Shown here one piece after another: positions 1 through 64,000 of a stretch of 64,000 bases of DNA. A model generated the notes under the pieces. It did no database searches. It saw nothing but the letters and a program-made list of their open reading frames with translations, and had not been told where the DNA came from. The position numbers and the translations under genes are program-made. The DNA comes from Spirochaetales bacterium (GTDB lineage: Bacteria; Spirochaetota; Spirochaetia; Sphaerochaetales; Sphaerochaetaceae), in assembly GCA_012514185.1 (NCBI GenBank), contig JAAZAT010000129.1:1-64000 (forward strand), read 5' to 3'. How positions within the stretch are numbered: position 1 is the stretch's first letter; the number at the start of each line of letters is the position of its first letter.

Positions 1-265
1 CTGTAAAGCTGTTTAGTAGGAGTTGGTAGGATAAAACATTTAAAGCAAAACTCCCTAAATCCTGCATCTCAGGCTCTGGGATAAAGGTTTTTATCGATTT
101 TCGGCTTAATAAGTCAGAAAGTCAGGATGCAGTTTGATATCAACACTGTGCAAATACGGATTTAAAAAGAAAAGAAGAGAAGCGTTCTCTTTTTCCCTTG
201 AAGATTCCTGTCGAGATGGTACACTAAGAAAAATACGTTGCAATATGTTGCTGAAAGGAGGGCTT

Positions 266-2011
266 ATGGATTCTTTGGATGTGCTCAATGAGGTGATAGC
301 GACCGCCTCATTGCGGAAAGAAGCCCAACTCTGCATTACCAATGCCCGCGTCTTGGATGTGTATAATAAAGAGTGGTTTGAAGCGGATGTCCTGATAAGC
401 GAAGGATATTTTACCGGATATGCCCAGCCGGGGGAGGGAAGAGCCCGCTTGATCGTAGATGCCCGGCGACGCTATTTGATCCCCGGCTTGATCGACAGTC
501 ATGTCCACATAGAGTCCAGCCATGCAACGCCTGCACATTTCAGCAACCTTGTAGTTCCTTGCGGAACGACGACAGTCGTTGCCGATCCGCATGAAATTTG
601 CAACGTCTGCGGGCTTGACGGACTTTCCTACATGCTCGACGCCTCACAAAACATCGCTTTGCAGGCCTTTTTCGTGGTTCCATCCTGCGTTCCTGCAACC
701 ACTTTCGAACACAGCGGGGCAGTAATGCTTGCTCCGGATCTGGTCGCGCCTTTGCAGAATGAACGGGTGCTCGGACTAGGGGAAATGATGGATTATCCAG
801 GGGTCGTCAATGGTTCGTCCCTGGTGCTGGACAAGATCTGGGAAGCAAAAAAAGCTAAAAAAATCATTGACGGTCATAGTCCCGCCATGCATGATTCTGC
901 TTTGGATGCCTACTGCGCCGCTGGAATCAGAACCGACCATGAGTGCGAGACTTCCGAGGAGCTCAAGGAGCGGGTTCGGCGCGGTATGTATGTGATGCTC
1001 CGTGAAGGTTCGGCATGCAACAATGTGCTAGGCCTGCTTGGCGGGGTGAACGAGCGCAACAGTAGAAGGTGCATGTTCTGTACCGACGATCGACAACCCA
1101 AGAGCATCCTCAGGGAAGGCCATATCAACAACAATGTCCGGCTCGCCGTAGGTGCAGGCCTGGATCCGATCGAAGCCATCTGCATGGCCACGATCAACAG
1201 CTGTGATTGTTATCATCTTGATGACCGGGGGGCGATTGCGCCGGGGCTTCGGGCTGATTTCTGCCTGTGCAACGATTTGACGGAGTTTACGATGCACCAG
1301 GTCTATATCGGAGGCAATCTGGTCGCCCAGGATGGAAGAATGCTCAAGCCTGATGCAAACACACCCGATGACCGGGTGCTTGGACGGATGGACGTAAAAG
1401 GTTTCAGCACAGAGCGATTGAGACTCAAGCTGTCGGATACCCGTGTACGGGTTATAGACATCGTTCCCGGCGGCGTGGTCACTGAAGCAGGGGAGGCCAC
1501 GGTTTCGGTGGTGGATGGAATGTGGGTGCATGATCCCAATCAGGACATTGTGAAGCTGGCTGTGATCGAGCGCCACAAGGGAACCGGGAACGTTGCACTT
1601 GCCTTGCTCCGGGGATATGGCCTGAAAGGCGGGGCGATGGCAACCTCGGTTGCCCACGATTCGCACAACATCATCGTAGCAGGGGACAACGATGATGACA
1701 TGGGTTTGTGTGTATCGCACTTGGTCGGCAGCGGTGGCGGCATGGTGATCGCCAAGCAGGGAAAAATTCTCGCATTTTTCGCCCAACCCGTCGCAGGCTT
1801 GATGAGCACCGAGGACGGACCGGAAATAGAGCGGAATCTGGATACCCTGCACCGAATTGCCACGAGTGAGCTTCATGTAAGCAAGGACATCGATCCTTTC
1901 ATGACTCTGTGCTTCATGTCGCTTCCGGTGATACCCACCTATAAACTCACCGATATGGGGCTCTTTGATGTGCGATCGTTTTCGTTTGTGCCGCTCGAGC
2001 TCAGTAAATGA
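266..2011 (+). CDS. ade: Adenine deaminase
   Basis: ORF 134..2011; likely start ATG 266 after AAAGGAGG. Amidohydrolase motifs GLIDSHVHIESS, VVADPHEICNV, MATSVAHDSHNIIVAGDND typical of bacterial adenine deaminase. Confidence 0.93.
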   Translation: MDSLDVLNEVIATASLRKEAQLCITNARVLDVYNKEWFEADVLISEGYFTGYAQPGEGRARLIVDARRRYLIPGLIDSHVHIESSHATPAHFSNLVVPCGTTTVVADPHEICNVCGLDGLSYMLDASQNIALQAFFVVPSCVPATTFEHSGAVMLAPDLVAPLQNERVLGLGEMMDYPGVVNGSSLVLDKIWEAKKAKKIIDGHSPAMHDSALDAYCAAGIRTDHECETSEELKERVRRGMYVMLREGSACNNVLGLLGGVNERNSRRCMFCTDDRQPKSILREGHINNNVRLAVGAGLDPIEAICMATINSCDCYHLDDRGAIAPGLRADFCLCNDLTEFTMHQVYIGGNLVAQDGRMLKPDANTPDDRVLGRMDVKGFSTERLRLKLSDTRVRVIDIVPGGVVTEAGEATVSVVDGMWVHDPNQDIVKLAVIERHKGTGNVALALLRGYGLKGGAMATSVAHDSHNIIVAGDNDDDMGLCVSHLVGSGGGMVIAKQGKILAFFAQPVAGLMSTEDGPEIERNLDTLHRIATSELHVSKDIDPFMTLCFMSLPVIPTYKLTDMGLFDVRSFSFVPLELSK

Positions 2012-2756
2012 GCGTCCTGCCCTCTATTGATCCGACTTTCAAAGGTGTTTCGTAGAGGGTGGTGAGCATTTCGGACGTCACCGTCTCCTCCTTGGTTCCA
2101 TAGCAGAGCAGCCGACCTTTCTTGAGCATGGCTACATGGGTGGCCAGCTCATAGGCCAGATTTGCATCGTGCGTTGTGAACAGCAGGGTTTTCCCTTTCT
2201 CAAAAAGATTCTTGAGAATCGAGATGACGCGCATCCGGTTTGCAGGGTCGAGGGCGCTGGTCGGTTCATCCAACAGCAGGATCCGGCTTTGCTGGGCGAT
2301 TGCACGGGCCAGCAACAGCAGCTGGTGCTCTCCCCCCGAGAGGCTGGTGATCGGGCGGTCCTGATAGGCTTCCAGTCCTACTTCCCCCAAAGCTTCTACG
2401 GCGATTGCGGCATCCTCCTCGGTCGGGGTTCCCATCTGCGAAAGGTAGGGGCTGCGTCCGAAGAGCGTGTACTCAAGCAGGGTGAAGGAGAAGTTGTAGT
2501 GCTCGCTTTGGGGTACCAAGGCGAGGTTCCTTCCCAGCTCCTTACGCCCGTAGTCGGCAAGGTCCTTGCCGAAAAGCAAGATGCCTCTGGCTTTGTTCCA
2601 CCCGAGCAAGAGGTCGAGCAGTGTGGACTTGCCGGCTCCATTGGAGCCGAGAATGGCAACCGACTCTCCTTCTTCGACACTGAAGGAGACTGAATCGAGT
2701 GCTTTGGTCCCTCCGGGATAGGTATAGCTTATCCGGACAAGCTCAAGTGCTTTCAT
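2001..2756 (-). CDS. ABC transporter ATP-binding protein, FecE/FepC-like (iron/siderophore/cobalamin class)
   Basis: Walker A GSNGAGKSTLLD, signature LSGGEHQLLLLARA, Walker B RILLLDEPTSALD; adjacent FecCD permease and PBP. Confidence 0.93.
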   Translation of the reverse strand: MKALELVRISYTYPGGTKALDSVSFSVEEGESVAILGSNGAGKSTLLDLLLGWNKARGILLFGKDLADYGRKELGRNLALVPQSEHYNFSFTLLEYTLFGRSPYLSQMGTPTEEDAAIAVEALGEVGLEAYQDRPITSLSGGEHQLLLLARAIAQQSRILLLDEPTSALDPANRMRVISILKNLFEKGKTLLFTTHDANLAYELATHVAMLKKGRLLCYGTKEETVTSEMLTTLYETPLKVGSIEGRTLIY

Positions 2757-3769
2757 GCCTTACCCTCCTGATGCTTGAGGGAGAGAATGACGATGAAGAT
2801 GATGGCTCCAAGAAAGCTGGTCAGAAGGCCGATGGGGATTTCGGTGGGCAGCAGCGTCCTGCCGATGGTATCACAGAGCAGCAAGAAGAGGGCGCCGAGA
2901 ATCATGGATGCAGGGAAGCTGTAGGAGCTGTCCGAACCAAAGAGTTTGCGACCCAGATGCGGGGTGATCAAACCAACCCAGCCGATCAGGCCGGTAATCG
3001 AGATGGTCAGCGTGGTTCCCACCGTGGCGACGACCAGCAGGATAAGCCTGTCGCGCTTGGGGTTGAGCCCGACGCTGAAGGAGGTTTTCTCCTGCAGCGA
3101 AAGCAGATTGAGCTTCCATCGATAAGAGAACAGGATGACCAGGCAGGCGACCACGATGCTGAGAATCGAGAAAATCTGGTTCCAAGTAGCATTCCATAGT
3201 CCTCCCATCATCCAAAACGTGATGTCCTGCAAATCCCTTGTCGGTTCTGCAACGAGCTTGACTACGCCCAATGCACTGGTATAGATGGCAGAGACTGCGA
3301 TGCCGCTGAGCACCAGACGCAGCAATGCACCTCCAAAGCGGAAGCGTTTGGCCAAAAGATGGGAAGCCAGCAAGGCGGTAAGGCCGAAGAGGGTGGCACT
3401 GGCCTGGACAAGAGCGCTGCTGCCGGTACCCAGCACAATCATCAAGGCGGCACCGAAAGCGGAGCCTTGGCTGACCCCCAGAAATCCTGGTTCGACCAAT
3501 GGATTTGAGAACAGCATCTGGAAAGTGAACCCGCTGGCGCTGAGCATGGCTCCTGCCAGCAAGGCCAGCAGGATCCTGGGAAGACGGACCTGAAACACGA
3601 TGGTGCTGACCATCGGATCGGTCCAATCAGAGGGAAAGGTAAAACCGGGTTCAGGATATCGGCCGGCAAAGAGAAAGAGGGAGGCAAGAGCGATGGTTGC
3701 CAGCAGCAAGAGAGACAGCCGGATGAGCCGCCGTTTCTGCTCGGCTGCATAGGAGCGGTTAGCACTCAT
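2753..3769 (-). CDS. FecCD-family ABC permease
   Basis: ~338 aa polytopic; RLPRILLALLAGAMLSASGFTFQMLFSNPLVEPGFLGVSQGSAFGAA and GLIGWVGLITPHLGRKLFG are FecCD hallmarks. Confidence 0.93.
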   Translation of the reverse strand: MSANRSYAAEQKRRLIRLSLLLLATIALASLFLFAGRYPEPGFTFPSDWTDPMVSTIVFQVRLPRILLALLAGAMLSASGFTFQMLFSNPLVEPGFLGVSQGSAFGAALMIVLGTGSSALVQASATLFGLTALLASHLLAKRFRFGGALLRLVLSGIAVSAIYTSALGVVKLVAEPTRDLQDITFWMMGGLWNATWNQIFSILSIVVACLVILFSYRWKLNLLSLQEKTSFSVGLNPKRDRLILLVVATVGTTLTISITGLIGWVGLITPHLGRKLFGSDSSYSFPASMILGALFLLLCDTIGRTLLPTEIPIGLLTSFLGAIIFIVILSLKHQEGKA

Positions 3770-4869
3770 AGCGTGTTGATTGCCACCGAAGACCGGTAGA
3801 GGTCAAGCAACACATCAAGCTTCTTTTCGTCTGTTAAATTGTAGAAATCTTGGTAGAAGCGCCTTACTTCTGCTTCCATGTCCACGTCGGCAAACAAGGC
3901 TGGATAGGCTTCCTTTGCCAACCACTTCAAACCCAATATCCAAGAGGCGACAGGCTGGATGTAGTTCATCATATCGTGGGGGCTTGCTTTCACCTGGTCG
4001 GTTTTCACTGCGTCCAGATTGGCCCACACCCCTGATTCCTGTACAGCCTTCACGTACGTGTAGCTGGGATCCTTGTAGCTGGCGAGAATGACCAGGTCGG
4101 GATTCCATGCTGCAATTTGTTCGAAGCTGACCGTCGACCAGCCGTTGGCTGCCTTGTTTGCACCCTTGTTTACAGGAATAGCACCGGCGGTTTCCACCAT
4201 CCATGTCTGCATCCAGGAATCGGGGGCGATTTTATAGGCATAGGTTGCATCGGATCGTTCAGCCTGCAACAGCAGAACGCTTACTTTCTCTTCCTCTTTC
4301 AAGCCTTTGACCCGATCGGTGATGAATCGGACCTGCGTCTCGTAGAGGTTGATGAGCTGTTCGGCCCGGGCGGTGTTCTTCAACAGCTTTCCCAACTCTC
4401 TGAGTTCATGCTTCCAGTCCTCATAACTCTCAAGGTTCATGGTGTAGTTGGGAATGCCAAGCTGGTCGAGTTTCTTTGCAGTGGATTCATAGTGGGTGGC
4501 TTTCATGAGAACCAAATCACTGTTCTTGCTGGCAATCTCCTCAGCGCTTGCCGTCTGGCTGATGCGCGGCTTCTCGTCCAGCTCGGGTCTGATGAAGTCA
4601 AAGAAATCGCCCAACCCTTGGTCGGTCTTAGGCAGGGTGAGCTCAATGCCTTCCACTTCCTCGAATAACAACAGCGCATTGGCCGGCATGTTTCCGGCTT
4701 TTCCGGCAATCAGGATATGGGAAGGCTTTTGAGCAAGCTTGAGCGTGCGGTTATTGGCATCGGTGGCCGTGTAGTAGTCGGAATTGTACATGGCAGACTC
4801 TGCTGAAGCTTGGGCAAAGAGCAGTGAGGATAGCAGAAAAAGGATCAGCAGCAGTGAACGAATCTTCAT
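3766..4869 (-). CDS. Periplasmic substrate-binding protein (PF01497-type) of metal/siderophore ABC transporter
   Basis: N-terminal signal peptide MKIRSLLLILFLLSSLLFAQASA; PBP-like VILASYKDPSY; overlaps the permease gene by 4 bp. Confidence 0.85.
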   Translation of the reverse strand: MKIRSLLLILFLLSSLLFAQASAESAMYNSDYYTATDANNRTLKLAQKPSHILIAGKAGNMPANALLLFEEVEGIELTLPKTDQGLGDFFDFIRPELDEKPRISQTASAEEIASKNSDLVLMKATHYESTAKKLDQLGIPNYTMNLESYEDWKHELRELGKLLKNTARAEQLINLYETQVRFITDRVKGLKEEEKVSVLLLQAERSDATYAYKIAPDSWMQTWMVETAGAIPVNKGANKAANGWSTVSFEQIAAWNPDLVILASYKDPSYTYVKAVQESGVWANLDAVKTDQVKASPHDMMNYIQPVASWILGLKWLAKEAYPALFADVDMEAEVRRFYQDFYNLTDEKKLDVLLDLYRSSVAINTL

Positions 4870-4908
4870 GGGAAAGCTCCTTGGCGTTGCGAATGGTTGC
4901 AGTTTACC

Positions 4909-4930
4909 ATTGTATTTTTAAAAATGCAAT
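4909..4930. promoter_or_regulatory. 22-bp near-perfect palindrome ATTGTATTTTTAAAAATGCAAT upstream of metal ABC operon (candidate operator)
   Basis: 20 of 22 positions symmetric; lies ~40 bp upstream of the ATG at 4869 on the minus strand and overlaps a possible -10 (TACAAT on minus strand). Confidence 0.5.
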
Positions 4931-5021
4931 CGTGTTTCGTCCCTATGACCATCTCTTTTCACCTTGATACCTTTGCCCATTCAGTTTACTGTTATACTCA
5001 GCATGATAAAGGACCTGAAGA

Positions 5022-6350
5022 ATGGAGAAACACGCATTACACCAGCGGATTCGTAATCTGAGGGCGAGTTCCAAACACTTGGCCGCCAGCACGCAGGATG
5101 AGAGGAACTCCCTTTTGCTAGCGATAGCAGAGAATCTGCGAACAGCATATCCGGCCATTGCATCTGCAAACGAGGAAGATGTCCGTTCAGCACGCGAGAA
5201 CGGTCAAAAAGAGTCGTTGATCAAGCGCCTCATTTTCTCGGAGGAGAAGCTTGAAGCCTCCCTTTCCGGCCTGAGGCAAGTAGCCCAGCTAGACGATCCA
5301 ATCGGCAAGGTCAAGCAGCGCAGGCTGCTCGATACCGGCTTGCTGCTTGAGCAGGTTACGTTCCCCATCGGTGTGATCGGCATGATATTCGAAGCACGGC
5401 CCGATGCCCTCATCCAGATAGTCTCCTTATGCTTGAAAAGCGGCAATGGAATCATCCTGAAAGGAGGGAGGGAGGCACAGCGGACCAATACCGCGTTGGT
5501 CGAGGTCATCAAGCAAAGCTGCGCATCATCCAAACTCGGAGATGCTTGGCTGACTCTCCTGGAAAGCCACGGCGATGTGGATCAGATTTTGGGTATGGAG
5601 GAGGAGATCGACCTGCTCATTCCCCGCGGAACCAACCAGTTCGTCAAGTATGTGATGGAGCACACATCGATTCCCGTACTCGGCCATGCAGATGGGATCT
5701 GTCATCTCTATATCGATGAGAAAGCTGATTTGGACAAGGCTGTTGAAATTGCCTTTGACTCCAAGACCCAGTATCCTGCCGCCTGCAATGCCGTGGAAAC
5801 CATCCTTGTGCATCAGAAGGTAGCGAAACAAGTGCTTCAGCCTCTGGCCAGGAGACTGGCTGAGGGAAATGTTGTCATCCATGGTGACAGCGTCGTCTGT
5901 TCCCATATCCAGGCCATACCCTATGAACAAGGCGATTGGGAGCAAGAGTATCTGCAGAACGAGGTGAATATCCATGTCGTGGACTCACTAGAGCAGGCGA
6001 TCGAGCATATTGAGGAGTATGGGTCGCACCATACCGATGCCATTGTCAGTGAGGATCCCCAGGCAATCAGAACGTTCTTTTCCCAAGTCGACAGTGCTGA
6101 TGTCTTTGCGAACTGCTCGACCAGGTTTTCAGACGGGTATCGATTCGGTCTCGGAGCGGAAGTAGGTATCAGCACGGCGAAGATTCATGCCCGCGGTCCG
6201 GTAGGCTTGGAAGGTTTGATGAGCACCAAGTACCTGGTACGCGGAAACGGCCAGGTGGTTTCTGCCTATGCAGGCTCTTTCCCCAAGCCGTTTCTGCATC
6301 AAGAGCTCTCATGCGAGGGTCTTTCCATGCTGACAGGAGAGCAGCTATGA
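5022..6350 (+). CDS. proA: Glutamate-5-semialdehyde dehydrogenase (gamma-glutamyl phosphate reductase)
   Basis: MIFEARPDALIQIVSLCLKSGNGIILKGG, TQYPAACNAVETILVH, GRFSDGYRFGLGAEVGIST-like motifs. Confidence 0.96.
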   Translation: MEKHALHQRIRNLRASSKHLAASTQDERNSLLLAIAENLRTAYPAIASANEEDVRSARENGQKESLIKRLIFSEEKLEASLSGLRQVAQLDDPIGKVKQRRLLDTGLLLEQVTFPIGVIGMIFEARPDALIQIVSLCLKSGNGIILKGGREAQRTNTALVEVIKQSCASSKLGDAWLTLLESHGDVDQILGMEEEIDLLIPRGTNQFVKYVMEHTSIPVLGHADGICHLYIDEKADLDKAVEIAFDSKTQYPAACNAVETILVHQKVAKQVLQPLARRLAEGNVVIHGDSVVCSHIQAIPYEQGDWEQEYLQNEVNIHVVDSLEQAIEHIEEYGSHHTDAIVSEDPQAIRTFFSQVDSADVFANCSTRFSDGYRFGLGAEVGISTAKIHARGPVGLEGLMSTKYLVRGNGQVVSAYAGSFPKPFLHQELSCEGLSMLTGEQL

Positions 6351-7471
6351 GCCGTGAGTTGCAGGATGTAAAGCGTATAGTACTGAAAGTGGGGACCAAT
6401 CTGCTCAGCTGCAAGGATGGGATCGACGAGACCCGCATCGACTCCATCGTTGAACAGATTGCTCACTTGATGAAGAAGAACTACCAAGTCCTCCTGGTTT
6501 CCAGTGGTGCCATCGGCATGGGGGCGAAAGAGCTGCACCTGAAGGGACCGGTCAAGCAGGTTGCAATGCGTCAGGCATGTGCCTCGATCGGACAACCGCT
6601 GTTGATGTCCAGTTACCGCAGGGCATTTAAAAAGCATGGCTTGGTTTGCTCGCAAATCCTGCTGACCCGCAAGGATTTGAACAATCGTCACACCTATGTA
6701 AACCTCCGCAATAGTGTTTTCACCCTGCTGGATTTGGGTGTGGTGCCTGTTTTCAATGAGAATGACGTGGTAAGCACAGCCGAAATTGGTTCAGCTTTCG
6801 GGGACAACGACCGCATGAGTGCCATGGTCGCCAGCAAGATTGATGCTGATCTGTTGATCATCCTCACCGATATCACCGGCTTGTATACTGCAGACCCGAG
6901 AAAAGACTCCACTGCACAGCTGCTCAGCGAGATCGAGTTGTTGGATGAGAAAATTCTTGCATACGCTGGTGGAGCCGGATCGACCTACTCGACCGGTGGA
7001 ATGAAGACCAAGCTCCTGGCTGCCAAAATTGCAGCAGTTGCCGGTTGTGCAACCATCATTGCCAGCGGGTACGAGGAGAATGCCTTGCCGAGGCTGCTGG
7101 AATCAGAAGCGCTGGGAACCTACATCCATCCGACCAAACGGCTCAGCCAAAGGGAGCGGTGGATTCTCAACAACTCCCACCAGGGTTCCATCGAGGTTGA
7201 TGATGGAGCCAAGCAGGCACTGCTCTCCAAAAAAAGCCTGCTTCCCAAAGGAGTGGTGCGGGTGCATGGGGTTTTCTCCGAGGGAGATGTAATCCAGGTT
7301 TGTTCAACGGATGGAAAGCCGTTTGCCAAGGCTGTTCCCTATTTGAACAGTACCGATATTGCCAGTGTTGCTGGACATAGCAGCAAGGATATCCAACGGA
7401 TTCTTGGAACAGGCTACAAGGACATGATTTTCCGTCCAGAGGATTTGGTGTTGCTCGACGATGTTGAATAA
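6347..7471 (+). CDS. proB: Glutamate 5-kinase
   Basis: ATGA overlap with proA stop; VLKVGTNLL, LLVSSGAIGMG, FNENDVVSTAEIG.FGDND.MSAMVA; C-terminal PUA-like region. Confidence 0.95.
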   Translation: MSRELQDVKRIVLKVGTNLLSCKDGIDETRIDSIVEQIAHLMKKNYQVLLVSSGAIGMGAKELHLKGPVKQVAMRQACASIGQPLLMSSYRRAFKKHGLVCSQILLTRKDLNNRHTYVNLRNSVFTLLDLGVVPVFNENDVVSTAEIGSAFGDNDRMSAMVASKIDADLLIILTDITGLYTADPRKDSTAQLLSEIELLDEKILAYAGGAGSTYSTGGMKTKLLAAKIAAVAGCATIIASGYEENALPRLLESEALGTYIHPTKRLSQRERWILNNSHQGSIEVDDGAKQALLSKKSLLPKGVVRVHGVFSEGDVIQVCSTDGKPFAKAVPYLNSTDIASVAGHSSKDIQRILGTGYKDMIFRPEDLVLLDDVE

Positions 7472-8381
7472 CTATCGAATATACCGGAGAAAGCAAGAGC
7501 TCGGCAGCAGAGTCACTCGGTTGCACAATACCGAGCAGCTTGCCATCGGTATTCTCGATACGGGAAACCTCGAACAACTGACCGGTTGCCTGGATTGGTA
7601 TACCCGAGAGATGAATTACAGCCTGCATGTAGTAACCCAGGAAGGACGTTTTGATCTGGGGAGTATGCAGGAAGCATACAAGGATGTGACCTTCCTGGTT
7701 TTCACCAGCCATACCTTTACCGGAGAAAAAGTGAATGCGGTCGCCAACGAGTGCAGGACCAATCTGTTTCTCATCGTTCGTTCCGACTTGTTGTTGGTAA
7801 CTTTCGACGGACCGACTCTCTTGGATGCCATGAGCCAAAGCGACCACCCGGCAGCCTTCACGGCCGTGGTTGCCAACGCCTATCGCGAAATCATCCCCTG
7901 TCGAAGGATGCCGCGCATGAGTGGCCGGCATTTGGATCCCGATTCCGGTTTTCCCAGCCTGGATAGGGCTGTCAGTCTTCCTTCCCTCTATCCTTTCATG
8001 TGCCTGGGCTTGTACGACCGCGCCTTGTTCCAACGGCTCAGGGGCTTTGATGAGGCTATCCACAGCGAGTATTGGCAGGCCTTGGATTGGGGGATCCGCT
8101 GCCACCTGCTCGGATATACCGTCTCGATCAACAGTGCGTTGATGGTGCAGTTTCCCGACCGGGAAAGCGTCATTGAAGACCGCAGCGAGGCAGAGGGATA
8201 CCTCAGGTGCTATACCAAGGCGCTCTCGGTGCAGCAGGTCAATGCAAAGAATGTCGCAAGAAAATACAAGGGGTTTTTCGACAAGGAAGTCTATCAGACG
8301 GAAGTGAAGAAACGCATGCTTTGGTTGCAAAAACTTGATTTTGCAGAGCTCTGCGCCCGTTGGCCCAAGGAGGATGCGTGA
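7461..8381 (+). CDS. Uncharacterised protein, glycosyltransferase family 2-like (GT-A fold suspected)
   Basis: 306 aa; GFDEAIHSEYWQALDWGIRCHLLGY resembles the acceptor region of GT2 enzymes; overlaps proB end by 11 bp. Confidence 0.5.
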   Translation: MLNNYRIYRRKQELGSRVTRLHNTEQLAIGILDTGNLEQLTGCLDWYTREMNYSLHVVTQEGRFDLGSMQEAYKDVTFLVFTSHTFTGEKVNAVANECRTNLFLIVRSDLLLVTFDGPTLLDAMSQSDHPAAFTAVVANAYREIIPCRRMPRMSGRHLDPDSGFPSLDRAVSLPSLYPFMCLGLYDRALFQRLRGFDEAIHSEYWQALDWGIRCHLLGYTVSINSALMVQFPDRESVIEDRSEAEGYLRCYTKALSVQQVNAKNVARKYKGFFDKEVYQTEVKKRMLWLQKLDFAELCARWPKEDA

Positions 8382-9121
8382 AGAAGGTGCTTTGTCTGAT
8401 ACTATTGCTTGTCTTGTGTTCCCCTCTTTCTGCCGCTGCCGACCCTTTTTCCCATCCGGTGAAAACCATTGTCCTGGATGCCGGACATGGAGGTCACGAC
8501 CCTGGAGCTTCCTATGCGTGGAGTTTCGCCGGGGGGACTGTGTATGAGCGGGATTTGACGCTGGACATAACCAAGCGCCTCTATGCGCTGCTGGCGGTCT
8601 CCCACCCGGACTTGCAATTGGTCATGACCCGCAGCGACGATACCTACCTGACGCTTGAGCAACGGTGCGAGGTTGCATACCTACAGGTTCTCAAACCTCA
8701 AAGCAGTGCACTTTTTGTTTCCATCCATGTCAACAGCGCTCAGGCCAAGGAAGCTTCAGGATTCGAGATCCTGACCAAGCAGCAAAACAAGCGGGTCACG
8801 TTTCTCGATGAGAAGACTCCGATGGAGAACATCAGCCTTTTTTCTTCTCATTCGCTTCTTTCGCTCAATCGATTGCTCAACCATAGAAACCTTGTAGTAG
8901 CTTCCAACTTTGAGAAGACACTGTCCGAGAGACTGGTCACCAGCCGCAACAGGGGAGTGAAAGAGCGTGATATATTTGTCCTGAACGCCAGCAGGATGCC
9001 GTCCGTGCTGGTGGAGGTCGGGTTTCTCACCAATGAAGAGGATGCACGCAACCTGATATCACCGCAATATCGACAGCGTGTAGCACAGGCTTTGGCAACA
9101 GCTATCGAGCTTTGCCTCTGA
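8378..9121 (+). CDS. N-acetylmuramoyl-L-alanine amidase (Amidase_3)
   Basis: Signal peptide then TIVLDAGHGGHDPGA, FVSIHVNSA, PSVLVEVGFLTNEED; GTG start 8378 overlaps the upstream stop. Confidence 0.92.
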   Translation: MKKVLCLILLLVLCSPLSAAADPFSHPVKTIVLDAGHGGHDPGASYAWSFAGGTVYERDLTLDITKRLYALLAVSHPDLQLVMTRSDDTYLTLEQRCEVAYLQVLKPQSSALFVSIHVNSAQAKEASGFEILTKQQNKRVTFLDEKTPMENISLFSSHSLLSLNRLLNHRNLVVASNFEKTLSERLVTSRNRGVKERDIFVLNASRMPSVLVEVGFLTNEEDARNLISPQYRQRVAQALATAIELCL

Positions 9122-9134
9122 CAAGGAGGTCCGC

Positions 9135-9731
9135 TTGCTTGAGTATGATGTAAGAAAAGCGCTCAAAGAACTGTACAATCCCAAAAAAGAACCCTCGTTG
9201 GTCTACGCTCCTCAACAGGTCTACTGCATTGTTGATGGGGAGGGCAAGGCCGAGGATGAACCCTATGAACTGGCGGTCCAGTTGCTCTATGCCATCAGCA
9301 CCACCTTGCAGACTGAGTTCGGCAGGCATCGTCTCTACCAAGGCTTTGCCATCTCCCCGCTCGAGTGTCTGTGGCTGCCTCTGGAAACAGAGAACCGGAA
9401 GACTTGGCAGTGGTCTGCAATGATCGCCCAACCCGACTGGCTGAACGAGGAGCTTTTCCTGCAGGTCCGTGACCAAGTTGCATTCAAGCAGGGATTGTAT
9501 GCTGCTTCCGCCCACCTTGCCTTGCTCGAGGAGGGATTGTGTGTCACCGCCCTTCATACCGGTTCCTATAAGGATGAAGGTGCGAGTATAGCGAGAATGC
9601 AAGCCTATTGTGATAAACACGGCTTAAGAAGGGCATCTGAGGCGCACAGGGAGATTTATCTGGACAATCGCAGGAATACAAAAGCCGCCCTGTTGAGGAC
9701 GGCTCTGAGGTTTGCAGTCGAGCGATTGTGA
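9135..9731 (+). CDS. Conserved hypothetical protein (198 aa)
   Basis: Intact ORF immediately downstream of amidase, SD-like AAGGAGG; TTG start. Confidence 0.6.
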   Translation: MLEYDVRKALKELYNPKKEPSLVYAPQQVYCIVDGEGKAEDEPYELAVQLLYAISTTLQTEFGRHRLYQGFAISPLECLWLPLETENRKTWQWSAMIAQPDWLNEELFLQVRDQVAFKQGLYAASAHLALLEEGLCVTALHTGSYKDEGASIARMQAYCDKHGLRRASEAHREIYLDNRRNTKAALLRTALRFAVERL

Positions 9732-9732
9732 G

Positions 9733-11184
9733 TTATTGCTCGTCCTTCGCTTTCCTGCGCTGGGCGACCAAGAGGTCCATCTTCAACTTCTTGAGCCTGG
9801 AAGAGAGGCTGACTTTGTAGATATGCGGATTGATTTGCCGCAAATAGCTCTTGTGAAATGCCTCAAGGTTTTTTTGTGCGTATGCTTGAATCTGTTGCAG
9901 AGAGGGTTTCTCCGTCACACGCCTGCCTTCCTGCATGATTGGTTTGAGAAGCGGCTCACAGCGGGTATAGCGGTCGCTTTGCATCTCAAAGAAATCAGCC
10001 TCGGCAAAGGGATGGTAGAACGTATATTTTTTGCCGGTGACTATCTGCTCGTGATGCAGCGTCACAAGGTCGGCCAATGCTCCTCCATCAGCATCATAAA
10101 ACCGATAGACCTGCTTGATGCCTGGATTGGTGGTTTTCTCAAAGCTGTTGGAGATTTTCATGGTGGGAACGATTGTTCCATCGGTATTCTGTTTTGCGGC
10201 AAGTTTATACACCCCGTTGAGCGAAGCTTGGCTTCCTCCGGTCACCAGGTGTGTTCCGATTCCCCAGCTGTCGATGGGAACCTCGTCATGCACCAAGGTT
10301 TGCACGATTTCCTCCGTCAAGTCGTTGGAAACTACGATTTTTGCATCCGTAAGGCCGGCATCGTCAAGTTTCTTGCGAATAACCCGGGGAAGGTAGGAGA
10401 GGTCGCCGCTGTCAATGCGCACCCCGATGGATTTCCCCTTTTTTTGTTGCTCAAGCCCGACGATGATGGCATTGTCGATACCCGACCCCAAGGTGTCATA
10501 GGTATCAATGAGCAGTACGGTATTGTCGGGGTAGAGGTTTGCATAGGTACGAAATGATTCCAATTCACTGGGAAAACTCATGATCCAGGAGTGGGCCATA
10601 GTTCCAGCCACAGGAATATTGAAAATCTTTCCAGCCAGGGTATTGCTGGTGACCTGGCAGCCCCCGATGAAGGCGGCCCTGCTTGCCGACAGTGCGCCGT
10701 CGCTTCCTTGGGCCCTTCTCAGTCCGAATTCCATCAAGCTGCCGCGCTTGCTGGCCAAGGCCATGCGGGAGGCCTTGGTAGCTATCAGGCTCTGGAAGTT
10801 CAAGGTGTTGAGCAAAAGACCTTCGATAAGCTGTGCCTCGATGAGGTTGGTGTGCACCCGAAGCAGCGGCTCACCGGGGAATACCACCGTTCCTTCCTCG
10901 ACGGCAAAGATGTCACCTTCGAACTGGTAGCTCTTCAAGTAGGCCAGAAAGGATGAATCGAACATGCCCAAGCTGCCAAGGTACTCAATATCCGTATCAC
11001 TGAATTGCAGAGCCTCAAGTTTGTCCACCAGGTCGTGCAGGCCGGCAAAGACCACATATCCGCCTTCGAACGGGTTTGTGCGGTAGAACATGTCAAAGAC
11101 AACCTCGGGGTTGTGCTTGTTCATATAGTACCCTTGCATCATGGTCAATTCATAGAAATCGGTTACCAAGGCGCTTGTATGCAT
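9733..11184 (-). CDS. pncB: Nicotinate phosphoribosyltransferase
   Basis: TDFYELTMMQGYYMNKH, EFGLRRAQGSDGALSASRAAFIGG, GTMAHSWIMSF, IRIDSGDL motifs. Confidence 0.95.
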   Translation of the reverse strand: MHTSALVTDFYELTMMQGYYMNKHNPEVVFDMFYRTNPFEGGYVVFAGLHDLVDKLEALQFSDTDIEYLGSLGMFDSSFLAYLKSYQFEGDIFAVEEGTVVFPGEPLLRVHTNLIEAQLIEGLLLNTLNFQSLIATKASRMALASKRGSLMEFGLRRAQGSDGALSASRAAFIGGCQVTSNTLAGKIFNIPVAGTMAHSWIMSFPSELESFRTYANLYPDNTVLLIDTYDTLGSGIDNAIIVGLEQQKKGKSIGVRIDSGDLSYLPRVIRKKLDDAGLTDAKIVVSNDLTEEIVQTLVHDEVPIDSWGIGTHLVTGGSQASLNGVYKLAAKQNTDGTIVPTMKISNSFEKTTNPGIKQVYRFYDADGGALADLVTLHHEQIVTGKKYTFYHPFAEADFFEMQSDRYTRCEPLLKPIMQEGRRVTEKPSLQQIQAYAQKNLEAFHKSYLRQINPHIYKVSLSSRLKKLKMDLLVAQRRKAKDEQ

Positions 11185-11196
11185 TGTTTTCCTTCC

Positions 11197-12477
11197 TTAG
11201 GCTCTCGCCTCGATCTTGGTGAAGCCGGTGTACGGCACCAAGGATTGGGGGATGAGCACCGACCCATCCTCCGTTTGGTAGTTCTCAAGGATGGCCACCA
11301 TGGCACGACTGAGGGCGATGGCGGTTCCATTGAGCATATGGACAAATTGGTTTTTCCCGTTTTCATCGCGGTATCGAATGGACAGGGAGCGCGCCTGATA
11401 GTCGGTGCAGTTGCTGGTGGAAGTCACCTCGCCATACTCGCCGTTCTCTCCCCGGCCGGGCATCCAGGCTTCAATGTCGAACTTGCGATAGGCGGGAGCC
11501 CCCAGGTCCCCGGTGCAGGTATCGACGACACGGTAGGCGAGACCCAGACCGCTGAAAATCTCCTCCTCAATCGCCAACAGCTGCTGATGGTATGCATCCG
11601 ATTGCTCGGGCAGGCAGTAGATGAACATCTCCAGCTTGGAGAACTGGTGTACACGGTACAAACCCTTGGAGTACTGTCCTGCACCTCCAGCTTCACGACG
11701 GAAACAATGGGACAATCCGGCCATTTTGATCGGCAGTAGTTCACGCTCGATGATCTGGTCGGCATAGTAGCCGCCCAAGGTGATCTCCGCAGTTCCTACC
11801 AGGCAGGCACCGGTACCCTCGATGGTGTAGATGTTGCTCTCCTCTCCACGGGGATTGAACCCGATGCCCGAAAGGATTTCTTCCTTGGCGATGTCGGGTG
11901 TGATGAAAGGGGTGAATCCATGCTTGATCACGATATCCATTGCATATCGCTCAAGAGCCATCTGCAGGATTACCGCTTCTCGCTTGAGATAATAAAACTT
12001 GGGACCTGAAACCCTGGTTGCGGTATCGAAATCGATGAGGTCCAATGATTCCCCAAGCTGGACATGATCCTTGGCTTTGAAGGTGAACCGAGGGATGTCT
12101 CCTACAAACTTGATGGCGGTATTGTCCTTGTCCTCTTTTCCCACGGGAGCATCGGGATGGGCATAGTTTGGAATGGTTCTCGCCTGTTCATTGAAGGCTT
12201 TGTCGATTGCACCCAGCTCTTCCTCGACCGAGGCGATGGCCTCCTTCAGGCTCTTGCCTTCAGCGATCAAGGCTGTCCTGGTCTCGGCATCGAGCTTTCC
12301 CTTCATTTTCTGTGCATTCTCATTGCGTTGAGCTCTCAGGTTTTCTGCTTCCTGCATCAAAGCTGAACGCTTTTCCTGCAATTCGATGATTACATCGATA
12401 TCAACGTTCATATTTCGTACGCGAATGTTCTGAGCAATCTCATCGCGCCTGGCTTTCAACTCTTTTAAATCAATCAT
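11197..12477 (-). CDS. serS: Seryl-tRNA synthetase
   Basis: MIDLKELKARRDEIAQNIRVR coiled-coil start; class II motifs GLYRVHQFSKLEMF and NGTAIALSRAMVAILENYQ. Confidence 0.95.
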   Translation of the reverse strand: MIDLKELKARRDEIAQNIRVRNMNVDIDVIIELQEKRSALMQEAENLRAQRNENAQKMKGKLDAETRTALIAEGKSLKEAIASVEEELGAIDKAFNEQARTIPNYAHPDAPVGKEDKDNTAIKFVGDIPRFTFKAKDHVQLGESLDLIDFDTATRVSGPKFYYLKREAVILQMALERYAMDIVIKHGFTPFITPDIAKEEILSGIGFNPRGEESNIYTIEGTGACLVGTAEITLGGYYADQIIERELLPIKMAGLSHCFRREAGGAGQYSKGLYRVHQFSKLEMFIYCLPEQSDAYHQQLLAIEEEIFSGLGLAYRVVDTCTGDLGAPAYRKFDIEAWMPGRGENGEYGEVTSTSNCTDYQARSLSIRYRDENGKNQFVHMLNGTAIALSRAMVAILENYQTEDGSVLIPQSLVPYTGFTKIEARA

Positions 12478-12487
12478 GTTGTTTCTT

Positions 12488-13303
12488 TCACCTCTTCCCT
12501 GTAATTTCTCGATCAAGCAACGCCCGTTCTTCCATCGCTTTTGATTTGCTGCAACTCGCTTCGACCGCTTGCATCACCACCGCATCAAAGGCCCCTTCAC
12601 AGAGGGCCTGCATTCCCTCGATTGTGGTTCCCCCTGCTGAGCAGACCATGGTGGCAAGAGCTACCGGGTGCTGCTTGGAAGTGGAAAGCAGGGCGTTGGT
12701 GCTGTTCATTGTGGCGCTCACTATTTCAAGAGCCTGTGGATAGGGGATGCCCTCCCTGACCCCTCCCATGCTGAGCGCATGGCAGAATTGCAACATGAAA
12801 GCGATGGCCGACCCGCTGATGCCGATGAAGGCGGAGAACTGACTCTCTTGAAGATGAAAAGCTTGTCCGAAAGACTGAGCGATCTTTCTTGCAGAGACAA
12901 GGTTTTCCGTCGAGCAGTTTGGATGTGCTGCATAGGCAGTCACCGCCGCCTTTTGTGATGCAGCGATATTGGGCATGAAGCGTACCACCTGGTCACTACC
13001 AAGTTCTTCTGCCAAAACCGCAAGAGGAACCCCGGCAGCTATCGATATCCAAGCTTTTTCACTGCTGTTGTGCTTTCTGAGCATCGGAAAGAGGGAGGGG
13101 AGTATCTGCGGCTTTACGGCAAGCAGGACACGCTGTGATCGATCAAGCAGATCCTCAAGACTGGAGGCCGCCTCGATGCCTGCAAACCTGGTAAGGGCTT
13201 CCATTTTCTGTTGGTCGCTGTCATAGACGACCACCCCGTCGGGAAGGCTTTGTGCGATGGCCCCTCCCATGTTGCCGCATCCGATGATTCCGAGCTTCTG
13301 CAT
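12488..13303 (-). CDS. proC: Pyrroline-5-carboxylate reductase
   Basis: MQKLGIIGCGNMGGAIA Rossmann start; RFMPNIAA; GISGSAIAFMLQFCHAL. Confidence 0.92.
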   Translation of the reverse strand: MQKLGIIGCGNMGGAIAQSLPDGVVVYDSDQQKMEALTRFAGIEAASSLEDLLDRSQRVLLAVKPQILPSLFPMLRKHNSSEKAWISIAAGVPLAVLAEELGSDQVVRFMPNIAASQKAAVTAYAAHPNCSTENLVSARKIAQSFGQAFHLQESQFSAFIGISGSAIAFMLQFCHALSMGGVREGIPYPQALEIVSATMNSTNALLSTSKQHPVALATMVCSAGGTTIEGMQALCEGAFDAVVMQAVEASCSKSKAMEERALLDREITGKR

Positions 13304-13305
13304 GC

Positions 13306-13806
13306 TCACTCCTTCCAAGCGAGGCGATGCAGCGATCCCGTTCTGCCGAGGTCGGGAAACTGAGCCTGCCTGAGATATTCGTAGGTAGCGATGGCTACAC
13401 TGTTGGAAAGGTTCAAACTGCGCGCTTGGCTTCGCATGGGTATGCGTACACAGTTGTTTTGATGGTCTACGAGGATGGACTCGGGAATTCCCTCACTCTC
13501 CTTGCCGAAGACAAGGTAGGTCTCCTCTGGGTATGAGACCTCGGTATAAATCCGTTTGGCTTTGGTGGTGAAAAAGTAGAGGTTTTCCGTTCCTTTCTCT
13601 TCCATGAACTCCTCGATGCCTGCATATTCGCAAAGCGTCAATAGCGGCCAGTAATCGAGGCCGGCACGCTTCAGATGCTTTTCCGAGAGGCTGAAACCCA
13701 AAGGATGAACCAGATGCAACGTCGCACCGACTGCTGCGCAGGTACGGGCGATGTTTCCGGTATTTTGCGGAATTTCTGGTTCAAACAGGACAATATGCAG
13801 AGCCAT
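13306..13806 (-). CDS. trmL: tRNA (cytidine(34)-2'-O)-methyltransferase, SPOUT family
   Basis: MALHIVLFEPEIPQNTGNIARTCAAVGATLHLVHPLGF; LVFGKESEGIPE; RSLNLSNSVAIATYE. Confidence 0.95.
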   Translation of the reverse strand: MALHIVLFEPEIPQNTGNIARTCAAVGATLHLVHPLGFSLSEKHLKRAGLDYWPLLTLCEYAGIEEFMEEKGTENLYFFTTKAKRIYTEVSYPEETYLVFGKESEGIPESILVDHQNNCVRIPMRSQARSLNLSNSVAIATYEYLRQAQFPDLGRTGSLHRLAWKE

Positions 13807-13940
13807 GGGCCTCCCCCTAAGGCAAATCTACCACTTGCAGGGAATCAGTACAAGGTGGTCTGATTGAGAGCTGCAGCATTTATCAACCTTGTAAACCGTT
13901 GAGGATTGCTCTAGACTTGCTTCAGTTCGGAGGAGTATCT

Positions 13941-14765
13941 ATGGTCGAAATTCTGAAGGCTTTGGTTTTGGGTGTTGTGCAGGGGATCACCGAGTGGCTG
14001 CCCATCAGCTCGACAGGGCACCTGCTGCTTTTGGACGAGGTGCTCCGCATCGGATTGGGCGAGGATGCCAGAGAGCTGTTCATGGTCATCATCCAGCTGG
14101 CCTCCATTTTTGCTGTCGTTGTATTGTACTTTTCCACGCTCAATCCTTTCTCCTTCACGAAGAGCAAGCAGGAGCGTACGGCAACCTATCTGCTTTGGGC
14201 CAAGGTTCTGATAGCAACTGTTCCTGCCGGTATTGCAGGGGTTTTGCTCGATGACTATATGGATGCCCATTTGTATCGCTGGCCCGTCATCGCCCTCGCC
14301 CTTTTTGTCTACGGGGTGCTCTATCTGTTTTTGGAGAAAAGCAGCATCGGAAGAGCCCAAAAACGGGTGAAGGACCTTGACTCCCTGACATATAAGGATG
14401 CCCTGCTGCTCGGCTTGTTCCAGATGCTTGCCCTGGTTCCGGGAACCAGCCGTTCAGGCTCGACGATCCTTGGAGGCATCGTCATCGGCCTGGAACGGCA
14501 GGTGGCCGCCAGGTTCTCCTTTTTCATGGCGATTCCGATCATGGCAGGGGCATCCCTGTTGAAGCTCCTCAAGCTTGGTTTCTCCTATTCGGCAGAGGAA
14601 TATCTCCTGCTTGGAGTCGGGTTTATCAGTTCCTTTCTCGTCTCCTTGGCCTGCATCAAAGCCCTCATCGCCTATGTCCGTCGCCATGACTTCTCGGCTT
14701 TCGGTATCTACCGCATCGTCCTTTCGGTCGTGGTCGTCTTGTATTTCTCTACGATGGGAGCCTGA
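13941..14765 (+). CDS. uppP: Undecaprenyl-diphosphatase
   Basis: VLGVVQGITEWLPISSTGHLLL and LVPGTSRSGSTILGGI are BacA/UppP signatures; SD GGAGG before ATG 13941. Confidence 0.95.
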   Translation: MVEILKALVLGVVQGITEWLPISSTGHLLLLDEVLRIGLGEDARELFMVIIQLASIFAVVVLYFSTLNPFSFTKSKQERTATYLLWAKVLIATVPAGIAGVLLDDYMDAHLYRWPVIALALFVYGVLYLFLEKSSIGRAQKRVKDLDSLTYKDALLLGLFQMLALVPGTSRSGSTILGGIVIGLERQVAARFSFFMAIPIMAGASLLKLLKLGFSYSAEEYLLLGVGFISSFLVSLACIKALIAYVRRHDFSAFGIYRIVLSVVVVLYFSTMGA

Positions 14766-14766
14766 C

Positions 14767-15915
14767 ATGGTGCTGCTTGTTCTCATCTATCTGGCCTTCA
14801 TCAGCCTCGGTCTTCCCGACGGTGTATTGGGCAGTGTATGGCCTGTCATGCGGTTGGAGCTTGGGCTTCCTTTGGCAAGCGCAGGCTTGTTGGGTGCTGT
14901 AGGCTCCATAGGCACGGTGGCATCAGCCCTGCTCAGCTATCGATTGATCAATCGGTTTGGAACAGGCAAAGTGACGTTGGTGAGCGTCTTGATGACATCG
15001 TTGGCCCTCTTCGGTTACTCAATCTCATCGACCCTGCCGTCTCTCATGCTCTGTGCCATCCCGCTCGGGCTGGGAGCCGGATCGGTCGATTCTGCGCTGA
15101 ACAACTACGTTGCACTGCACTACGAAGCAAGGCACATGAACTGGCTTCACTCATTCTGGGGTTTGGGAGCGACTGCAGGACCGGCGGTGATGGGCCTGGT
15201 TCTCTCCTTGGGTTTGAGTTATCGGGCAGGGTACCGTACGCTATCCGGTCTGCAGATGCTCTTGGCGCTTGCCTTGCTCGGCTCGATTCCCTTGTTTGAG
15301 CGACCTGCCAAGCAAGCTGTACATGCGCATGAGACCAACAAGACCAAGCGTACCAAGCACAAGGCGCTTCCCTTCGCCTTGCTGGGTTTCTTCCTCTATT
15401 GTGCCTTGGAGGTGTCCACCGGACTGTGGGCGGTCAGCTACCTGGTAGAGGTGAAGGGCTTGGCCGCAACGCGGGCCGCCTTGTACGGCTCACTCTTCTT
15501 CCTCGGGATAACAAGCGGAAGAATGATAAGCGGATTCGTGTCGATGCGGCTCTCCAATACCAAGTTGATCTATATGGGTTTGGCGTTGTGCCTGCTCGCC
15601 CTTGCGTTTCTCTTCCTATCCCCGCTGCCGGTTGCCGGGTACTCGCTCTTGATTTTGGGATTGGGCTGTGCTCCCGTTTTTCCCAGCATGATCCACGAGA
15701 CCCCTCGAAGGTTCTCCATCGAGGATAGTCAGCGCATCATCGGCCTGCAGATGGCCAGTGCATACGTAGGAAGTACCATCACCCCGCCGCTTTTCGGTTT
15801 TCTTGGTTCGGCGGTAGGCCTTGTTTGGATGCCGCTTATGCAGCTCTGCATCTTGTTGTTGCTCTTTTTGTGCATGGTCACACTCAGCCGCCTTGCCAAG
15901 GTCAAAACCCTCTGA
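14767..15915 (+). CDS. MFS transporter
   Basis: ~12 TM polytopic protein; ISLGLPDGVLGSVWPVMR; ATG 14767 directly after uppP stop. Confidence 0.85.
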   Translation: MVLLVLIYLAFISLGLPDGVLGSVWPVMRLELGLPLASAGLLGAVGSIGTVASALLSYRLINRFGTGKVTLVSVLMTSLALFGYSISSTLPSLMLCAIPLGLGAGSVDSALNNYVALHYEARHMNWLHSFWGLGATAGPAVMGLVLSLGLSYRAGYRTLSGLQMLLALALLGSIPLFERPAKQAVHAHETNKTKRTKHKALPFALLGFFLYCALEVSTGLWAVSYLVEVKGLAATRAALYGSLFFLGITSGRMISGFVSMRLSNTKLIYMGLALCLLALAFLFLSPLPVAGYSLLILGLGCAPVFPSMIHETPRRFSIEDSQRIIGLQMASAYVGSTITPPLFGFLGSAVGLVWMPLMQLCILLLLFLCMVTLSRLAKVKTL

Positions 15916-15990
15916 CAACACTGTTCTGGTCCTCGAGGCTCCCGGTCTTGTTCCGAAAGCGGATGCTGGAAAGTAGGGAGAAGAGCATGC

Positions 15991-16389
15991 CTAAACTTTG
16001 CAAGCAATTGTGCCGCTTTTCTTGGGTTTTATGCTGATGATATAGATGCTCACACTCGTCCCAATGACGGCGAGCAGTGCAATCAGGATTGGTTTTTGGA
16101 GCAGGAAGAAGGTGATGGACAGACTCACCCACAGCATGGCCAGAACCTTTGCTTTCACCGCCTTGGGGATGCCGGTTCCCTCTTTCCAATGCTTCAGGTA
16201 GGGCCCGAATGTCCTGTTCCTTTCCAACCAGAGGCCCAATTTTTGGCTGGAGAACGAGAAAAGGACGGCAGCAAGCAGTATGAACGGGGTGGTGGGCAGA
16301 ATGGGAAGCAGGATGCCCGCAAAACCCAGTCCGACACAAATCAGGCCCAGTGCTGCAAGTACTATGCGTAACAATGTAGATTTCACCAC
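15991..16389 (-). CDS. DUF454 (YbaN-like) inner membrane protein
   Basis: GLICVGLGFAGILLPILPTTPFILLAAVLF is the DUF454 hallmark. Confidence 0.88.
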   Translation of the reverse strand: MVKSTLLRIVLAALGLICVGLGFAGILLPILPTTPFILLAAVLFSFSSQKLGLWLERNRTFGPYLKHWKEGTGIPKAVKAKVLAMLWVSLSITFFLLQKPILIALLAVIGTSVSIYIISIKPKKSGTIACKV

Positions 16390-16413
16390 GTGGTTTACTC
16401 CCTGTTCCCGTCA

Positions 16414-16448
16414 TAGTATAAGAAATACTAAAAAATAGTAAAGTACTA
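16414..16448. promoter_or_regulatory. Two adjacent inverted repeats TAGTAT-aagaa-ATACTA and TAGTA-aag-TACTA upstream of the DUF454 gene
   Basis: Read directly from sequence; both perfect; overlap possible minus-strand promoter (TTTACT-N16-TATACT). Confidence 0.45.
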
Positions 16449-16492
16449 AGATATAAAAAAGCAAGCATGAGTGATGATTGTTGCTTGTCCCT

Positions 16493-17689
16493 CTAGTCCT
16501 GTGCTGTGTCATTGCCGCCGGGCAACTTGTCTTTTCGTTCCAGGTTGGTCGCCTTGATGACTTGCTTCCCCTCTTTCTGCAGCTTCAGCACCACTTGCTC
16601 CAAACGCCTCTTCTTCTCATAGGGATCTTCGAAGAGTTCTTCCTGCAGAGGACGTTCACCGCTGTACAGCTGATACAGCCCGAGGCCGATGAGCCTGACC
16701 GGCCTGCCTTCGCTCCATTTTTGCTGCAAGAGCATTTTTGCATGCTGAAATATCTGTTCGGCGCTGTAAATGGTCGACTGGGGGGTGACTTGCACCGTGA
16801 AGGTGGTAAAGTCGGGAAATCGTAGTTTCAGACCGATGGTGCGTCCCATTTGCTTCTCATCCAGCGAACGGAACATGACTTCGTGGCTCATCCACAAAAG
16901 CGTCTGCTCAAGCACTTCGGAGGTGGTCACATCCTCGATGAAGGTTGTCTCGGTGGAGATGGAGTGGCTTTTGGCTTCCTCCTTGAAAATGCCGGGGTCG
17001 ATGCCGCGGCAGGCAAGATAGAGGAAATGGCCCATGCTCCGTCCGAACAAGCTCTGCAAGGCTTGTTCGCTGTATGTCCTCATTTCCGCTGTGGATGTTA
17101 TATGATGCTTTGCCAGCTGTTGCTGGGTGACTTTTCCTACCCCCCACAACTTTTTAAGCCCCACAGCATCAATGAAGGCTATCTCCTTGCCCATCGAGAC
17201 CCTGCATAATCCATCGGGCTTGTCGTAATCACTTGCCATTTTGGCTATGAACCTGCTGGGTCCGATTCCCACCGAGATGTTCAGTCCTGTCTCCTGTTTC
17301 ACCCGCTCCTTGAGCAATCTTCCCGCTTCACGGGGAAGTCCGAACAGGCGAAAGGTCCCACTCATATCCAAAAAGGCCTCATCGATGGAAATCTGGTGCA
17401 CCTCACTGGAAAAGGATTTCAGGATTTCCATGACCTGCCTGCTCATCTGGCTGTAGCGTTCCATGCGGGGCTTCACCACGATGGCTTGGGGGCAGAGCCG
17501 CAAGGCTTGGGCCATCGGCATCGCCGAGTGCACCCCATATGCACGGGCGGCATAACTGGCGGTGGCTACCACCGAGCGTTTGCCCAACCCTCCGATGAGC
17601 AGGCACGCATCCCGGTAGGCAGGGTTGTCCAATACTTCGACGGAGGCATAGAAAGCATCCATGTCAACGTGGAAAATAACAGTTTCCAT
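16493..17689 (-). CDS. dinB: DNA polymerase IV (Y-family)
   Basis: VIFHVDMDAFYASVE, SYAARAYGVHSAMPMAQALRLCP, QISIDEAFLDMSGT, GIGPSRFIAKMASDYDKPDG. Confidence 0.95.
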   Translation of the reverse strand: METVIFHVDMDAFYASVEVLDNPAYRDACLLIGGLGKRSVVATASYAARAYGVHSAMPMAQALRLCPQAIVVKPRMERYSQMSRQVMEILKSFSSEVHQISIDEAFLDMSGTFRLFGLPREAGRLLKERVKQETGLNISVGIGPSRFIAKMASDYDKPDGLCRVSMGKEIAFIDAVGLKKLWGVGKVTQQQLAKHHITSTAEMRTYSEQALQSLFGRSMGHFLYLACRGIDPGIFKEEAKSHSISTETTFIEDVTTSEVLEQTLLWMSHEVMFRSLDEKQMGRTIGLKLRFPDFTTFTVQVTPQSTIYSAEQIFQHAKMLLQQKWSEGRPVRLIGLGLYQLYSGERPLQEELFEDPYEKKRRLEQVVLKLQKEGKQVIKATNLERKDKLPGGNDTAQD

Positions 17690-17694
17690 AGGCC

Positions 17695-18777
17695 CTATTG
17701 CCTCGGTGGAGTATAGATTCGTTGACGTTCCTCGGCATTTCGCTTGAGGGCATCGGCAACCAGGTGTCTGCATATGGACGGAAGGTCATACCCGATGCTG
17801 GCCATCAGGGCGGGGTAGTGGCTCGTGCCGGTCATGCCGGGAGAGGTGTTGATCTCATTGAGATAGATCCGGTCTCCGCTGACAAAGAAGTCGATGCGGG
17901 CGTATCCGTCAGCCTTGATCGCAAGAAAGGCTTTTCGGGCGTACTCGAGGATGCTGAGCTCGATGCTCTTTTCCAAACCGCTGGGTACTCTGATGTGTGC
18001 AGCATCAACCTGTCCGTACTTGTGCGCATAACTGAGGTATCCTACGTTCTCCTTGGCGGGATCGACAACCAAACCGGGCCCCGCAACGACCAGGCCCCGG
18101 TCAAAAGTCTGCAACACCGCCGTCTCCACCTCCAGCAAAGGATGGATGAGCTGCTGTACAAGAACGCGTTCGCTGTAAAGCCCTGCCAGTTTCACGGCAT
18201 CCTGAAACGATTGGAGATTGCTCTTGGCCAAGGTGCTGACGCCCACCGACGAGCCGCAATTTTCCGGCTTCACGAACAAATCGGGACCGAGTTTGCTTTG
18301 GGATTGCACAAGCAGTTGGTCGAACGGCCCGTCTTGCACCTGTTCCTTGGCCAACACCAGGGTGGGGACGGTTGGGATGTGCTCGCTTTCGAATACCACG
18401 GAAGCCAGGTGCTTGTGCATTCCAAGAGCGCTGCTGACAGTATCACAGCCGCACAAAGGCAGCCTTGCGAGCATGCACAGTCCTTGCAGGTTGCCGTCCT
18501 CGCCTCCATAGCCATGGGTGGTGGCGAATACCGCGTCGACGGCAAGCTTTGCATCACCGACAAAAAGGCCGAGGCCGGCGGCTGCAAAAACTGGCTTGTC
18601 CGTTGAGATGTGTTTGCTCACCTCCTGTTGTTGGAGATACCATCGGCCTTCCAGGGTGATGGCGATGAGAAGCACCGAAAAGCCTGCCTGCCTGAGTGCT
18701 CGATGCATGGTTTGTGCACTGGTGATGGAGACATCGTGTTCGGCTGACCTTCCTCCATAGACGAGGGCTATGGTCAT
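17695..18777 (-). CDS. ddl: D-alanine--D-alanine ligase
   Basis: ALVYGGRSAEHDVSI, FVKPENCGSSVGVS, YARIDFFVSGDRIYLNEINTSPGMT. Confidence 0.95.
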   Translation of the reverse strand: MTIALVYGGRSAEHDVSITSAQTMHRALRQAGFSVLLIAITLEGRWYLQQQEVSKHISTDKPVFAAAGLGLFVGDAKLAVDAVFATTHGYGGEDGNLQGLCMLARLPLCGCDTVSSALGMHKHLASVVFESEHIPTVPTLVLAKEQVQDGPFDQLLVQSQSKLGPDLFVKPENCGSSVGVSTLAKSNLQSFQDAVKLAGLYSERVLVQQLIHPLLEVETAVLQTFDRGLVVAGPGLVVDPAKENVGYLSYAHKYGQVDAAHIRVPSGLEKSIELSILEYARKAFLAIKADGYARIDFFVSGDRIYLNEINTSPGMTGTSHYPALMASIGYDLPSICRHLVADALKRNAEERQRIYTPPRQ

Positions 18778-20255
18778 AGTCTCTTCTCCTCTTCCAGACG
18801 CAAGGCTGCTTGTACTTCTGCTACTTCGTCCCAGCTGATTTTTGCATCCATCCGTTCGATGGTCTTTTCATGACCCTTTCCTAAGAAGAGAAGGGTGTCG
18901 CCGCACTGAGCAATCGAGATTGCCTTTCGGATAGCCTCCCGACGACTCTCAATCTCCCACACCTTGCAGGCAGGATTGTTCATGTGGAAACGGAGGTCGG
19001 AGAAAATCGCCTGATTGCCTTCCCTGCGGGGGTCTTCCTCGGTAAGGATGATGGTCGAGCAGTACTTGTTCGCAATCCTGCCCATCGGCGATCGCTTTGA
19101 GGCGTCCCTTTCCCCTGCACAGCCAAAGACGGCGATGAGGTCTCCTCCCTCGCTCGTCCGCTTTGCAAAGAAGAAAATTCCTTCGTAGGCATCGGCGGTA
19201 TGGGCGAAGTCGATGATGACACGCAAGCCCAGGGAGTTCTCGATCAGATGCATCCGGCCCTTGACCGGCTGAAGGGTTTTGATCAGGGGAAGCAGCGTCT
19301 CTTCCTTGATACCGGTCAGGTGGCTTGCACAAAAAATTGCCAACAGTGCATTGGTGGCTAGGCTTGGCAAGAGCAACGGCGTCTGGATTCGTTGGCCTAA
19401 AATGTCGACCACAACGCCCTGATACCCCATGAACTCGATGCGAAGGGGCACATCCTTGCCCAGGATGAGTGCTTTGCTGGTGCTCTTCAAGGCAGTGGTG
19501 AAGTATTCCAGTTTGGCATTGTCGGTGCTCGATACGAACAAGCCTCCATCCTTGAGTGAACGGACCAGATTTACCTTCGCCTGGGTGTACTCCTCAAGAC
19601 TGTGGTGGAACTCCAGATGCTCACTGGTTACTTTGGTAACGATGGCAGCATCGAATTCAATGCCCGCCAATCGGTCGTAAGTGCTGCTCAAGGCATGACT
19701 GGTGCATTCCAATACAACTTTTTCAACCTTGTTTTCAACACAACGATGCAAAAAGGCGTGCAACTGGTCGGGCTCGGGCGTGCTTTGCCGATAGGGAGAG
19801 TCGACCTTGGTCGACCCATCGTCAATGCTTACGGTAGTAAGCAAACCGGCTTTCACGCCGTTCTTTTGCAACAGCTGGTAGAGGTAGTCGCAGGTGGTGC
19901 TCTTTCCGTCGGTGCCGCTCACCCCGATGATTCCCAGCTTGTCCTGAGGTCGGTCATAGAAGGCGGAACACATGCACGCAAAGGCAGTATGGGGCTTCTT
20001 GACTTGATGCCAACTGATGTGGGCGGGAATCGGCAGTTTGGAAAGGTCTTGATCACTGATGATGCACACAGCCCCATGTTCAATCGCTTCTTGGATATAG
20101 AGAATCCCATCGGTTCTCAGCCCGTGAAAGGCGAAAAATACTGAGTTGGGTTTGCATTGCTTCGAGTGCTGGCTTATCGTTTGAATGAGTATGGAATCGT
20201 CTTGCATCGCATCCTCGATGCCTATCGACTGTAAAAGTACTGCTAGGGTTTTCAT
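18774..20255 (-). CDS. murE: UDP-N-acetylmuramoyl-tripeptide synthetase (MurE-type Mur ligase)
   Basis: GVSGTDGKSTTCDYLYQLL, ECTSHALSSTYDRLAGIEFDAAIVTKVTSEHLEFH, VIIDFAHTADAY, EEDPRREG; start ATG 20255. Confidence 0.88.
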   Translation of the reverse strand: MKTLAVLLQSIGIEDAMQDDSILIQTISQHSKQCKPNSVFFAFHGLRTDGILYIQEAIEHGAVCIISDQDLSKLPIPAHISWHQVKKPHTAFACMCSAFYDRPQDKLGIIGVSGTDGKSTTCDYLYQLLQKNGVKAGLLTTVSIDDGSTKVDSPYRQSTPEPDQLHAFLHRCVENKVEKVVLECTSHALSSTYDRLAGIEFDAAIVTKVTSEHLEFHHSLEEYTQAKVNLVRSLKDGGLFVSSTDNAKLEYFTTALKSTSKALILGKDVPLRIEFMGYQGVVVDILGQRIQTPLLLPSLATNALLAIFCASHLTGIKEETLLPLIKTLQPVKGRMHLIENSLGLRVIIDFAHTADAYEGIFFFAKRTSEGGDLIAVFGCAGERDASKRSPMGRIANKYCSTIILTEEDPRREGNQAIFSDLRFHMNNPACKVWEIESRREAIRKAISIAQCGDTLLFLGKGHEKTIERMDAKISWDEVAEVQAALRLEEEKRL

Positions 20256-20348
20256 GATTGTATGGTACTTCACATTCAGAAGGTTTGCAAACAACTGGTG
20301 GCGTGTTGGTTCATTTTTTGCTATGCTTGGCTTCAGTGAGGTATGACG

Positions 20349-21425
20349 ATGTCCAAAAAGGTGATGCTGATCCTGCTTGTCTCGGTTCTATGCATGAGAA
20401 ACGCGTTTTCGCTCCCTTTGGACTTGGCTTCCGGTTCTGCCTGGGGCATGGCTGACGCCGGGCTATCCCTTGACTATGAAAGCGATTCCTTTTTGGCAAA
20501 CCCGGCCTTGCTTGGTGTGGAGAAGGACAAGGATACTTCATTTTTAGCATCCGCCCGTTTCCAGGATGCGTTGGATGCTTCGAATTATACGCTCTCTCCG
20601 TTTGCTGCACGATTGGAAGAGCCTGCAGCCGATTGGGCGATTTCCTTTATTTCCGGAAGCCTTGCCTTCTCGATCCAGAATAGAAACACCCTGGAGAATC
20701 GCCACCAGTTTTCCAATGCCTCCGAATATTCAGGAAAACGAACCACGTTGTTTCAGTTCGATTGGGCCACCTCGCGTTCAGTTTTCTCGTTCGGTGTAAC
20801 CGCACGTGCTACGGCCGTCAGTGAACGGAGCTTGGTAAAAATCCAAGACGATCGGATTTTGCTCGATTACTTTGTCGAGACCACCGTCGGTCGCTATGAA
20901 GCGGTGGACGATCTGTCCAGCGTAACCTTCGGCGTCGGGATCCTGTTGGATTATCGATGGTTCAAGATGGGAGTGGTCAGCGATCAGCTTGCCTACGGCA
21001 GTGCAGAGCAATCGTTGGTGGTCAGTGCGGATTCTTTGCTGAAGACCCTCGATTGGGGTTTCTCTTTCAGCTCGGAGACCTATGATGATGCCAACCAATT
21101 GCATCTGTTGAAATTCCAGGGGGCGTTGGACTTTGTAAATCTCGGCTCCGATACCGACAGGGAGCTGAAAGTAGGAGTTTCGGCTAAGTTGCAGTTGCTT
21201 CCTACCTGGTCGGTCAGCCTGCAATTGGGCTATCGCGAGTACAAGCCGCAGAGCACCGACCTTTTGAAATTCTCCCTTGCCCGAGGGAGGCAGACCCTTG
21301 CGTTGAACGCCCAATTCGATACATTCAAGGCAACCCTGGCCTGTGGTTGGCCCACTGCATGGTACTCCGATACGGCCACAAGCCAGCAAGCGGTTTTTTT
21401 GGTCGGCGCAGCCTTGATTCTCTAA
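20349..21425 (+). CDS. Putative outer-membrane beta-barrel protein (FadL/PorV-like class suspected)
   Basis: Signal peptide MSKKVMLILLVSVLCMRNAFS; GSAWGMADAGLSLDYESDSFLANPALLG resembles the 'NPA' motif region of OmpP1/FadL/PorV-type barrels; alternating beta-strand pattern. Confidence 0.55.
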   Translation: MSKKVMLILLVSVLCMRNAFSLPLDLASGSAWGMADAGLSLDYESDSFLANPALLGVEKDKDTSFLASARFQDALDASNYTLSPFAARLEEPAADWAISFISGSLAFSIQNRNTLENRHQFSNASEYSGKRTTLFQFDWATSRSVFSFGVTARATAVSERSLVKIQDDRILLDYFVETTVGRYEAVDDLSSVTFGVGILLDYRWFKMGVVSDQLAYGSAEQSLVVSADSLLKTLDWGFSFSSETYDDANQLHLLKFQGALDFVNLGSDTDRELKVGVSAKLQLLPTWSVSLQLGYREYKPQSTDLLKFSLARGRQTLALNAQFDTFKATLACGWPTAWYSDTATSQQAVFLVGAALIL

Positions 21426-21437
21426 ATTGACTCTACT

Positions 21438-21466
21438 TGACACACACGTTTGCCCACTATATAGTC
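21438..21466 (+). promoter_or_regulatory. Sigma70-type promoter TTGACA-N17-TATAGT
   Basis: TTGACA 21438-21443, 17-nt spacer, TATAGT 21461-21466. Confidence 0.75.
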
Positions 21467-21485
21467 AAACGGTAGAACGTTTGAA
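21466..21485. promoter_or_regulatory. Inverted repeat TCAAACG-gtagaa-CGTTTGA at the predicted transcription start
   Basis: Perfect 7-bp arms with 6-nt spacer immediately after the -10. Confidence 0.5.
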
Positions 21486-21504
21486 CCTGTAAGGAGTAGA
21501 GTAT

Positions 21505-21681
21505 ATGTCCAAAGCACATAGAGGCAGTGGGATCAGGAGCGAAGTGAACCATGGACGTGGTCAGTGCCCCGTTTGCAAGAGAACCGAAGTCAAGGTTATG
21601 TATGAAGTGACCATCGACGGTCAGAAAGCCAAGGTCTGCAAGCCTTGCAATGCCCACATCAAGGCAACTGCATCCAACTAA
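21505..21681 (+). CDS. Small zinc-ribbon protein, 58 aa (CPVC...CKPC)
   Basis: Translated by eye: MSKAHRGSGIRSEVNHGRGQCPVCKRTEVKVMYEVTIDGQKAKVCKPCNAHIKATASN*. SD AAGGAG upstream; strong promoter and downstream terminator. Absent from the supplied ORF track (apparently below its length cutoff). Confidence 0.85.
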   Translation: MSKAHRGSGIRSEVNHGRGQCPVCKRTEVKVMYEVTIDGQKAKVCKPCNAHIKATASN

Positions 21682-21701
21682 GAGCATAGTTGTTGGAACC
21701 G

Positions 21702-21730
21702 AGACTGTCCTGTGTGGCAGTCTTTTTTTT
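21702..21730 (+). terminator. Rho-independent terminator after the 58-aa zinc-ribbon gene
   Basis: AGACTG-N10-CAGTCT followed by a T8 tract. Confidence 0.7.
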
Positions 21731-21750
21731 CGTTTGAAGAGGGAGTTGGA

Positions 21751-23211
21751 ATGGACCTGCAGTCACAGCATTGCTATCTGGTAGGAATGAAGGGTTCTGG
21801 CATGGCCAGCCTGGCCGTCCTGCTTGCGCGGATGGGCTGCCAAGTACGTGGATGCGACCGCGACGAAGTGTTCTTCACCGATGCCTTGCTGAAGCAGGAG
21901 GGCCTGGTTTGTGATCTCGGCTTTTCAGATGATCTGCTGACCGACGACATCTCCTTGGTCATTTACAGCAGTGCTTATCCCCTGCAAACACCAATTCTCC
22001 AAGCTGCCGCCCGGCGGGAACTCGCACTCTACTCCTACCCGGCTTTCATCGCCTATCTTACCAGGCGCCAGGACAGCTATGCCGTAGCAGGCACCCATGG
22101 GAAGAGTACGACCTGTTCGGTGGCTTCCCATCTGTTGCGTGAAGCCTCAGACTCTGCGTTTCCATTCTATGCCGTCTACGGTTCATCCCAAGCTGGACAG
22201 GAGCACTATCCCTATTACGGTGGAGCGTGCGCGCTTTTCGAGGCCTGCGAGTACCAAGACCATTTTCTTTCCTACGATCTGCGCTCGGTGTTGATAACCT
22301 CCATTGAATTCGACCATCCTGACTACTTTCACTCGTTGAAGGAAGTCAAGCGTAGTTTCGAGGCATTGGTCGATAGGCTCAAAGGAGGGGGAATCTTCAT
22401 CTACTGTGCAGATGATGAGGGAGCTTGCGAGCTTGCGGCGTATGCCGCTGTCCATCGGCCTGACCTGACTATCCTTTCATACGGTTTCTCTGCAAAGCCG
22501 CCGTTCAGGATCCTGCAAAACGGTCCTGACAGCTATACGCTTGCAGTGTTGCCCCAAAACCCCTTCACCGTCCAAGCAAAAGCGAGGGCCCTGGTGTGCG
22601 ATCACATTGGTGCACTGGTGCTTTCGCTTGCCATGTTGCTCGACCGTCCCAAGCCCAGGCTCTACATTCAGGACCAGAGCCTCATCACCGACGAGATACT
22701 GCCGACTTTGGTATCCAACCTTTCTCATCATTTAGGCTCCTACACGGCGTGTACCGGTAGAACCGAAGTGCTGTTGCAACAGGATGGAGTGGTCTACATC
22801 GACGATTACGCCCATCACCCTTCGGAAATCCGTACAAGCTTGGAAGAACTTGGCCAACGATATCCCCGTTGCAAGATCCTGGTGATCTTCTGCCCCCACA
22901 CTGCGAGCCGGACACGTGCTTTCTTCGAGGATTTTGCACGAGAGCTGTCCAAGTGCGATGCGCTTATCGTACAAGCCACCTATGCATCGGCAAGAGGGGA
23001 CGGCCCCTCGGGCCCCGACCCTGCAGAGGAGCTTGTGCGGCAGGTCTCGAGCCTGTCTCGAACGCCATGCGTCTTTGCCCAAGAAGAGGGGGTTGCGCTT
23101 GCCCTGGCCTCCCTCTGGTTGCAAGAGCGATGGTTGTGTATTACGATGGGTGCGGGCAACAACCGCAGCCTTTGCGAGCGTATTGCGCACCAGAGAAGGA
23201 GTCTTTCATGA
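21751..23211 (+). CDS. murC: UDP-N-acetylmuramate--L-alanine ligase (MurC family)
   Basis: YLVGMKGSGMASLAVLLARMG, VAGTHGKSTTCSVASHLL, VYIDDYAHHPSEIRTSL. Confidence 0.9.
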   Translation: MDLQSQHCYLVGMKGSGMASLAVLLARMGCQVRGCDRDEVFFTDALLKQEGLVCDLGFSDDLLTDDISLVIYSSAYPLQTPILQAAARRELALYSYPAFIAYLTRRQDSYAVAGTHGKSTTCSVASHLLREASDSAFPFYAVYGSSQAGQEHYPYYGGACALFEACEYQDHFLSYDLRSVLITSIEFDHPDYFHSLKEVKRSFEALVDRLKGGGIFIYCADDEGACELAAYAAVHRPDLTILSYGFSAKPPFRILQNGPDSYTLAVLPQNPFTVQAKARALVCDHIGALVLSLAMLLDRPKPRLYIQDQSLITDEILPTLVSNLSHHLGSYTACTGRTEVLLQQDGVVYIDDYAHHPSEIRTSLEELGQRYPRCKILVIFCPHTASRTRAFFEDFARELSKCDALIVQATYASARGDGPSGPDPAEELVRQVSSLSRTPCVFAQEEGVALALASLWLQERWLCITMGAGNNRSLCERIAHQRRSLS

Positions 23212-24077
23212 AGAGCATGACCGGGTACGGGTACAGCGAATCCGTAGGCGAGCAATTCCAGCTTGCCGTTGAGTTGAAGTCGTACAATAATCGCTATTTG
23301 GATATCAATCACAATATTCCCTATATGCTGGCCCCCTATGAGATGGAGATTGACAAAGCCATTGCACAGGTTGCAAGTCGTGGCCATGTAGAGGTCAATA
23401 TCCGGGTCAAGAATTTGGCCAGTGATGTCGAGTTGTATGTAGATGCTGAAGCAGTAAAGAATTATACACAAGCCTTTGCTACAATTGCCGCACTCTCCGG
23501 CAAGGCCCTGAAGCCACAGCTCTCTGATTACCTGGGCAGCGAGGGTGTGTTGGTAAGTCTGAAAGGCAATGACAGTGAACGCTATCGCCATGTTCTCTTT
23601 GAGACATTGGAAGCGGCTTTGGTACAGTTTTCTGAGAGCAAGACGCGGGAGGGTGAATCCACCAAGCGGGACTTGGTCCGCTTGGGAAGTATCGTCGCCG
23701 AGGGTTTGGATGTGGTCAAGAGCCATGCCAATGCCTTGGAGCAGATGGTGAAGGACACCTTGCTCTCTCGTTTCAACGAGATGCTCGGTGACCAGAACTA
23801 TGATGAGAACAGGATTTTGCAGGAAGTGGCGGTCATGCTCGTCAAATACTCCGTGCATGAGGAGATCAAGCGCCTGGGAGTGCACCTGAAGGAGTATTTC
23901 TCCCTCCTGGAAAAAGATGAGCCGACCGGCAAGCGCCTTGACTTTCTCTGTCAGGAGATGAATCGGGAGATTAATACCATCGGCAGCAAGAGCCAGATGG
24001 TCGAGCTGAACATCCAAGTGGTCAAGATGAAGGACGGCTTGGAGAATATTCGCGAACAAATTCGAAACATCGAGTAA
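23208..24077 (+). CDS. yicC: YicC/YloC family protein
   Basis: MKSMTGYGYSE start, C-terminal GKRLDFLCQEMNREINTIGSKS; ATGA overlap with murC. Confidence 0.95.
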   Translation: MKSMTGYGYSESVGEQFQLAVELKSYNNRYLDINHNIPYMLAPYEMEIDKAIAQVASRGHVEVNIRVKNLASDVELYVDAEAVKNYTQAFATIAALSGKALKPQLSDYLGSEGVLVSLKGNDSERYRHVLFETLEAALVQFSESKTREGESTKRDLVRLGSIVAEGLDVVKSHANALEQMVKDTLLSRFNEMLGDQNYDENRILQEVAVMLVKYSVHEEIKRLGVHLKEYFSLLEKDEPTGKRLDFLCQEMNREINTIGSKSQMVELNIQVVKMKDGLENIREQIRNIE

Positions 24078-24088
24078 CGGGGGATTGC

Positions 24089-24613
24089 GTGCGTATTGCT
24101 ATTAGTGGAAAGAGCGGTTGTGGGAATACCACGGTCTCTCAGTTGGTTGCAGATGAGCTTGGGTATCCCATGATAAATTTCACCTTCCGCACCCTCAGCG
24201 AAGAGAAGGGCATTGAATTCTGGACATTCTGCAAAATGGCGGAGGAGAGTGATGAGTTCGACCTTGAGGTGGACCGAAGGCAGGTGGAAATGGCCCTCTC
24301 CCAGCCGGATTGCGTACTGGGCAGCCGCCTTGCAATTTGGATGCTCAAGCAGGCCGATTTGAAGGTGTATCTTACTGCAAGCTCGCTTGAGCGTGCCCGG
24401 AGGATCATGCAACGCGAAGGGGGGACGCTGGAAGAACGTCTTGAGCAGACCCGACGCCGGGATGCGAACGACAGCGCACGGTACAAACGATTATACAACA
24501 TCGACAACAGCGATACCTCGGTTGCGGACCTGGTCATCGATACGTCCGAGTTGGGGCCGCAGGAAGTTGCTCAACTCATTATCAAGGAGGCAAAGGCACG
24601 TGAAATACGCTAA
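24089..24613 (+). CDS. Cytidylate kinase-like (archaeal-type CMP kinase family) nucleotide kinase
   Basis: MRIAISGKSGCGNTTVSQLVADELG, VDRRQVEMA, SRLAIWMLKQADLKVYLTAS, RYKRLYNID; GTG start. Confidence 0.8.
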   Translation: MRIAISGKSGCGNTTVSQLVADELGYPMINFTFRTLSEEKGIEFWTFCKMAEESDEFDLEVDRRQVEMALSQPDCVLGSRLAIWMLKQADLKVYLTASSLERARRIMQREGGTLEERLEQTRRRDANDSARYKRLYNIDNSDTSVADLVIDTSELGPQEVAQLIIKEAKAREIR

Positions 24614-25067
24614 GCCGATGCTTGCCATCATCCTCCTACTCTCATGTTTCACCTTGGCGGCAAGACCGTATGCAGGCCTTTCCCAATCGTTGATGTCTAC
24701 GGGCTTGGAAGTGGGAATGCTCAGCAGGACCTTCGAGCAGAACCTTGCCCTCAGTCTGCCCACGGTTGCACCCTCGCTTGAGACTGTGGGGATCGAGACC
24801 ACCATGCTGTACCGGCTGCCTCATCTTTCCCCGGTGATGGCGGGCATGGGCTTGAAGGCCCGCCTGGGTTGGGAGCAAGGGGAGGGGTATGAGCTGGGAG
24901 TGGGGTTTGCCCTTTCGCTCTCCTATGAGTTTCTCTTCTCACGGGGCATTGTGTTTGTCGAGGGCTCATACCTGCCTTGGATAACCGCTCAAGGAGCGAC
25001 AGTCGATGCGTCTGTACAGGACATGGTCAGGCAGTTCATCCGCTTCGGCTACCGCCACGTTTTCTGA
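24600..25067 (+). CDS. Hypothetical secreted/outer-membrane protein (~155 aa)
   Basis: Signal-peptide-like MLAIILLLSCFTLAA; overlaps the end of the kinase gene; GTG 24600 or ATG 24618 start. Confidence 0.5.
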   Translation: MKYAKPMLAIILLLSCFTLAARPYAGLSQSLMSTGLEVGMLSRTFEQNLALSLPTVAPSLETVGIETTMLYRLPHLSPVMAGMGLKARLGWEQGEGYELGVGFALSLSYEFLFSRGIVFVEGSYLPWITAQGATVDASVQDMVRQFIRFGYRHVF

Positions 25068-25146
25068 GGTCTGTACATTTCTTGCGTAAATCTCTATAAT
25101 AAAAGAGTTGTATCATTACCGTCTTTTAGGGACAAGGAGTTGAACG

Positions 25147-25350
25147 GTGAGCATTCCATTGAACAGCCTTATTGATTATGAGGGCAATATCTACCAGATT
25201 ACTTGCGTGGCGATCAAAGAGGCGAATATCCTGAGCAATCCCGGATGCGGCGGAAAAGAAATTGAGGAGAACAATGGCAAGATTGTCAGTGAAGTCCTCA
25301 CGAGAGCTCTGAAAGGTGAAATCCATTTCGAAACACCCGACGAAGAGTAA
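25147..25350 (+). CDS. Probable RNA polymerase omega subunit (RpoZ-like), 67 aa
   Basis: MSIPLNSLIDYEGNIYQITCVAIKEANILSN...ENNGKIVSEVLTRALKGEIHF resembles omega ('Y.LT..AIKRA...', 'K.V..AL.E...G.I'); position downstream of yicC + NMP kinase mirrors yicC-gmk-rpoZ in other bacteria. Confidence 0.6.
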   Translation: MSIPLNSLIDYEGNIYQITCVAIKEANILSNPGCGGKEIEENNGKIVSEVLTRALKGEIHFETPDEE

Positions 25351-26275
25351 CGCATTCGAACACAGTATTTTCATCTTCGGCCCTACCGGGGTCGGAAAGA
25401 CAGAACTTCTGCTGGATCTCGATCCGCAGAGGTTTTCTGTTATCAACGCCGACTCGATCCAAGTCTATCGCTACCTCGATGTAGGCTCTGCAAAGGCTTC
25501 AGCGGCAGTTCGCTTGGCAATTGAGCACCATCTGATCGACATCCGGGATCCCTGGGAACAGTTTTCGGTAGGCAATTTCATCGAGGAAGCCGACAAAGCC
25601 TGTCTTTTGATTCACGAGCAAGGAAAAATTCCGGTGATCAGCGGGGGAACGGCATATTATTTCAAGCATTTTCTCTATGGGCTCAGCGAAGCCCCTCCCA
25701 GCGATGAAGCCATACGTGAGTCGATCTCCCGGCGGATTGAAACCGAAGGCAGGCAGTGGGCTTTCGACTACCTGCAGCGAGTCGATCCGGTGAGCGCCGG
25801 ACGCATCCACCCCAGCGACATGTATCGTGTCAGCCGGGCCCTGGAGGTCTGGGAGACCTGCAACAGGCCCTTGAGCAGCTTTTCACTCCCATCCGAGCCG
25901 AGACGCGGCATGCATCCCTTGGTCATAGGACTGCAGCGCCAAAGTGAGGTGTTGCGGCGTAGGCTGGCAGCCCGGGTGCAGGCAATGTTTGAAGAGGGGC
26001 TGGTGGACGAGATCCGAAGCCTTCTGAGGATGGGAGCCCAGTCCTGGTGGCCGGGCCTGCAGGGCATAGGGTACCGTGAGTTTTTCCAAGCCATGGAACA
26101 CGGAGAGTGGTCGCATTCCATCATAGCCGACCAGATTGAACGAAACAGCCGCTTCTATGCGAAGCGGCAGATGACGTTTTTCAAGAGTTTTGCCGATGCC
26201 AAGTGGTTTGACCCAGAGGACAAAGCCACCATTCTCAACGAGATTGAGAAATACCTTGAGGCCTCGGGTAGGTAG
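25316..26275 (+). CDS. miaA: tRNA dimethylallyltransferase
   Basis: IFGPTGVGKTELLLDL, VINADSIQVYRYLDVGSAK, ISGGTAYYFKHFLYG, GIGYREF, YAKRQMTFFK. Confidence 0.93.
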   Translation: MKSISKHPTKSNAFEHSIFIFGPTGVGKTELLLDLDPQRFSVINADSIQVYRYLDVGSAKASAAVRLAIEHHLIDIRDPWEQFSVGNFIEEADKACLLIHEQGKIPVISGGTAYYFKHFLYGLSEAPPSDEAIRESISRRIETEGRQWAFDYLQRVDPVSAGRIHPSDMYRVSRALEVWETCNRPLSSFSLPSEPRRGMHPLVIGLQRQSEVLRRRLAARVQAMFEEGLVDEIRSLLRMGAQSWWPGLQGIGYREFFQAMEHGEWSHSIIADQIERNSRFYAKRQMTFFKSFADAKWFDPEDKATILNEIEKYLEASGR

Positions 26276-27710
26276 GAACCACCATTTTCTGCAGCAACTG
26301 AACCCCAACCGAGCTGATACCGGTGATCTCATACCAACCGCGCTTGCCCATCTCAACGGTGAATTGTTGTTCCAGATGGTAGGTGTAAATCGGCACTCCC
26401 GTTGCCGGCATCTCGGCGTTCGCACTCTCTTGTTCATACGAGTACGGGGTATACAGCACCCCTGAAGCAAGATAGGTGTCCCCCCCCAGCGGTTTGACGA
26501 CAAGGTCGGCGACCCCATAGAGGAAGGTGCCCTCAAGGAGTGCAGGCTTGCCGTCTTCAATCCATTGATTCGGATCGATTTGGGTGTTTATTCCCTCGTA
26601 CGCCTGCCTGGTCTGGCGGGTGACAAAGAGGTTGGTCACCTCCATGCTTGCAGGATTTTTTGTTTTCTTGGCAAGCGAGGCTTCCATTTTCTGCAGGTCC
26701 AAGGCATTCTGGCCGGCATAAAACTCCTCGATCACGGTAATCGGCGGCATTCCTGCTGTGTACGGGGGAGCGAGGGCTGTGCGGATGCGGCTGGTGGTGA
26801 AGTATGCCAGGGTGAAGACGCTCACTGCGACGGTGATGACGATCCATCCCTTCTTTCTCCAGAAAACCTTCCGTTTGGCCCGTTTTTCTTGAGCTTGTAA
26901 AAAAGAGGTACATTCGCTCACCTCATAGAGCGACTCCCGTTTCAGGGGCTCCTTGCGTACGCTCAGGTTCCACACAAGGCTCTCGGTCTGCTCAAGGAAG
27001 TAGGAAAGGGCTTTTTGGCTCTCCTTGTTCCCGCTGATATCCCGCATCTTGGTCAGGCTCAAGCTCAAGGTCTTGTCGATGAATGCAGTGGTCGCCTTAT
27101 CCAGATCGATAGGACAGAGGCTGAGGGGAACTGCCCTGAATGCATCTTCGCGGGTGTTCTTGTCTGCAAAGGGAGGGAATCCCGCTGCGGCAAAATAGAG
27201 GAAGGATGTCAGTTGGTCGATCAGGGAGAACGGAGCGTGAAGACCGTGATGAACCCATGCTCCTATGTGGAAGAACCGTGTCTGCTCGTCTGCACAGGAT
27301 GCAAAAAGGTCTGCAACATCCTGGGGGAGGATGAGGATGCTTCCATCCTCGACACCCCAGATTCTCCACAGTGGAAGGATGCCGCTGCTCAAGTCCAGGA
27401 AGGAAGAGGGTAGAAGCATCAATGCTTTTGCCAGGCTTTGCACCAGGGCCAGCGCCTGGTCGCGTTTTGTGCTGGCTATATGCTCGAAGGCGAAGATGTC
27501 CAATGGATTGAAGTAGAGGCAGCGCTTACCATCGACGACGGTCAAACCCTCCCAAAACCAGCTTCTCATGCTGCCGTCCCTGTACAGATACCCTTGTGCT
27601 TTCTCGCCCTGCAAAAGATAGGTGGGCAGCTCCATGCTCTGAGGGCCGATGACAATCAGGCGCTTGGGTTTTCCATCAATTACATGTTCAAAGGTTTCAT
27701 TGGTTCGCAT
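26235..27710 (-). CDS. Uncharacterised single-pass membrane protein (491 aa)
   Basis: Cytoplasmic ~285-aa N-domain, basic stop KRAKRKVFWRKKGW then TM IVITVAVSVFTLAYFTT, then an extracytoplasmic domain. Confidence 0.7.
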   Translation of the reverse strand: MRTNETFEHVIDGKPKRLIVIGPQSMELPTYLLQGEKAQGYLYRDGSMRSWFWEGLTVVDGKRCLYFNPLDIFAFEHIASTKRDQALALVQSLAKALMLLPSSFLDLSSGILPLWRIWGVEDGSILILPQDVADLFASCADEQTRFFHIGAWVHHGLHAPFSLIDQLTSFLYFAAAGFPPFADKNTREDAFRAVPLSLCPIDLDKATTAFIDKTLSLSLTKMRDISGNKESQKALSYFLEQTESLVWNLSVRKEPLKRESLYEVSECTSFLQAQEKRAKRKVFWRKKGWIVITVAVSVFTLAYFTTSRIRTALAPPYTAGMPPITVIEEFYAGQNALDLQKMEASLAKKTKNPASMEVTNLFVTRQTRQAYEGINTQIDPNQWIEDGKPALLEGTFLYGVADLVVKPLGGDTYLASGVLYTPYSYEQESANAEMPATGVPIYTYHLEQQFTVEMGKRGWYEITGISSVGVQLLQKMVVPTYPRPQGISQSR

Positions 27711-28554
27711 GGGCAGCTCCTAGGACGGCACTGATGTGCCAGACGCGTTTTTCATTCTCATCCGATTCTGCAAAGATGTCTTGCTGCTGGATGCCATCTC
27801 GATAGAGCCCAACGATGTTCCATCCCCCCGCAGCCCAATGCTGTCTGCCGACCGCATCCAAAGCGGCGGTGTTGCAGCTGCTGATGGCATGCATGCGCAG
27901 ACCTTCGCAGAGGCTGGTTCCTTGGGACAATGCATCTCTGAAAGCCTTTGCATGTTTTGCAGCCTCGAAAGCGGGAAGCAGCGCATTTGCATTGGCTGAG
28001 ACGATGAACAGCACCTTGTCATCGAGATCGGTGATCTGCTTGATTACCTGGGTGTAGATGGCAAGCTGTGCTTTGTCGCAGCTTCCAGAGAGAATGGGAA
28101 GCACTGCCGTCCCGGGAAAATAGCTTTGGATGAAGGGGAGTGTCAGCTCAAAAGCCGGCTCCTCGATGAAGTAGCTGTCTTCTCTCATCACCTGGGTCTT
28201 GAACCGGGTGCAAAGCTCGGCGGCCAGCGCCGCATCGAATACATGCTCAACTCCCGCCACCCTGATGCCCTCGGCTCGGGGTGTGAACAGGAAAGCCGGT
28301 TCATGCTCGGCAAGCACTTCCTGATGCAAAGGGCCGAGGAAGACCACCTTTGAGGGTTTGAGCATCGCCACGTGTTCAAATGACCGGTGCAGAGCCTCAC
28401 AGACCCTGTCGTAGGAGGCGTGAGGGACAAGAATGGCTGTGGGCAGCGAACAGGGCTCTCCTGCAGCGGGCCTTCTTCTTGTACACTCGTCAAGTTTTGT
28501 CCTATCTTCTGGATAGAAAATCAAATGGTGCTGGGATTCAAGCATTGTCATCAT
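27697..28554 (-). CDS. MEMO1 family protein (AmmeMemoRadiSam protein B-like)
   Basis: AILVPHASYDRVCEALHRSFEHV, VVFLGPLHQEVL, VLFIVSANANALLP match the general Memo fold layout. Confidence 0.65.
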   Translation of the reverse strand: MMTMLESQHHLIFYPEDRTKLDECTRRRPAAGEPCSLPTAILVPHASYDRVCEALHRSFEHVAMLKPSKVVFLGPLHQEVLAEHEPAFLFTPRAEGIRVAGVEHVFDAALAAELCTRFKTQVMREDSYFIEEPAFELTLPFIQSYFPGTAVLPILSGSCDKAQLAIYTQVIKQITDLDDKVLFIVSANANALLPAFEAAKHAKAFRDALSQGTSLCEGLRMHAISSCNTAALDAVGRQHWAAGGWNIVGLYRDGIQQQDIFAESDENEKRVWHISAVLGAAHANQ

Positions 28555-29971
28555 CTAAAAGTAACCGTGCAAGCCTTGTTTCGTCCAGTGTTACCCGCAA
28601 GTTTTTTTCCTGGGTGGGCAGAACCAAACCGGTTTTCCCTCCCTTGGCCCTTCTCAAATGCTTGACCTGGGTGTAGTAGAGATCGGCCTTGCCCTCTTTC
28701 TTTGCCTTGCTGAACACGATGGCCAGGTTTGCGGCGTCCAAAAGGACATCAAGGGGGATGGTCTTGTTCTTGATGAACTTGATGAAGACATACCCGCCGG
28801 GAACATCGCGGGTGTGCATCCAGTAATCATTGCCCCTGACATGGTGGCGCAGCAGCTCATCGTTTTCCTTCGCATTGCGCCCGACCAACAAGGTGAACTG
28901 CCCGCTCTGGATTGTCAGGCCGGGAGTCTGGATCTTATCCTGCTGCTTGTCTTGCGAGCCTGCAAGCTCGCGTTTCATCGCCCGTATGGCTGTCTGCTGG
29001 TCAAGCCCGGGATCCAGCAACCGGCTGTAGTGCGCCTCGCATGCTTGCAGCTGTGCTTGCACCTTTCCAAACTCAGCCAGCGCATTCTCATAAGACCCTT
29101 TTGCTTTCTGATACTTTTCGTAGTAGAGAAGGATGTTCTCCCTTCCCTTGAGCTTGGGTTCGAGCTCGATGAAATGCTCGCTCCCGGACTCCCAATCCTC
29201 CAAAACTATGCTGCTCTGGTTGTCCTTCAGCAAGTGCTGGTAGGCGCTGAGCAAATCTGCGGTCAGTTTATACCGCTCATACCCTTCACTGGCTTTGAGT
29301 GTATGTGTTTGGCTTGCCAGGGTTGTTCTCAGCGTTTTCAGCTCCCGATCACGCTTGGCTTCTATCTTGCGTTGCAGCTCTTGGAAGGTAAGCTCATTGC
29401 TTTGGTTGCCATACTCTTGTTCGATCTGGCGGTTGAAGGAGCTGTCGGTACGGCTTCGGATGACAAACCGATCATCCTCTTCATCCTTTGGCGGGGGCGG
29501 GATGAAGGGCAGGCCGCTCTGCTCCCCTCTTGCGGGTCGGCGGTAGAGCAGTTCGAGGATGATGTTCTGTTCATCGGTGATGATGATGTTGGCACCGGGG
29601 CCGCTGTAGAAACGCAGGTACACATACAACAGGGTGCCATGATTATCCAACGTGAGTCGGACCAAGCGGTCATGGCTTATCTGGGAGGCCTCCAGGACTT
29701 TGGAACCTTCTACATTGGCCCTGAGAAATTGGATGAAGCGCTGCAGCTTTGCAGTTTTCCCCTGTTGGACGACACTCAGGGCCTCGCTTGCCAGATGAAG
29801 ACGGGAAAAAGGGGTTCCGAGTTCCGTATACAGCGTCCATCGTCCGGCTTGAGGATGGTAGAAGTTCCAGCTCATCGAGTGAAAATCATGCTGGATGGTT
29901 TGCTGCAAGGAACTTCCGACCAAGGGAAGTTCTTCAAGAATGAGTGCTATTTCACGCCAGTTGAGACTCAT
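28538..29971 (-). CDS. NFACT/RqcH-like RNA-binding protein (FbpA/DUF814)
   Basis: C-terminal FTLLVGRNAKENDELLRHHVRGNDYWMHTRDVPGGYVFIKF and YYTQVKHLRRAKGGKTGLVLPTQEKNLRV are NFACT-R hallmarks. Confidence 0.9.
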   Translation of the reverse strand: MSLNWREIALILEELPLVGSSLQQTIQHDFHSMSWNFYHPQAGRWTLYTELGTPFSRLHLASEALSVVQQGKTAKLQRFIQFLRANVEGSKVLEASQISHDRLVRLTLDNHGTLLYVYLRFYSGPGANIIITDEQNIILELLYRRPARGEQSGLPFIPPPPKDEEDDRFVIRSRTDSSFNRQIEQEYGNQSNELTFQELQRKIEAKRDRELKTLRTTLASQTHTLKASEGYERYKLTADLLSAYQHLLKDNQSSIVLEDWESGSEHFIELEPKLKGRENILLYYEKYQKAKGSYENALAEFGKVQAQLQACEAHYSRLLDPGLDQQTAIRAMKRELAGSQDKQQDKIQTPGLTIQSGQFTLLVGRNAKENDELLRHHVRGNDYWMHTRDVPGGYVFIKFIKNKTIPLDVLLDAANLAIVFSKAKKEGKADLYYTQVKHLRRAKGGKTGLVLPTQEKNLRVTLDETRLARLLLDDDNA

Positions 29972-31319
29972 AGGCACTCCGCATCTGTTCAAAGGCAGCT
30001 TTCACCCCGCCGGCGAGATAAAACGATCCGCACACAAGAACGGCATCGGAATCATGAGTCATGCTGTATGCAGTCTTGAGAGCTTGGATGTTGTCTTCGA
30101 TCAATAGAATCCGATAGGGTTGCGTCCGTTCCGCGGCAAGGGCATTGAACAACGCAAATAGGCTCGCGATGTCACTTTTTTTATAGGTGCCCGGCCGGCT
30201 GATGATGATCTGCTGGAAATGGTCGAGCACAAGATTGGCCATATGCCGGTGGTCCTTGTCCTCCAGAGCCCCATAGATGATGGTGTTCTTACTGGAAGAA
30301 CCATGCAACGAGGCAAAACTCTGAAGCAGGGCTTGCAAGGAGTGGGTGGTGTGGGCTCCATCGACATAGAGGCAAGGTTTGGTGGACAGCTGTTGGAACC
30401 GCCCGGGAATCTGGTTCTTTTCGATTGCCGGTAGAACGTTCTCATTATAGAGCCCCAGTGTTCTCAGAACAAGCAGGGCGAGGGCACTGTTCTGGGCTTG
30501 CACGCTGCCGCGCATCGCAAGCCGCAACTCTTCCTCTTTCCCGTTTTTCCATCGATACCGGACAAGTTCTCCTTCGGTGGTGGTTTTGCTGGAAAGTGAA
30601 GCAATGGCATCGTCAAGCCGATAGGTTGCACTCTTTTGTACGAGTGCCTCGGCTAAAAACACCGACATGGCTTCCTGTTCTTCGAAGCCGATGAAGGTGG
30701 GGACACCTTCCTTAATGATCTTGCTTTTTTCTGCAGCAATTTTTGCAATGGTATCGCCAAGAATTTTCGTATGTTCAAGTTCGATGGGGCAGAGTACGCA
30801 TGCCTCGGGAACGATGGTGTTGGTTGCATCCAGTCGCCCGCCCAGACCGGTTTCGATGACCGCCCATTCGCAGCCGCTGTTCTTGAAGAGCAGGTAGGCA
30901 TAGGCGGTATACAGCTCGAAGGTCGTTGGATCTGTTTCACCCCACTGGTCGCTGAAGTGGAAGCCTTGCAGTTGGGTTTGGAGCTCTTTTCCCGTCTGGA
31001 CCAGCAACTCATCGCAAAAGAATGTTCCGCTGAGGCTGAAACGTTCGCGGTAGTCGATCAGATGGGGGGAGAGGTAGAGACCGGTTTTATACCCTAGGGC
31101 GGTGAGAGCGCTGGCAATATAGCTGGCTGTTGAACCCTTGCCCTTTGAACCGGCCAGATGAATTTTCTTGAATGACAGCTCGGGATTGCCCAGATAGGCG
31201 AGCAGAGCCTTCATCCGGTCCAAGCGGTACGTTCTGGTTGTATAATGTGTTGTCTGCTTCTCAAGATTGGTGAAACTCTCCATGAAACGGACAACATCGT
31301 CAAAGCACGAAATTACCAT
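29952..31319 (-). CDS. folC: Folylpolyglutamate synthase/dihydrofolate synthase
   Basis: IHLAGSKGKGSTASYIASAL, TGLYLSPHLIDYRERF, ETGLGGRLDATN, DGAHTTHSLQALL. Confidence 0.93.
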   Translation of the reverse strand: MVISCFDDVVRFMESFTNLEKQTTHYTTRTYRLDRMKALLAYLGNPELSFKKIHLAGSKGKGSTASYIASALTALGYKTGLYLSPHLIDYRERFSLSGTFFCDELLVQTGKELQTQLQGFHFSDQWGETDPTTFELYTAYAYLLFKNSGCEWAVIETGLGGRLDATNTIVPEACVLCPIELEHTKILGDTIAKIAAEKSKIIKEGVPTFIGFEEQEAMSVFLAEALVQKSATYRLDDAIASLSSKTTTEGELVRYRWKNGKEEELRLAMRGSVQAQNSALALLVLRTLGLYNENVLPAIEKNQIPGRFQQLSTKPCLYVDGAHTTHSLQALLQSFASLHGSSSKNTIIYGALEDKDHRHMANLVLDHFQQIIISRPGTYKKSDIASLFALFNALAAERTQPYRILLIEDNIQALKTAYSMTHDSDAVLVCGSFYLAGGVKAAFEQMRSAYESQLA

Positions 31320-31573
31320 GTAGTAGATACCTCGTCGTAAACTGTAGACGCAACGCCTGTTTTGGTCAACGCAACGCTTGCTCGATTCGCACGTTCTCTT
31401 GCGTCCTGCCAATATCGCCGTCGGCGATATGCTTGAGCAGCATCCTGCAGGCAGAATGGGTATGCATGAGCTTTTTCAACGTAGGAAGGATGCTTTTCTA
31501 TTGCATGGATATACAGATGCACATTGCCGGCAGGTTGAGCATTACACAATGACGCATAGTGACTTTCTGTCAT
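31313..31573 (-). CDS. Possible small ORF (86 aa) overlapping the folC start
   Basis: MTESHYASLCNAQPAG...STVYDEVSTTW*; its TAA overlaps the folC ATG (ATGGTAA); fills a 326-bp gap. No recognised family. Confidence 0.35.
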   Translation of the reverse strand: MTESHYASLCNAQPAGNVHLYIHAIEKHPSYVEKAHAYPFCLQDAAQAYRRRRYWQDARERANRASVALTKTGVASTVYDEVSTTW

Positions 31574-31645
31574 GATAATCTTGATTTCTCTGATTCTTCT
31601 GCTTATAGTAGAGTAAGTTGGATTGTAATAGCGAGGAGATGGAAT

Positions 31646-33385
31646 ATGGCACAGCAGAAACTTGCACCCAAACCTTGGGATTTTTTGGATGAATATCGCG
31701 GTACGGCTTTCCAGGGCCAATGGCCTACTATCGTAGAAATGTTCGAGATATCGGTACGTCGCTATCCGGACAATAAGTGTTTCACCGCCTTTGTTCCCAA
31801 AAAGGAGACCTTAAGCTATACCGAGGTGCATCAGCATGTAGTGAAGGTGGCAAACTATCTCGCATCCAAAAAAGTCGGCAAGGGCGCCAAGGTTGCCGTT
31901 TCCGGCAAGAACAGTCCTGAGTGGGCGATTGCATATCTGGGCATTCTCTTTTGCGGGGCGATTGTTGTCCCGCTCGACAGTACCTTGAGCAATAAGGACA
32001 TGGGCAAGCTGATGGATTTTGCCGGGGTGAAAATCCTGTTTGCCGATCCTGAGCGGCTTGAGAATTTCGATAGCGAAAACAAGCTTGGGTTGACTGACAA
32101 GATCAGCCTGGAGCCTTCCAAGGAGTTCCCGTTTGTCATGGACCTGGACGGCAAGGAAGTGAAGCGGGACAAGGCAGACAGTGAGGATACCGCGGCAATT
32201 CTCTTTACCAGCGGAACGACCGGCACCCCCAAAGGGGTCATGCTCAGCCACCGCAACATGGTCAGTGACTGTTATCTGGCCCAGGGCAATATGAACCTGT
32301 ATCCCACTGATGTCTTCTATGCCATTCTCCCCATTCATCATGCGTATACCATGATGGCGGTTTTCTTTGAGGCTATCAGCGTGGGAGCTTCCATCGTCTT
32401 CGGGAAGAAATTGATCATCAGCCAGGTGCTCAAGGAGCTGAAGGAAGGAGAGGTCACGATGTTCCTCGCCGTTCCCATGCTGTTCAACAAGATGATCGCG
32501 GCCCTGATGAACGGGGTGCGGGAGAAGGGTATTGTCCTGTATGGCATCATCCGGTTTTTGATGAGTGTTTCCGGCCTGCTGAAGAAAATATTCAAAGTCA
32601 ACGTGGGTAAGAAGATGTTCGGCTTCCTGCTCAAGAAACTTTCGCTGGACAAGAACCGTATCTGCATCAGCGGCGGCGGTCCTCTGCCGGCAAGCACGTT
32701 CAAGATGTTCAATCAGCTGGGGATCGACTTTGTGCAGGGCTACGGCCTGACCGAGACCAGCCCCATCACCCACCTCAATCCGGTGGAGGCGTACATCGAG
32801 ACATCGGTCGGCAAGAAGGTCCCGCAGGTCGAGGTCAAGATTGTGAATCCCGACAGTGACGGGAACGGCATCATCCATATCAAGGGACCCATGGTCATGC
32901 AGGGCTACTACAACAATCCCGAGGCTACTGCGGAAGTCCTTGAGGATGGTTGGCTGAATACCGGTGATGTCGGCCATCAGGATGCCGGCGGGTACCTGTA
33001 TCTGACCGGTCGCGCCAAGAACATCATTGTTACCGACGGGGGCAAGAATGTCTTCCCTGAGGAGATCGAGGATCACTTCCAGCTGTATAATGAAATCGAT
33101 ACGATTTGCGTGCTCGGGTATTTGACCGACAAGAAGACAAAGAGCGAAGGCATCCGCGCCCTGGTCTATCCTGCCCAGAAGTGGGCCGACGAGATGGCCA
33201 AGCAGCACGGTGACCAGGCAAAGAAGAAAATCGAGGAGCGCATCAACCAGATCATCGGCGAGGTGAACAAGGAGTTGCAGTCCTACAAGAAAATTACCCG
33301 GGTGACCGTCGTCGATGAGCCGCTTGAAATGACGAGTACTAAAAAAGTAAAGCGCTTCGTAGTTGCCCAAAAGTACAAGGACTGA
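31646..33385 (+). CDS. AMP-dependent long-chain fatty-acid--CoA ligase (paralogue 1)
   Basis: AAILFTSGTTGTPKGVMLSHRN, QGYGLTETSPITHLNP, GWLNTGDVGHQDAGGYLYLTGRAKNIIVTDGGKNVFPEEIE. Confidence 0.93.
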   Translation: MAQQKLAPKPWDFLDEYRGTAFQGQWPTIVEMFEISVRRYPDNKCFTAFVPKKETLSYTEVHQHVVKVANYLASKKVGKGAKVAVSGKNSPEWAIAYLGILFCGAIVVPLDSTLSNKDMGKLMDFAGVKILFADPERLENFDSENKLGLTDKISLEPSKEFPFVMDLDGKEVKRDKADSEDTAAILFTSGTTGTPKGVMLSHRNMVSDCYLAQGNMNLYPTDVFYAILPIHHAYTMMAVFFEAISVGASIVFGKKLIISQVLKELKEGEVTMFLAVPMLFNKMIAALMNGVREKGIVLYGIIRFLMSVSGLLKKIFKVNVGKKMFGFLLKKLSLDKNRICISGGGPLPASTFKMFNQLGIDFVQGYGLTETSPITHLNPVEAYIETSVGKKVPQVEVKIVNPDSDGNGIIHIKGPMVMQGYYNNPEATAEVLEDGWLNTGDVGHQDAGGYLYLTGRAKNIIVTDGGKNVFPEEIEDHFQLYNEIDTICVLGYLTDKKTKSEGIRALVYPAQKWADEMAKQHGDQAKKKIEERINQIIGEVNKELQSYKKITRVTVVDEPLEMTSTKKVKRFVVAQKYKD

Positions 33386-33399
33386 GTATAGTACCAACC

Positions 33400-33705
33400 A
33401 TGAACAGCAGTGTACGAAGTTTTCTGAAAGCTCAGGCTCACTCTCTCAAGCCGATCGTCATGGTCGGCAAGAGTGGGTTGGAAGAGCGGGTGGTGGCAGC
33501 CATGAACGATGCCTTGGGCAGTCATGAGTTGGTCAAAGTAAAGTTTCAAGCCTTCAAGGATGAGATACGTCCTCTTGCAGAGGAGCTGGCGGTGAAGACC
33601 GGAAGTGAGCTGGTCAGCATTATAGGTTTCATTGCCACCTTGTATCGAGAGAGCGAGGACCATTTGATTCACATTCCCAAGGATCTGCTGAAAAAAGGCG
33701 AGTAG
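33400..33705 (+). CDS. yhbY: YhbY family RNA-binding protein (CRS1-YhbY/CRM domain)
   Basis: FLKAQAHSLKPIVMVGKSGLEERVVAAMNDALGSHELVKVKF. Confidence 0.93.
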   Translation: MNSSVRSFLKAQAHSLKPIVMVGKSGLEERVVAAMNDALGSHELVKVKFQAFKDEIRPLAEELAVKTGSELVSIIGFIATLYRESEDHLIHIPKDLLKKGE

Positions 33706-33728
33706 GGAAAAGGTTGGGACTAAATTGA

Positions 33729-33760
33729 GGCATCAGGGTGGAAGCTCTGGTGCCTTTTTC
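33729..33760 (+). terminator. Rho-independent terminator after yhbY
   Basis: GGCATCAG-N10-CTGGTGCC followed by TTTTTC. Confidence 0.75.
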
Positions 33761-33878
33761 TTGTCTTGATGCAACGCAGGCCCGCCGTCCAACGGAGGCA
33801 GGGCCTGCAGAGAGAAAATCCACCAGAAGGTGTACTCAATTCATAGCACGAACGGTCTCTTCACACAATATATTTTCT

Positions 33879-35354
33879 CTATTCTCCTCGATAACAGTTC
33901 AGGTTGAGCGCTTCACAAAGTTGTACCAGGATGGGCCGCATTGCCAGGATTCTCTCTGCTTCCTGGGGCCTCCATACTTGCTGGGCCAACAACATCAGTC
34001 GGGGGAACAGAAGGTACTCGGCCTGACGGGAGGTTGTGATCTGTTCAGTCCACAGATTCCCCTGTGCGCCCAGCACTTGCTCTTTTGCCTGCTCTTGCAT
34101 GGAATCGGGGACGCATGAGAAATGAGATACCTGATTGAGCGTACTGACACCAAGATTTCCCATTTCCTCCTCACTGTCAGCGTGCTTGTAATCAAAGTAA
34201 CAACCAGCTGTATTGGGGCACATGATTACTTGATGCCCACGCTTGCTTGCCTCAAGCCCTCCTTCGGGACCACGCCAGGACATGACGATCAGATCTTTGG
34301 GTAGTCCGAGATGCTCGGTTCCTTCGAGCACTTCGTCCCAGCCGATGGGGCGCTTGCCTGCCTTATGCACCATTTCGCATACCTTGCTCGTCATCCAGCT
34401 CTGCAAAAAGCGTGCATCGGTCAAACCCAACTGCCTCATGCGATCTTGGCAGCGGGGGCACTCCTGCCATGCTGTATGCGGGCACTCATCACCGCCGATA
34501 TGGATATAGGGAGAGCTGAAAAGCTCGGCAATTTGGGTGATGGCATCGCTGAGAAATTCGAGAAGCTCGTTGCTTCCTGCACACATGACATCATCGAAAA
34601 TACCCCAACGGTCTTGCGTCTCATACGGGCCGCCGGTACATCCGAACTCAGGATAGGCTGCAAGCAGGGCAGAGGCATGGCCGGGTGTCTCAATTTCAGG
34701 AACCACCAGTACATGCCTTGCATGGGCATATGCTTGAAGATCGAGGATTTCCTCTTTGCTGTACAATCGGCCGTAGGTCCTGTTGTCGGTGTATTGCAAT
34801 TCCGTGCGCCTGGCGGCGATGCTTGCAAGCTTCGGCCATCCGTCGAGCGGGATGCGCCACCCTTGGTCGTCGGTAAGGTGCCAATGGAAGCGATTAAGAT
34901 GGAACAGCGAAGCAATATCGATGAGTTTTTTCAAAAAGGCGATGGAAAACTGATGCCTGCTGCAGTCAATCATGAAGCCGCGCCATACAAAATCAGGGCT
35001 GTCCTCCACCTTGCAGCAGGGCAGCTGGTTGCCGGTAAGCAGGGCAAGTTTACGGATGGTGCCCAGGCCCCTGAAAGCCCCTTCGTCGGTACTGGCCTTG
35101 ATGACTATCTGAACCTTGCTGATGGTCAGGATGTAGGCTTCCTGCTCCATACCTGCCTGGAATTTGAAGAGTATGTCCTCTCCGCCTGCCTTGCATCCAA
35201 AGACTTCAAGCGCCAGTTGGTGGGTTGTTTCGAACCCCTTCTCAGCAGCGATGGCGATGCGCGGATGTAGACGGAAGAAGCCCTCACGGTCCTCAATGAA
35301 CCTGGGAATGGGAACCAGCAGCTCGCTTGCTTTATACGTATGATGTGTATACAT
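33879..35354 (-). CDS. GH20 beta-N-acetylhexosaminidase
   Basis: WRGFMIDCSRHQFSIAFLKKLIDIASLFHLNRFHWHLTDDQGWRIPLDG; catalytic YIHIGGDECPHTAW; likely start ATG 35354. Confidence 0.93.
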   Translation of the reverse strand: MYTHHTYKASELLVPIPRFIEDREGFFRLHPRIAIAAEKGFETTHQLALEVFGCKAGGEDILFKFQAGMEQEAYILTISKVQIVIKASTDEGAFRGLGTIRKLALLTGNQLPCCKVEDSPDFVWRGFMIDCSRHQFSIAFLKKLIDIASLFHLNRFHWHLTDDQGWRIPLDGWPKLASIAARRTELQYTDNRTYGRLYSKEEILDLQAYAHARHVLVVPEIETPGHASALLAAYPEFGCTGGPYETQDRWGIFDDVMCAGSNELLEFLSDAITQIAELFSSPYIHIGGDECPHTAWQECPRCQDRMRQLGLTDARFLQSWMTSKVCEMVHKAGKRPIGWDEVLEGTEHLGLPKDLIVMSWRGPEGGLEASKRGHQVIMCPNTAGCYFDYKHADSEEEMGNLGVSTLNQVSHFSCVPDSMQEQAKEQVLGAQGNLWTEQITTSRQAEYLLFPRLMLLAQQVWRPQEAERILAMRPILVQLCEALNLNCYRGE

Positions 35355-35388
35355 GGATTCTTGGTAGCACGGCTTTGCCTGCAAGTCA

Positions 35389-35409
35389 AGTTCAAACGTT
35401 GTACAAACT
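35389..35409. promoter_or_regulatory. Candidate ROK operator 1: AGTTCAAACGTTGTACAAACT
   Basis: Reverse complement AGTTTGTACAACGTTTGAACT closely matches the operator at 38544; lies between GH20 and ROK genes. Confidence 0.6.
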
Positions 35410-35425
35410 GGTCGGAAAAATCTGC

Positions 35426-35454
35426 TTGACAGGTGGTCCGGTGGGTGGTAGGCT
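35426..35454 (+). promoter_or_regulatory. Promoter of ROK gene: TTGACA-N17-TAGGCT
   Basis: TTGACA 35426-35431; TAGGCT 35449-35454. Confidence 0.6.
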
Positions 35455-35478
35455 TTGTTTGTACAGAGAGCGAACAAA
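35454..35478. promoter_or_regulatory. Candidate ROK operator 2: TTTGTTTGTACAGAGAGCGAACAAA
   Basis: Imperfect palindrome with the same half-site layout as operators 1 and 3; starts at the last base of the -10. Confidence 0.6.
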
Positions 35479-35536
35479 CCAATGGAAGAGCTTTTCACAC
35501 CAGAACCGAGGTCCTAGACCAAGTATACCGAGGCTT

Positions 35537-36745
35537 ATGAGAATCAACAACAACAATTTCCAGAAGAATGCCAATACCTCGCTGGTTGCCCAGCTTATCT
35601 GGAAGAGTCCGGGGATCAGCAGGGTTGACATCGCACGGGAGCTCAATCTCTACCGTTCGACAGTAACCAACATTATTTCGGCCCTCATCGACGATGAAGT
35701 CGTCTATGAAGGGGAGGAAGGAAGCGGTATGAGCAGGGGAGGCCGCAAGCCGATCATCCTTAGGCTCAACGATAAGTTCGGGTGTGTGGCAGGCTTCGAT
35801 ATCCAGCCGTCCCACTATCGTGCCGTCATTCTCGATATCACCGGAAGCCTTCTTTTTCAGGACAAGGGGAAACTGCCTGAAGTGGATTTTGACGGCATCA
35901 TCAACTTTTTGATGGATATCATCCTGAAGCAAGTCGACAAGCTCGGCATTCCCCTGCTGGCGGTGGTGGCGGGCATTCCCGGCATCGTGGATGCAGAGAA
36001 CGGGGTGATCATCTATGCAGAGCCGTTTGATCTGAGGAATTATGATTTTTACTCCTTCTTCACAAAGAACTATGACGTATTGGTTTTTGTTGAAAATGAC
36101 GCCAACTGCACTGCATGGCTGGAAATGACCATCAACCGCAATGTGAATCTGGGTGATTTCATGTGCATGATCGCCGACTATCATGAGGGAAGCTATCAAT
36201 TCGGCGACCGGGCCGGCATCGGTGTGGGCATCGGTCTTTCCATAGGCGGCAAGGTGTATCATGGGTCCCACCACAGCAGCGGTGAAATCTGCACCTTGAG
36301 TTGGCGGGGGCACAATATCGGCCAGACTGGATTGCCCGAGGACCTGCTGATCCGCTCCGTGCATGACGAAGAAGCTTGGAGGACATGGATGATCGATCTT
36401 TTCAGTTCACTTGTCCCGGTTATCTCCGTTTTCGATCCCAGGGTTTTCTTCATTCACGGCAAGCCCTTCTCGGACGAACAGAAGATCAGGGACTTGCTCG
36501 GTGATGCCTGCCCGCAGTTTTTGGATGTCTTGAAAAAGGTCAATTGCAAGTTGATTTTCGACACCCAGGACGAGTCCGTGGTTGCAAAAGGGGCTGCCAT
36601 GATGTTCCTGCAAAAACTCTTTGCAGTCCCCGAGCTGTCTGAAATCGAAAGCCGAACCCATTTTGACTGGGAGGATGTGGTCGCCCAGGCATATCCGATG
36701 AAGAAGACGTACAGGAAACCCCGGTTGGAGGTTGTGCATGCCTAA
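35537..36745 (+). CDS. ROK family transcriptional regulator (NagC/XylR type)
   Basis: N-terminal wHTH (NTSLVAQLIWKSPGISRVDIARELNLYRSTVTNIISAL) plus ROK domain (GIGVGIGLSIGGKVYHGSHHSSGEI). Confidence 0.93.
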   Translation: MRINNNNFQKNANTSLVAQLIWKSPGISRVDIARELNLYRSTVTNIISALIDDEVVYEGEEGSGMSRGGRKPIILRLNDKFGCVAGFDIQPSHYRAVILDITGSLLFQDKGKLPEVDFDGIINFLMDIILKQVDKLGIPLLAVVAGIPGIVDAENGVIIYAEPFDLRNYDFYSFFTKNYDVLVFVENDANCTAWLEMTINRNVNLGDFMCMIADYHEGSYQFGDRAGIGVGIGLSIGGKVYHGSHHSSGEICTLSWRGHNIGQTGLPEDLLIRSVHDEEAWRTWMIDLFSSLVPVISVFDPRVFFIHGKPFSDEQKIRDLLGDACPQFLDVLKKVNCKLIFDTQDESVVAKGAAMMFLQKLFAVPELSEIESRTHFDWEDVVAQAYPMKKTYRKPRLEVVHA

Positions 36746-37646
36746 GGTGCATACCCTTGCCGACGCCAAGAGAGAGCAGAGAAGAGCCTACTGGACCTTG
36801 GTCCTTCCCGGTTTTTTAATCTATATCTCGGTTATGGCGTTCCCTACGGTTTTTTCCGTGATCCTCAGCTTGACCGACTACAACGGCGGCAGGCTCTTCG
36901 GAGGCAAGCCCGTCTCCTTTGTGGGATTCAAGTGGTACGGCCGGTTGTTTGTGGATGAGTATTTCTACCTTGCGCTGAAGAACAACTTGTGGATAGTGCT
37001 TGTCTCGGTGTTCGGCCAAATTCCACTGGGTTTTTTCCTTGCCTATGTGCTGCACAGGGGATTGGTAAGGTATGGTGATTTTTTCCAGACGATGATCTAT
37101 CTTCCCACGGTAATCTCGACGGTCGTCATCGGTATCTTGTGGAAATCGTTCTTTGCCCCGTATGGAGCCTTCCCTGAGTTGATGCGCCTGTTCAACCCTT
37201 CCTATGAGTACGGGATCAGCAGCCATCCGCTTTTTCCGGTCCTCTTTGTCATTCTCTGGATGTATACCGGCATGTATATGATCATATTCATCGCCAACCT
37301 GCAAAAGATCGACGGATCAGTCATCGAGGCGGCCAAGATCGATGGGGCTTCAGAAGGCCAGACTCTGCGGTATATCATTCTTCCAGCCCTCTCGGGGGTG
37401 CTGGTCGTATCGGCGATACTGGCAATCAGCGGGTCGTTGAAAAGCTTCGACCTGATTTATGTAATGACCGGCGGAGGTCCGGCGAACCGGACCACGGTCC
37501 TATCCATCTATATGTTCGACAAGGCATTCAAGGGTGCCCCCAACTACCCGTTGGCCAACGCGATCAGCACGGTCATGGTACTCATCAGCTTCTCCCTCAT
37601 CGGTCTTACCAAGTGGGTTGAACACAAGTTCGGCGGGAAGGAGTAG
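36738..37646 (+). CDS. Sugar ABC transporter permease (MalF/UgpA class)
   Basis: EAAKIDGASEGQTLRYIILPALSGVL is the EAA loop of CUT1 permeases; ATG 36738. Confidence 0.94.
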   Translation: MPKVHTLADAKREQRRAYWTLVLPGFLIYISVMAFPTVFSVILSLTDYNGGRLFGGKPVSFVGFKWYGRLFVDEYFYLALKNNLWIVLVSVFGQIPLGFFLAYVLHRGLVRYGDFFQTMIYLPTVISTVVIGILWKSFFAPYGAFPELMRLFNPSYEYGISSHPLFPVLFVILWMYTGMYMIIFIANLQKIDGSVIEAAKIDGASEGQTLRYIILPALSGVLVVSAILAISGSLKSFDLIYVMTGGGPANRTTVLSIYMFDKAFKGAPNYPLANAISTVMVLISFSLIGLTKWVEHKFGGKE

Positions 37647-37649
37647 GCG

Positions 37650-38501
37650 ATGCGTGACATCAAGGATACGAAATCGATCGGAGCAAGAATCAATACGGTG
37701 CTCACGTACGTAGTCATGATTTTCTTCACCGTGATGGCAATCTATCCGCTCTTGTGGCTGGTCATGAACTCGTTCAAGACTACCACCGAGTTTCAGATGA
37801 ACAAGCTGGGATTTCCCAAGGAGTGGGTGTTGGTCAACTACCAGGATGCCTGGGTGCGCGGCAAGTTCCCCCGCTTGATCCTCAACAGTTTCATCTATAC
37901 CGGTGTCACCACAGTCGCCACCTTGGTTTTCTCGTTTATGGCAGCCTTCGCCTTTGCAAAGATTCCGAACCGCTCAACCAAGTACCTGCATGGATCGTTT
38001 GTCATTGGATTATTGCTGACGCTGCAATCGATCATGGTGCCACTCTTTCTCATCATCAACTGGGTGGGATTGTACAACACCAGCCTCGGAGTCCTCATTC
38101 CCTATATCGGCATTGCCATGCCCATGGGCATTTATCTCGGTACTGAGTTCATCAAATCCATTCCCGACGCCTTGGTGGAGTCCGCCCGCATCGATGGGGC
38201 GACCTATTGGAAGATATTCATCTCGATCATTGTTCCCATGGCAGCCCCGGTGGCTGTCACGGTGGCCATCATGACAGTGACCGGGACCTGGAATGAGTTC
38301 ATGCTGATCAATATCCTGACCAGCAGTGATGCGTTGAAGAGCCTGCCTGTGGGAGTGCAGAAGTTTGCAGGCGCACTTTCCAGCGACTTTGGAAAACAGT
38401 TTGCAGCCTTGGTCATCGGCCTGGTTCCCATGCTTGTTTTCTATCTGTCATTTCGCAAGGAGATTACCAAAGGAGTTGCCGCAGGTGCGGTGAAGGGCTG
38501 A
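37650..38501 (+). CDS. Sugar ABC transporter permease (MalG/UgpE class)
   Basis: ESARIDGATYWKIFISIIVPMAAP EAA loop; YPLLWLVMNSFKTTTEF. Confidence 0.94.
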   Translation: MRDIKDTKSIGARINTVLTYVVMIFFTVMAIYPLLWLVMNSFKTTTEFQMNKLGFPKEWVLVNYQDAWVRGKFPRLILNSFIYTGVTTVATLVFSFMAAFAFAKIPNRSTKYLHGSFVIGLLLTLQSIMVPLFLIINWVGLYNTSLGVLIPYIGIAMPMGIYLGTEFIKSIPDALVESARIDGATYWKIFISIIVPMAAPVAVTVAIMTVTGTWNEFMLINILTSSDALKSLPVGVQKFAGALSSDFGKQFAALVIGLVPMLVFYLSFRKEITKGVAAGAVKG

Positions 38502-38515
38502 CACATGGTTTTTAT

Positions 38516-38544
38516 TTGACAGCCTGAATAGGTCATGGTAGCAT
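38516..38544 (+). promoter_or_regulatory. Promoter of binding-protein gene: TTGACA-N17-TAGCAT
   Basis: TTGACA 38516-38521; TAGCAT 38539-38544. Confidence 0.6.
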
Positions 38545-38568
38545 TAGTTTGTACAAAGTATGAACTAA
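38544..38568. promoter_or_regulatory. Candidate ROK operator 3: TTAGTTTGTACAAAGTATGAACTAA
   Basis: 25-bp palindrome (TTAGTT..TAC...GTA..AACTAA symmetric) starting at the last base of the -10. Confidence 0.7.
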
Positions 38569-38647
38569 AGGAATCAAGTACTTCACCCCGTATGAGGTGG
38601 AATATTCAGAGAGAGCGCGAGGATTCGCAAGTCATCAGGAGGTAGAA

Positions 38648-40006
38648 ATGACTGGATTCAAGAGAATTTCTGTATTGGCTCTTGCAGTGCTGATGGTCGT
38701 GACATCAGTATTTGCACAGGGAACAAAGGAGGATGCAGCAGCTGGAAAGCAGATTGAGCTTACCGTGCTGAACTACATCGACATGTCCGAACCAAACAGC
38801 GCAAATGATATTACGATGGTTTGGGACAAATTCGAGGCTGAGAACCCCGATATCAAGCTCGTCCGTGAGGACCTGTTCAACGAACCGTTCCACCAGAAGA
38901 CGGAAGCCTACGTCGCCAGCGGCCAGGTGCCCGATGTTCTGTACATGTGGCCCAGCGGACGTTCGACCAGCCTGCACACCACTAAGAGTGTGAAGGACCT
39001 CAAACCGTTCCTCGAGAAGGACGGCCTGTTCGACCAGTACAACCCCGCTACGGTTGCTCCGCAGTTTGCCGGGTATCTGGCCATGCTGCCCAATGGTGTA
39101 ACCACCACCCATATGCTCTATGTCAACACCAAAGTCCTCCGAGACAATGGTCTTGCCATACCCAAGAGCTATGCTGATATGAAGGCCATGGTCGCTCCCC
39201 TCAAGGCAAAGGGCATCGATCTCATTGCCATGGACAACATGGACGCATGGGTGATGCAGAGTTGCTTGTTCTCCATGGTTGTCGGCCGCTTTGGCGGAGT
39301 TGATTGGTATGAGAGGCTTGCCGCCGGCAAGATTTCCTTCACCGATGAGTGGTTCGTCAAATCCCTGGACCTGATCGATGACATGTACAAGTCCGGCATG
39401 ATCAACCGCAACAGCCTGACCAGCCCTTACGGTTCATCCCGTGGTAGTTTCGCCGCCGGCAAGGCAGCATTCTACATCGATGGTGACTGGTCGACCGGAG
39501 CCTTCCAGACCGATATCACCACCGGCAAGGCTTTGATCAGTCCTGCATTGCAGCAGAGCGATTTCGAGTTGATGGTCATTCCCAACCTTCCCGGCGAAGT
39601 CATCCACAATTCAAACAGTGGTGTAGTCGGAACCGGCTGGGGCATGAGCGCCAACATTCCTGCCGGCTCCGCCAAGGAAGCTGCAGCTTGGAGATTGATC
39701 AAGTACCTGCAGGGTGAGTATGTCCAGACCTACCGCCTCTCCACCGGTGCTTCCTTCCCCTCCAACCTCAATGTGGATGTGGAAAAAGTCGTAAAAGAGC
39801 GGAATCTTGAGCCGTTCATCGCCAAGAGAGCTGCATACTATGCAGCCCACACCCCGATCAGTCCGGTCGTCGATGGTGTTCTGCACAGTGATGTGTACAA
39901 CGTGATCAACGTAGGACTACAGGAGATTGGTCTTGGCTCGAAGGCTCCGAAGCAGGTGGCAAGCGAAGTCCAGAAAGCTTGGGATACCTGGAAGAAGAAC
40001 CAGTAA
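38648..40006 (+). CDS. Sugar ABC transporter extracellular binding protein (family 1)
   Basis: Signal peptide ISVLALAVLMVVTSVFAQG; VWDKFEAENPDIKLVREDL; YIDGDWSTGAFQ. Confidence 0.93.
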   Translation: MTGFKRISVLALAVLMVVTSVFAQGTKEDAAAGKQIELTVLNYIDMSEPNSANDITMVWDKFEAENPDIKLVREDLFNEPFHQKTEAYVASGQVPDVLYMWPSGRSTSLHTTKSVKDLKPFLEKDGLFDQYNPATVAPQFAGYLAMLPNGVTTTHMLYVNTKVLRDNGLAIPKSYADMKAMVAPLKAKGIDLIAMDNMDAWVMQSCLFSMVVGRFGGVDWYERLAAGKISFTDEWFVKSLDLIDDMYKSGMINRNSLTSPYGSSRGSFAAGKAAFYIDGDWSTGAFQTDITTGKALISPALQQSDFELMVIPNLPGEVIHNSNSGVVGTGWGMSANIPAGSAKEAAAWRLIKYLQGEYVQTYRLSTGASFPSNLNVDVEKVVKERNLEPFIAKRAAYYAAHTPISPVVDGVLHSDVYNVINVGLQEIGLGSKAPKQVASEVQKAWDTWKKNQ

Positions 40007-40025
40007 TCATTGACTCAGATTGCAT

Positions 40026-40061
40026 GGCAGGAAGGCTGTTTCGGTCTTCCTGCCTTTTTTT
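40026..40061 (+). terminator. Strong rho-independent terminator of the ABC operon
   Basis: GGCAGGAAG-N11-CTTCCTGCC followed by T7. Confidence 0.9.
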
Positions 40062-40085
40062 CGTATGCGGAGCAAGGCCCTGTCG

Positions 40086-42584
40086 CTACCTACCGCTGTT
40101 GTACAGGTCGAAGACCTTGAGCTTCTCCCTGAACTGCTTCAGGGTAATTTTCTCCTGGGTCTTGAAGACAACCACCTTTTGGGCGGTAGGCCGGATAGCA
40201 AAGAGGTTGTCGCTGAAAACTCCCTTCAGGTCCTGGGCATCGAGGGCTACTTCAAAGGCGGGATAGGTGCAGCTTACCGTAACGGAGAACCCTCCGCTTA
40301 CTTTCTCCACTTTGGTCTGCAACTGCGGGTCGACCAGTTCACAGGCTTTCGGTTTGTCCAGCAACAGGCAATTCTCGATGTACAGGTCGTCGCTCTTGAG
40401 CTTGATGTAGATGAAGGTTTTCCTCTGATCCAGCTTATGCTTCCTTTTCAAGTCGATGGTGCACATATGGGTGCTGCTCTTCGGTTCGATGGTAAGACGG
40501 TACTCCTGCTTGCCCAGCTTCTGTGCATCAAAGGTACTGAACTTCACCGAGAGCTTGGCATCCTCGACGGCCTTCGGCCCATCGTTGACGATGTAGACCT
40601 CGATCTTACCGTCCTCCTTCTGATAGGCGATCGGCAGGACTGGGGCGTAGAAACGCCTCGCGGCATAGTGCAGCAGCTTCCACTTGCCGGTATAGTCGAT
40701 GGATGACCAGGAAGCGACAGGCCAGTTGTCGTTGAGCTGCCAGTACAGCGTTCCCATACAGTGGGGAAGGGTGGTTCTCCAGTATTCAATAGCCATCTTC
40801 ATCGCAGTAGCCTGCTGCACCTGGCTGAGGTAGAGCATCTGCTCGAAGCTGGTGGGGAAGCGGTAATACCGGCTGAAGTTTTCGATGATGATCGAGTTTC
40901 CCCGTGGATTCTTTTGGTGGTGTTCCATCTCGACGCTGGTCAGGTTCCACATCGACTCTTTGGCATAGGTGGCGACGGTGGAAAGCGAGGGGAAGCTCTG
41001 GTAGCCGAATTCACTGACAAAGCGCGGCTTGATCGTGTAGTACTCCTCGAAGCTTTTCCCTTCATGCCAGACCGACCAGAAGTGCATGTCGCCTCGTTTA
41101 TCGCTGTGCCAGTTGTCGGAGAAATCCCCCTCTCCGGCCGAGGGGCTGCTGGGCCACCAGGTACGGCCCGGGTCGAGTTCCTTGATGACTTTGCCGACGA
41201 CACCCTCGTTGAGGCGGTCGTAGTCGATGACATAGCGGTCCCGGCTTTTGCGCGATTCCTCGTACCAGCTGATGGCTCCCAGGTCTTCGTTGTTGCCGCA
41301 CCACAATGCCAGGCACGGGTGGTCGTGCAGGCGGCTCACCTGATAACGCAGCTCTGCTTCGACGCTCGCAAGGAAGGCTGGATCGGAAGGGTACATCGAG
41401 CAGCTGAACATGCAGTCCTGCCATACCAATAGGCCCTTCTCGTCACAGAGCTCATAGAAGTCCTCTTTTTCGTACAGGCCGCCTCCCCAGACGCGCACCA
41501 TGTTCATGTTCGCATCAATGGCATGCTGCAGCAGCTGTTCATACCGTCCACGCGTGAGCCGGCCCATGAAGGCGTCCAGGGGTATCCAATTGGCACCTTT
41601 TGCAAAGATGTCCCGGCCGTTCACCGAGAAGACCATGCCCTTTCCACCTTCTGCATCTTCCTCGGTCTTGACTTCCAAGGTCCTGAAGCCGATGCGTTTG
41701 GTCGCTTTCTGAGCGCCGATGGCAAGCTCTAGTGGATACAATACAGCCTTGCCCTCGCCGTTGGGCCACCATCGGTGTACTTGGTTGCAGACAAGGTGGA
41801 ACGTTATTTTGTTCAGCCCGACGTGGGTCTCGATGGTTCCCGTTTGTGAGGCGTTGGCGCAGCTTGCACTGCAAGGCAGGCAGTGTGCTTTTTTTGCATT
41901 GAACACTACGTCGACAACCAAATCCCAGCTGTCATCTCCAAGCGGCTTCCCAGTAGAAGTGATGCTCTCAATGATTCCTTCGTCGACGAAAGCGAGCTGG
42001 ATCGGTTCATAGATGCCGAAGCTCAAGATGCATGGACCCCAATCCCAGCCGCTGTGGCACTGGGTCTTTCGAACAAGGTTGCGATGCTTGGCCGATACCG
42101 GATACACCGAGTAGGGGATGGGGTAAGGAAGCTTCTCTGCAAGAGCTGTGGCATGGGCTTCTGCACTGGTAAAGATTAATTTGATGGAGTTTTCCCCGAT
42201 ATTCAGTGCATCACTGATATCAAAACGCCAGCGCCTGAACTGATTGTCGCAGCTGCCGACCTGCTTGCCGTTCACCCATACACTGATGATGGTGTCGGCC
42301 ATGGTCAGGGTGAGGACTGCACTTCTGTCGGCGAGCATCTCCTCTGGAATCAGGAAGGTTCGCTCAAGGATCCAATCATTGCGGCCGACCCATTGGATGT
42401 CCAGTTCCTGTGTTCCGATATAGGGATCGATGATGACCGAGCTTTCGAGCAGGGCTGAGTGAATATCACCTGGCAGGGTGCAAGGTATATGGGTATGGTT
42501 TTGGAAATATTTGGTAAAAGGAGCAATCTTCTCATAAGAGAGTGGTGAGAGTTTCCAGACTCCATTGATATCGAGTGTAAGCAT
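40086..42584 (-). CDS. GH2 beta-mannosidase
   Basis: ALWCGNNEDLGAISWY (acid/base NE), RFVSEFGYQSFPSLSTV (nucleophile E), beta-mannosidase-like architecture; likely start ATG 42584. Confidence 0.88.
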   Translation of the reverse strand: MLTLDINGVWKLSPLSYEKIAPFTKYFQNHTHIPCTLPGDIHSALLESSVIIDPYIGTQELDIQWVGRNDWILERTFLIPEEMLADRSAVLTLTMADTIISVWVNGKQVGSCDNQFRRWRFDISDALNIGENSIKLIFTSAEAHATALAEKLPYPIPYSVYPVSAKHRNLVRKTQCHSGWDWGPCILSFGIYEPIQLAFVDEGIIESITSTGKPLGDDSWDLVVDVVFNAKKAHCLPCSASCANASQTGTIETHVGLNKITFHLVCNQVHRWWPNGEGKAVLYPLELAIGAQKATKRIGFRTLEVKTEEDAEGGKGMVFSVNGRDIFAKGANWIPLDAFMGRLTRGRYEQLLQHAIDANMNMVRVWGGGLYEKEDFYELCDEKGLLVWQDCMFSCSMYPSDPAFLASVEAELRYQVSRLHDHPCLALWCGNNEDLGAISWYEESRKSRDRYVIDYDRLNEGVVGKVIKELDPGRTWWPSSPSAGEGDFSDNWHSDKRGDMHFWSVWHEGKSFEEYYTIKPRFVSEFGYQSFPSLSTVATYAKESMWNLTSVEMEHHQKNPRGNSIIIENFSRYYRFPTSFEQMLYLSQVQQATAMKMAIEYWRTTLPHCMGTLYWQLNDNWPVASWSSIDYTGKWKLLHYAARRFYAPVLPIAYQKEDGKIEVYIVNDGPKAVEDAKLSVKFSTFDAQKLGKQEYRLTIEPKSSTHMCTIDLKRKHKLDQRKTFIYIKLKSDDLYIENCLLLDKPKACELVDPQLQTKVEKVSGGFSVTVSCTYPAFEVALDAQDLKGVFSDNLFAIRPTAQKVVVFKTQEKITLKQFREKLKVFDLYNSGR

Positions 42585-42676
42585 ACGGGCGCCTCCGATT
42601 GCTGAGTATAGCACACACAGCCTGTCGTGCGTCGAAAAAGCTTGAGGGCCGCATCCCTCCAACCTATACTGTTGCC

Positions 42677-44062
42677 ATGTGGCAAAAGCCGGACATGCAT
42701 GATAAAGCTTTACGATATGAGGCGCATGACAGACAAGAAAAATCTCAGATTCTGCTGGCATTGCTGCAAGCCCTGCTTATTACCGCATGTCTTTTGCTGA
42801 TAACCTATACGCTGTTTGATGGATGGCGTGAACGACTGGTTGAGCGGGGCAGGCAGGCAGGCAGGACCGAGCTACTGGGCATCCGGAAGAACCTTTTTCT
42901 ACTGATGGGCAACCAGGAGATGTTTACCGCATTGTTCGGTCAAAGGCTTGAGGAGAGCCTTGCCGCAGGATTGGACGTAAACCTGTCCGAGCTTGCTTCC
43001 TATCTTACGTATCTGGAGCACACACACCCTTCTTTTGCTTTTGCAACCATCACCAGGGAGAGTGTGCTGACCGATAGCTACTTTCGACAAGGCTTGCATG
43101 CGTTCGATTTCGATGTGGAGACCCTGGTCCACTATGAGGAGCATATCGGCTATACCTTGCAAATGCAGGATGTCACCCTGGACGGTCCGTTGCAGGGAGA
43201 GAATGGAACCTCCTATCTGGTAAGCAGGTATGCCTTGCATGACCCCGATGGACTCTGGGGCCTCTTGACCTTGCATTTTGACTTCAAGCAGGTGCTCAAC
43301 GAGGCTGGAGTCGAGGAGGTGGGAGAGGATTACCGGGTGTTTTTCACCTTCGTTCATGGTTCTGACAAAGAAAGCTTTGATTGGGGGGATGCTACAACAT
43401 CCAATGAGGAAGCAGTTGTCATGGATCTCTCCTACTCCCTGTTGAAGTGGCGGATGCAGATAGTCCCGACCGACTCGTGGATTGAATTTTCGCTGCCGCT
43501 TTTCTTGTATGGAATCGTCAGTACGCTGGTTTGCATCGCCATCGGGGTATTCATCTACCTCTACCAAATCAAGTTCCAGATCTTCAAGACCCGTTCACGT
43601 ACCGACAGCATGACCGGACTGCTCAACCGGAGGGAGTTTGAGATACTGCTCCATCAAACCTGCATAAGCGGAGAACCCTTTGCCGTTGCCTTGATCGATA
43701 TCGACAACTTCAAGGAAATCAATGATGTCCACGGGCATCTCAACGGCGATAAAGCCTTGCTTTCATTGGTTGGAAACCTGAAGCAACACATTCGCATGAG
43801 TGATGCACTTGCACGATTCGGCGGGGATGAGTTCATCCTGCTGTTTCATGGTTGCACACGTGTCGATTTCTGCAAACGCCTTTTCCAAGACATCGCTCAT
43901 ACCCGTGTCGATCTGGATGGAGAGCAGGTGGAGGTGGTGATCAGCATGGGTGTAGTCCTGTCCGATGAACACTCTCAGGCACAAGCCCTGGTCAAGATTG
44001 CAGATCGAAGGCTCTATCAAGCCAAGCAGGACGGCAAGGGAAGGATCTGTACAAGCGGCTGA
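42677..44062 (+). CDS. Membrane-anchored diguanylate cyclase (GGDEF)
   Basis: Two TM segments flanking a sensor region; DSMTGLLNRREFE ... LARFGGDEFILLF. Confidence 0.92.
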   Translation: MWQKPDMHDKALRYEAHDRQEKSQILLALLQALLITACLLLITYTLFDGWRERLVERGRQAGRTELLGIRKNLFLLMGNQEMFTALFGQRLEESLAAGLDVNLSELASYLTYLEHTHPSFAFATITRESVLTDSYFRQGLHAFDFDVETLVHYEEHIGYTLQMQDVTLDGPLQGENGTSYLVSRYALHDPDGLWGLLTLHFDFKQVLNEAGVEEVGEDYRVFFTFVHGSDKESFDWGDATTSNEEAVVMDLSYSLLKWRMQIVPTDSWIEFSLPLFLYGIVSTLVCIAIGVFIYLYQIKFQIFKTRSRTDSMTGLLNRREFEILLHQTCISGEPFAVALIDIDNFKEINDVHGHLNGDKALLSLVGNLKQHIRMSDALARFGGDEFILLFHGCTRVDFCKRLFQDIAHTRVDLDGEQVEVVISMGVVLSDEHSQAQALVKIADRRLYQAKQDGKGRICTSG

Positions 44063-44063
44063 A

Positions 44064-44097
44064 GAAAAACAAGACCGGGCTCTCTTGCCCGGTCTTG
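44064..44097 (-). terminator. Rho-independent terminator of pfp (minus strand)
   Basis: Perfect 10-bp stem CAAGACCGGG/CCCGGTCTTG; T5 tract on the minus strand. Confidence 0.8.
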
Positions 44098-44105
44098 GTG
44101 ATTGT

Positions 44106-45764
44106 CTATCTGCCTTGCTCCAAGGCCAAGGTGACGGTGGTTTTGTCACACACCTCGCTCGGTCCATAGTACTGTACGGCACCGGGATAGGTGAAGCACG
44201 TTTCGCGCGCCCAACGGCTGCGGTGCTCTGCAAAGTAGGCGAACGGCTTGCCGTCCAGCTCAACCAGCGCCTTCTTTATCACAGGCTTCTTAGCACCATG
44301 GCGGACTTCCATGTTCATCATCATGGTGATGGGAATGCCGCCGGCATTCCAATCAAGGGCGGGAGCGCACAAGTTGGTGACCGAGCTGAGGTATCCGCTC
44401 AGGCCGGCTCCGATGAGACAGAATGCATTGTAACCGAGGCTGTAGCAGTAATCGGCGTCGAAGTTGGTCGGGAAAGCACAGCGGCCCTCATAGCCGAAGA
44501 AGTGGGTCATCGAGCTGAATTTCCCTTTGTAGGTTCCTTCAGCCTTCATTTGCTTCAACCGATTCTCAACCATTGATGCAAGAAGCTTGTCGGTCTCGAT
44601 ACGAGAAACCTGGACGTTCCCATGGGGGTCGCGGTCCATCAGCAACTGTTTTTGGATCTCGTCGGGGAGAATGGAGAACACGCTCTGCGAGCTCTTGCTC
44701 AAATGGCTGTCGACAAACGCAACACGCTGATCGCCGTCGGTCAAGGCATTGAATGCTGTTGCTTCCTTGGCAAGGAAGTGGTTGATCTCATCGATCAAAG
44801 CCTTGATTTCGGGAATGAACTCAACCAAGCCTTCAGGAATGAGCACAACACCGAAGTTGTTCCCATCCAGGGCCCGGGCGCTGACAGCTTGGGCTATGTC
44901 CTCGACGATGCCCACAAGGCTCTGCTTGTTTGCTTCCACCTCTTCACTGATGAGGCAGATGTTCGGCTGGGTTTCGAGGGCGCACTCAAGGGCGATATGG
45001 CTTGCACTGCGGCCCATCAACTTGATGAAATGCCAGTATTTCTTGGCACTGTTGGCATCGCGTGAGATATTGCCGATCAGTTCGCTGTAGGTCTTCGTAG
45101 CGGTGTCGAAACCAAACGAGATCTCAATGAATTCGTTCTTCAGGTCTCCGTCGATGGTCTTGGGACAGCCGATGACCTGGATACCATGGTTCTTTTCCAA
45201 GAAATACTCGGCAAGGACTGCTGCATTGGTGTTTGAGTCATCGCCTCCGATGATGACCAAGGCGCTGATGTCATGCTTTTTGCAAACCTTGGCACAGATT
45301 TCAAACTGCTCTTGGGTTTCCAGCTTCGTACGGCCGCTGCCGATGATGTCAAATCCGCCGGTATTGCGGTATGGGTCAAGAAACTCACTGGTGATGATTT
45401 GATAGGAGTCCTCCAGGATGCCGGAGGGGCCTCCCTTGAATCCGTAGAGGGTATTCTCGGGATTTGCAGCCTTGAGTGCGTCGAACAGACCGCTGATCAC
45501 ATTGTGTCCTCCAGGAGCTTGGCCCCCGCTGAGGATGACACCGACATTGCGCCGTGCAGTGATGGCTTGGTTGTCGCCTTCAGTAAAGGTGACCCGGCTC
45601 ATTCCATAGGTATGGGGGAACAGTGCCTTGACGGCATCAGCATCGGTTGCAGCCCCGGTCGCCTCCCCGAAGGCGGGTGCAATGCTGGTGATGTCCTTCC
45701 TGAGAATAGCGGGCAGTTTTGGCTGGTATGCGTAACGGGCCTGCTGCAAAGGGGAAATGTCCAT
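44106..45764 (-). CDS. pfp: Pyrophosphate--fructose-6-phosphate 1-phosphotransferase
   Basis: [54 protein letters not shown] is the PPi-type signature. Confidence 0.94.
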
Positions 45765-45820
45765 AATGAACTCCTCATGATTAAAGTATCTGAATATGCT
45801 AACCATAGAACAAAATGCCC

Positions 45821-45839
45821 GTTTGTTTCAAGCGTGAAC
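45821..45839. promoter_or_regulatory. Weak candidate fourth ROK-type site GTTTGTTTCAAGCGTGAAC
   Basis: Matches GTTTGT...TGAAC of operator 3 with identical 19-bp spacing; between pfp and GH2 genes. Confidence 0.3.
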
Positions 45840-45888
45840 ACTTGCTTGGCGGCCGGGAGGCTGGTATACAGGAGAGAGGAGGCTGAGT

Positions 45889-48228
45889 ATGTACCAAGAG
45901 ATCGCCGCCAACGATGGTTGGTATTTTTATCCGGGTTTCGAGGATGCGTTTCTTAGTCCCGATTACGATTATTCGGCCTGGCAGCAGGTGGACCTGCCGC
46001 ACAGCCCCCATCGGTTTGAGATCGGCTACCGCCAAGAACTCTCGTATGAAGGATTGACCACCTATAGGCGCACCTTCTCTGTTGCAAAAAAGGCGGAGCA
46101 GCTGCTCTCCCTGCGGTTTGACGGCATAGCAAACAGTGCAAAGTTCTACTGCAACGGCAAGCTGGTCGGCTCCAGCCAAGGGGCCTATCTGCCGTATACC
46201 CTTGACTTGGGAACCTTGGATGCATTTGACCTGATTGTGGTTGTCGATGCTACCGAAAATCCGGCTTTCCCTCCTTTTGGGGGAAGTATGGACTACCTCT
46301 CATGTTGCGGCATCTATCGATTGGCTGCCTTGGTTGTCACCGAAAAGGGACATCTGACATTCCTGTCGGTGAGCAGCCTTTCCGATACTTCTGTCCAGGT
46401 GCAAGGAAGAGCGGTCGATAGTGATGCCCTTGGAGTGACCGCCTCGCTGTTCGACGGAGAGGAATTGCTGGCCTGCTCGGATGCCACGGTCGAAAACGGC
46501 TCTTTTTCCCTGAACTTTGAAAAGCTGAAACTCAGGCGCTGGAGCGTGGACGATCCCTATCTGTATGTGATGCACATCAAGCTTGCCGACAAGGATCAGC
46601 GCATGATCCGCTTCGGGAGCCGGTCGGCCGAGTTTCGCTCCGATGGCTTCTATCTCAACGGCAGCAAGCTGAAGCTGGTCGGCTTGAACCGCCACCAGGA
46701 CTATCCCTATCTGGGGTATGCCGCCCCTCCAAGCCTGCAGCTGGAGGATGCAAGGTTGCTCAAGCAACTGGGAGTGAATCTGGTACGAACCAGCCACTAT
46801 CCGCAGGATCCCAGCTTTCTTGATGCTTGTGATGAAATGGGGTTGTTGGTTTTCGAGGAAATTCCCGGTTGGCAGCACATCGGATGGGATGCCCTCTGGC
46901 GTTCTGCCTGCCTTGAGAATGTAAAGGCAATGATCGAGCGGGACTGCAACCATCCGAGCATCATTTTGTGGGGGGTGAGGATCAACGAATCGAGCGATGA
47001 CCGGCAGCTGTATGAAGAAGCAAATGCACTGGCTCGGCAAATCGATCCCCATCGACAGACCGGCGGGGTGCGCAACCTCAAGCACAGCGAGTTCTTGGAG
47101 GATGTGTATACCTACAATGACTTCTCCTACGCAGGAAAGGGAAGGGGTTTGGCAAAGAAGTCGACAGTATGTTCCAAGGATGCACCGTATCTGGTGACCG
47201 AATACTGCGGGCATATCTATCCGGCCAAACGGTTCGACCCGCCGATGATACGAAGCGAGCATGCCCTGAGGCATTATCAGATTCTTGATGCAGCGGCTTC
47301 CACCAAAGGCTTGAGCGGAGCCATAGGCTGGAGCATGCACGACTACTACACGCACGCCAACTTCGGAAGCGGGAATCAGATTTGCTATCACGGGGTTCTC
47401 GACCTGGCACGAAATCCCAAAGCTGCAGCGTATGCATATCAGAGCCAATTGGATGAAAAACCCATGGTATGCGTCCTCTCCAGCATGGATGGGGGCGACC
47501 ATCCCAATGCATGCCTGGACCAAGCGGTGATTGCTACCAATTGCGAGGCGGTACGGTTATGGTTCAATGAAGAGGAGGTTGGGGTTTTTTACCCCGACTC
47601 CAAACGATTTCCCCACCTCGCCCATCCACCGGTTATTATCCGGGATTTCATCGGTGATCGGCTCAAGGCAGAATCCTATCTGCATGAAAGGCAGAGAAAA
47701 AGCCTCTCCCGCCTCTTGGGAAAGGTTGGCAGGCAAGCTGTAAAGCTGACGATGCTCGACACCCTCAAGATGGGGTTGTTCCTGCTGCGGCACCGCAAGA
47801 CCTATTGCGATGCAGTACGCTTGTTCACCACGTATGTAGGAAATTGGGGAAGCAAGGAGGCCACTTGGCGTTTTGAAGGCTTGATCAACAATGAGGTGGC
47901 TGCAGTCGAGGTGCTGAGGGCGGGCATCAAGCCGGAGCTGCGCCTACTCTGCTCTTCTGTCGACCTCTCTCTTGGCCTATCTACCTATGATATGGCAGCT
48001 GTTCGGCTTCAGGTGGTGAAAAAGGGGCAGCAACTTCCGTTAAGCTATGCAAATATTGCATTTGCCGCCAGCATAGACGGTCCGCTTGCATTAAGCAGCC
48101 CGGCTGTAGACTGTACCATAGGCGGAAGTGCGGTTGTCTATGTGCGGACGATTGGGAAACCAGGAAAAGCGACGCTGACGATCCACTCGAATCTGGGTGA
48201 CACAACCCTTTCTTTTACGGTACGCTGA
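45889..48228 (+). CDS. GH2 family glycoside hydrolase (beta-galactosidase/beta-glucuronidase-like)
   Basis: VGLNRHQDYPYLGYA, LVRTSHYPQDPSFLDACDEMGLLVFEEIPG, ILWGVRINESSDD, VTEYCGHI. Confidence 0.9.
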   Translation: MYQEIAANDGWYFYPGFEDAFLSPDYDYSAWQQVDLPHSPHRFEIGYRQELSYEGLTTYRRTFSVAKKAEQLLSLRFDGIANSAKFYCNGKLVGSSQGAYLPYTLDLGTLDAFDLIVVVDATENPAFPPFGGSMDYLSCCGIYRLAALVVTEKGHLTFLSVSSLSDTSVQVQGRAVDSDALGVTASLFDGEELLACSDATVENGSFSLNFEKLKLRRWSVDDPYLYVMHIKLADKDQRMIRFGSRSAEFRSDGFYLNGSKLKLVGLNRHQDYPYLGYAAPPSLQLEDARLLKQLGVNLVRTSHYPQDPSFLDACDEMGLLVFEEIPGWQHIGWDALWRSACLENVKAMIERDCNHPSIILWGVRINESSDDRQLYEEANALARQIDPHRQTGGVRNLKHSEFLEDVYTYNDFSYAGKGRGLAKKSTVCSKDAPYLVTEYCGHIYPAKRFDPPMIRSEHALRHYQILDAAASTKGLSGAIGWSMHDYYTHANFGSGNQICYHGVLDLARNPKAAAYAYQSQLDEKPMVCVLSSMDGGDHPNACLDQAVIATNCEAVRLWFNEEEVGVFYPDSKRFPHLAHPPVIIRDFIGDRLKAESYLHERQRKSLSRLLGKVGRQAVKLTMLDTLKMGLFLLRHRKTYCDAVRLFTTYVGNWGSKEATWRFEGLINNEVAAVEVLRAGIKPELRLLCSSVDLSLGLSTYDMAAVRLQVVKKGQQLPLSYANIAFAASIDGPLALSSPAVDCTIGGSAVVYVRTIGKPGKATLTIHSNLGDTTLSFTVR

Positions 48229-48232
48229 ACCC

Positions 48233-48772
48233 ATGTTGAAGTTGTATGTAGATGCCGATTCCTGCCCGAAGAATCTCCGACAAGTTGTGCTGCGTGCAAT
48301 CCAGAAGAAGAACCTGGTCTCCTTTTTTGTTGCCGACCGACCGTTGAAAGATATAGAGATTGCGTATCAGGAGCATACCACCGAGCTCAGGAAAGCGGCA
48401 AAAGCGGCGGGAGAGAGTGACGAAATGGCCCTTCGGGCGATGAAAAGCCCCATATCGATGGTCATTGTAAAACCAGGTATGGATAGTGCAGACAATTGGA
48501 TTGTCGAGAATGCAACACCTCCGGCGATTGCGATCACCCACGACATCCCGCTGGCAAGCCGGTTGGTTGAGAAAGGATTGACGGTCCTGGACGACCGCGG
48601 AAAGACGTATACCCGTGAAAATATGGCTCAACGACTTTCGGTGCGCAATGCAATGACTGAATTCAGGGAGATGGGCTTGTTTGCTGAAAAGCATGAGCGT
48701 ATGGGAAACAAGCAGATCAAGGCGTTCAGCGATGCTTTCGATTCCTTGTTGACTGCAATGCTGAAGCAATAG
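48233..48772 (+). CDS. UPF0178/YaiI-YqxD family protein (DUF188)
   Basis: MLKLYVDADSCPKN..., DNWIVENATPPAIAITHDIPLASRLVEKG, LDDRGKTYTRENM. Confidence 0.92.
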   Translation: MLKLYVDADSCPKNLRQVVLRAIQKKNLVSFFVADRPLKDIEIAYQEHTTELRKAAKAAGESDEMALRAMKSPISMVIVKPGMDSADNWIVENATPPAIAITHDIPLASRLVEKGLTVLDDRGKTYTRENMAQRLSVRNAMTEFREMGLFAEKHERMGNKQIKAFSDAFDSLLTAMLKQ

Positions 48773-48797
48773 GGGTATCGTCAGTTCTTCAAGGGTG

Positions 48798-49358
48798 ATG
48801 AAACGAACAGCCCTGCTTCTCTATCATACGAGTCTGGAGCGCGAGCAACTGCTTTGCCGCTTATCGTCGTTCCCGTTTCTTGAGCTGGAATGCCGCAAGC
48901 TCGAGTCAGAAAGAAAGACTGAATATGCACTTCCGGGGATTTGCTTTGCACGCGACCTGCCGTCGGCCCTTCATCTGAAACAGCACCTTTGCTGTCCTTC
49001 CCTGCTGTTGTTCTGTCCCCCCGCACTCATCGGCATGTGCAGCCTTCTAGAGGACGAGCGATGCCGAACCAGAAGTCTTTCCTGTTCCACCGCTTCCCTG
49101 CAGGAGGCGCTGCTGCAGGTGACCGGCACCAAGGAACCTGCATGTGTCCACGAGCAAACGGTCCTGTTGACCAGGCGGGAGCAACAAGTTCTCGCACTCA
49201 TGATCAGTGGCCAGGATATGAACTCCATCGCCCTCAGCCTCGGGATCAAACGGTCGACCGTCATCGCTCATAAGAAACATTTGTTCTTGAAAAGCGGTGT
49301 CCACACCACCAGCCAATTGGTGGTATGGGCAATGCTCAAGGGCGTATGTGTGCAATAA
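48798..49358 (+). CDS. LuxR-type HTH regulator with atypical N-terminal domain
   Basis: LLTRREQQVLALMISGQDMNSIALSLGIKRSTVIAHKKHLFLKSGVHTTSQLVVWA; N-domain lacks a recognisable receiver Asp. Confidence 0.8.
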   Translation: MKRTALLLYHTSLEREQLLCRLSSFPFLELECRKLESERKTEYALPGICFARDLPSALHLKQHLCCPSLLLFCPPALIGMCSLLEDERCRTRSLSCSTASLQEALLQVTGTKEPACVHEQTVLLTRREQQVLALMISGQDMNSIALSLGIKRSTVIAHKKHLFLKSGVHTTSQLVVWAMLKGVCVQ

Positions 49359-49384
49359 AAAAGCGGTGGAGTGTTCCACCGCTT
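49357..49384 (-). terminator. Rho-independent terminator of asnS (minus strand)
   Basis: AAGCGGTGGA-gtgt-TCCACCGCTT perfect 10-bp stem with an A-run on + (T-run on minus). Confidence 0.85.
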
Positions 49385-49389
49385 CAGCT

Positions 49390-50778
49390 CTAGAAGTCTG
49401 CGAGTTTGGGGGCTCTGGGGTAGGGGATGACATCGCGGATGTTTCCCATACCGGTAATGTACTGCACAGCACGCTCGAATCCCAGGCCGAAACCGGCATG
49501 GGGTACCGAGCCGAATCGCCTCAAATCGAGGTACCACCAGTAATCCTTCGGATCGAGCTTGAGCTGCTGCATCCGCTCGATGAGGGTGTCCAAATTCGAT
49601 TCACGTTCGCTGCCGCCGATGATTTCTCCCAAGCGGGGGACCAGGACGTCCATGCCGCGGACAGTCTTCCCATCATCGTTGAGCCTCATATAGAAAGCCT
49701 TGATCTCCTTCGGATAGTCGGTGACGATGACCGGGCGCTTGCACACCACCTCTGTGAGGAACTTCTCATGCTCGCTCTGCAAATCGCTGCCCCAAGATAC
49801 CGGGAATTCAAAACTGGAATTGTGCTTCTCCAGCTCTTTCACCGCTTCAGTGTATGTCATGTGGGCGAAGGGGGTCTCCACGATTTGACGCAGGGTCTGC
49901 TCCATGCCCGCTTCCACGAACTTACTGAAGAAGGCCATATCCTCAGGGCATTTCTCCAGTACTGTCTTAAAGAGGTATTTCAGGAAGGCCTCGGCAAGTT
50001 CCATGTTGCCGTCGAGTTCACAGAAGGCCATCTCCGGTTCAACCATCCAGAATTCGGCAAGATGGCGTTTGGTATTGGAATTCTCGGCTCGGAACGTGGG
50101 CCCGAAGGTGTAGATGTTTTTCAAAGCCATGGCATACGTCTCGCCCTCAAGCTGCCCGCTCACCGTGAGGAAAGCTTCACGACCGAAGAAATCCTTGGAG
50201 TAGTCGACCGCTCCATCCTCAGTCTTCGGAATATTGTTCAGGTCCAAGGTGGTCACCAGAAATTGTTCGCCGGCCCCCTCTGCATCGCTGGCGCTGATGA
50301 TCGGGGTGTTAACATAGGCGAAACCGCGTTCCTGGAAGAACTGATGGACGGCATAGCTGAGCGTATTTCGCACCCGTGCCACCGCTCCGAACATGTTCGT
50401 CCTTGCCCTGAGGTGGGAGATTTCCCTCAGGTACTCGATGGTGTGGCGTTTCTTCTGCAAAGGATAGGTATCCACCGGGCATTCTCCGACCAAGGTGATG
50501 TCGCTGCAAGCCATCTCGACAGCCTGGTCTCCACCGGCACTTTCCACTATCGGGCCCCTGCAGACAACCGAGCAGCCGGTGGTGATGGATGCCAGGATGC
50601 CCTGGTCTGCGAGCTTGTCCTTGTCGATGACTATTTGCAGACCCTTCAGGCACGAACCGTCATTCACCTCAAGGAAGCATACATTCTTGCTGTCACGCTT
50701 GGTTCTCACCCAACCTTCGGCTGTGACTATCTCTGTAGATGGTGTTCTCTTGAGCAATGCTGCAATTCGTTCTTTCAT
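49390..50778 (-). CDS. asnS: Asparaginyl-tRNA synthetase
   Basis: VTAEGWVRTKRDSKNVCFLEVNDGS; FTFGPTFRAENSNTKRHLAEFWMVEPEMAF; GFGLGFERAVQYITGMGNIRDVIPYPR. Confidence 0.95.
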   Translation of the reverse strand: MKERIAALLKRTPSTEIVTAEGWVRTKRDSKNVCFLEVNDGSCLKGLQIVIDKDKLADQGILASITTGCSVVCRGPIVESAGGDQAVEMACSDITLVGECPVDTYPLQKKRHTIEYLREISHLRARTNMFGAVARVRNTLSYAVHQFFQERGFAYVNTPIISASDAEGAGEQFLVTTLDLNNIPKTEDGAVDYSKDFFGREAFLTVSGQLEGETYAMALKNIYTFGPTFRAENSNTKRHLAEFWMVEPEMAFCELDGNMELAEAFLKYLFKTVLEKCPEDMAFFSKFVEAGMEQTLRQIVETPFAHMTYTEAVKELEKHNSSFEFPVSWGSDLQSEHEKFLTEVVCKRPVIVTDYPKEIKAFYMRLNDDGKTVRGMDVLVPRLGEIIGGSERESNLDTLIERMQQLKLDPKDYWWYLDLRRFGSVPHAGFGLGFERAVQYITGMGNIRDVIPYPRAPKLADF

Positions 50779-50998
50779 GGGTCGAAACTCCTTCTTGTAA
50801 TTACGCCATTATGATTCCTTTGCCCTGAGATAGTCAATATTCATCAAGATGCAAACGCCAAAGCCGCTTCTGTTTGTATTGCTGTTCATCGGCCTTGATA
50901 ATACAAGGAATAAAAAGAAATTATGCTTGTTTTTGACAGATTGACAAAATATGAAAAAGTGTTTATATAATACATAGAATACAACATGGAGGCCTTGC

Positions 50999-52918
50999 AT
51001 GTATAAGACCATACCCCAGACATTTGCCCATATCGTATCCCAGTACCCTGCCTATGCCGTGCAGATGAGCAAGGATAAGAATGGCGTTTTTACTTCGATA
51101 TCCTACTCGGAGCTCTCCAGTGAGGTGAACAGTCTTGCAGCCTCCCTTTCCAAACGGGGAGTAAAACGAGGCGACCTCATTGGTTTGATCAGCGACAACC
51201 GCAGTGAATGGCTTGCCAGCGACCTGGCGATCCTCACCCTCGGGGCAGCCGATGTCCCCAGAGGCCGCGATGCGATGCCGTATGAAATCAGCTTCATTCT
51301 CGGTGTTACCGAGGCTCGGTTTTGCTTTGTTGAAAATGCCGTCCAGCTTCGGAAAATTGTGAATCTTTTGGATAAGCTGCCTGATCTCAAGCATCTGATT
51401 GTGATGGACCAGGAGTTCAGCCGGAAGATGGCTGAGGAAATCGTCGTGCCCCAGGGTGTTGAGATCCTGCTCTATCGCAGCTTGATCCAAGAGGGGCGTG
51501 AACTCCTGAATGACCGCAGCATCGCCCGATACATCGAAGAGGAACGCCAAAAGGGAACCGTCGATGAGACTGCCACCATTATTTTCACCAGCGGCACCAC
51601 CGGCGATCCGAAAGGCGTCATTCTCACCCACAAGAACTTTGCCTACCAACTGGAGGCGGTTCCCAAGTTGATCAAACGGTTGGTACCCGGCCAAAGATGG
51701 CTCAGCGTACTCCCCGTCTGGCACTCTTTCGAGCGCATCCTGCAGTATGTGATCATCAGCAACGCTTCCACCATCGCGTATTCAAAACCGCTTGGTTCGG
51801 TATTGCTTGCCGACCTTGCTGTGGTGAACCCCCATTGGATGGGCTCTGTTCCCAGGATTTGGGAGGCGGTGAAGGCGGGTGTCTTTGCCAGCATGAAACA
51901 TAAGAGTCCGGTTGCCAAAGGCCTGTTTACCTTCTTTGTGCAGGTGGCAAGGCTGTACAGCCGCAACAAGGATTTGCTACTTGGCGAAGTGGCGACCTTC
52001 AAGAAGCGCAATAGGTTGTTCGATGCCCTTGTCTCAGTTCTGCCGACCATCCTGCTGTATCCGCTGTATAAGCTGGGTGACAAGCTGGTGTTCTCCAAGG
52101 TCAAGCAGAAACTTGGCAAGAACTTCATTGCCGGTGTAAGCGGCGGCGGCTCACTCAGCGAGGGGGTGGATCTCTTCTTTGCTTCACTGGGCATCAAGCT
52201 GCTGGACGGGTATGGTTTGACGGAAAGCGCCCCGGTTGTTGCAGTAAGGCCGCTCGCCCATGGAGTAAAGAGAACCATCAGCGCGTTGGAAGGAACCGAG
52301 GTGAGAATCGTCGATGATGAGGGCAGGGAGGTGAAACCCGGTCAGAAGGGAGTCATCCTGGTGCGTGGTCCGCAGGTCATGAAGGGATACTTCAAGCGCC
52401 AGGACCTCACCGATCGTGTCCTCTCCAAGGATGGCTGGCTCGATACTGGCGATCTAGGCATGTGGACCCACAAAGGCGAGTTCGCCATCTGCGGGCGTGC
52501 CAAGGATACCATTGTCCTCAGCGGCGGCGAGAACCTTGAGCCGGTTCCCATCGAAGCGAAGCTCTGTGAGAGTGAATTCATTGAAAGTGCGGTAGTTCTG
52601 GGGCAGGACCAAAAGTATCTGGGTGCCTTGATCGTCCTCAACAAGAAGCGGATCGAGGAGTATCTGACCGAAAAGCAGATTCCCTACCTTGCCGATAAGC
52701 TGGCTTCCATGAAGGAAGTGAAGGAACTCATCGAGAAGACGGTTGGCGAGATTGTGAACAGCAAGCATGGATTCAAGAGCTTTGAGCACATCGTTCGGTT
52801 CCACCTGCTCTCCAAGAGCTTTGAAGTAGGCAGGGAACTGAGCGCCAAGCAAGAGCTCAAGCGCTTCGAAATCCAGAAGCTGTATCATAACGAGATCATG
52901 GATCTTTTCGCCAGCTGA
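50999..52918 (+). CDS. AMP-dependent long-chain acyl-CoA synthetase (paralogue 2)
   Basis: TIIFTSGTTGDPKGVILTHKN, LDGYGLTESAPVVAVRP, GWLDTGDLGMWTHKGEFAICGRAKDTIVLSGGENLEPVPIE. Confidence 0.93.
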   Translation: MYKTIPQTFAHIVSQYPAYAVQMSKDKNGVFTSISYSELSSEVNSLAASLSKRGVKRGDLIGLISDNRSEWLASDLAILTLGAADVPRGRDAMPYEISFILGVTEARFCFVENAVQLRKIVNLLDKLPDLKHLIVMDQEFSRKMAEEIVVPQGVEILLYRSLIQEGRELLNDRSIARYIEEERQKGTVDETATIIFTSGTTGDPKGVILTHKNFAYQLEAVPKLIKRLVPGQRWLSVLPVWHSFERILQYVIISNASTIAYSKPLGSVLLADLAVVNPHWMGSVPRIWEAVKAGVFASMKHKSPVAKGLFTFFVQVARLYSRNKDLLLGEVATFKKRNRLFDALVSVLPTILLYPLYKLGDKLVFSKVKQKLGKNFIAGVSGGGSLSEGVDLFFASLGIKLLDGYGLTESAPVVAVRPLAHGVKRTISALEGTEVRIVDDEGREVKPGQKGVILVRGPQVMKGYFKRQDLTDRVLSKDGWLDTGDLGMWTHKGEFAICGRAKDTIVLSGGENLEPVPIEAKLCESEFIESAVVLGQDQKYLGALIVLNKKRIEEYLTEKQIPYLADKLASMKEVKELIEKTVGEIVNSKHGFKSFEHIVRFHLLSKSFEVGRELSAKQELKRFEIQKLYHNEIMDLFAS

Positions 52919-53001
52919 ATGCAGCCGCAGCTGTCAGCTTTCTTGCATTTTTCCCTTGGCTCCTATAGTATAATACAATACATCGGAAGTCAGGGGATGC
53001 A

Positions 53002-53337
53002 ATGATCCAGATCATCGGCACCAAGAAGTGCAAGGAGACAGCAAAGGCCATACGCGCCTGCAAGGAACGCACCATTGCGTTCCAATTTGTAGACTTGGCT
53101 GAGCGTGAGCTCTCAGCGGGTGAATGGAAATCGCTTTTTGCCGCCCACGATCCGCTCTCACTGATCGACAGTGAGAGCGCTTACTATACCAAGCAAGGTT
53201 ATCAATATCGTGATTTCAATGCTCAAGAGGAGCTTGTTGAGCATCCTGAGTTGTTGAAGACACCGATTCTCCGCTTTGGCAGCCGTGTCCATGTCGGCTT
53301 CGACCTTGCTGTGTTGACCGACTGGGGAGCGAGGTAA
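53002..53337 (+). CDS. ArsC/Spx-like thioredoxin-fold protein
   Basis: IIGTKKCKETAKAIRACKERTIAFQFVDL ... LLKTPILRFGSRVHVGF; ArsC-family layout. Confidence 0.75.
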   Translation: MIQIIGTKKCKETAKAIRACKERTIAFQFVDLAERELSAGEWKSLFAAHDPLSLIDSESAYYTKQGYQYRDFNAQEELVEHPELLKTPILRFGSRVHVGFDLAVLTDWGAR

Positions 53338-54110
53338 TGCTGCAATACGCTGTTCTCGGCAGTGGCTCCAGTGGAAACAGTTATGTGTTTTCCGATGGGA
53401 CCGTCTCCTTTCTCATCGATCAAGGCTACAGTGTGGTTGAGCTGAGGCGCAGGCTTGAGCGATTCGGCATCGGCTTGGAAACCGTCCAGGCCGTGTTTGT
53501 AACCCACTTGCATCCGGACCATGCAAAAGGGGTTGGAACCTTGTGCCGCAGGCATCCTATAGCGGCATACATCAGCGCATGCTCGTTGCACGAGCAGCCC
53601 GACCAATTTGCAAAGCTCGGCATCCCTCATGATCAGGTTTTCCCGGTTGAGCCGTTTGAGGTGATCGAGATCGGGCCTTTCAGCCTGTTCTGTTTTGCAA
53701 CAAGCCATGACAGTGCCGGTTCGGTTGGATGGTACATCACCTATGAGGATCGAAACCTGATGGTTCTGACCGATACCGGTCTTACCACCGTCGAGCATGA
53801 ACAGCTTGCAAAGGATGCAAACATCCTCTTTTTGGAAGCCAACTATGACAAGCGGATGTTGGAAACCGGGCCGTATCCGCTCAATTTGAAACGACGCATC
53901 GATGGTTCACACGGCCATCTGTCAAACGAGCAAGCCCTCCTTTTTTTGAAGGATAGCGGGTTTGCCGGCAACCATATTTATTTCATTCATCTATCAGATG
54001 TAAACAATGATCCCGCCCTCTTGGAGACAGCAGCACGCCGAACTATCCAGACTCCTTTTACGGTGTGCCATAAGAACCAATGGTATGGTCCACAGCCGGA
54101 GGCGCTATGA
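53337..54110 (+). CDS. MBL-fold metallo-hydrolase (YycJ-like)
   Basis: MLQYAVLGSGSSGNSYVF...FLIDQGYS, VFVTHLHPDHAKGV, LEANYDKRML, SHGHLSNEQA. Confidence 0.9.
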   Translation: MLQYAVLGSGSSGNSYVFSDGTVSFLIDQGYSVVELRRRLERFGIGLETVQAVFVTHLHPDHAKGVGTLCRRHPIAAYISACSLHEQPDQFAKLGIPHDQVFPVEPFEVIEIGPFSLFCFATSHDSAGSVGWYITYEDRNLMVLTDTGLTTVEHEQLAKDANILFLEANYDKRMLETGPYPLNLKRRIDGSHGHLSNEQALLFLKDSGFAGNHIYFIHLSDVNNDPALLETAARRTIQTPFTVCHKNQWYGPQPEAL

Positions 54111-55927
54111 AGAAAAGCAAGAAAAAAGAAAAACAAATCGTATGGTCGTATCGAAAGATTCGCAAACTGAAACGTGAGGATGGCCTGACCATGAAGACTG
54201 TCACCGAATACACAATGGAGTCGGTGGTTGAGTGCACGGTCAGCAGGAATGCCAAGCGCATTGCTCTGCGCACCTATGGGGAGGACGAAGGCGAGGTAAC
54301 CTATGCCCAGCTCAAGACCATGAAGGATGCCATCGGTGTCTTTCTGCTCGAGCATGGGTATGTCAGAGGCGACCGCATCGCCATCATGGGCGAGAGCTGT
54401 CCCACCTGGCTTATCGCATATTTCGGAATTACCAGCATCGGATGCACTGCGGTGCCTATTCTTCCCGATTTTTCCTCAAAGGAAGCCTGTCAGATTTTGG
54501 CCCATTCAAAGGCAAAGGGAATCGTTGTCAATGCAAAGCATTTTGAGAAAGTGATTCCGTTTGTGAAGGACAACCCGTCGCTGTTGATTCGTATGGAGGA
54601 TCTCTTCCATATACCCGATCCCATCAGCAGCCAGCTGGTGGACCGCCAGCAGTTCGCCGCGGCCCCCGGGCGGGATATCAGGCGCCGCAAGCTGGACAAG
54701 AAGGCCGAACAGCTCAGGCTCTCCTCCCTTGCCAGGGAAGAGGACCTCGCCTCCTTGATCTATACCAGCGGGACAACCGGAAACAGCAAGGGTGTCATGC
54801 TCACCCACAAGAACCTGGTCTGGAATGCAGACATTTCCACCGATACCTACGTAAAGCTGAATCCGGGGGATCGGGTGCTTTCCATTCTTCCCATCAGCCA
54901 TGTGTATGAATTCACCACCGGTCAGATCCTGGAGTTGATGTGCGGCTGTGAGATTGTGTACCTTGGCAAGGCGCCGGCTCCCTCCATCCTGCTTCCGGCC
55001 CTCAAAGAGGTCAGGCCCAGGTTAGTCATGACTGTTCCCCTGCTTATGGAGAAGGTGTACCGAAGTTCGGTCCTGCCGGTGCTCAGGGACAACAAGAATT
55101 TGGAGAAATGGCTTAAGTATCCGGTCGTTCGGCGGTTCATCTGCCGCGTCATCGGCAGAAAGCTCAAGCTGACGTTCGGCGGAAGGCTCAAATTTTTTGG
55201 CATAGGGGGGGCTCCCCTGGACCGCGAGGTTGAACAGTTCCTCAGCGATGCAAAATTTCCGTATTCCATCGGGTATGGCCTGACCGAAACGGCTCCCTTG
55301 ATCGCAGGTGGCTTGCCGAAGAAGCATTTTGTCGGAACCATCGGGAAAGTGGTCGAACACGTGGATGTCAAGCTTGAGAATCCCGATCCGGTCACCAAGG
55401 TAGGTGAAATTCTGGTCAAGGGCCCCAATGTCATGCAGGGCTACTACGACAACCCCGCCCTCAATGCAGAGGTCTTTACCAGCGACGGGTATTTCAGGAC
55501 GGGCGATTTGGGGCACCTGGACAAGCATGGCAGACTCTCCATCAAGGGAAGAACCAAGACGATGATCCTCGGCAGCGGCGGTGAGAACATCTATCCCGAG
55601 CTTATCGAGGCGGTCATCAACAACCAGAGTTTTGTCACCGAGTCATTGGTTGTTCCCCAGGATGGCGGCCTGATCGCCCTGGTGAAGATCGACTTTGACA
55701 TGTTTACCCAAAAAATGGCGGTCAACGTCAATGACGCAAAGGCCGAGGCGCTCAAGTATGTGGCAAAGCTTCGTGAGGAAGTGAACAAGGAGCTCAGCGC
55801 CTTCAGCAGGATCAGTGCCGTCGAGCTGCAAGAGGAACCGTTCCAGCGAACGCCTACTCAGAAGATCAAGCGGTTCCTTTACTCAAGAATCAAGGATGAT
55901 GGGTCGAAGGAGAAACCACAGACTTGA
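54107..55927 (+). CDS. AMP-dependent long-chain acyl-CoA synthetase (paralogue 3)
   Basis: SLIYTSGTTGNSKGVMLTHKN, GYGLTETAPLIAGG, GYFRTGDLGHLDKHGRLSIKGRTKTMILGSGGENIYPELIE; ATGA overlap with the MBL gene. Confidence 0.93.
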   Translation: MKKSKKKEKQIVWSYRKIRKLKREDGLTMKTVTEYTMESVVECTVSRNAKRIALRTYGEDEGEVTYAQLKTMKDAIGVFLLEHGYVRGDRIAIMGESCPTWLIAYFGITSIGCTAVPILPDFSSKEACQILAHSKAKGIVVNAKHFEKVIPFVKDNPSLLIRMEDLFHIPDPISSQLVDRQQFAAAPGRDIRRRKLDKKAEQLRLSSLAREEDLASLIYTSGTTGNSKGVMLTHKNLVWNADISTDTYVKLNPGDRVLSILPISHVYEFTTGQILELMCGCEIVYLGKAPAPSILLPALKEVRPRLVMTVPLLMEKVYRSSVLPVLRDNKNLEKWLKYPVVRRFICRVIGRKLKLTFGGRLKFFGIGGAPLDREVEQFLSDAKFPYSIGYGLTETAPLIAGGLPKKHFVGTIGKVVEHVDVKLENPDPVTKVGEILVKGPNVMQGYYDNPALNAEVFTSDGYFRTGDLGHLDKHGRLSIKGRTKTMILGSGGENIYPELIEAVINNQSFVTESLVVPQDGGLIALVKIDFDMFTQKMAVNVNDAKAEALKYVAKLREEVNKELSAFSRISAVELQEEPFQRTPTQKIKRFLYSRIKDDGSKEKPQT

Positions 55928-55970
55928 GTCTCGACCCGTTGGTGTGGTATATCTTTCGAAAGGATACACC

Positions 55971-57047
55971 ATGGCAAACGTAGACATCAGGATTCGAAAG
56001 GTGGAGGCTCTTGCCACCCCGGATGAGCTGTACAAACAGTTCCCGGTGGATGAGGCAACCAGCGATTCCATACACCGGACACGACAGACGGTAAACGATA
56101 TCATCCAAGGGAGGGACCGGCGATTGTTGGCAATCGTGGGTCCCTGCTCTCTGCATGACCCCGTTGCAGCACTCGAGTATGCAAGGAAACTCAAGGAACT
56201 CTCCCTCGAAATCGAGGATGAGATGTTTGTGGTGATGCGTACGTATTTCGAGAAACCCAGGACGGTCGGCGGCTGGAAAGGCCTTATCCTTGATCCAAAG
56301 ATGGATGGAAGCTACGATATCGGGGGGGGGATCGCACTGGCCAGGTCCTTGCTCCTCGAAATTGCAAAGATCGGGCTGCCTGTCGGTTGTGAAGTGCTTG
56401 ATCCCATCATCCCCCAGTACATCGATGAGCTGATGAGCTGGTCCAGCATCGGGGCGAGAACCACCGAAAGCCAGATTCATCGCAATCTTGCCAGCGGCTT
56501 GAGCGTTGCAGTGGGGTTCAAGAACAGCACCAGCGGGGACTTGGTGAGTGCTGTCAATGCAATAAAGAGCGCCTATCAGCCGGCGTCGTTCATCGGTATG
56601 GACGGGAAGGGGGCGAGTGCGATTTTCCGAACGACCGGCAACGATTGCTGCCACCTTATTCTTCGGGGAGGGGACCAGAGCCCCAACTACTACGAGGATG
56701 ATGTGGAGAGCGCCCGCCTGCTTCTGGAGAAGGAAGGCCTTGTGCCTGCCATCATCGTTGATTGCAGCCACTCCAACTCCCGCAAGAACTATGAGAGGCA
56801 GAAAAGGGTGTTGCGCTCGATCATCGACCAGGTATGCTGGGGCGAGAAGGCGATTCGCGGTTTCATGCTGGAGAGCAATCTCCTGCCCGGCTGTCAAAAG
56901 ATTCCAGATGACTTGACCCGGCTCAAGTTCGGGGTTTCCGTTACCGATGCCTGCATCGGATGGGACGAAACCCAGAGAATATTGCTGCATGCTTGTGAAT
57001 TGCTTCGCAAGGCTCGACTCGAAGGCGGTAGTGTCCAACCGCTGTAG
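55971..57047 (+). CDS. 3-deoxy-7-phosphoheptulonate synthase (type I, AroF/G/H class)
   Basis: LLAIVGPCSLHDPVAALEYARKL, MRTYFEKPRTVGGWKGLILDP, GARTTESQIHRNLASGLSVAVGFKNST, VDCSHSNSRKNYERQ. Confidence 0.95.
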   Translation: MANVDIRIRKVEALATPDELYKQFPVDEATSDSIHRTRQTVNDIIQGRDRRLLAIVGPCSLHDPVAALEYARKLKELSLEIEDEMFVVMRTYFEKPRTVGGWKGLILDPKMDGSYDIGGGIALARSLLLEIAKIGLPVGCEVLDPIIPQYIDELMSWSSIGARTTESQIHRNLASGLSVAVGFKNSTSGDLVSAVNAIKSAYQPASFIGMDGKGASAIFRTTGNDCCHLILRGGDQSPNYYEDDVESARLLLEKEGLVPAIIVDCSHSNSRKNYERQKRVLRSIIDQVCWGEKAIRGFMLESNLLPGCQKIPDDLTRLKFGVSVTDACIGWDETQRILLHACELLRKARLEGGSVQPL

Positions 57048-57061
57048 CATGGGGAGGTTGT

Positions 57062-57607
57062 ATGGTTCCTTCTGTTTTGGTGATTCTCGCTGAAGGTTTT
57101 GAGGAAGTGGAGGCAATCACTCCCATCGACCTGCTTCGCAGAAGCGGGGCGAAGGTGGTGGTGGCCGGACTTGATGATATGATGGTCAAAGGCTCGCACG
57201 GCTTGGTCGTCGGTTGCGACCGGCTGCTCAGTGAATGCATGGATGAAGTGTTCGACTGCGTAGTGCTGCCCGGTGGTGGAAAAGGTTCTCAAAATCTTGC
57301 ATCTTCGTTCAGCGTCCTGGAGGCGGTGATCAAGACTGCGCAAACGGGTGTGGTGGCGGCAATCTGTGCAGCTCCTGCTGTTGTGCTGGGCAAGACCGGC
57401 CTGCTCGACGGAAAGCGGGTTACCGGCTATCCAGGCACCGAAGAGTACTGTCCTGGTTTGAAGCTGGCCAAAGAGCGGGTGATTACCGATGGCAATCTGA
57501 TTACAGGCCAGGCCGCAGGCAGTGCGATGCACTTCTCCCTGGCCATCATTGCAGCGTTGTTTGATCAGAAGACTGCGGATGCAATTGCAAAGCAAGTCAT
57601 ATATTAG
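57062..57607 (+). CDS. DJ-1/PfpI family protein
   Basis: VLVILAEGFEEVEAITPIDLLRRSG; VVAAICAAPAVVLGKTGLLDGKRVTGYPG (nucleophile elbow Cys). Confidence 0.93.
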   Translation: MVPSVLVILAEGFEEVEAITPIDLLRRSGAKVVVAGLDDMMVKGSHGLVVGCDRLLSECMDEVFDCVVLPGGGKGSQNLASSFSVLEAVIKTAQTGVVAAICAAPAVVLGKTGLLDGKRVTGYPGTEEYCPGLKLAKERVITDGNLITGQAAGSAMHFSLAIIAALFDQKTADAIAKQVIY

Positions 57608-57618
57608 GGGTGCAAAGC

Positions 57619-59133
57619 ATGGAGATTGGGTTTGACAACGAGAAGTACCTTTCTGAGCAAAGGCATTTCATCCTCGAACGGGTGAAACAGAGCGACGGAA
57701 AGCTCTATCTCGAATGCGGGGGAAAGCTGCTCTTCGATTATCATGCAGCCCGGGTGCTCCCGGGCTTTGATCCGAATGTGAAGATGCGGGTGTTTCAATC
57801 TTTGAAAGACCAGATTGATGTCATCATCTGCATTCACAGCGGTGACATCGAGCGTCGGAAGATGCGAAGTGATTTCGGCATCACCTACGACACCGATGTG
57901 TTCAAGATGATTGATGACTTTTCCAAGTGGGGGTTGACCGTCACCCGTGTGGTCATCACCCGATTTGACGAGGAGCCCGGGGCGATTCACTTCAAGAACC
58001 TCCTCGAGCAGCGCGGCCTATCGGTATACACCCATAAGGCTACCCGCGGCTACCCCAACGATGTCGACCTGATCGTCAGCGACGAAGGATATGGGGCCAA
58101 TCCCTATATTGAGACGGATCATCCGGTGGTCATCGTCACCGGACCGGGCCCGGGATCGGGCAAACTGGGAACCTGCCTTTCCCAGATGTATCATGACTAC
58201 AAGGAGGGAAGACGCAGCGGGTATTCGAAGTTTGAGACTTTTCCGATTTGGAACCTGCCGATCGACCACCCTGTCAATATCGCCTACGAGAGTGCAACCG
58301 CGGACCTCGGGGACAAGAACCTCATCGATCATTTTCATGCCAGTGCATACGGGACCATCACGGTCAACTACTCCCGTGACTTGGAAGCCTATCCCCTGCT
58401 CAACAGGATATTGGGGAAAATCACCGGAACCGATTGCCTGTACAAGAGCCCGACCGACATGGGTGTCAACCGCTGCGGATTCGGGATCATCGACGATGCG
58501 GTGGTCCGCAAGGCGGGCCAGCAGGAAATCATCCGACGCTACTACCGCTCTGCATGTGAATATGTGCAAGGCATCGGAAGCAAGGAGACCGTGGAACGAA
58601 GCCGGTCGATCATGGAAGGTGCCAAGCTCTCCATCAACGACCGTCTGGTTGTCCCTGCCGCACAGAAAGCCCTTGAGGACGGTATTGCCAAGGGGAAAGG
58701 TCTCAACGGCATCGTGTGCGCAGCAGCCATCGAGCTGCCTGACGGACGGATTGTTACGGGGTGCAACTCTCCGTTCCTGCATGCATCCTCAGCTTTGATT
58801 CTCAATGCGGTAAAGGTGCTGGCCGGTATCGATCATGAAGTAGATCTCATCTCCCCGGCGATTGTACAGTCGGTGACTGCCATGAAGCGTGATGTACTGA
58901 AGGGCAGGGGGGTGAGCCTGAATCTCGATGAGGTGCTCATCTGCCTGGCGATGAGCTGCGCAATCAGCAGCGAGGCAAAGCGGGCTTCTGCAGTGCTTCC
59001 CGCTCTCAATGGTTGCGAGGTGCATATGACGCACATACCATCATCGGGCGACTCCTCAGGGCTGCGCAAGCTCGTGTTGAATGTGACCAGCGAACCTCGG
59101 TTCCCGACTTCAAATCTCTATAATCCAGCCTGA
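57619..59133 (+). CDS. DUF1846 family protein
   Basis: IGFDNEKYLSEQRHFILERV ... GGKLLFDYHAARVLPGFDPNVKM; VIVTGPGPGSGKLGTCLSQMYHD. Confidence 0.9.
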   Translation: MEIGFDNEKYLSEQRHFILERVKQSDGKLYLECGGKLLFDYHAARVLPGFDPNVKMRVFQSLKDQIDVIICIHSGDIERRKMRSDFGITYDTDVFKMIDDFSKWGLTVTRVVITRFDEEPGAIHFKNLLEQRGLSVYTHKATRGYPNDVDLIVSDEGYGANPYIETDHPVVIVTGPGPGSGKLGTCLSQMYHDYKEGRRSGYSKFETFPIWNLPIDHPVNIAYESATADLGDKNLIDHFHASAYGTITVNYSRDLEAYPLLNRILGKITGTDCLYKSPTDMGVNRCGFGIIDDAVVRKAGQQEIIRRYYRSACEYVQGIGSKETVERSRSIMEGAKLSINDRLVVPAAQKALEDGIAKGKGLNGIVCAAAIELPDGRIVTGCNSPFLHASSALILNAVKVLAGIDHEVDLISPAIVQSVTAMKRDVLKGRGVSLNLDEVLICLAMSCAISSEAKRASAVLPALNGCEVHMTHIPSSGDSSGLRKLVLNVTSEPRFPTSNLYNPA

Positions 59134-59135
59134 CC

Positions 59136-60176
59136 TCAGCCGAACAAGCCGGCAAGGAGAGGGAGAACCCCCAGGACAGCCAGGATGCGGAACGTGTGCA
59201 TCAGGACTATCTTGGGGGTTTGCAATCCCAACTCATCGCTGATGAGTCCCATCTCCTGGATGCCTCCCGGAGTTGATGAGAAGAGAGCGGTTGCCCAGTC
59301 CATGTTGCATACCTTGTGAAGGATGGCGGCGGTAACGAATGCCATGACAAAAAGTTCGACGGTGAGGATGAGGGCTGGGAGAAAGAGGACGTCGATCTCC
59401 AAGAAGGTTTGGGCCGTGATTTTGCTGCCGATGTAGGTACCTGCAAAAAGCTGCACCAGTACTTTGACAGGGCCGGGGTAGGCTGCACTCTGTTTGGTTA
59501 TGTTGAGCATGGCGACAGCAATGATGGCGCCCAGGATTGCTCCTGCTGGAATGTTGAGCAGGTAGAACAGCAAACCTCCGGCCAGCGCGCAGAGAAAGGT
59601 CAGGATGTAGTGCAGCAGCATCCTGTTTTTACTGTTCTCTTTTCGGTTTTCTGCAGGGTGGAGTGCTTCACCAGGCTGCTTGATTTTCAGCATCGACCTG
59701 ATCATTGGAGGAAAGACAATGATCACCAAGGTGAGCCTGAAGAGTTGCAGCAAGGCTACATGTTCCATGACGGCACCGAAATCGGTGGCAACAAGGGCGA
59801 GGTCGGACACTCCTCCAGGGGCGCAGGCGAAAAAAGAAGTCATGAAGCTCAGCGAGGTGAAATGCTCCATCAGGAAAGCGAAAACCAAATTGGTTGCCAA
59901 AAGAACCGTGACCAACACGATGACCGGCAGCGCCATGGTTTTCAACGATTGCACATCGGAACGGGAGAACCGGGTTCCGATGACCAAGCCTGAGACTATT
60001 TGCACGAGGATTCTCAGTTCATGGGGATACGCGGGCAATATCGTCGAGAAGCTATTGAACAACATGACTGCAAGCATGGCTCCCACCAAAGCTCCCGCAG
60101 GCAGTCGCAATTTCCTCAAGAGCAAACCACCAAGTGCTCCAACGACATGGAGAAGAACAAGAAGAAGTAAATTCAT
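59136..60176 (-). CDS. AbrB-family (AmoA-like) integral membrane protein
   Basis: Duplicated membrane domains; LRLPAGALVGAMLAVMLFN and FSSTPGGIQEMGLISDELG. Confidence 0.85.
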   Translation of the reverse strand: MNLLLLVLLHVVGALGGLLLRKLRLPAGALVGAMLAVMLFNSFSTILPAYPHELRILVQIVSGLVIGTRFSRSDVQSLKTMALPVIVLVTVLLATNLVFAFLMEHFTSLSFMTSFFACAPGGVSDLALVATDFGAVMEHVALLQLFRLTLVIIVFPPMIRSMLKIKQPGEALHPAENRKENSKNRMLLHYILTFLCALAGGLLFYLLNIPAGAILGAIIAVAMLNITKQSAAYPGPVKVLVQLFAGTYIGSKITAQTFLEIDVLFLPALILTVELFVMAFVTAAILHKVCNMDWATALFSSTPGGIQEMGLISDELGLQTPKIVLMHTFRILAVLGVLPLLAGLFG

Positions 60177-60319
60177 AAGGAATCCTTGTGATACGTGATG
60201 GAGTAATCATGGCGCTTGCCCGATTCGAGGCCCATTGTATCACAAGTTTTGCTTTGGAGGAACATTGGATGCCATAGTGACTGCTTGACGTGCATCTTTG
60301 GTACTGATACCTTCTAGAT

Positions 60320-60727
60320 ATGAAATTATCGACAAAAGGAAGGTACTCCCTCCAAACCATGGTCTATCTGGCCACGTGCAGGGAAAATTGCAGTATTCGC
60401 AGTATCAGTGAAGCCACCGGCATCAGCAGCGGATATCTTGAACAGCTGATGATCCCGCTTCGTCGTGCAGGCCTGGTGCAGGCTGAACGGGGAGTACAGG
60501 GTGGATACCGTCTTGCCAAGGCCGATATCACCTGCAAAGAGGTGCTTGCCGCCAGTGAAGGTGATTTCGAGCCGGCTCCCTGTAAAAATTGTACTCGTAC
60601 CGATGCCTGCAAGACCCATCAGATCTGGTCGCTGCTGCAGAGCGCCGTTGTGGATTTTTCCAGCCAGGTAACCATCCTTGAACTGGCATCTCATTTGGTG
60701 GAGAGCGAAGCGGGGGGCGGTATATGA
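60320..60727 (+). CDS. Rrf2 family transcriptional regulator with Cys cluster
   Basis: MKLSTKGRYSLQTMVYLA...; wHTH ISEATGISSGYLEQLMIPLRRAGLVQAERGVQGGY; CKNCTRTDACKTH. Confidence 0.92.
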   Translation: MKLSTKGRYSLQTMVYLATCRENCSIRSISEATGISSGYLEQLMIPLRRAGLVQAERGVQGGYRLAKADITCKEVLAASEGDFEPAPCKNCTRTDACKTHQIWSLLQSAVVDFSSQVTILELASHLVESEAGGGI

Positions 60728-61140
60728 AAATTTCAACGCGCGGGCGTTACGGCCTGAGATTGCTGGTCGATATCGCCGAACATGCCAACGAGGGACCGAT
60801 CGCCCTTACCGTGGTTGCCAAGCGTCAGAACCTGAGTGAGAAATATCTGCAACAGGTGGCATTGCTGCTTACCCGGGGTGGTTTTCTCACCTCGGTGAAA
60901 GGATCCGGTGGCGGCTACTTGCTTGAGCGCAAGTCCGAGGAAATCATGATTTACGATGTTTTGGACTTGCTTGAAGGCAACATTGCCTTCGAGGAGCCTC
61001 CCGGAAGTGAAGAGAATGCCATCGAACGGGTGATTCGTCTGCACTTTTATCAGAAACTCGACCAAGAGGTGAAAAAAGTCTTCGAAGGCTTGTCGCTTTG
61101 TGAGGTTACCAAGGCACAGTGGTTCACCTATGTCATCTAG
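60724..61140 (+). CDS. Rrf2 family transcriptional regulator without Cys cluster (CymR-like)
   Basis: MKISTRGRYGLRLLVDIAEH; LSEKYLQQVALLLTRGGFLTSVKGSGGGYLL; overlaps the upstream stop. Confidence 0.92.
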   Translation: MKISTRGRYGLRLLVDIAEHANEGPIALTVVAKRQNLSEKYLQQVALLLTRGGFLTSVKGSGGGYLLERKSEEIMIYDVLDLLEGNIAFEEPPGSEENAIERVIRLHFYQKLDQEVKKVFEGLSLCEVTKAQWFTYVI

Positions 61141-61150
61141 AAGCGGGGGC

Positions 61151-61206
61151 TTGACGAAGGAGCTTCCTGTATTTACTATTATATCTACAGATTAACTAGG
61201 ATATAA
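61151..61206 (+). promoter_or_regulatory. cysK promoter TTGACG-N17-TACTAT with inverted repeat TTATATC-N14-GATATAA
   Basis: -35 at 61151-61156, -10 at 61174-61179, repeat 61179-61206 spanning the start-site region. Confidence 0.6.
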
Positions 61207-61233
61207 ACCTATACCCCAAGGAGGCTGCCTGCC

Positions 61234-62163
61234 ATGAGTGCACACATATACCAGAACATCACCGAAAAAATCGGAAAAACCCCTTTGATCAGGCTCAATA
61301 GGCTCAACACAACCAAGGCTGACATTTTAGTGAAAATGGAGAGCTTCAATCCCCTGTCCAGCGTGAAGGACCGAATCGCCTTGGCGATGATTGAAGGTGC
61401 AGAAAAACGGGGACAACTGAAGAGCGGGTCGGTCATCATAGAACCGACCAGCGGGAATACCGGTGTCGGTCTTGCCTATATCGCAGCGGTGAAAGGGTAT
61501 CGCCTTGTCATTACCATGCCTGAGACGATGAGCATCGAGCGCAGGAAACTGCTCAGCGCCCTCGGGGCGGAGTTGGTGCTCACCGACGGATCGCTGGGAA
61601 TGAAGGGTGCCATAGCCAAGGCCGAGGAAATCGCCCGTCACACCCCCGATTCATTTATTCCGTCCCAGTTTGAGAATCCTGACAACCCGAGCATCCACTA
61701 TGCAACAACCGGGCCTGAGATTTGGGAGGACAGCGGACATCAAGTGGACCTTTTTGTGGCAGGGGTCGGTACCGGTGGAACTATCACCGGAGTCGGACGG
61801 TATCTCAAGGAGAAGAATCCATCAGTCAAGATTGTGGCGGTGGAGCCTGCGACCAGCCCGGTCCTTAGTGAAGGCTACGGTGGACCCCATAAGATTCAGG
61901 GTATCGGAGCAGGTTTTGTACCTGCTACGCTCGACCGTTCGGTTGTTGATGAGATTTGCACCGTAGAGGATGCAAGAGCCGGCGATGCAGCCAGGCAGGC
62001 GGCCAAGCTTGACGGTCTGTTGGTAGGTATTTCGAGCGGAGCAGCCCTGCATGCAGCCCTCTCGTATGCAGAGAAACCTGAGTGGGCAGGAAAGACCATC
62101 GTGGTCATGCTGCCGGATACCGGAGAGCGCTATCTTTCAACTTGGTTGTTCAGCGAGGCTTGA
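61234..62163 (+). CDS. cysK: Cysteine synthase A
   Basis: [64 protein letters not shown]. Confidence 0.95.
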
Positions 62164-62192
62164 GCACCGGTATATCCATGGTATACTAGGGT

Positions 62193-62633
62193 ATGAGAGA
62201 GCTGTTCAGATATCCAAATGTCCAAGCAGCCCGAACGGCTGCCTCCTATCGTCTCTTGAGCGACCAAGCGCTCCACACGATGGGGGTTGCCCATGTTGAG
62301 CAGGTCTTGGAGTCGCGACAATTCAAGATCATTTTCCGCAGTGGGAGCCAAAGTCGCTTTCCCCAGTTGAAAGCCATCAAGAAGGGCGAGGCGCTGTGGT
62401 GGGTCGTGGTTGAGGCTGCCATGTATCCCCACACTCCCTCGCTCAGGTCTGATATTGCAAGAGAAGTGCTCAAGGTAGCCCGGCTTGAACAGGCACTGGT
62501 CATGTATGCCCCGGTCATGCTCATCAACACCAAATCCCAAAATCTCTCCCTGCCGAGCCAGAACGGCAACTTTTCCATTCTGTTCAACGGCTTCATCGAG
62601 GTGAATGCCCGGTCGCTTCGCAAAGGTAGGTAG
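62193..62633 (+). CDS. Hypothetical protein (146 aa)
   Basis: Intact ORF downstream of cysK; no family recognised. Confidence 0.6.
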   Translation: MRELFRYPNVQAARTAASYRLLSDQALHTMGVAHVEQVLESRQFKIIFRSGSQSRFPQLKAIKKGEALWWVVVEAAMYPHTPSLRSDIAREVLKVARLEQALVMYAPVMLINTKSQNLSLPSQNGNFSILFNGFIEVNARSLRKGR

Positions 62634-63237
62634 GAAGCAAACGGCCGTAGCGGTCCTTGGCCGGTCCCCATGAGAGCGTGAACTCTGCATGAAGGGGAAA
62701 ACTCAAGACATGTTCGATGAAGAACTCTTCACTGCAGGAGGTGGTGCATATCGTGCAATCCCAGCTCTCTCTTTCATCCTGTTGCAAAGCCTTGGTTGCC
62801 CGCTGGAGTGCCTGATGCAAATCAGGTTCGTACCTTGCATCGACCATGGCGGAAAGCAAGGGACTTGCCAGATACTCCTTGGAGCGTTGAATCAATGTCA
62901 TCTCCTGCTTTCCCATCCCCAACAAGCAGACCATCCCGTATTGGTACGATACAGCAACCATGGCCTTGGCTTGACCGTCCTTCACCAGTTCGGTGGCTGC
63001 ATCCAGGACCCTGCATTGCTCGCTCTGCTGCAATGAAGAAAACTGTTCGGCCAGCTGAGGGTGGTCCGCCAGGTGGAGATCGGCGAAGCTGAAAGGGTAG
63101 AGCAGCGAGAAATCCTGAGACGGCAGGCAGCTAGCAATGCTGCCTATGAGCTTGATCTGCCCTAGATCGAAGAGATGCAGCAATCCCCCTTGCTGATGCA
63201 CCAGATGGTTGTAACGGATATGTTCGATGCTATTCAT
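62593..63237 (-). CDS. Hypothetical protein (214 aa)
   Basis: Intact ORF, convergent overlap with the upstream gene; no family recognised. Confidence 0.6.
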   Translation of the reverse strand: MNSIEHIRYNHLVHQQGGLLHLFDLGQIKLIGSIASCLPSQDFSLLYPFSFADLHLADHPQLAEQFSSLQQSEQCRVLDAATELVKDGQAKAMVAVSYQYGMVCLLGMGKQEMTLIQRSKEYLASPLLSAMVDARYEPDLHQALQRATKALQQDERESWDCTICTTSCSEEFFIEHVLSFPLHAEFTLSWGPAKDRYGRLLPTYLCEATGHSPR

Positions 63238-63309
63238 TCATGCGTCCTCTCTTCCTTGTACAGGTTCACTTTGCTTGCAATAGCTTCAGCGCTTTGCTAC
63301 AGTAGCCTC

Positions 63310-64000
63310 ATGAACACGAGCATTGATCTGGATTCGACCCTATTCTCAGGACAGACGTTCGCTTGGGTGAAGCAGAACGGTGTCTATGAGGCGGTTGTCG
63401 ACAAGAATCTGGTCAGCTTTACCCCAGAGAGCTTTGATTCCCTGCTTCAGAAACACGAAGCGCTGCGCCATTATTTTGACATGGACTGGGAGTACGGAAA
63501 AGCCGAGTCCTATCTGGCTTGCCTCGATGATCATCTTGCCCGGGCAGTCAAGGCCTTCAAGGGCCTGCATATCCTCAATCAGGATCCATGGGAGGTTCTG
63601 ATGGCTTTTCTGCTCAGCCAGAACAACAACATCAAACGCATTCGAAGCATGTATGAGCGGCTTTCCCAGGAGCTGGGCACCCATGTTGAAGGAGTGTGGT
63701 ATGCGTTTCCGCGTCCCCAAGAACTGCTGGGAATCAGCGAAAGTGATTTACGGAGACTGGGCATGGGCTTTCGCGCCCCCTATCTGCTGGATGCAATCCA
63801 GAACCATGAAGTACTTTCCGGCATTGCGGACTTGGGCGACGACGAGGCATCGCGAGCTTTGCAAACCATACGGGGAGTGGGGCCGAAGGTGGCCTCTTGC
63901 ATTTTGGCGTTTGCCTATCATCGCCGGCAGGCTTTCCCCCTCGATACCTGGATGCTGAAGGTGATGCAGAAGCACTATCCAGGCCGTGATGCATCCTATT
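63310..64000 (+). CDS. 8-oxoguanine/HhH-GPD DNA glycosylase (OGG-like), truncated by window end
   Basis: LFSGQTFAWV, FLLSQNNNIKRIRSMYERL, LGMGFRAPYLLDA, IRGVGPKVASCILAFAYHRRQAFPLDTWM; frame open to the window edge. Confidence 0.88.
   Translation, partial: MNTSIDLDSTLFSGQTFAWVKQNGVYEAVVDKNLVSFTPESFDSLLQKHEALRHYFDMDWEYGKAESYLACLDDHLARAVKAFKGLHILNQDPWEVLMAFLLSQNNNIKRIRSMYERLSQELGTHVEGVWYAFPRPQELLGISESDLRRLGMGFRAPYLLDAIQNHEVLSGIADLGDDEASRALQTIRGVGPKVASCILAFAYHRRQAFPLDTWMLKVMQKHYPGRDASY

Follow-up and report, generated by a model that had tools for sequence, protein, structure and literature searches.

A predicted local ROK-family regulon with XylR-like palindromic operators at a GH20 and sugar ABC transporter locus in Sphaerochaetaceae

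We analyzed a 64,000-nucleotide stretch of DNA (the window), in which an earlier note had pointed to a shared palindromic operator at a locus for sugar uptake and hydrolysis. Five genes make up the locus.

33879–35354, minus strand: GH20 beta-N-acetylhexosaminidase gene (491 aa, no obvious signal peptide; Pfam PF00728, 2.3e-101)
35537–36745, plus strand: predicted ROK-family repressor gene (402 aa; Pfam ROK 2.7e-12, HTH_24 6e-06)
36738–37646, plus strand: CUT1-type sugar ABC permease 1 (Pfam PF00528, 1.2e-20), whose start overlaps the 3' end of the ROK gene
37650–38501, plus strand: sugar ABC permease 2 (Pfam PF00528, 5.3e-16)
38648–40006, plus strand: periplasmic sugar-binding protein of an ABC transporter (Pfam SBP_bac_8, 1.1e-20)

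In PDB searches, the GH20 protein matched GH20 hexosaminidases (down to 5.5e-106), and the binding protein was equally close to NagB1, which binds chitin oligosaccharides, and XylA (1.9e-17). The ROK protein starts with a winged helix whose recognition helix reads LYRSTVTNI, and it scored above the cut-off for both profiles (PF00480, 47.3 bits against 22.9; HTH_24, 26.2 bits against 21.9). In many Sphaerochaeta loci a GH2 beta-mannosidase-like gene (40086–42761, minus strand) is convergent to the binding-protein gene. We rejected it as an operator target, its start region being without a site; perhaps it serves the same pathway under different control.

All three palindromes were found at the regulatory positions claimed for them, each next to a promoter.

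35361–35389, minus strand: GH20 promoter (TTGACT at 35389–35384, 17 bp, TACCAA at 35366–35361, 6 nt, ATG at 35354)
35389–35409, minus strand: operator 1, AGTTTGTACAACGTTTGAACT, touching the -35 element of the GH20 promoter and centered at about -45
35426–35454, plus strand: ROK-operon promoter (TTGACA at 35426–35431, N17, TAGGCT at 35449–35454)
35454–35478, plus strand: operator 2, TTTGTTTGTACAGAGAGCGAACAAA, spanning -7 to +18 of the ROK promoter
38516–38544, plus strand: binding-protein promoter, conserved in relatives (TTGACA at 38516–38521, N17, TAGCAT at 38539–38544)
38544–38568, plus strand: operator 3, TTAGTTTGTACAAAGTATGAACTAA, spanning -7 to +18 of the binding-protein promoter

The sequence agrees with the common design proposed for operators 2 and 3, in which TTGACA-N17-TAGNNT is followed by a palindrome that begins at the last -10 base. 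The idea of one operator at three positions held for the presence of the sites but not for their placement, as operator 1 has a geometry of its own: read on the minus strand, its last base is also the first T of TTGACT, which places it upstream of the -35 element and away from the -10 element. Similarly, the proposed consensus AGTTyGTAC-N3-GTryGAACT stood as a palindrome but not in its strict form, which we refined to the 25-bp WWWGTTTGTAC-N3-(less conserved)-YRAACWWW. Because the ROK and permease 1 genes overlap, operator 2 would control both.

We scanned for the motif by pattern matching. In the window alone, there were three matches against 0.93 expected, a number only weakly above chance that was reached in 5 of 100 shuffles. 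Across the window's own genome assembly (2.76 Mb, 86% complete), AGTTTGTACN6TGAACT had exactly two perfect matches, both at the ROK locus. No sequence differed from it by one or two mismatches, and sites with three mismatches were fewer than for the reversed control pattern. The three palindromes were seen nowhere else in this genome, in line with the view that the motif is not common genome-wide. Near-matches in this genome and in relatives (C100, C57, G110, and G091 near 2.178 Mb) were dropped, as they fall within coding genes or at their margins.

At a threshold of E < 1e-60, 43 of 139 family genomes carry an orthologue of the ROK gene, and 42 ROK loci were fetched and oriented; the relatives named below belong to Sphaerochaeta species or are Sphaerochaetaceae assemblies. 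Searching for WGTTTGTACANNGWRYRAACWA, the ROK/binding-protein operator in a 22-nt form, gave 51 exact matches in 31 of the 139 genomes, all of them at the ROK locus, and its reversed control gave none in the same 139. With G133 included as a carrier, the 22-nt form is present in 31 of 44 genomes that have the ROK gene and in 0 of 95 that do not (one-sided Fisher 5.9e-21; shared ancestry is ignored, and the statistic overstates independence because the genomes are related). The co-occurrence is exact: two candidate exceptions, G112 and G133, were rejected since contig breaks fall within their ROK loci. We also compared the best-site score, using a consensus derived from the window's own sites, with the maximum of 1075 shuffled regions. 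In 39 of 41 loci the region before the ROK gene scored higher than this maximum, and in 30 of 34 the region before the binding-protein gene did. The two ROK-upstream regions that fell below were that of L094, a ROK homologue without ABC genes or a site, and that of L099, where the site belongs to the divergent gene.

Mean pairwise identity among Sphaerochaeta and near genera was 0.97 for operator 3, against 0.41 for the rest of its region, and 0.95 for operator 2, against 0.43. Operator 1 is less conserved (0.83 in Sphaerochaeta, with the rest of the regions at 0.41–0.43), and one Sphaerochaeta genome (L076) lacks it. Because they are conserved in relatives, the palindromes lie far beyond chance. 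The promoter register is kept as well: TTGACA-N17-TANNNT with the operator at the last -10 base occurs throughout Sphaerochaeta and in several other genera. For the ROK gene, 30 of 41 promoters have the operator starting at this base, and for the binding-protein gene 21 of 34 do; many of the non-conforming promoters have no -10 element fitting the strict pattern. Operators of other genera hold an equal register even where the ROK proteins are 42–53% identical, and in L085 the register is kept although the binding-protein gene is inverted. The expected conservation upstream of orthologous genes was therefore borne out in Sphaerochaeta and other genera, down to a ROK identity of about 43%.

Relatives also showed variants of the locus. 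In L073 (4317–8929) and L079, another ABC transporter stands in place of the permease and binding-protein genes that otherwise follow the ROK gene. In L073 a second ROK paralogue precedes this transporter, and both genomes retain the operators in front of their first ROK gene. In some Sphaerochaeta (L152, 2950–3195; L162; L169), an unlinked GH1 beta-glucosidase gene has a degenerate similar site about 120 nt upstream. This site reads TTAGTTTGTACACCGAAAGAACTTT in G091 and is absent from most other species, and we did not find the unlinked GH1 gene in the window's own assembly.

The GH20 promoter has a rigid layout, with the spacing TTGACN-N17-TANNNN-N6-ATG exact in 21 of the 22 loci of the genus that have a divergent GH20. 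In many relatives, an in-frame stop three codons upstream indicates that translation does begin at this ATG, and together with the fixed distance from the -10 element it places the predicted transcription start on the ATG itself, so that the GH20 mRNA is predicted to be leaderless. In no species does the -10 element (TACCAA or TAGGAC) have the usual final T at -7. Roughly half the species carry TACCAA and lack a Shine-Dalgarno sequence at GH20, and the others have TAGGA, which might act as one. A second copy of the GH20-type operator, GTACAAAGGTTGTACATACT, was seen in L074, where about 145 bp more separate GH20 and the ROK gene than in relatives.

Because operator 1 lies upstream of the -35 element, the sign of GH20 regulation is less certain than that at the other two promoters. 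The ROK protein might be a dual regulator that represses its own and the binding-protein promoters and activates GH20 from about -45. The contact of operator 1 with the upstream side of the -35 element, the poor -10 element and the invariant spacing all speak for such activation, but overlap with the -35 element fits repression equally. Other genera either place GH20 after the binding-protein gene or have GH1 as the divergent gene, whose operator precedes the -35 element, at about -50 in L087 and about -57 in L099. These distances do not keep to one helical face as an activator needs, and their variation argues for repression over activation from a fixed position. We consider dual regulation unlikely. 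A related proposal, that the ROK protein works through two architectures, roadblock operators at -7 to +18 of its own and the transporter promoters and an operator at -45 joined to the -35 element of the leaderless GH20 promoter, which possibly activates the hydrolase or sets another induction threshold, is speculative and has perhaps an outside chance of being correct. Looping through helical phasing of operators 1 and 2 was unsupported (distances of about 56–111 bp; Rayleigh p of about 0.11).

Which protein reads these sites? The neighboring gene product has a ROK domain with an N-terminal winged helix-turn-helix, and palindromes of about 20–25 bp lie at its own promoter and at those of neighboring sugar genes, both as in ROK-family repressors. 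PDB searches placed it as a distant relative of Staphylococcus aureus XylR, Mlc/NagC and Lmo0178. It shares its domain order with the ROK repressors NagC and Mlc of enterobacteria, and NagC was its best NCBIfam match, although at 64.7 bits against a cut-off of 650 (NF047937) it falls outside the NagC equivalog. NagC is a global regulator; the regulon here is local, and its operators differ from that of NagC/Mlc.

Judged by their bases, the operators instead resemble those of the ROK protein XylR. This regulator, present in Bacillus subtilis and other Firmicutes, is likewise a repressor with a winged-helix N terminus, and the B. subtilis xyl operator, TTAGTTTGTTTGGGCAACAAACTAA, is 25 bp long with ten palindromic bases per arm around five central ones (PMC12034463). 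The 25-bp layout is common to both systems. The xyl operator and operator 3 are identical at 16 of 25 bases, including the outer arm TTAGTTTGT, and differ in their inner arms, with GTTTGTAC here and GTTTGTTT in the XylR operator. These inner bases vary with the protein. Among orthologues, the recognition helix LYRSTVTN pairs with GTTTGTAC, and LNKSTVSN pairs with GTTTGTTC in most loci of genus g11; L093 fits the pairing at one of its two sites. Such covariation, probably a single evolutionary event, is what one would expect of an operator read by the ROK protein.

A regulator encoded elsewhere might bind the sites with the ROK gene an incidental neighbor, and the genome does have five further ROK-domain proteins. 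We regard this as improbable, given that the sites are confined to genomes carrying the ROK gene, where they always adjoin it, that operator and recognition helix covary and that the operator resembles that of XylR. Operators 2 and 3 are palindromic and sit at predicted transcript 5' ends, as RNA hairpins or attenuators would, but their conservation is of sequence, beyond pairing alone, and a role in RNA is very unlikely because operator 1 precedes the GH20 promoter and would fall outside the GH20 mRNA. Chance similarity among AT-rich promoter sequences, for which only the window shuffles could speak, is refuted by the family-wide conservation and the empty reversed control, and we give it practically no weight.

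We therefore favor, with high confidence, the reading that the three palindromes are operators of the ROK protein encoded at 35537–36745, which would be an autoregulated, sugar-released repressor of a local regulon. The regulon, on the best reading, comprises the repressor and permeases, the binding protein and GH20. The autoregulation and the control of hydrolase and transporter suggested by the earlier note are supported by conserved sites that track the ROK gene and by the XylR-like operator. We infer that, without its sugar ligand, a ROK dimer would occupy operators 2 and 3 and block RNA polymerase, which would amount to autoregulation and transporter control, and that a dimer on operator 1 would most likely exclude sigma from the GH20 -35 element. 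An imported oligosaccharide, probably with GlcNAc, would then release the protein and turn on uptake and intracellular hydrolysis together. Relief of repression by sugar is the standard ROK scheme and, by analogy, fits the anatomy of the locus.

The inducer is probably a GlcNAc-containing oligosaccharide, as suggested by the GH20 enzyme and by a binding protein as close to NagB1 as to XylA. Xylose is an unlikely ligand. XylR controls xylAB, whereas the genes here are GH20 and an ABC transporter, and our pattern scans, which place no operator outside the ROK locus, gave no sign of control over xylose isomerase or xylulokinase. A GlcNAc sugar is less clearly indicated by some other genera, in which GH1 and cellobiose-phosphorylase-like GH94 genes adjoin the locus. 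The nearest functional parallel, by analogy of gene content, is ChiR of Thermotoga, whose DNA binding is released by chitobiose (PMC3750489) and whose regulon, likewise local, combines a chitobiose hydrolase with an ABC transporter (chiEFG). The ChiR operon includes nagAB, whereas here nagA lies elsewhere in the genome without an operator match.

Overall, our sequence comparisons support well a locally acting ROK regulon that appears to be real and an ordinary kind of bacterial gene switch. The papers searched describe no ROK operator for Sphaerochaetaceae, and the family thus gains a regulon defined at the motif level, together with a predicted cognate regulator. The transporter and GH20 become assignable to one inducible pathway, and the series of ROK orthologues and operators offers a natural set for matching changes in the recognition helix to changes in the operator.
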